A stretch of 20,287 bases of DNA from a virus, in IMG/VR virus record IMGVR_UViG_3300017951_003581, positions 1 through 20,287 of that record, one strand, 5' to 3'. Every line of letters begins with the position of its first letter. The first letter of the stretch is position 1. Positions 1 to 20,287 of this stretch are shown piece after piece. The notes under the pieces were generated by a model. It ran no database searches. It saw only the letters and a program-made list of their open reading frames with translations, and was not told the DNA's origin. Position numbers and translations under genes: made by a program.

Positions 1-498
1 AATGACCTAGCCGCTCGTTACGACATTGATTGGATAGGTGACCTTGCGACAGATAATCGCGAACACCTATCTCGTGGGGCCGTCGGTACACATCCGGCGG
101 TGCTTGCAGCATTGGACGGCGCGAGCGGGCAGGTGCAGGCAGCTCTCATTCAGGGCGGCCAATATACCGTCGCAGACCTATCGAACCTTACGGGCGTAAA
201 CAAGGCGTATCTCGCAGACCTCGTTTGTGGGTTAGCGATCATACGCCTATACGAACGGCGGGGCGAAAGCATACCCGCCAACGCGGAAGCATCGCAGCAG
301 AAATGGTGGAGCTTGCTGGACAAGCTCGCAAACGGTGCGAACGTCTTTAATTTGCCGTCGCAGCTAGACGCTACGGTGGTCGATCATACGGGGCCAACTG
401 CGGTTCAACTGCAAAACCGCAACGATTTAACGGTGCGGAGCAAGCAATTCCCACCGCCAATAACAAGACTCCCAACAGCTCAAGGTGGTGGAACATGA
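1..498 (+). CDS. Head-tail connector-like protein, DUF1320 / Mu gp36-like (5' partial)
   Basis: The frame is open from base 1, so the N-terminus lies outside the window; 165 residues are visible. The opening residues NDLAARYDIDWIGDLATD, the run of short helices, and the segment LVCGLAIIRLYERRGE follow the pattern of the DUF1320 family. In Mu-like and other tailed phages that family is encoded among the head and neck genes and is thought to act at the head-tail junction. The C-terminal third (Gln, Pro and Thr-rich, ending GGGT) looks disordered. The stop overlaps the next start as ATGA, so the two are translationally coupled. Family membership is from pattern recognition; the connector role is inferred from the family. 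Confidence 0.72.
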   Translation, partial: NDLAARYDIDWIGDLATDNREHLSRGAVGTHPAVLAALDGASGQVQAALIQGGQYTVADLSNLTGVNKAYLADLVCGLAIIRLYERRGESIPANAEASQQKWWSLLDKLANGANVFNLPSQLDATVVDHTGPTAVQLQNRNDLTVRSKQFPPPITRLPTAQGGGT

Positions 499-1244
499 CA
501 CTCGTACCGGGGCGAGTAGCTCCCCAAGCCGTCGGCAACAATCCTGATCCGAACACCGGAGCGGGTACAACACAATACAACGGCGTAGACGTAAAAGTTG
601 CCGGTGCTAGCAATATCTACATCGGCAATTCTCTCGACCCAGAGGACACGCTGTATTGGCTCGGGCAACAGATCGACGACATGGCGATTGTTACTCGCGA
701 GTTTTTCAACGACGTACCGGCGGACAGTCACGGCGGCCCCCAAGGGCCACCGATTGAGCGGCAGGTGCTCGGGCGAATCGTTCAGCTCAGTTTCAATCTC
801 AGCACGTGGAGCCAGCGTACCCGGACGTGGATTGAGCAGCAAAACACAGCGTACGAGACTCCCGGAACTATTTATGAGTGGGAAGTCGGCACACCGCTTT
901 TTCAGTACCACGCTTTCCGTATTTTGATCGTTCCAGCACGGGATAACCGCATCACAGCGGCAGCTCCGGCTACGAAATCCCAAGACTGGTTTACGTACAA
1001 TTTCCCGTGCTGCGTAATGGCTTCGCCAATCGAAGCAAGCCAGAGCACAAAATTCACCGGACTGAGCTTCACAATGGAAGCTCACCGCGTCCCGCAGATC
1101 AACAACGCACTAAAGGGCGTAATCTGGAACCGGAGCGTCGCAGGGCTTTCTACAGCCGTTTCCGCTCAGGAAGCAGAAATGCAAGCTCAGTACGACGCTA
1201 TCGTGGCAGAGAGAGCGAAAACCGGCCCCGTTGTCGAAGAATAG
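495..1244 (+). CDS. Phage structural protein, possibly tail tube-like
   Basis: A 249-residue soluble protein with no signal peptide or membrane segment. The start ATG overlaps the previous stop (ATGA) and has a GGTGG Shine-Dalgarno-like element just upstream. The N-terminus is Pro/Gly/Asn-rich (residues 1-30), followed by NGVDVKVAGASNIYIG and a long middle region of alternating hydrophobic residues suggesting a beta-rich fold. The C-terminus is an Ala/Glu-rich helix. Directly after a DUF1320 connector gene, a tail tube (major tail) protein is a common neighbour. I do not recognise a specific family, so the tail-tube idea rests on position and predicted beta content only. It could also be another connector or completion protein. 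Confidence 0.6.
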   Translation: MTLVPGRVAPQAVGNNPDPNTGAGTTQYNGVDVKVAGASNIYIGNSLDPEDTLYWLGQQIDDMAIVTREFFNDVPADSHGGPQGPPIERQVLGRIVQLSFNLSTWSQRTRTWIEQQNTAYETPGTIYEWEVGTPLFQYHAFRILIVPARDNRITAAAPATKSQDWFTYNFPCCVMASPIEASQSTKFTGLSFTMEAHRVPQINNALKGVIWNRSVAGLSTAVSAQEAEMQAQYDAIVAERAKTGPVVEE

Positions 1245-1265
1245 CATCGGTTGGGACTTTTCACG

Positions 1266-1312
1266 CGCGGCTCGGGTTGGTTCCCACCGATCCTCCACCG
1301 GCTCGAGCCGCG
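1266..1312 (+). terminator. Hairpin between convergent genes (possible bidirectional terminator)
   Basis: CGCGGCTCG at 1266-1274 is the exact reverse complement of CGAGCCGCG at 1304-1312, with a 29-base loop. An alternative, overlapping stem pairs the ATCGGTTGGGA region near 1248-1258 with TCCCACCGAT at 1282-1291, with one bulge. The hairpin lies in the short gap between the + strand gene ending at 1244 and the - strand gene ending at 1333, where a shared terminator is expected. There is no clear T-tract on the + side, so termination is uncertain. Confidence 0.35.
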
Positions 1313-1332
1313 TGTTCACCATTGTCACCACG

Positions 1333-1785
1333 TCACGAGCTTTTTAGTGGCGTAAAATATTGAATCGGGAACCGCACGATCATCTCTATATCGCCACTGT
1401 CCCGAGTATTGCGGGTTCGACCACCGTACTCGAGCGGTATAGCAATAGTGTCGTTTAGCTTTTGAATATTCAGATATCGGATGTCTCGGTTCCGGTCAGC
1501 GACGACCAGCATCGTCCGCACTTTGAAGGTGCGATACAGCTCTTGCGTTTTCTCGAACTTGCTCGCGGAGAGCATCACGTCCGGGTAATCACCCCAAGCA
1601 AAAGACCGGCACTTTACCTCCACAAACGCATGAATTTCATTCGTTTCTGGCTTCCGAGCCGCGTAGTCTAGTATTTGGTGGTGAGACAATGGCTGAAGGT
1701 AGTATTGCCAAGCCCGCTCTAGCTCACGCTTCACATGCTCTTGGTTACGAATATCGCTCTCGCTCTCGTATATCGGTCGCCCCAT
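1333..1785 (-). CDS. Small PD-(D/E)XK-type nuclease
   Basis: A 150-residue protein on the minus strand, the only convincing gene on that strand. I start it at MGRPIYESES (cat at 1783-1785, with AAGG nine bases upstream) because the longer upstream extension is not protein-like. The core HHQILDYAARKP followed by AFVEVKCRSF gives an Asp (D40) and an E56-V-K58 pair preceded by a hydrophobic strand, the usual metal-binding arrangement of PD-(D/E)XK nucleases. A helix containing SKFEKTQELY and a strand TMLVVADRNRDIRYLNI follow, as in VRR-NUC or Hjc-like folds. It probably cuts or processes DNA. It could be a resolvase-like enzyme, an accessory 'moron' nuclease or a restriction-type enzyme; substrate unknown. 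It is convergent with the structural genes on its left. Confidence 0.75.
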   Translation of the reverse strand: MGRPIYESESDIRNQEHVKRELERAWQYYLQPLSHHQILDYAARKPETNEIHAFVEVKCRSFAWGDYPDVMLSASKFEKTQELYRTFKVRTMLVVADRNRDIRYLNIQKLNDTIAIPLEYGGRTRNTRDSGDIEMIVRFPIQYFTPLKSS

Positions 1786-1786
1786 C

Positions 1787-1900
1787 GTGAAATGCCTTAA
1801 TTGCGGAAACAAGGTTACAAACGGCAAGACACTTTGCGAAAAGTGCATCTGCCAGAAATGTAGGCGTATCAAAATTCTCTGCGATTGCAAGCGGAAATAG
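1787..1900 (+). CDS. Tiny cysteine-rich zinc-ribbon-like protein (GTG start)
   Basis: A 37-residue frame starting at GTG 1787 and reading MKCLNCGNKV, then LCEKCICQKCRR, then LCDCKRK. It has eight cysteines arranged as CxxC, CxxCxCxxC and CxC, plus many lysines and arginines. That pattern is typical of small zinc ribbons that bind nucleic acid or regulate transcription, and it is unlikely to arise by chance in a non-coding gap. It diverges from the nuclease gene, whose start lies just one base before this GTG. Against it: no clear Shine-Dalgarno element upstream, and an upstream region that overlaps the opposite-strand gene. A leaderless or coupled start is possible. Confidence 0.45.
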   Translation: MKCLNCGNKVTNGKTLCEKCICQKCRRIKILCDCKRK

Positions 1901-1902
1901 TA

Positions 1903-1932
1903 TTGACGGGTGAAACAGTCGGTCGATATGCT
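1903..1932 (+). promoter_or_regulatory. Sigma70-like promoter for the early gene train
   Basis: TTGACG at 1903-1908 (one mismatch from TTGACA) and TATGCT at 1927-1932 (two mismatches from TATAAT) are separated by 18 bases. They lie upstream of the first gene of the rightward early block, whose ATG is at 1975, leaving room for a short leader. This is the best match I could find near the head of the block. Confidence 0.45.
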
Positions 1933-1974
1933 ATTAGCTCACAGTTAATTTTCTTTATGCAAAGGGGTTTGCAA

Positions 1975-2226
1975 ATGGCATCTTCAGCCACGGCATCAGA
2001 GCCACTCATTATCGAGATCGTTCACAGCGATCACGTTTACACAGCTACAGCATACAGCCTAGCGTCTCTCGAGCGTTACTGCTCGGATTGCGTTCGCAGC
2101 AAGCGAGCGTTTCGGTTCGGCGATATCCGCAGCTACGGCACGCACAACATTACGCAGCTATGCCGCGTTCTGAACGGTATTCGTCACTTCGGCACGTTCG
2201 ACAAATCTCTAACCAAAACCAAGTGA
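1975..2226 (+). CDS. Small early protein of unknown function
   Basis: An 83-residue protein. The frame is open further upstream, but I choose the ATG at 1975 (MASSATASEP) because AAGGGGTTT lies at 1962-1970, well spaced for a ribosome-binding site, and the upstream part would overlap the promoter-like site. The N-terminal half has short beta-like segments (LIIEIVHSDHVYTATAYS); the C-terminal half is basic and helical (ITQLCRVLNGIRHF). No membrane segment and no family I recognise. As the first gene after the promoter-like site it is probably expressed early, perhaps in host takeover, but that is inference from position. Confidence 0.55.
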   Translation: MASSATASEPLIIEIVHSDHVYTATAYSLASLERYCSDCVRSKRAFRFGDIRSYGTHNITQLCRVLNGIRHFGTFDKSLTKTK

Positions 2227-2236
2227 GGGCGTACCG

Positions 2237-2431
2237 ATGGATCTTCAAGAATTTAAGGACAAAGCTGACGGGTATATCGCAATGGTGCTCGACAATCAGT
2301 TGACGAAGGACGACGCGGGTGACGCGATTAACGATTGCCTTAGCGCAGTCGCAGAGGACGAGCAAGAAGAAGGCTACGACTATTATTCGCAGCAGTGGGT
2401 CAAATGGCTTATGAACGGAGAATCAAAGTGA
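2237..2431 (+). CDS. Small acidic early protein of unknown function
   Basis: A 64-residue, strongly acidic protein (AEDEQEEGYDYYSQQWVKWL near the C-terminus), probably mostly helical. A GAGGG element lies about nine bases before ATG 2237. It begins 10 bases after the previous stop, and its own stop overlaps the GTG of the next gene (GTGA), so it belongs to the same operon. Small acidic early phage proteins sometimes mimic DNA or bind host enzymes, but nothing here identifies a target. No family recognised. Confidence 0.55.
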   Translation: MDLQEFKDKADGYIAMVLDNQLTKDDAGDAINDCLSAVAEDEQEEGYDYYSQQWVKWLMNGESK

Positions 2432-2682
2432 GCACACCAAAACCAGAGCGGTTGCAGTTTGATCTTTACGACACATCAGGAGAGCTTTCGTGCTCGTTGT
2501 TGCTGTCGAAGGTAGCACGTTGGGCGGATCTTGCTCTTGAGCAAGTCGCTGTAGAAATGGAACACACAACATTGATAAGCGGTCGCGATGCAGTGCGATA
2601 CCGCGTTAGTTCAACCAAAAAAGTTTCGTTTGCACGAGCATTGTTAGTGCGAGCATGGGTCGATGGATGGAACAGGGGTTAA
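2428..2682 (+). CDS. Small early protein, ends in the shared W-x-G-W motif (GTG start)
   Basis: An 84-residue protein. I choose GTG 2428, which overlaps the upstream TGA at 2429-2431 and has GGAG seven bases before it, instead of an ATG further upstream inside the previous gene. It opens with MSTPKPERLQFDLYDTSGEL and ends ARALLVRAWVDGWNRG. The layout of beta-like segments followed by a helix ending in hydrophobic-x-x-W-x-x-G resembles the C-termini of the proteins at 3078 and 3577 in this block. This suggests a family of related small early proteins. Function unknown. Confidence 0.55.
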   Translation: MSTPKPERLQFDLYDTSGELSCSLLLSKVARWADLALEQVAVEMEHTTLISGRDAVRYRVSSTKKVSFARALLVRAWVDGWNRG

Positions 2683-2684
2683 TT

Positions 2685-2882
2685 ATGAGCAAAGCAGTAG
2701 ACAAAGCCCGCGAGACGTTGAGGCAGCTCGAGGAAGCGCGGCAAATCATGATAGACGAGGAGCTAGACTCGCTCGTCCCGACCGCGCACAAGTTTTTGGA
2801 AGCTCGCATAGCAGAGGCGAAGGAGCGGCTGCGAGACGAGCTGGACATGGACGCAGACAAATCAGACCATCGGTGGAGGTAA
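2685..2882 (+). CDS. Small coiled-coil early protein
   Basis: A 65-residue, highly charged, almost entirely helical protein. The start MSKAVDKARE at 2685 is chosen because AGGGG lies six bases before it; an in-frame ATG at 2655 is inside the previous gene. The sequence (DKARETLRQLEEARQIMIDE, then FLEARIAEAKERLRDELDMD) has heptad-like spacing of hydrophobic residues, indicating a helical hairpin or a coiled coil that would form dimers. It begins two bases after the previous stop. Function unknown; no family recognised. Confidence 0.55.
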   Translation: MSKAVDKARETLRQLEEARQIMIDEELDSLVPTAHKFLEARIAEAKERLRDELDMDADKSDHRWR

Positions 2883-2887
2883 CAAAT

Positions 2888-3088
2888 ATGCAGACCGTAA
2901 GACAGCCGCGTAAGAGACGCACGTGTAATTGGGTAGAGTTTATCCGGTGGTGGAAGCGATGCGGCGACCGCGACGTTAAGCCGACCTACGAACTGTATAA
3001 AGCGTGCTCGCTACAAGACCGGCGGATGATTAAGCAAATTACTGAACTTTGGAAACTCGAAGAAGAAGGAAACGAAGATGACAACTGA
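2888..3088 (+). CDS. Small basic early protein of unknown function
   Basis: A 66-residue protein beginning MQTVRQPRKRRTCNW, preceded by a strong GGAGG at 2875-2879 with eight bases of spacing. The N-terminus is strongly basic and the C-terminus acidic (ELWKLEEEGNEDDN). The Trp/Arg-rich middle (WVEFIRWWKRCGDRD) and basic head could contact nucleic acid, but there is no recognisable fold. The next ATG at 3078 lies inside the end of this gene, so the pair is coupled. Confidence 0.6.
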   Translation: MQTVRQPRKRRTCNWVEFIRWWKRCGDRDVKPTYELYKACSLQDRRMIKQITELWKLEEEGNEDDN

Positions 3089-3368
3089 GGAATATCACCA
3101 CGAAGCGGCTCGCGTCGAAGAAGAACGCAATATCTACATCGTAAAGCTATGGGTCGAGGGCAAGCATCACTCATTCTTTGAGGGCCATCTTTGCACGCAG
3201 CTCAATGAGCTTTCCGTAAGCGCAAGCTGGACGTGGAAGTGCTTTCGTTGCGAGTCCGAGCAGGAGCAGCTTATCGTGCTCATGCACGACCAAAGCAGCT
3301 TGCTACCGGATGAAAAACAGCGAGTCGATGCGTTCATCGAAGGATTCTGGGCGGGGCTAGTTAGGTGA
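3078..3368 (+). CDS. Small early protein with shared F-x-x-G-x-W-x-G-L ending
   Basis: A 96-residue protein overlapping the previous gene by 11 bases, with a GAAGGAAACGAAG purine-rich leader. The N-terminal half is helical and charged; the middle has WTWKCFRCES, and the end is RVDAFIEGFWAGLVR. That ending, a strand-rich W-x-x-C-type segment followed by a helix with F-hydrophobic-x-G-x-W-x-G-L, is repeated twice in the 205-residue protein at 3577 and approximately in the one at 2428. No known family comes to mind; a shared small alpha/beta domain is my inference. Confidence 0.6.
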   Translation: MTTEEYHHEAARVEEERNIYIVKLWVEGKHHSFFEGHLCTQLNELSVSASWTWKCFRCESEQEQLIVLMHDQSSLLPDEKQRVDAFIEGFWAGLVR

Positions 3369-3583
3369 TTCCAGCAATTAAAGCAGCACAAGCACGTTTG
3401 TGCGTTTGTTTGTACCCCGTCGTTACGTGCAGCGACGGGTTTTTTCTTGTAACCAACTCGGGCGGCAAAGCGCGTTATTTGGTTGCGATCTTAGACGACG
3501 GAGAGCTGTTCGTTCATCGGTTCACGAGGCGTGAAATCGAGCAGCATATCCGCGACAACGTGAAGGGGTTTGAAGCATGTTAA
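3365..3583 (+). CDS. Small protein of unknown function, GTG start, spans a terminator-like hairpin
   Basis: A 72-residue frame starting at GTG 3365, overlapping the previous TGA. The second half is protein-like, with LVTNSGGKARYLVAILDD reading as a small beta-sheet protein and RREIEQHIRDNVKGF as a closing helix. A perfect intrinsic terminator lies in codons 18-27 (see the entry at 3416), so transcription may often stop before the gene is complete. Either the gene is read through with antitermination, or the real start is downstream and the first third is leader; I see no good in-frame ATG after the hairpin. Its stop overlaps the next ATG (3577). Confidence 0.45.
   Translation: MIPAIKAAQARLCVCLYPVVTCSDGFFLVTNSGGKARYLVAILDDGELFVHRFTRREIEQHIRDNVKGFEAC
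3416..3445 (+). terminator. Intrinsic terminator-like hairpin inside a reading frame
   Basis: CCCGTCG at 3416-3422 pairs perfectly with CGACGGG at 3433-3439. Two more inner pairs (T23-G32 wobble, T24-A31) leave a six-base loop, and six T residues follow at 3440-3445. This is the textbook form of a rho-independent terminator. It lies inside the open frame 3365-3583 and in front of the 205-residue gene and the recombination genes, so it could act as an early-gene attenuator. Confidence 0.75.
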
Positions 3584-4194
3584 AAGCAGAAAAACAGAAA
3601 GAGCTGAAGCTCACGTTCGTTGCAGCCGACGCTCTCGATACTCACGAGCAAATGGCAATCACGGATGGACTGTCGGGGCATCGAGCGGTACACAACGTTG
3701 AGAGCATCAGCGAAGAAGCGAGAATGACTGCCACGCAGGTGCAGCACTGGGTTTATACGTACGAGATAGAACTTTGCGACACTAAAGAAGAAAACGAGGT
3801 AAGACTACTATTCGCCGGTTTGTGGATCGGATTAACGCAAGCAAAAAGCAGCAGGCAGCACGGTGAAAATTACGTCGATGCGAAATGGAAAGTGACTTCA
3901 GACGTGAAAACGGACGCATGGCATCTACAGCAAATGCACAGCGCTGCGTATAGAAAACTGAGCTGGTACGGAACGCGGAAGCACCTAGAGCCGAGCGACG
4001 TAGAGGCGACAGTTTCCACACACGAACACCGGGAGGAGGACTTTAGGGAACCGCCTTGGACGGCGTATGAATACACCTTCGAGTGCCACAGCCAGATAAC
4101 TAAAGCTGACCACCGAGCGTTCCAAAATTGGCTTGAAGGCTATTTGGAGGCAGTGCAGCACCAGCAAGACATAGAGGATTTTGTAAATGAGTGA
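3577..4194 (+). CDS. 205-residue early protein with two related halves
   Basis: The start ATG 3577 overlaps the previous stop and has AAGGGGTTT at 3563-3571. The protein appears internally duplicated: HWVYTYEIELCDTKEENEVR plus LLFAGLWIGL near residues 57-87 matches in layout PPWTAYEYTFECHSQITKAD plus NWLEGYLEAV near residues 160-195. Each unit is an aromatic strand with a Glu-x-x-x-Cys or similar pattern, a charged turn, then a helix with a hydrophobic-x-G-x-hydrophobic ending. The same pattern ends the smaller proteins at 2428 and 3078. No family is recognised. The next gene, a tiny membrane protein, overlaps its stop. Confidence 0.6.
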   Translation: MLKAEKQKELKLTFVAADALDTHEQMAITDGLSGHRAVHNVESISEEARMTATQVQHWVYTYEIELCDTKEENEVRLLFAGLWIGLTQAKSSRQHGENYVDAKWKVTSDVKTDAWHLQQMHSAAYRKLSWYGTRKHLEPSDVEATVSTHEHREEDFREPPWTAYEYTFECHSQITKADHRAFQNWLEGYLEAVQHQQDIEDFVNE

Positions 4195-4261
4195 ACGAAA
4201 ATCACTTTTGATTATTTTTGTGTTTTGGTTTCTGGGTTTTTTACTTGCCGGAGGAATTTGA
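4187..4261 (+). CDS. 24-residue single-pass membrane microprotein
   Basis: ATG 4187 overlaps the previous gene's stop (ATGAGTGA). It is preceded by GAGG with good spacing and runs 24 codons to TGA 4259-4261, one base before the ATG of the exonuclease gene. The peptide starts MSERKS and continues LLIIFVFWFLGFLLAGG, a single strongly hydrophobic helix with a basic N-terminus, so it should insert with the N-terminus in the cytoplasm. The GGAGG that serves the next gene lies in its last codons, so translation of the two is coupled. The high T content of this stretch is explained by Phe/Leu/Ile codons. Role unknown: possibly a host membrane effector, or a leader peptide for the exonuclease. Confidence 0.55.
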   Translation: MSERKSLLIIFVFWFLGFLLAGGI

Positions 4262-4262
4262 G

Positions 4263-5177
4263 ATGGGTGCAAGTGTAGCAAGACTCGAGTGGTTGCTCGA
4301 GCGCAAGAAGGGCATCGGCGGCAGCGACATCGCAGCCGTTTGCGGGCTAAACAGGTACCGCACACCGATGGACGTTTGGTACGACAAAATCAGCGACGTG
4401 CGGGACGAGGAACCGAACTTAGCGATGAAGCTAGGCACGTATCTCGAGCCACTGATCGTGAAAGAATACGAAGCGATGACCGGCAACAAAGTCGTCGTAA
4501 ACTTGGACGCGATCAAGCACGAGCGATACCCGTTTGCTCGGTGCAATCTGGACGGGATGGTGCTCGCAGCAGACGGCGGGAAGGGAGTGCTCGAGGTAAA
4601 GACGGCAGGAAGCAGTAGACATTGGGGAGCAGGCGAGGAGGAAATCCCCGACGAATACTACTGCCAAGTTCAGTGGAACATGCTCATTGCTGGACTCGAC
4701 TGGGCCGACGTTCCCGTGCTGTTTTTCGACTATGGCCGCCGCATCGAAATCTACACGATTGAGGCGGACAGCGATTTTCAGCAGTTCTTGGTGGACAAGG
4801 CTGAAGCGTTTTGGGAAGCCGTTATCACCGAGACAATGCCCGACCCGAGAAGCTCGGCAGAGGCAGAGAAGGCGTGGCCGTCGCACCGCGAGGGTGTACG
4901 CCAGCAGGTGACGCAAGAGCTTGCGGAAACGCTCGAGCAGCTACGTGCAGTCAAGAAGAAAGCGAAAGAGCTGAAAGACACGCAGACGATGCTCGAGGGC
5001 CGCGTGAAGATTGCAATGAAGGACGCTGAGAGGCTCGTAGACGGCGACCGCGTGCTATGCACGTGGAAAGCCAGCAAGACTAACCGGCTCGACCAGACAG
5101 CTCTCAGAGAGCGTCATCCCGAGATCGTTAAAGAGTTCACTAAACAAACAAGCAGCAGAAGGTTTTTAGTCAAATGA
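4263..5177 (+). CDS. YqaJ-family phage recombination exonuclease
   Basis: A 304-residue protein with the start set at ATG 4263 by GGAGG at 4250-4254. It is a YqaJ-type (PF09588) lambda-exonuclease-like nuclease that would resect double-stranded DNA ends 5' to 3' to expose single strands. Visible signatures are GIGGSDIAAVCGLNRYRTP (residues 17-35), LEPLIVKEYEAMTG with E62, NLDG with catalytic D97, LEVKTA with E111 and K113, and the helix YYCQVQWNMLIAGLDWADVP. The C-terminal third is a charged coiled coil (ETLEQLRAVKKKAKELKD) ending in HPEIVKEFTKQTSSRRFLVK, typical of this family. The gene is coupled by ATGA to the putative annealing protein at 5174, the usual exonuclease-SSAP pair. Family assignment is secure; the polarity is from family knowledge. 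Confidence 0.9.
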   Translation: MGASVARLEWLLERKKGIGGSDIAAVCGLNRYRTPMDVWYDKISDVRDEEPNLAMKLGTYLEPLIVKEYEAMTGNKVVVNLDAIKHERYPFARCNLDGMVLAADGGKGVLEVKTAGSSRHWGAGEEEIPDEYYCQVQWNMLIAGLDWADVPVLFFDYGRRIEIYTIEADSDFQQFLVDKAEAFWEAVITETMPDPRSSAEAEKAWPSHREGVRQQVTQELAETLEQLRAVKKKAKELKDTQTMLEGRVKIAMKDAERLVDGDRVLCTWKASKTNRLDQTALRERHPEIVKEFTKQTSSRRFLVK

Positions 5178-5986
5178 GCGAAGTAAATAAGCAGCTAGCA
5201 GAAATCGTCGAGCAAGAAACGCAGACAATGACAGTTTCGGAGCAGGCGCGCACTCGAGGCACGATTGAGGCATCCTTGACCGTCGCAGCGGCTCGTCCAC
5301 GAGATGAGGCACGGGCGATTAGTCAAATTGCCAACAGTTGCCAGAGATTGCGGTTAGCGGAGTCAGCGGTTTACAGCTACAGCAAGGGAGGCAGCGAGAT
5401 TACCGGCCCGAGTATTACGCTCGTGACTCAGGTTGCTCTCGCGTGGGGTAACGTCGATTGGGGGTATCGGGAGCTATCGCGTGGACGCGGCGAAAGCACG
5501 GTCGAGGCGTATGCGTGGGATCAGCAAACCAACGCCCGGTACTCGCGGCAGTTCATCGTCCCGCACAGAATCCGCGTCGGAGGGCGGCAACGCCAGCTAC
5601 GCGAGGATGAGCTAGCGGACTGGATCGCTAACCAAGCTCAGAGACGGGTGAGAACGTGTCTGGAAAATGTGATACCGCGAGACGTGATTGAGGAAGCCGT
5701 AGACGAGTGCGAGCGGACGTTGAAATCGAACGTGGACTTGGACAAGTCGAAGATCACAGCGATGATCGGCAAGTTCGAGGAAATCGGAGTTTCGCGAGAG
5801 CAGTTGACGGCAAAAATCCAGCGGTCACTAGATGCGATTCAGCCAGCTCAGTATCTCGCTATGCGGAGAATCTTCACGTCGATTAAGGACGGCTTAACGA
5901 CGGTCGAGCAGGCGTTTCCAAAGCTCGAGGAAGCAGTGGACGAGGAAAAGCCGCCGAGAAAGCGGAAGGTCGCCGATGACGTATAA
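5174..5986 (+). CDS. Putative single-strand annealing / recombination protein (YqaJ partner)
   Basis: A 270-residue protein overlapping the exonuclease stop by ATGA. The conserved-looking core is CQRLRLAESAVYSYSKGG then ITGPSITLVTQVALAWGN (residues 56-92), then RGESTVEAYAWDQQTNARYS and ANQAQRRVRTCLENVIPRDV. I recall close relatives in many phages and prophages, encoded beside YqaJ-like nucleases and annotated only as hypothetical. Their place and the alternating beta/helix pattern suggest the RecT/Red-beta functional class, which anneals single strands produced by the exonuclease. The C-terminus (EEKPPRKRKVADDV) is a charged tail like those of many SSAPs. The function is inferred from context, not from a diagnostic motif. 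Confidence 0.7.
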   Translation: MSEVNKQLAEIVEQETQTMTVSEQARTRGTIEASLTVAAARPRDEARAISQIANSCQRLRLAESAVYSYSKGGSEITGPSITLVTQVALAWGNVDWGYRELSRGRGESTVEAYAWDQQTNARYSRQFIVPHRIRVGGRQRQLREDELADWIANQAQRRVRTCLENVIPRDVIEEAVDECERTLKSNVDLDKSKITAMIGKFEEIGVSREQLTAKIQRSLDAIQPAQYLAMRRIFTSIKDGLTTVEQAFPKLEEAVDEEKPPRKRKVADDV

Positions 5987-6290
5987 GCTCACTCAGCAGC
6001 AGGTAGATGAGGTTGCGATGCTACTTGAGACTACATCGCTTTCGCTAGAAAACGTCGGCAAGAAAGTCGGCGTGAGCGAAGTCTCTGTACGTCGCATCAT
6101 GCACGGTAGGCACAAACTGCACAGCAAACCGTGTCTGGATAGAATCAGTCGCAGTTCAGTCAGAAGGCCGCTCAAGAGTTGGCATCGCGATTGGATCAAG
6201 CAACTAGCAAAAGAGGGTTGCGGGGCGACGGAAATTGCCCAGCGAACCAAGTCGTCTCGCTCAACAGTTTGGCGAGTTCTTAATGCGTAG
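5976..6290 (+). CDS. Double helix-turn-helix DNA-binding protein
   Basis: A 104-residue, strongly basic protein overlapping the annealing-protein gene by 11 bases. It carries two HTH-like units: LSLENVGKKVGVSEVSVRRI at residues 22-41 and GCGATEIAQRTKSSRSTVWR at 81-100, the second very like resolvase/transposase-type HTH. The basic linker contains SVRRPLKSWHRD. Two HTH units in a small protein suit a transcription regulator or an origin-binding protein recognising a bipartite site. A perfect 10-bp inverted repeat lies immediately after its stop and could be its operator or a terminator. There is no catalytic domain, so it is not a full recombinase. Confidence 0.7.
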   Translation: MTYKLTQQQVDEVAMLLETTSLSLENVGKKVGVSEVSVRRIMHGRHKLHSKPCLDRISRSSVRRPLKSWHRDWIKQLAKEGCGATEIAQRTKSSRSTVWRVLNA

Positions 6291-6296
6291 AAAGTC

Positions 6297-6326
6297 GTGG
6301 GGGCGGCTCTGCAAAACCGCCCCCAC
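6297..6326 (+). terminator. Perfect 10-bp GC-rich inverted repeat (terminator or operator)
   Basis: GTGGGGGCGG at 6297-6306 is the exact reverse complement of CCGCCCCCAC at 6317-6326, with a 10-base loop. It begins six bases after the stop of the HTH gene and lies before the next gene at 6368. The bases after it (TCCCTCTCTCTAAACC) are pyrimidine-rich but not a T-tract, so it is either a weak terminator, an RNA-stabilising 3' hairpin, or a binding site for the HTH protein. It is in the 77-base gap, the largest in the replication block. Confidence 0.55.
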
Positions 6327-6367
6327 TCCCTCTCTCTAAACCAACACTTCGGAGCACAAAGTATAGC

Positions 6368-7168
6368 ATGAAAACGAAAGAGTATCATTGGTTTCCGCTG
6401 TACGCTGACAAGTGGATTGTCGGCACGCGGTATCTGACCTTGCAGCAGCAGGGAATTTATTTGCAGTTGCTTTTGCTGCAATTCAAGAAAGGCCCGTTCA
6501 CGGTCGAACAGGCAACGCGAGCCACCATGCCAAGCTCGGAAAGCGAGCACAGCGATATGGACTTCGTACTGGACGACAAGTTTGAGTACGCGGACGGAAA
6601 GTATTGCAATCAACGCATGGAAGAAGTGCGTGAGGAGCAGCAAGAGAAGTCACAGAAGCGTCTCGAGAACATGGAGAAGGCAAGAGAACGCAAGGCACGC
6701 AGCCGTCACAAAATGCAGACTAATGCAACGACCGTTGCGTCACAAGGAGGTCACAGTGACAACAGCGTGACACACTCTACAGAGAAAGAGAAAGAGAAAG
6801 AGATAGAGTTAGAGAAAGAGCTAGAGATAGATACTACTGCGCTTGTCGCTTCGCTCAAGCAGAGATGGAATGAGGCCGCTGAGCGGCATGAAGCAATCAG
6901 ACCGATTAGCGAAGTGACGAAGAAGCGCAGACGTGAGTTTCTCACAGCGGTTAAGAATCACAACGGTTTCTATGCGAAGTGGAAGGTGGCGGTGGACAAG
7001 CTACCGATACCGAACACCGAGCGTTTTACATTTCAGCCGTCGTTCGACTGGATGCTGAAGTACGACAACGTAGTAAAAGTTTTTGAAGGGGTTTACGAAA
7101 ATGCAAAACAACCAACTAAAGAAGAACAAATCAGCAAGCGAGTCGATGGATTCCTACAAGGAGATTGA
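6368..7168 (+). CDS. Phage replication protein, DUF1376-type N-terminus
   Basis: A 266-residue protein. The N-terminal 85 residues (KEYHWFPLYADKWIVGTRYL, then LTLQQQGIYLQLLLLQFKKG) match the DUF1376 pattern, a winged-helix-like domain found in phage replication initiators and organisers. A long charged helix (residues 86-118) and a Lys/Glu repeat (139-155) link it to a C-terminal domain containing KRRREFLTAVKNHNGFYAKW and FDWMLKYDNVVKVFEGVYEN. That ending is common in phage replisome-organiser proteins. It probably binds the phage origin or recruits the host helicase. The C-terminus overlaps the DUF6475-type gene by 68 bases. Spacing of the GGAG at 6351 to the start is long (13 bases), so initiation may be weak. 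Confidence 0.75.
   Translation: MKTKEYHWFPLYADKWIVGTRYLTLQQQGIYLQLLLLQFKKGPFTVEQATRATMPSSESEHSDMDFVLDDKFEYADGKYCNQRMEEVREEQQEKSQKRLENMEKARERKARSRHKMQTNATTVASQGGHSDNSVTHSTEKEKEKEIELEKELEIDTTALVASLKQRWNEAAERHEAIRPISEVTKKRRREFLTAVKNHNGFYAKWKVAVDKLPIPNTERFTFQPSFDWMLKYDNVVKVFEGVYENAKQPTKEEQISKRVDGFLQGD
6780..6834 (+). repeat. GA-rich low-complexity tract coding a Lys/Glu helix
   Basis: About nine near-copies of a six-base unit, AGAGAA with variants AGATAG, AGTTAG and AGCTAG, lie in frame and encode alternating Glu with Lys, Ile or Leu. The tract forms the linker between the N- and C-terminal domains of the replication protein and may vary in length between related phages. Confidence 0.7.
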
Positions 7169-7769
7169 GCGGCAGCAAAAGCTACGTTTCGCAGCCGTGA
7201 TCGAACAGCTCGGAATTGTGTACGGAAAAGAAATCGACGATCTGCTTTTGCGGGCGTACTGGGCATCTTTAAAAGACGTAAGCATCGACGATCTGGAAAA
7301 CGCAGCATACGCGCACATTGCTCTCGAGAAGTGGTTTCCAAAGCCGTGCGAGCTACGAGGTGCAGACGAGACGGCTATCTCGATGCGAGCGTGGGACACG
7401 GCGATAGCAGCAGCGGGCCGCATCGGAGCCTACAAAAACGTGGACTTCGAGGATTTGTTGATTAATGCGACGATCCGGTTCCTCGGCGGCTGGACGCGAT
7501 TCTGCGAAATGAAAACCGACGAGGAGGATTGGCGGCGTAAGGAGTTTTTGCAAGCGTACCGCGACTTCCGGCGCTCCGGCGTTTCGGGCAGCCAGTGTCA
7601 GCCGCTACGCGGCATAGCGAGAACGACTACGCGAACTATTGCTATTGCAGCCCCGGCGATAAATGGACGAAAACATCTACTAGAGGTCGCGGATAGGGAG
7701 CGACCCGAGCAGACAAGGAAAGCACTCGAGAGGATCGGAGTTAGCAATGATGCAATTCAAAAGAGTTAA
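7101..7769 (+). CDS. Replication loader candidate, DUF6475-type
   Basis: A 222-residue protein. I choose ATG 7101 because AAGGGGTTT lies at 7086-7094; an in-frame ATG at 7083 lacks a good site. Residues 25-75 form helices, followed by EKWFPKPCELRGADE, SMRAWDTAIAAAGRIGAYKN, VDFEDLLINATIRFLGGWTR and FLQAYRDFRRSG. The W-x-x-A-x-x-A-G-x-Y, V-x-F-x-D and L-G-G-W series is typical of the DUF6475 domain in phage replication genes. It follows the DUF1376-type gene, a usual pair in which one may deliver the replicative helicase. No Walker ATPase motif is visible, so it is not a DnaC-type ATPase. The last 50 residues look poorly ordered. Confidence 0.7.
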   Translation: MQNNQLKKNKSASESMDSYKEIERQQKLRFAAVIEQLGIVYGKEIDDLLLRAYWASLKDVSIDDLENAAYAHIALEKWFPKPCELRGADETAISMRAWDTAIAAAGRIGAYKNVDFEDLLINATIRFLGGWTRFCEMKTDEEDWRRKEFLQAYRDFRRSGVSGSQCQPLRGIARTTTRTIAIAAPAINGRKHLLEVADRERPEQTRKALERIGVSNDAIQKS

Positions 7770-7983
7770 GATTTTCGATATTTGGAAAGTTCGGCCAACG
7801 CGGGAAGGATCGTATATCAGCGACGGAAACGGGCAAATCTATTACATACCGCGAATAGTCGAGGGCAACGTTCCCCACGATGCTATCCACCGAGAGGGGC
7901 GTATTTGGCTAATTCTCGACATAAAAGGCCACGACGTTTTGCGATGGAAGTTTAATCAACCAATTTGGGAGGGGTGGGACTAA
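7747..7983 (+). CDS. Small protein of unknown function
   Basis: A 78-residue protein overlapping the previous gene by 23 bases. There are two tandem ATG codons (7747 and 7750); GGAG at 7737-7740 suits either, so the true start is undecided. It looks beta-rich (FKRVKIFDIWKVRPTREG, GNGQIYYIPRIVEG, RIWLILDIKGHDVLRWKF), with no membrane segment and no cysteines. No family is recognised. It is part of the replication operon and overlaps the next start as TAATG. Confidence 0.6.
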   Translation: MMQFKRVKIFDIWKVRPTREGSYISDGNGQIYYIPRIVEGNVPHDAIHREGRIWLILDIKGHDVLRWKFNQPIWEGWD

Positions 7984-8291
7984 TGGAAACGGCAGAGAAA
8001 CGAAAAGAGCAGCAGCTATCGCTCGTTTGGGAAAACGCGGCATCCGACTGGAAGCAGCAAGCGAGGCAAATCGTGCGAGAAGCGTTTATGCTGGGAGATA
8101 CGTTTACCGGGGAGGACATACGCTTGATTTGCGAGTTTAAAGACGTGAAGCCGCATCATCCGAACGCATGGGGAGCGTTCACTCGCTCGTTGCGAATGGC
8201 GGGAATTATTGAGGAAACAGGTGAGTGGGTTGCGATGCGTGGCCCGAAAAGCAACGGTCGGAGAACGCCACAGTATCGGAGGAAAGCGTAA
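7983..8291 (+). CDS. Small winged-helix-like protein of unknown function
   Basis: A 102-residue protein starting METAEKRKEQ at 7983, with GGAGGGG just upstream and a TAATG overlap with the preceding stop. The body (REAFMLGDTFTGEDIRLICE, then NAWGAFTRSLRMAGIIEETG) followed by a basic tail (RGPKSNGRRTPQYRRKA) is the arrangement seen in many small phage winged-helix proteins of replication operons: helix-turn-helix, then a turn and basic wing. DNA binding is therefore likely but not proved. The gene is coupled to the RusA-like gene that follows. Confidence 0.65.
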   Translation: METAEKRKEQQLSLVWENAASDWKQQARQIVREAFMLGDTFTGEDIRLICEFKDVKPHHPNAWGAFTRSLRMAGIIEETGEWVAMRGPKSNGRRTPQYRRKA

Positions 8292-8959
8292 TGCACTGGC
8301 TAGACGTAACGGCGGACGCACAATCCGTCGAAACTCGGACAGAAATCCGGCTCGATAAGCCGATTTTTACAATGGCAATAATGCTCGACGACTTCGCAGT
8401 GCCGAGCTGGAATCGCATGTTAGCAATGCACCACATGACGAAAAACCGGCTGATAAGACTGACAGAGGCTAGAGTGCGTGAAGCACTTTGCGGGCATGAG
8501 TGGGCGGTTCCCATCATCAACATCGAATACGAGGCACTGACGAAGCCGACAAAGGGCAGGAAAGAGCTTGTTAAGCAGATGAGGCAGGAAAACCCAGCCG
8601 AGCACGAGTTTCTGAAAAAGTTTGTTGCTCGGGAGGAAGTGGTTAAAGCAATTACCGAGCGACCACGCGAGTTCGACGGCCCGCTGACGCTGAAGTTCAG
8701 TCATTGGAGAAAGCGGCTAATCGACGTGGACAATCTATGCGTTAAGCCACTAATCGACGCAATCGTGCGCACTGGACTGATTCCCGACGACGGGCCAAAA
8801 AACATCAAGCAAATTTGGCAAGCTCAGCACTCGACGAAAGAATTGGAGAATCACGACTTTGGAGCGGAGTTTGTGGTTTGCGAAATTGAGGAGTTTCAAG
8901 GGTTCTTCACCAACGTAAATAAGCCCGAGGACGAGGACGACGACGAGGAGCTTGCGTAG
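8291..8959 (+). CDS. RusA-like Holliday junction resolvase
   Basis: A 222-residue protein starting at 8291 in a TAATG overlap. It carries the RusA hallmark near the C-terminal half: RKRLIDVDNLCVKPLIDAIV (D145, D147, N148, K152), then RTGLIPDDGPKNIKQIW with D166 and D167. These acidic residues coordinate metal in RusA family endonucleases, which cut four-way junctions to resolve recombination intermediates and branched replicating DNA before packaging. It is longer than typical RusA (about 120 residues): the first 70 residues and a charged insertion (residues 84-125) are extra, and the C-terminus is a poly-acidic tail (EDEDDDEELA). It closes the recombination/replication operon and is followed by a terminator. 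Confidence 0.82.
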   Translation: MHWLDVTADAQSVETRTEIRLDKPIFTMAIMLDDFAVPSWNRMLAMHHMTKNRLIRLTEARVREALCGHEWAVPIINIEYEALTKPTKGRKELVKQMRQENPAEHEFLKKFVAREEVVKAITERPREFDGPLTLKFSHWRKRLIDVDNLCVKPLIDAIVRTGLIPDDGPKNIKQIWQAQHSTKELENHDFGAEFVVCEIEEFQGFFTNVNKPEDEDDDEELA

Positions 8960-8987
8960 TCGGCAACTACTCGTTTATTTTGTTACA

Positions 8988-9056
8988 GCCGCCGGGGTCG
9001 TCTAATTTTATGCAGCCGCCCCTTTGCAGATTGGCTTACTCCGGCGGCGTTTTTTC
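8988..9056 (+). terminator. Intrinsic terminator with two alternative 5' arms
   Basis: CCGGCGGC at 9041-9048, followed by GTTTTTTC, is the 3' arm and T-tract. It can pair with GCCGCCGG at 8988-8995 (8 bp, 45-base loop) or, with six pairs, with GCCGCC at 9015-9020 (22-base loop). Either way it lies just after the RusA-like stop (8959) and before the next Shine-Dalgarno at 9064, so it separates the replication block from the lysis-like block. Nothing else is visible in the gap 8960-9074. Confidence 0.8.
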
Positions 9057-9074
9057 TCATTCACGGAGGTTTCA

Positions 9075-9386
9075 ATGAAATTCGCAATCAGTGTATTAGC
9101 GGCAGCTATTGTTTTCGCGCTTGTCACGTCGGACAGCCCAGTTGACGCAGGCAGCAAAAAGCCAGCAGCAGGCGAGCCGACCATCATTCGCAGCAAAGCA
9201 AAAACAATTACGGTTCCACAGGTGGAAGTTCCTGAGATCACCGTTCAGGCAGTCTTGCCTCGCGTTTTGGCACGTCCCGTCCGCACCAAAAGCGTTACAA
9301 TCAATCGTGAGAGCAGCCGCCGGTTGCTACCGAGATTGCTACGTCGCAGGGCATTGGGATGCGAAATTCAATCATCGCAGCAATAA
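9075..9386 (+). CDS. Small exported-type protein
   Basis: A 103-residue protein with GGAGG nine bases before ATG 9075. Residues 1-25 form a signal peptide: a short basic start, the hydrophobic FAISVLAAAIVFALV, and a plausible cleavage after SPVDA. The rest is Lys/Val-rich (KAKTITVPQVEVPEITVQAV) and ends in a strongly basic stretch (RRLLPRLLRRR). No catalytic motif and no cysteine lipobox. First gene after the terminator, in a block of secreted or membrane proteins, so it could be a spanin-like or envelope-acting protein. The next gene begins inside its 3' end in another frame. Confidence 0.6.
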   Translation: MKFAISVLAAAIVFALVTSDSPVDAGSKKPAAGEPTIIRSKAKTITVPQVEVPEITVQAVLPRVLARPVRTKSVTINRESSRRLLPRLLRRRALGCEIQSSQQ

Positions 9387-9742
9387 CGCTTTTCAGCGTA
9401 AACAACGTCGAAGTACCGCAGCGGCCACGGGAGTTTTCCGTGGCTGTTGTCGTTTGTAGGGACGACACGGCGCAGCAAATAGCTCAGGCTCGTGCTGACT
9501 ACATGGCGGAGCACGGCTATCGAGGGCATCCACCTCGTAGCGTGGCAGATTGGAGAAACATTGAACAAGCTACGTTTGAAGGTGTAGGTTGGCGGTATCG
9601 AGTGGTGCAGCGAGAGCTAGTACCAACGTGCAGGCCGAGCGGCGTTAGTTCGGCATCGAGCGACGATTCGCGAGAGCTTCTCGCTGACGCATCAGCCAGC
9701 TCAGAGTATGGCAGTTTCCGGGTTAGGATTTGGGGAAAGTGA
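9359..9742 (+). CDS. Small protein with EGVGW signature (planctomycete-type family)
   Basis: A 127-residue protein overlapping the previous gene by 28 bases. The core AQARADYMAEHGYRGHPP, then ATFEGVGWRYR and VPTCRPSG, matches a pattern (K/R-A-x-x-M-A ... H ... E-G-V-G ...) that I recall in many small proteins of Planctomycetes genomes and their prophages, of unknown function. The first residues (RNSIIAAITLFS) are mildly hydrophobic. The C-terminus SEYGSFRVRIWGK ends in a beta-like strand. This is the best single hint to the host, from memory and not from a database. Its own stop overlaps the next start (ATGA style). Confidence 0.65.
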   Translation: MRNSIIAAITLFSVNNVEVPQRPREFSVAVVVCRDDTAQQIAQARADYMAEHGYRGHPPRSVADWRNIEQATFEGVGWRYRVVQRELVPTCRPSGVSSASSDDSRELLADASASSEYGSFRVRIWGK

Positions 9743-10008
9743 TGATTGAGAGAGCTTTACGTAAAAGCGACCGAGACAGGATACGCAAATATGCTCGCGA
9801 ACGGTGGGAGTCACGCTTGCGGCACGACGGGAAAATGAGTGCCGATACTGCGAGTTTGATACAGCAGGACGTGTTTCGTTACATTCGCAGAACGAAGGTG
9901 GGAGGCGGCATCTTTTCGGCGATTCTCATAAAAATCGCTATGGCGTTCGCGGCAGCACTCATCAGGAAATGGCTCGAAAATTGGTTGGAAGATAATGAAA
10001 GAAGATAG
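9742..10008 (+). CDS. Small basic protein with C-terminal hydrophobic helix
   Basis: An 88-residue protein whose ATG 9742 overlaps the preceding TGA. The N-terminal half is strongly basic and helical (ALRKSDRDRIRKYARERWES). Residues 54-73 (GGGIFSAILIKIAMAFAAAL) form a membrane or amphipathic helix, and a Trp-rich acidic end follows (RKWLENWLEDNERR). That suits a tail-anchored inner-membrane protein. It lies in the run of small membrane genes before the peptidase, so a role in lysis or membrane take-over is possible, but not established. Confidence 0.6.
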   Translation: MIERALRKSDRDRIRKYARERWESRLRHDGKMSADTASLIQQDVFRYIRRTKVGGGIFSAILIKIAMAFAAALIRKWLENWLEDNERR

Positions 10009-10384
10009 AGGATTCAGGTTTTTAGTGGGGTGTTTCGTAATCTTCACCGCATACAAGCTCTACACGGCTGGGTGGTTCGAGGCGGTAAGTGGGGACGACG
10101 AAGCCGTCGGTAATGCCGACGCAATCGCTATTGTCGTGCAGGCTATCGTGTCAGCGGTCGATCTTGTTGGTTACGTTGCGATTATGCTCGTAGCGGGAGC
10201 GTGGCCCACGGTTAAGTCGATCATTCAATCGCTTATCGGAATCATCAGCCCAGAGGAGCCAGAGCTGACAAATCGCGAAAAGCTGGAAAGTGGATTGCTT
10301 ACTCGAGATGAGGAGCGTGAGATCATTCGGCAGGTGATCGAGGAAGTTCGCAAAACACAAAGCCAAAAAAAACGGGGGCAATAA
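9995..10384 (+). CDS. Two-helix membrane protein
   Basis: A 129-residue protein overlapping the previous gene by 14 bases, with GGAAG upstream. Residues 8-26 (around FLVGCFVIFTAYKLY) and 42-70 (around AIAIVVQAIVSAVDLVGYVA and MLVAGAW) are hydrophobic; the C-terminal 45 residues are charged and helical (LTRDEEREIIRQVIEEVRKT). Two membrane helices with a charged cytoplasmic tail is compatible with a holin, but also with many other phage membrane proteins. The stop overlaps the next start (TAATG). Confidence 0.6.
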   Translation: MKEDRGFRFLVGCFVIFTAYKLYTAGWFEAVSGDDEAVGNADAIAIVVQAIVSAVDLVGYVAIMLVAGAWPTVKSIIQSLIGIISPEEPELTNREKLESGLLTRDEEREIIRQVIEEVRKTQSQKKRGQ

Positions 10385-10752
10385 TGAGCGTAGAGGCACA
10401 AAAAGCGCTGTTTTTGGCGGCTATGGCGCTTGTGGTCTATTTTGCATCGCAGCAACCAAAAAAGCAGGGAAAGCCGAAAGTGAACACGGAAGCCCCAGAC
10501 GCTATTGTGCTCGTGCCGCCCGGCGGCATTGCCGGTAGCCTACTGATCGACGAGTGGGCGAAGGAAAACGGCTACGAAGTTCGCAGGTACGACGACGGAG
10601 TATCGGTTGCCGACGCTGAACCGTGGGTTACAGAGCTTTACGACGCTACTAAGGGACACAGGCCAGCGGCAGCGGTCAGTGTAGACGGCAAGCTCACGAT
10701 CATCGAAGTGGATGACGACCTAATTGATAACATAAAAAAGGTAACGCAATGA
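10384..10752 (+). CDS. Membrane-anchored protein with a small soluble domain
   Basis: A 122-residue protein. Residues 7-22 (KALFLAAMALVVYFAS) form an N-terminal membrane anchor; a Lys-rich linker (QQPKKQGKPK) leads to a 90-residue alpha/beta domain containing IDEWAKENGYEVRRYDDG and DGKLTIIEVDDDLI. That domain has a thioredoxin- or glutaredoxin-like strand-helix feel (the segment GHRPAAAVSVDGKLTIIE resembles a thioredoxin-fold cis-Pro region), but there is no CxxC, so a redox role is unlikely. No family assigned. It precedes the peptidase gene by an ATGA overlap. Confidence 0.6.
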   Translation: MSVEAQKALFLAAMALVVYFASQQPKKQGKPKVNTEAPDAIVLVPPGGIAGSLLIDEWAKENGYEVRRYDDGVSVADAEPWVTELYDATKGHRPAAAVSVDGKLTIIEVDDDLIDNIKKVTQ

Positions 10753-11522
10753 GTTGGGACGAACCGAGCGACGACTTCGGGCTGATTGAGCGAGACTACG
10801 CATCGGAGCCAATCGGCACAGTCTGCGGTCAATGGGACGGCGGATACATCCCCCGGGAGCAGTGGCCCGAGCGAATCGCCGAAATCAATCGGCTCAAGCT
10901 ATCCCCGATTCTGTTCCACAAGTTCTACGGCGTCCCCGTTCTGAATCAGGACATCACGAAATATTGTTGGTGCTATTCGGTGGTCGCAGGCGTAATGAAC
11001 CGGCTCGCGTTTATGGGAATCAATGACCCAGTGCCACACCTCTCCGCTACAGCGGTTGCAGCCGTCGGGACAAATTTTAGGAATATCGGCGGTTATTGCA
11101 CTCGAGCGGTTCAATACATTCAGGATCAAGGCGGCGTTCCGAACGTGCAGGTATGGCCGAACGGCTACCATCTCGACCAGCTCTACAAAAACCGACCAGA
11201 GGTGGCAGACAGCAGGCGGAAAAACCAGCTCACCGAATTTATCGACTTCGGGCAGGACTTAGACGCGGCAATCTCCGCAATGCTCGGCGAAGAACCGATA
11301 CCCGTAACCTTTTCGCTTCCATGGTGGAGGCACGCGGTATGCGGACTCGAGGTGCTGGACACCGGCAAAGGTGATGCAAAATCGCTCGACAGGTACGGCA
11401 TCCGGTTTGTAAATTCTTATGGGCCAGAGTGGGAAAATGGGGGATTCGGCGAGTTTTACGGTAAACGTATGGAATCGTGGGAATTGGTGGGCATATCTCA
11501 CGTGAAGGCAAGGAAAGAATAA
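10749..11522 (+). CDS. Papain-like (C1) cysteine peptidase, candidate lysis enzyme
   Basis: A 257-residue protein with a complete papain-type active site: Q67 (oxyanion hole) in LNQDITKYCWCYSVV, C73 followed by W74 exactly six residues after the Gln, H195 in WWRHAVCGLEV, and N222 in IRFVNSYGPEWENGGFGEF, the counterpart of the NSWG-x-x-W motif. It should cleave peptide bonds. No signal peptide or long propeptide is present; the first 60 residues are a short N-terminal extension. It sits between membrane-protein genes, so a lysis enzyme acting on a protein-rich envelope is attractive. I recall similar proteins from planctomycete prophages. Alternatives are a tail-borne entry enzyme or a maturation protease. 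Catalytic type is firm, role is inferred. Confidence 0.85.
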   Translation: MSWDEPSDDFGLIERDYASEPIGTVCGQWDGGYIPREQWPERIAEINRLKLSPILFHKFYGVPVLNQDITKYCWCYSVVAGVMNRLAFMGINDPVPHLSATAVAAVGTNFRNIGGYCTRAVQYIQDQGGVPNVQVWPNGYHLDQLYKNRPEVADSRRKNQLTEFIDFGQDLDAAISAMLGEEPIPVTFSLPWWRHAVCGLEVLDTGKGDAKSLDRYGIRFVNSYGPEWENGGFGEFYGKRMESWELVGISHVKARKE

Positions 11523-11758
11523 TGCTCGGAGCGACCGACCCTACTCAGGTAACAATGCTACTCGGAGCTTGCGGAATACTCGGAACGGCGATTGCCGCTC
11601 TGTATCGGCAGCAGACTACGCATTTCAACAGTCTTGACGCGAAACTAAAACACGCGGAATCAATGCTTCAAGATTGTCAGGACGACCGATTAGCGATCTG
11701 GAAATTGCTCGCCAAGCAGCAAGGAGTTGAGGTCGAGGCGATTAGAGGGAAGCAATAA
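11522..11758 (+). CDS. Small holin-like membrane protein with coiled coil
   Basis: A 78-residue protein with the start at 11522 overlapping the peptidase stop (TAATG). Residues 9-28 (QVTMLLGACGILGTAIAALY) are one transmembrane helix; residues 33-65 are an amphipathic helix (HFNSLDAKLKHAESMLQDCQ) with coiled-coil spacing. One TM helix plus a coiled coil is found in class III-type holins, spanin-like proteins and similar phage membrane proteins next to an endolysin. It immediately follows the papain-like peptidase, which supports a two-part exit cassette. Function is a positional guess. Confidence 0.6.
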   Translation: MLGATDPTQVTMLLGACGILGTAIAALYRQQTTHFNSLDAKLKHAESMLQDCQDDRLAIWKLLAKQQGVEVEAIRGKQ

Positions 11759-13083
11759 TGCCGATTCCAAATAACGGATACATCAAGCTAAACAATACTA
11801 CAGGCAGCAGCACAACAGCTTCAGGCTGCGGAGCTTCAAATCTGTACGGCTCCAATAACGCAATGTTTAGTTCGGGAAGCAACACCATACAGGTGAGCGG
11901 AGGCGGAGGTATCAGCCCGGGGGACGTGCTTTGGGTAGATGCAAACGCCAGCAGCGGCGGCTCAACCAACTATCGAGAGTTTTTTGAGGTTGTTAGCGAA
12001 TCGGGCGGATACGTCACTACGGTTGAACAAACAACCAACTCAGCAATGGGCGTTAGCTGGGCGGTCGGCGGCACTCGCCGGACACTAGGCGATGTCGAAA
12101 ATCTTTTATCCAACCCTCTCCAAAACGGCGCGACTTCATTCGAGCTAGAAACGGATCAGCTTGTTTATTGGCAGACAAACCAAGTCGCGACCGGCTCAAC
12201 ATTTGCGTTCAAATCGGACGATGAGCTAGTTAAGCGAAAAATCACAATTTACGGCAATGATTTCTTTAAGCCGGGAAGCATCAATTACTGCGAAAACATA
12301 TTATTTAAGCCGTATAACCCAACTGGAATAACACTTGGTGGGGTAAACGGAGCATTTGGCGGTTACGGTGGAGATTGCATCATCAGTTGCTACCGTTGCG
12401 ATATTGGCGAGTTAAACGGCAATACTTTTGACGCGGTATGGGGTGGTTCGTTTGGAGGAGACGGAATACTGCGGTGCAATCAAACGCTAGTTTATCAATC
12501 GCCATTTGGAACACTTTGCGGAGAAGTTGACGCAAGCAATTCGATGTTCTACCAAGCTACGGGCTATTTATTTTCTACGGCGGGGCAACTATGGACAGCC
12601 GATGCGAGATTTCACAGTTGCGTGCTCGCTGTACCTTCCTACTGTTCCTACATCACAAACCCCTCGTATCTTTGCGAGAAAACCAGAATAGAGGATTGCG
12701 TCCTCCGTGGCGGAGTGAATGGTACTGACTATTGGGGTGCTGCGCTGACGCAGGGCGGAGACGATACTTTCCAATCGTTCACGAATAACGTCTTGGTGGA
12801 TTTCCCAGCTAACTCGATTTCGTACGGCAACAATATGAGCCGCACGAAGTATTACAACATGGCACTCGCGCCGACTGCTACGGAATTTCCTACTTTGTTG
12901 CCCGGCGATCCGTTCGTAGCCGGAGTGACCCTAGACTTCAATCTCAACAACAACACAGCGGGCGACCAACTGCGAGATCAAAGCGGCGACACGCTTATAA
13001 ACACGCTGATTTACCCCTACAGATATTTACTCGATCAATTACCGTCGGGCGGGGGTAATGTCATTCTTATTGAGGACAATTAA
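11758..13083 (+). CDS. Large Ser/Gly/Asn-rich adhesin-like phage protein
   Basis: A 441-residue protein that begins as the previous gene stops. The N-terminus is rich in Asn, Thr, Ser and Gly (LNNTTGSSTTASGCG, VSGGGGISPGDVLWV). The middle (about residues 180-330) carries short repeated beta-like segments with many cysteines (DCIISCYRCDIGEL, FHSCVLAVPSYCSYI, YLCEKTRIEDCVLRGG), the texture of a right-handed parallel beta-helix used by tail spikes and adhesins. No catalytic motif is seen. Next to the 620-residue fibre-like protein, it is likely a tail fibre or spike, or a virion decoration. No family recognised. Confidence 0.6.
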   Translation: MPIPNNGYIKLNNTTGSSTTASGCGASNLYGSNNAMFSSGSNTIQVSGGGGISPGDVLWVDANASSGGSTNYREFFEVVSESGGYVTTVEQTTNSAMGVSWAVGGTRRTLGDVENLLSNPLQNGATSFELETDQLVYWQTNQVATGSTFAFKSDDELVKRKITIYGNDFFKPGSINYCENILFKPYNPTGITLGGVNGAFGGYGGDCIISCYRCDIGELNGNTFDAVWGGSFGGDGILRCNQTLVYQSPFGTLCGEVDASNSMFYQATGYLFSTAGQLWTADARFHSCVLAVPSYCSYITNPSYLCEKTRIEDCVLRGGVNGTDYWGAALTQGGDDTFQSFTNNVLVDFPANSISYGNNMSRTKYYNMALAPTATEFPTLLPGDPFVAGVTLDFNLNNNTAGDQLRDQSGDTLINTLIYPYRYLLDQLPSGGGNVILIEDN

Positions 13084-14946
13084 ATGGCGTTCGACCAAAC
13101 GCTCCTACGCGGCACGACGAGCAAAATCATCGAAATTGTCATGCGTGACGCGACGACCGGGCAGGGATTAACAGGCGTGAACGCCGTGAATCTTACAGCG
13201 TATTATGTTCTTGAAGGCGGGACAGCGACGGCGCACACGCAGCCAGCAAACGGGCTACCGGGGGCGACGTATAATGCAGGAGTGTGGGCGGAAGTCGATT
13301 CCACCAACATGCCCGGCGTGTATCAATTTCATCTCGACAACGCTCTGTTCAGCGGAGCACAGGACTCAGCAACGCTCTACCTGACTTACACGGGAGCACT
13401 AAATAAGATCATCCGTTTCTGCGTGCTCGATGCAGACTTACGCGATGCAACCAGCCTTGGACTTACACGGCTCGATGACACTATTAGCAGCCGCAGCACT
13501 TTAGCGGCGACAGACATTATTACAGGGCCAGCTATCGACACAATTCTTCTGAACGGAAAGGGAGCCGTAGAGAGAATTGGCGCAATGTCGGATGCGGCGG
13601 GCAATGCAATGAACGCACCACTAAATTTCTCCACTTTACTGATCGGCTCGACGACCGCGGGAGCAATCGACAGAGTGACCTTGGTTGATACTTGTACGGC
13701 CAACAGCGATATGCGTGGGACAAACGGAGCAAACACTGTAGCACCGGACAACAGCACCATCGCGACGATAGACACTAACGTCGCTAGCATCATCGCGGGG
13801 ACTTCTCCGGTCACAGCGAATGACGTTACGGTTGCAAGTTTCAACGCAGCAGCGTTAGAGCAGTTTGCAACGCTAAACACGACAGCAGTGTCAGCGGATA
13901 TTGTGGCAGGCAGCGTAATTCAGCTAATGCAGGACGAGGTTACGCTCGTTGACGCGACTCAAGCGGGATTGGCAAAGTTCGCCAACACTGACACGGGTGA
14001 GACGGCAGCAGCTTCCGGCTCAGTTGCAGCACTTGCTCAAGGCAGCGCGGGCGGCAACGTAACCGTTGGGGATATCACGCAAACGGCACTGGCGAAGTTC
14101 GCTAACACCGACACAGGTGAAACAACAGCGGCTACCGGATCGGTCGCAGCTCTGTCACAGGGCAGCGGTGGCGGTGGCTCAGTGCAAGTCGGCGGATTCG
14201 ACACGGCAGCACTGCTCGAGCTAGTCAACAACAACACCGGAGCAACGGCAGCCGCAGCAGGATCAGTTGCAGCTTTATCAAAAGCCGACGTTTCTGCATT
14301 GGCAACATCAACAAACGTCAGCGATTCGACTAGCACGATACAAACCGACATCAGCAATTTAAACGATCTGACCGCAACGCAAGTCGAGAACGCAGTGTGG
14401 GACGCACAATCGAGTGCTCATACGGCCAGCGGGACAATGGGTAAGTTGCTCGACACCATCAAAAAGAGCAATCTATCGGTAGATGGAACAGTTGCAGGCA
14501 CGCCGACATCGACGCAATTCGACTCAGGAATTACCGGGTACGGCACAGGTGCGTTCAACGAGCAGATGCTCGTATTTCTCACCGGAAACTGCACCGGACA
14601 GTCTCGAGGGATTCTCTCGTTTGACGCAACTAACGGCACTTTCACGTTCGAGGAGCCGTTTGTCGGGTCAATTCTCAACGGTGACGAGTTTGTGATTCTC
14701 CCGTATCACGTTCACCCAATCAGCGAAATTCAAGCTGGGTTAGCAACCACCAGCGACCTCGCACCGCTAGCGACCTCGGCGGAGCTTGCGCCGCTCGCAA
14801 CGTCGGCAGAGCTTGCGGGCTTAGCTCAATCAAGCGAGCTAGTGCCGTTGGCTAGGACAACCGACCTTGCGACGGTCATCAAAACGGGGCAAAGCTACAC
14901 AGCGACCGCTCAGTCCGGCGATACAATCGACGTAACTCTCTCGTAG
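13084..14946 (+). CDS. Tail-fibre-like protein with N-terminal beta domain and internal repeats
   Basis: A 620-residue protein. Residues 1-120 form an Ig-like or baseplate-protein-like beta domain (LLRGTTSKIIEIVMRDATTG, then GVYQFHLDNALFSGAQDSAT), the kind of fold used to attach fibres to a baseplate. The middle is Ala/Thr/Asp-rich with about 40-residue repeats at 292-401. Later comes VENAVWDAQSSAHTASGTMG, a motif I recall in many phage fibre-like proteins. Residues 554-598 are five tandem 9-residue repeats, and the end is GQSYTATAQSGDTIDVTLS. It is probably trimeric and elongated. The role as fibre or baseplate-associated protein is inferred from domain texture and repeats. Confidence 0.7.
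   Translation: MAFDQTLLRGTTSKIIEIVMRDATTGQGLTGVNAVNLTAYYVLEGGTATAHTQPANGLPGATYNAGVWAEVDSTNMPGVYQFHLDNALFSGAQDSATLYLTYTGALNKIIRFCVLDADLRDATSLGLTRLDDTISSRSTLAATDIITGPAIDTILLNGKGAVERIGAMSDAAGNAMNAPLNFSTLLIGSTTAGAIDRVTLVDTCTANSDMRGTNGANTVAPDNSTIATIDTNVASIIAGTSPVTANDVTVASFNAAALEQFATLNTTAVSADIVAGSVIQLMQDEVTLVDATQAGLAKFANTDTGETAAASGSVAALAQGSAGGNVTVGDITQTALAKFANTDTGETTAATGSVAALSQGSGGGGSVQVGGFDTAALLELVNNNTGATAAAAGSVAALSKADVSALATSTNVSDSTSTIQTDISNLNDLTATQVENAVWDAQSSAHTASGTMGKLLDTIKKSNLSVDGTVAGTPTSTQFDSGITGYGTGAFNEQMLVFLTGNCTGQSRGILSFDATNGTFTFEEPFVGSILNGDEFVILPYHVHPISEIQAGLATTSDLAPLATSAELAPLATSAELAGLAQSSELVPLARTTDLATVIKTGQSYTATAQSGDTIDVTLS
13957..14286 (+). repeat. Three coding repeats of about 120-126 bases in the fibre gene
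   Basis: Units begin near 13957, 14077 and 14203. The shared protein core is LAKFANTDTGETAAASGSV, then AALAQGSAGG in the first unit; the second is nearly the same, and the third is diverged (LELVNNNTGATAAAAGSVAA). The first two are still similar at DNA level, so recent duplication or recombination between units is plausible. Confidence 0.8.
14743..14877 (+). repeat. Five tandem 27-base repeats encoding 9-residue units
   Basis: Exact period of 27 bases: ATTSDLAPL, ATSAELAPL, ATSAELAGL, AQSSELVPL and ARTTDLATV. Units two and three are nearly identical in DNA. Conserved positions are A1, T/S2-3, E/D5, L6 and L9, suggesting a regular helical or stem repeat near the fibre tip. Confidence 0.85.
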
Positions 14947-14953
14947 GCGTGAC

Positions 14954-15586
14954 ATGGCACAGCAAAACAGTTTCGCGACCTTTTTCGGGGCAATTTACCC
15001 GGCAGAGTCCGACGTGGTGAACACAGCGCCGCAGTACGGGGATGCGATCAATACGTTGGCCGGAACGCTTCCACCGTCGGAAGGTGTAGTGCCAGCACCG
15101 ACAGACGTTAGAGCAGGCGTGACCGTCGGATTTACCGTCGGGAACATGACACTACCTACTCAGCCGCAAGTCCAACAGGGCGTGACTTTTGGAGCAAACG
15201 GCAATGAATTCACAGGGACTTTGTACGTAAACGTGATACCAACACCACCAGCAGCAGATATGTGTCGGCTCAAGATTCAGGTAGCGCTGAATGGAGAAGC
15301 CGTGGACGAAGCTCTCGTAAAATGCACGCTATGCGAAGCAAACAGCGTCGTGAACAACAACATTGATCCGTCAGTGGTTCGCAACGAAGTCGCGACCGTG
15401 CAGGGATATGCAGAGCTGGATCTTTACCGGCAAGTAGCGTTCACTCGAGGAACCGGCGACTATATGATTCAGGTAGAGCACAACGGCCAGATCCTTGCCA
15501 GCATTAAATCAGCAATGCCAGATCAGGCGGAAGTGTTCCTATCCGAATTGGTAACGTCGTCGAATCCAGATTACACAGGGGGCTAG
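14954..15586 (+). CDS. Phage tail/virion protein of unknown class
   Basis: A 210-residue protein seven bases after the fibre gene stop. N-terminal segment MAQQNSFATFFGAIYPAESD, then a repeat-like pair: DVRAGVTVGFTVGNMTLPTQ and VQQGVTFGANGNEFTGTLYV. These G-V-T-x-G turns suggest a virion beta-sandwich. The C-terminal half contains LKIQVALNGEAVDEALVKCT and DLYRQVAFTRGTGDYMIQVE, again beta-rich. The composition is that of a structural protein. I do not recognise a named family; position directly before the tail-chaperone gene suggests a tail or fibre-associated part. Confidence 0.6.
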   Translation: MAQQNSFATFFGAIYPAESDVVNTAPQYGDAINTLAGTLPPSEGVVPAPTDVRAGVTVGFTVGNMTLPTQPQVQQGVTFGANGNEFTGTLYVNVIPTPPAADMCRLKIQVALNGEAVDEALVKCTLCEANSVVNNNIDPSVVRNEVATVQGYAELDLYRQVAFTRGTGDYMIQVEHNGQILASIKSAMPDQAEVFLSELVTSSNPDYTGG

Positions 15587-15587
15587 G

Positions 15588-15935
15588 ATGATACGCAGGT
15601 GGTTGCATCGTCGCAGATTGCGAGCAGAGAACAAAAACCGCAACATATTCACGTATGAGGCAAGCGGCGAAAAGCGATATGCCGATCCAATGGCGATTGC
15701 TCTCGCTCTCAAGTTTGATAAGCGATACACCGAGCAGCACTTGCAGCAGGCCAAGAATCTCGAGCCAGCTTCTATGGAAATCGTTGCACAAGCGGCGGAA
15801 ATAGCGTTCGGGATTCCACGGCTGGACGAGAAAACCGGCGAAGGCATGACAATCGCGGAACTGATCGGATTGGTCGATGCTTTCGATCTATGGTGCTTCC
15901 AGATTCAAAAAAAAACGGCCCATTCTGCGACGTAG
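15588..15935 (+). CDS. Tail assembly chaperone, short (zero-frame) product
   Basis: A 115-residue protein beginning with a basic head (MIRRWLHRRRLRAENKNR), followed by RYADPMAIALALKFDKRYTE and MEIVAQAAEIAFGIPRLDEK, then LIGLVDAFDLWCFQIQKK. This fits the layout of the short gpG-type tail chaperones: a helical domain ending at a run of A. It would bind and organise the tape-measure protein during tail assembly. The zero-frame reading ends at TAG 15933-15935, shortly after the slippery A run. It is followed by a short tape-measure candidate, as expected. The assignment depends mainly on the frameshift arrangement and position. Confidence 0.7.
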   Translation: MIRRWLHRRRLRAENKNRNIFTYEASGEKRYADPMAIALALKFDKRYTEQHLQQAKNLEPASMEIVAQAAEIAFGIPRLDEKTGEGMTIAELIGLVDAFDLWCFQIQKKTAHSAT

Positions 15936-16183
15936 CGGCATCCTACGGAGTTGGGGATTTGAACCAACTCATCGAAAAACGCTACGATCTATTCTTCTCG
16001 TTGTGGCTTAACAAAGACCGGGCGATCATTCGGCACGCAGAGTCAGTCAGACTCGGAACAGTTACAGCCATGACGGGCAGCCAGAAAGTCGGTTGGTACG
16101 CGGCATTAACGGATACCGTGGACGAGGCAAAACACCACTTCCACAAGCACCAAGCGGCAATGGTACGTACCAAGAAAGCGTGA
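15588..16183 (+). CDS. Tail assembly chaperone, -1 frameshift long product (gpG-gpT type)
   Basis: At the A run the ribosome can slip one base back: residues 1-109 of the short product are joined to NGPFCDVAASYGVGDLNQLI and onward for 89 residues, giving about 198 residues and ending at TGA 16181-16183. The second frame has no convincing ribosome-binding site before its first ATG (15890), so independent start is unlikely. The extension includes LIEKRYDLFFSLWLNK and WYAALTDTVDEAKHHFHKHQ. In lambda and most other long-tailed phages such a fused minor product (gpGT) works with the short form and the tape measure. A sequencing error in the homopolymer cannot be excluded, but the arrangement and place argue for programmed slippage. 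Confidence 0.7.
15908..15915 (+). promoter_or_regulatory. -1 programmed frameshift slippery site A-AAA-AAA
   Basis: A run of nine A residues spans 15907-15915. In the zero frame it reads CAA AAA AAA ACG, containing the classic heptamer A-AAA-AAA at 15908-15914. Slipping back one base makes the next codon AAC at 15914. A short stem (CGTAG 15931-15935 with CTACG 15943-15947) lies downstream and overlaps the zero-frame stop, a weak possible stimulator. Confidence 0.75.
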
Positions 16184-16210
16184 CGGTCGCGTGACACTCG
16201 CGTGACACAC
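16178..16210 (+). repeat. Three 11-base direct repeats, GCGTGAC core
   Basis: GCGTGAC starts at 16178, 16189 and 16200, exactly 11 bases apart; the spacer is GGTC, ACTC and ACAC. A degraded fourth copy (GCGTGG) follows. The first copy overlaps the stop of the chaperone long product and the rest fill the 59-base gap before the tape-measure candidate. Helical-turn spacing suggests a protein binding site, but no promoter is evident. Confidence 0.6.
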
Positions 16211-16242
16211 AGTAGCGTGGCAGCAAACGGAGAAGCACCGAA

Positions 16243-17097
16243 ATGGCCGACAACCGCAGGATGGAAGATATTTTGCGACAGGGGCAGCAGCAGGGGCCGC
16301 GTGACGAGGAGCAGCAACGACAGCCCGGCGGCAACCCAGCAGGCGACCCAACAAGTGAGCCAACGGCGCAGCCGACTCAGCCAGAGTCTACCGGCAACCG
16401 CAATCAGAATCCGCAAGACGACAGCGAAAACGTCGATCCAAGGCCCGAAAACCGGATGGGCGACATCATGGACGCGGAACGCTCTCGAGGGCCAGACGGA
16501 AGCTCAGACGGGCCGGACGTTGCAGGCGCGACCGGCAGAGGCATCGGAGCCGCAGCAGGAAACATGGTTGCTCTCGGCGCAGCTCTCACAGCAGCAAACA
16601 AAGCTCTCGATGGGCTGACCAACACAGTGTTACGAGCAAACTCGGGTCTGGCGGAATACAACGCTCAGATCGCAGCTTCCGTGGGGCAGGCGGAGGCAAG
16701 GGGAATGGCTCGAGCGGCTCAGACGGGCGCGGAAATCGGCGACGAGTACGCTCGGATGAATGAGGCTTCGCAGGAATATCAAGACATGATGACGGACATC
16801 AAAGCGCCGCTCCAGTCCGCAGGCATGGAGATACAAGCATCAATTCTTGAGCTACGTAACTGGGCGCTTAGCTGGGTAGCGGAGCCGCTCGCTTCTCTAA
16901 CTGAGGGCGTGGACGACATTGTAGATTGGTTGTTTCAGCGAGAAGAAACGGATGATCTATCGACAGCAACGGCGGGTCGAGCTTTTCTTAGTGACGTGCG
17001 AGACGGCAAATTCGATGGAAACGGGACTGATTACTTGAACCCGGGCAACCGACCGCTGATGAGCGACGCAGACAGAACAAGGATTTTCGGCCCATGA
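16243..17097 (+). CDS. Short tape-measure-like tail protein
   Basis: A 284-residue protein with GGAG ten bases before ATG 16243. Residues 1-80 are a Gln/Pro/Glu-rich disordered stretch. Residues 90-230 are mostly helical with an Ala/Gly-rich hydrophobic portion (RGIGAAAGNMVALGAALTAA, then LANSG-like helices and AEARGMARAAQTGAEIGDEY), followed by ELRNWALSWVAEPLASLTEG. It follows the tail-chaperone locus, where the tape measure is expected. At 284 residues it is much shorter than usual siphophage tape measures (typically over 600), so it would indicate a very short tail, or it may be only a minor tail protein. No family recognised. Confidence 0.55.
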   Translation: MADNRRMEDILRQGQQQGPRDEEQQRQPGGNPAGDPTSEPTAQPTQPESTGNRNQNPQDDSENVDPRPENRMGDIMDAERSRGPDGSSDGPDVAGATGRGIGAAAGNMVALGAALTAANKALDGLTNTVLRANSGLAEYNAQIAASVGQAEARGMARAAQTGAEIGDEYARMNEASQEYQDMMTDIKAPLQSAGMEIQASILELRNWALSWVAEPLASLTEGVDDIVDWLFQREETDDLSTATAGRAFLSDVRDGKFDGNGTDYLNPGNRPLMSDADRTRIFGP

Positions 17098-19112
17098 TTA
17101 CCATTTACTACAACGGCTTAGCTCTTAAAGATTGCGTCGTAACGCGGTTTCAGCAAAGCGCAGTGCGTGACGCGAGCCAAACGGATGTAATTTTTCAGCA
17201 GTTCGTTATCACCGTTGAATCGACAACCGTTGAGACAGCTTACCAAGACCCGGGAATTGGAACGCAATACACTCGTAACGCCTTCAATTACGTTCCAGTC
17301 GGCAGCCAGCCGCAATCGCTTTCTACGGTGCTGCGCGAGTTGCAGGATCGCTTAACGCAAAACAGACGGGACTTTTGGATGGTGCTCGGAGGGCAAACGC
17401 CGGGCGATCCAGCCGAGGATTACGAGCAAACTATCATTGTTGCAGCAGGAGCCTTGCAGGATTCCAACGGCAACGACGAGATGGTGCAGAACCCAAGAAC
17501 GGGTAGCGGCACTGTTGCGCGTTTTCAGGTCATCGACGTGGAGAATGGCCCGCATGTAGAGGACGTAGCAGTAGAGCAGATTTTCGGCGGCAAGGCGGCG
17601 CGAGTGTCAGCGACATTTAAGGTAAGCGTCGTGCCGTGCGGAACCGACGGTTATCCGAACATTAGCCCAAACCCGAACGATCAGTGGCTCACGCCCGACC
17701 GTGAAAACGGCGTAATCTTAAATAACTCGTGGGGAATTACCGAATCGAAAGATCAGAACTGGGTGACAACCCGAGTGATCGAGGGAGAAATTCGCACCCG
17801 GCATCATACGTATTTCGCTCAAAACTACCGCGATATGGTGCTACCGCCGCTGTTTGAAGGCTACCGGAGGATGAGCCAGCGATTTGCGACGGACAAAGCC
17901 GGTACGGTGATGAAATACGTCATCGAGGACAAGCAAGAGTATGCGGCTCCGCCAGCGCCCGCAATTTCATGGAACGCGACACACACAGAATCGACGACAA
18001 ACAACGGGGCGGTGCAAATTGCGAACTTCAATATAAAACTTACTGGCGGACAAAACGTAGACAAGCAAGAGCTTATCGACGCAGCGGGCCAAGTGCTTAC
18101 GCTCCGCATACGAGACATTCAAAACAGTGGAGACAATAACAACAACAACGTCGTGCTCAATGAAATGGCGGTGATAGACCAACTCGACCAGCCGACCATA
18201 GAAATGCGAGCGAGCGTCAAATACACGACGGCAGAAGTTACGTTCCTGAGCCAACGAATAAAGAGCATGACCGGCGGGCGTGGCGGCAATCTCGTACCTT
18301 CAGCGGACAACCCGGGAATTGCAGGGTACGACCCGTGCGTATGGTCAACTCCTTTAGCGTATGATTCAGAGCAGCCGGTATCGCTTCTGCAATGTTATCT
18401 GCAAGAACCATGCACAAAATATCACGGCATGGTTGGCGAGCAAAAATACCCGAACGCTGCGTGGGGCTATGAACGGAAAGACAACCGGCCCGCGTACCCG
18501 CAGGACACGCTTGTTGCGACGCTCAACCTAAGAGACGACGTTTACACATGGAACAAGCCGACGGCAAATAGCCAAGGGCAGGTGAATCCGCAGAAAGAAA
18601 AGAAAAACGACCTCTACTATTACCCGTACACGATGTACCAATACGCGACGACGTACGACCAGTCTCGCGGAATGATGCACTTGCCGATCAGCTCTTACGA
18701 CAGCGGCAGCGGATCGCCGAACGACCCCAAGCCGATAACAGCCGTGGCTCTCAAAATGAATAGCGGCGTTACTCGAGTGACGTTTGAGATAGCGGCAACT
18801 CGCAACGGATACTACCCGCTCATCCCGCAGTTTCTTGAGGAGCGGCAATTACCGAGCGGCTCTAGGATGTATCTGCTCGACCAGCAACTTACATTGCGGC
18901 CACCGGAAATTGGAGCGGATGGTAATACAAAAGCGTACGGGCTTGCACTCAGGCTTATCTACGGAGTTGAGCGAGGCATCGGCAGCGACGAAGAAATCAA
19001 CCCCGGCGGAAATCCTATCGACAAGAACGCAGCAGTCCAAAACAGCTTCCAGTTGTCGCAGATAATGGACGACACCGGAAAGCTCGCTATCGCAGCAACA
19101 GAGGAATCCTAA
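17094..19112 (+). CDS. Large tail/baseplate-like structural protein
   Basis: A 672-residue protein overlapping the previous stop (ATGA). No signal peptide, membrane segment or catalytic motif. It is rich in beta-type segments with many Asn, Gln and Tyr (VVTRFQQSAVRDASQTDVIF, TRVIEGEIRTRHHTYFAQNY), a poly-Asn turn (SGDNNNNNVVLNE), and a Pro-rich C-terminal third with several Tyr (NDLYYYPYTMYQYATTY). This is the longest gene of the tail block, after the tape-measure candidate, where distal tail or baseplate hub proteins usually lie. The exact role cannot be told from motifs. It is coupled to the gene that follows. Confidence 0.6.
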   Translation: MITIYYNGLALKDCVVTRFQQSAVRDASQTDVIFQQFVITVESTTVETAYQDPGIGTQYTRNAFNYVPVGSQPQSLSTVLRELQDRLTQNRRDFWMVLGGQTPGDPAEDYEQTIIVAAGALQDSNGNDEMVQNPRTGSGTVARFQVIDVENGPHVEDVAVEQIFGGKAARVSATFKVSVVPCGTDGYPNISPNPNDQWLTPDRENGVILNNSWGITESKDQNWVTTRVIEGEIRTRHHTYFAQNYRDMVLPPLFEGYRRMSQRFATDKAGTVMKYVIEDKQEYAAPPAPAISWNATHTESTTNNGAVQIANFNIKLTGGQNVDKQELIDAAGQVLTLRIRDIQNSGDNNNNNVVLNEMAVIDQLDQPTIEMRASVKYTTAEVTFLSQRIKSMTGGRGGNLVPSADNPGIAGYDPCVWSTPLAYDSEQPVSLLQCYLQEPCTKYHGMVGEQKYPNAAWGYERKDNRPAYPQDTLVATLNLRDDVYTWNKPTANSQGQVNPQKEKKNDLYYYPYTMYQYATTYDQSRGMMHLPISSYDSGSGSPNDPKPITAVALKMNSGVTRVTFEIAATRNGYYPLIPQFLEERQLPSGSRMYLLDQQLTLRPPEIGADGNTKAYGLALRLIYGVERGIGSDEEINPGGNPIDKNAAVQNSFQLSQIMDDTGKLAIAATEES

Positions 19113-19667
19113 ATGGCCGACATCATCCGACGCTTCACCACGCAGATGGAAGTCTTGCAGCAGTTGCGGGACAGGCTTATCGACGAAGTTCCAGCGTACA
19201 CCGAAGCGAATTGCTTTATTCTCGACCAGCCAGTGCCACCGGACTTTCCCATTGGCCGCGAGGTATGCACCATCACGCCCGGTGGCGGTTCGTTCGTGGA
19301 GCCAATGTTCACGGGAGGCGGGTACACCACTCTGACAGAAAACGCTACGACGGTCATTACACCGATGGTTCGGCAGGTGCGAGACGCTCCGAGGACAGCT
19401 AGCCGAGCACTGCTTTCGCAGGCAGACGGATTGCTCGAGCGGAAATGGCAAATACTGCGGGCATTGCTTGCGGACGACTTCGACCTACAAATTGTGGACG
19501 ACGAGACAGCTCTTACGAGGATGCTCCTGCGGGAGCAACTATCGGTGAGGGCAGCCGACCCGCCCGGCTTTACGCAGGTTGGGCAAACACAAATGCTCGG
19601 ACTGAGCATCACATTCAACACGCCGTTCGACTGGGGAATCTGGCAACTAACGCCAGATAGCGAATAA
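19113..19667 (+). CDS. Structural protein, possibly tail completion / neck-like
   Basis: A 184-residue protein starting as the previous gene stops. MADIIRRFTTQMEVLQQLRD then RLIDEVPAYTEANCFILDQP is a helical start followed by a beta region (PIGREVCTITPGGGSFVEPM, FTGGGYTTLTENATTVITPM) and a central helix (RALLSQADGLLERKWQILRA). The ending FNTPFDWGIWQLTPDSE is beta-like. Proteins with a helix, then a P-G-G-G loop and beta sheet are common among tail terminator or completion proteins, which cap the tail tube at the head; but their genes usually lie before the tape measure. So the assignment is only tentative. Confidence 0.5.
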   Translation: MADIIRRFTTQMEVLQQLRDRLIDEVPAYTEANCFILDQPVPPDFPIGREVCTITPGGGSFVEPMFTGGGYTTLTENATTVITPMVRQVRDAPRTASRALLSQADGLLERKWQILRALLADDFDLQIVDDETALTRMLLREQLSVRAADPPGFTQVGQTQMLGLSITFNTPFDWGIWQLTPDSE

Positions 19668-19668
19668 C

Positions 19669-20287
19669 ATGACCGACACGTGCAAGATATGGTTCGCGGC
19701 AGGGCAAGCCAAAGTGCCTATCGTCATGGATATTGACGATCAGGTAGGCGTATATCTGCGCAAGCGGTTACGTAACTCCGAATGGCCGTTTGCTAATTAC
19801 GCGGACGACGAGTTTGCAGCAGCAATCAATCATTCAACGGGCGTGGTCGGCAACCGGCAGATGGACACGGACTTGCCGGAGATTACGTACAACTCGCTTC
19901 TGCTACCCGGCGGAGCGGCTCGATTCGGTCGCGGTCTGTTTCTGATTGCAGGCGAGCATATAAGTGATCTGCTTTCAGCGGCTTGGCAAACGTCGTGGAG
20001 CGGAGAGGGCAATATCCCGCAAGCAGGCAACGTGCAAGCCGCAGCAGTAACGCTCAACATCACAACAGCGAGATCCGACTTCCGAGCAAAGCTCTACCTG
20101 CAAACGCCGATACAGCTAGACGTGACGACGGCGCAGAGCGGCGACAAAAGACAACTATGGTTATGCCCGTTTGTCGATGCGAGATTTGCAAAGCTACACC
20201 ACGTTACCGACCCAGAGACGCTCGACGTAAAGTGTTCGGCTCCGAAAAGCTGGACACAGCTCGCAACAGAGGTCGGATCAGTCGGCC
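19669..20287 (+). CDS. Structural protein of unknown function (3' partial)
   Basis: An open frame from ATG 19669, one base after the previous stop TAA (19665-19667), to the window end: 206 complete codons without a stop. The first residues MTDTCKIWFAAGQAKVPIVM are followed by beta-rich segments (ADDEFAAAINHSTGVVGNRQ, LLPGGAARFGRGLFLIAGEH, AAAVTLNITTARSDFRAKLY). No catalytic motif and no family recognised. It continues the structural block. The C-terminus lies outside the window. Confidence 0.6.
   Translation, partial: MTDTCKIWFAAGQAKVPIVMDIDDQVGVYLRKRLRNSEWPFANYADDEFAAAINHSTGVVGNRQMDTDLPEITYNSLLLPGGAARFGRGLFLIAGEHISDLLSAAWQTSWSGEGNIPQAGNVQAAAVTLNITTARSDFRAKLYLQTPIQLDVTTAQSGDKRQLWLCPFVDARFAKLHHVTDPETLDVKCSAPKSWTQLATEVGSVG

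Follow-up and report, generated by a model that had tools for sequence, protein, structure and literature searches.

The window analysed here corresponds to a 20,287-base virus record. On its plus strand it carries a 257 aa papain-type peptidase ORF with an ATG start, embedded in a compact gene array with the order secA, secB, TM3, TM4, TM5, peptidase and TM7, which runs on into tail-fibre-like genes (Table 1). Hydropathy analysis found hydrophobic segments in TM3, TM4, TM5 and TM7, in agreement with the original prediction, which had placed the peptidase among small membrane proteins. The genes are tightly interlocked: the end of TM5 overlaps the start of the peptidase gene by 4 bp, an overlap of stop and start present in 9/9 contigs, and the peptidase stop overlaps the TM7 start in seven of the eight contigs that reach TM7, with a 5-base gap in L010. 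No terminator-like site was found on the plus strand between positions 8700 and 15100, which makes late co-transcription of the cassette with the tail fibres plausible. Promoter-like sites in the same region did not exceed those in shuffled sequences.

Table 1. Genes and catalytic codons of the peptidase locus, in positions of the 20,287-base window.
Feature	Position	Strand	Basis
secA: small, strongly basic exported protein with a hydrophobic signal at the N-terminus	9075..9386	+	hydropathy, charge, tblastn
secB: small protein, conserved H, FEGVGW and TCRPSG motifs	9359..9742	+	alignment A7, 7 members
TM3: 88 aa, hydrophobic helix at the C-terminus; TTG at 9730 as alternative start	9742..10008	+	hydropathy
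TM4: 129 aa with two hydrophobic segments; size and layout resemble a holin	9995..10384	+	alignment A12 (10 members), hydropathy
TM5: 122 aa, N-terminal membrane anchor and conserved soluble domain	10384..10752	+	alignment A11, 9 members
papain-type (C1) cysteine peptidase	10749..11522	+	ORF, Pfam, PDB profile, alignment
codon of Q67 (oxyanion-hole glutamine)	10947..10949	+	invariant 9/9
codon of C73 (nucleophile, context YCW)	10965..10967	+	invariant 9/9
codon of H195 (context W[RK]HA)	11331..11333	+	invariant 9/9
codon of N222 (context FVNSYG)	11412..11414	+	invariant 9/9
TM7: 78 aa, one hydrophobic segment, coiled-coil-like tail; holin candidate	11522..11758	+	alignment A13, 8 members
variable tail-fibre-like gene directly 3' of the cassette	11758..13083	+	by position
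tail-fibre-like protein, short stretch common with lineage B	13084..14946	+	blastp, 53-68% over 40-43 aa
conserved protein 3' of the fibre genes, common with lineage B	14954..15586	+	blastp, 46-58% over 93-133 aa

The window peptidase was aligned with eight homologues sharing 42-66% identity with it (loci L003, L010, L011, L012, L013, L095, L105 and L114). The complete Q67-C73-H195-N222 set that had been read from the window alone was borne out, all four residues being invariant in the nine sequences. They follow the order Q, C, H, N with a distance of six residues between Q and C, as in papain, which places the peptidase in family C1. Its closest sequence relatives belong to the papain family, cathepsin chains being reached at E 1.1e-5 in a single-sequence search. 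The nine-member profile A9 retrieved 38 PDB sequences at E <= 0.001, all recognised as papain-family, three of them, named Protease II and FBSB, as presumed members. Against the Pfam family PF00112 the window protein scored 15.1 bits, under the cut-off of 20.7, which was passed by the orthologues from L010 (24.9), L095 (24.1), L105 (25.0) and L114 (23.8), these five of the nine members being those with scores among the matches listed. The other Pfam match of the peptidases was TDP-43_N (best E 0.056, two members). Since no peptidoglycan-hydrolase domain thus appears among the Pfam matches of the homologues, we class the peptidase by its likely role instead of placing it in a muralytic family. 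Its gene is under purifying selection, with dN/dS of 0.07-0.16 in five pairs, values that are rough for the three pairs with dS > 1.3. An N-terminal hydrophobic segment was absent from 9/9 members in the hydropathy scan.

AlphaFold models were weak (mean pLDDT 43.9 for the window protein and 51.1 for the L105 homologue), and the papain fold is therefore taken from sequence. When the low-confidence L105 model was compared with the PDB, Foldseek placed papain-family chains at ranks 1-17 with E values of 0.013 or worse, and in VIA-align all 50 of the 50 rows listed were entries that we take, as far as recognised, to be papain-family, with Z scores of 4.9-6.2 that lie under the trust level of the tool. 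Among viral models Foldseek gave no match to the L105 model at E <= 0.001. Several structural alignments of this model begin in the N-terminal segment and extend into pro-regions, so the N-terminal part of the peptidase may possibly be a short built-in inhibitory segment.

Among the membrane genes, TM3 is present in L003 and L010-L013 and, by look, in L112, and no counterpart was seen in L095, L105 or L114. The soluble domain of TM5 has, by eye, an alternating strand-helix pattern of thioredoxin-like appearance. Profile searches of the PDB gave nothing significant for TM5 (best E 0.095) or TM4. None of the TM genes passed the cut-off of a holin profile; the L012 homologue of TM7 was the one member with a match to Phage_holin_10, a weak one at E 0.019 with 15.4 bits versus a cut-off of 27. 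The mature part of the window secA has a net charge of +11 with the cleavage site guessed by eye, and charges of +6 to +12 were obtained in 8/8 proteins examined in the same manner (L011 and L013 left out). Members from L003, L010 and L012 were identified by tblastn and those from L095, L105, L112 and L114 by place and make-up only, the window secA giving no blastp match to L095, L105 or L114 at E <= 1e-4. Near its C-terminal part secA is arginine-rich.

The window is 99.96% identical over 19,545 bases to G001 (IMGVR_UViG_3300022934_000049), a viral contig of 43,083 bases, and its first 2,052 bases match G001 at 100%. A direct repeat of 140 bases, 99.3% identical, lies at the ends of G001, which thus probably represents a complete genome, about 42.9 kb long, in which a classical lysin located elsewhere could be looked for. 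Exact terminal repeats of 144, 99 and 99 bases were found in G003, G004 and G005. A second lineage, here lineage B, comprises the 33-34 kb contigs G192, G193 and G194, which hold L095, L105 and L114; G194 has an exact terminal repeat of 127 bases, and G192 and G193 have no terminal repeat. Hence G003, G004, G005 and G194 are, like G001, probably complete genomes. Outside these contigs no homologue of the window peptidase was found in 50,697 phage records at E <= 1, the L095 peptidase gave one chance-level match there (E 6), and the L105 protein had no homologue in 72,556 plasmids. Neither did secB match in the phage records (E <= 0.01) or the plasmids, nor the G001 capsid protein in the phage records at E <= 0.01.

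Some further genes of these phages were recorded in passing. Beside its head genes G001 encodes a very large protein of 966 aa with a HELGH zinc-peptidase-like motif (L007:6065-8962, minus strand) and another very large protein whose gene is split by the contig ends (L007:9011-11467 and L006:3-2651, both minus strand). An ART-PolyVal match was listed for one G001 ORF, the protein not being mapped. A 185-aa ORF at window positions 1333-1890 (minus strand) lies in reverse orientation between the head-tail genes and the early genes; the PDDEXK_14 match of one G001 ORF, the protein again not being mapped, probably stems from it. For G193 and G194 (L151, L105, L153, L114, L154) TET-associated glycosyltransferase, sulfotransferase, DNA methyltransferase and ParB-like families were listed; the glycosyltransferase and its companion families suggest that lineage B has modified DNA bases.

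Linkage of the cassette genes was assessed in scans of 2.9 million viral contigs, whose reach is limited to fairly close relatives. The TM5 scan returned only peptidase contigs (9/9), as did the TM7 scan (8/8), and nine of the ten contigs found with secB contain the peptidase, the tenth, L112, stopping short of it. Furthermore, 127 ORFs of at least 80 aa from G192, G193 and G194 were compared with the G001 proteins at E <= 1e-4. Matches comprised secB, TM4, TM5, the peptidase, a fibre stretch of 40-43 aa, the homologue of the 14954-15586 protein and one large protein with 23-24% identity. TM5 was matched in L095 and L105, and in L114, where a longer antisense ORF masks it, it was recovered in alignment A11. 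TM7 is too short for the lineage B ORF list; that it is shared is shown by alignment A13 and the TM7 scan. The terminase, the capsid protein (both chosen by their matches) and two portal candidates of lineage B (chosen by size) gave no blastp match below E 0.1 to the terminase, portal and capsid of G001. Pfam likewise assigned lambda-type portal and terminase families to lineage B versus Portal_Mu and Terminase_6 to G001 (for G001 among the matches listed). A cassette common to lineages with dissimilar terminases, capsids and putative portals implies that it moves as a unit between dissimilar phages, as would be expected of a lysis or host-interaction module and not of a capsid protease.

This bears directly on the idea that the peptidase matures the capsid. 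Phages commonly encode prohead maturation proteases, and a phage protease might be explained in this way. However, the cassette is common to lineages whose capsid proteins and terminases lack similarity by blastp, and the peptidase gene lies far from the head genes, which leaves hardly any probability for a prohead protease. Virion maturation, one of the competing roles named with the original prediction, is accordingly unlikely as far as the capsid is concerned.

A role of the peptidase in the virion or at entry, in which it would process tail fibres or ride with the tail and open the envelope from outside, deserves more weight. The gene precedes tail-fibre-like genes with no plus-strand terminator-like site in between, and parts of the fibre module, namely the 40-43 aa stretch and the 14954-15586 homologue, travel between the lineages together with the cassette. 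With regard to the fibre-like nature of the gene at 11758-13083, two G193/G194 ORFs gave Laminin_G_3 matches in Pfam (proteins not mapped). Against an entry function, the peptidase is interlocked with membrane-protein genes and shows no fusion to a tail protein, the contigs recovered with TM5 and TM7 are peptidase contigs only, and variation is greater in the fibre genes than in the peptidase, short stretches alone of the 13084-14946 protein being matched. We therefore consider entry unlikely, though it is the alternative role of the enzyme to which we give the most credence.

The original prediction had noted the lack of any muramidase, amidase or glucosaminidase motif in the window, and had pointed to the rest of the genome as the place to seek a classical endolysin. 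At HMM sensitivity, and among the matches listed, the first statement holds, and no classical endolysin was recognised with Pfam or PHROG families among the matches listed for the 43-kb G001. ORF-by-ORF family scans took in G001, G003-G005, G193 and G194, with G006 and G192 outside them. For G001 they comprised 49 ORF entries, two of which are the halves of the gene split by the contig ends. Peptidoglycan hydrolases were absent among the best 25 of 36 Pfam families (E <= 0.02), which extend to E 0.0013, and lysins among the best 25 of 62 PHROGs (E <= 0.01). When 29 G001 ORFs, with TM7 taken from a later start, were searched at relaxed thresholds, neither the 17 Pfam families found at E <= 0.1 included a lysin nor the 19 PHROG families found at E <= 0.05 a lysis family; for the other 20 ORFs the Pfam matches considered extend to E 0.0013. 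The weak G001 matches to Peptidase_M91 (E 0.048) and Glyco_H_20C_C (E 0.083) were not taken as lysins.

In G003-G005, the scans covered 93 of the 132 ORFs with 85 aa or more, together with TM7 of L012; the 39 left out were putative terminase, portal, capsid, recombination, replication and HTH genes and antisense ORFs, placed by position or by likeness to G001. These scans gave 17 Pfam families at E <= 0.02 without a lysin, Peptidase_C1 being found in three members, and 11 PHROG families at E <= 0.005, none of them of lysis. For G193 and G194, 81 of the 84 ORFs and, in addition, three small cassette genes yielded 24 Pfam families without a lysin at E <= 0.01, and a lysin was absent among the best 25 of 69 PHROGs.

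Moreover, six-frame searches with PF05838, PF01510, PF05257, PF01464 and PF09374 at E <= 1 matched in 0/8 cassette genomes, and PF00959, run on G001 alone, gave no match. Akkermansia phage Chantilly, whose endolysin is annotated, served as control: PF09374 recovered this enzyme at 6.2e-11, whereas it was missed by PF05838 (GH108), which had been expected to find it, and by PF01510, PF05257 and PF01464, all control matches of PF05838 lying under the cut-off. Because four of the five families miss this enzyme, a diverged lysin can escape single-family searches, and absence by HMM does not prove absence of a lysin. When 24 loci from the cassette genomes were searched by tblastn with the Chantilly endolysin itself, nothing significant was matched (best E 1.5).

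A diverged wall enzyme might also be sought within the cassette, most probably in secB, with the peptidase reduced to an accessory that activates a lysis protein or degrades a host protein. secB contains the residues H31, E48, C65, R66 and D84, invariant in 7/7 sequences of alignment A7, and a further conserved motif, FRVRIWG. It accompanies the peptidase in all nine contigs and occurs in L112 as well, and an export-like N-terminus exceeded the hydropathy cut-off in four of six members tested, the window secB being below it. Three members searched against Pfam at E <= 1 returned Caa3_CtaG at E 0.22 as the lone match, and the secB profile found nothing significant in the PDB (best E 1.5). secB is perhaps a new family and possibly an enzyme. 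The lack of a better family match and the fact that the peptidase is the sole recognised hydrolase of the cassette speak against secB as the wall enzyme, which we judge slightly less probable still than an entry function of the peptidase.

The absence of a recognised lysin elsewhere among the ORFs scanned also argues against a protease for counter-defence or host take-over that lies among membrane genes by chance. In favour of such a protease, papain-like peptidases act on many kinds of substrate (PMC10318531). The conserved coupling to membrane and tail-fibre-like genes, on the other hand, points to an enzyme made late and at the membrane, and we regard a take-over protease as quite improbable.

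Regarding the host, purine-rich Shine-Dalgarno-like stretches were seen by eye at several gene starts, which fits a bacterium. The planctomycete host envisaged earlier is not supported by the data. That secA- and secB-like proteins may be typical of planctomycetes was given no weight in judging the host. Nor is a protein-rich planctomycete wall supported, as planctomycetes are described as possessing a peptidoglycan wall (PMC4432640), and a host of this group would in itself be no explanation for a protease. Of two scans of genome contigs, the first gave no match and the second matched only a phage contig in the MAG Gammaproteobacteria bacterium MED690 (G007); likewise, among 185 genomes of the G007 class the secB profile matched G007 alone, on the phage contig. 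This contig (L106; NZGG01000012.1, 44,680 bases, equal in length and range to L012/G005) is a phage genome with 99-base terminal repeats. Sampled G007 contigs have a GC content of about 0.43 versus 0.54 for the phage, and the class member L129 is nearer to it in composition. Since GC and tetranucleotide use of the sampled contigs are not specially close to those of the phage, the binning was dropped as a host clue. The best match of the lineage B capsid protein was that of Akkermansia phage Chantilly (26.5%, E 1e-13), which may be a weak hint to the host.

Taken together, these data suggest a lysis cassette in which the C1 enzyme occupies the slot of the endolysin as the catalytic member of a mobile phage module, a reading to which we assign a probability of roughly 0.6. 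In several uncultured phages, which fall into two or more unrelated lineages, the protease gene is locked between membrane genes, and among the genomes searched no known cell-wall-degrading enzyme was recognised; the protease may therefore be what breaks the host cell open. What stands of the lysis role first proposed for it are the catalytic residues, the membrane-gene setting and the lack of a recognised peptidoglycan hydrolase, while the planctomycete host and the protein-rich wall lack support. In the lysis cassette, the peptidase would be co-translated with the flanking membrane proteins, TM5 upstream and TM7 downstream, and, carrying no export signal, would accumulate in the cytoplasm. 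TM4, TM7 or both would act as the holin that opens the inner membrane and frees the peptidase, which could then cut peptide bonds of the envelope, either in the peptide part of peptidoglycan or in structural envelope proteins. The strongly basic, exported secA and probably secB may contribute by weakening the outer layers. In this scheme the holin function, the freeing of the enzyme, its substrate and the lytic event are all inferred. By analogy, secA could, as an idea only, be an outer-membrane agent similar to disruptin, described as an antimicrobial-peptide-like disruptor of the outer membrane (PMC12819732). A more radical version, in which a holin-released papain-type protease and a basic exported peptide dismantle the envelope proteins without any peptidoglycan hydrolase, and unrelated phages that infect one host group exchange the cassette as a whole, is a speculative extension that we consider doubtful.

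Compared with known enzymes, the window peptidase resembles papain family C1A (PF00112; cathepsins, ficin and bacterial xylellain) in its Q-C-H-N order, GG motif and CW context. It differs from these peptidases in being phage-encoded beside membrane genes, in showing neither a signal peptide nor a full pro-domain, and in the short conserved N-terminal segment of its family with an RDY/RNY...P.G motif. Papain-like cysteine enzymes are already used in phage lysis as the CHAP and LysA N5 endolysin domains (PMC10318531, PMC3314691). CHAP enzymes, of which none was matched in the eight cassette genomes (0/8), are described as cutting the peptide part of peptidoglycan (PMC10318531), and N5 (C39-like) papain-family peptidase domains as parts of the modular LysA endolysins of mycobacteriophages (PMC3314691), whereas the window protein is a single C1-type domain. 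The pseudomurein endoisopeptidases PeiW and PeiP (C71) are likewise papain-like and lyse methanogen cells through the peptide link of the wall, as outlined in PMC10318531, but they belong to another peptidase family and act on a pseudomurein wall. In Gordonia phage BetterKatz a separate cysteine-protease-like protein, gp29, lies in the lysis cassette beside holin candidates; this phage is described as having a glycoside-hydrolase endolysin, gp30, as well (PMC4982276), and no such partner was recognised for the window peptidase. For the metagenomic cysteine protease PCP, hydrolysis of cell walls is reported, with a drop in turbidity when it acts on a suspension of them, but PCP is bacterial, has four domains including peptidoglycan-binding and SH3 domains, and lies outside a phage cassette (PMC5146660). 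A Vibrio phage 'papain' paper, considered as a C1 precedent, was set aside, its relevant part concerning NlpC/P60 (PMC10196503). Among the open-access literature matches listed there was no precedent for a C1-type phage lysin. Papain-fold endolysins as such are known; the present case is set apart by a stand-alone C1-type enzyme, without a recognised partner lysin, in a mobile conserved cassette.

The combination of a protease and a pore protein as an exit system recalls the proposal of 2015 that archaeal viruses leave the cell by means of a holin and an S-layer protease, put forward there as a hypothesis with enzymes unknown (PMC4456609), while the Shine-Dalgarno-like starts found here fit a bacterial host. 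Almost all bacterial viruses are described in the same source as exiting through a holin and a wall-degrading endolysin (PMC4456609). If the lysis role of the peptidase is true, the cassette would represent either a new endolysin chemistry or lysis through envelope proteolysis.
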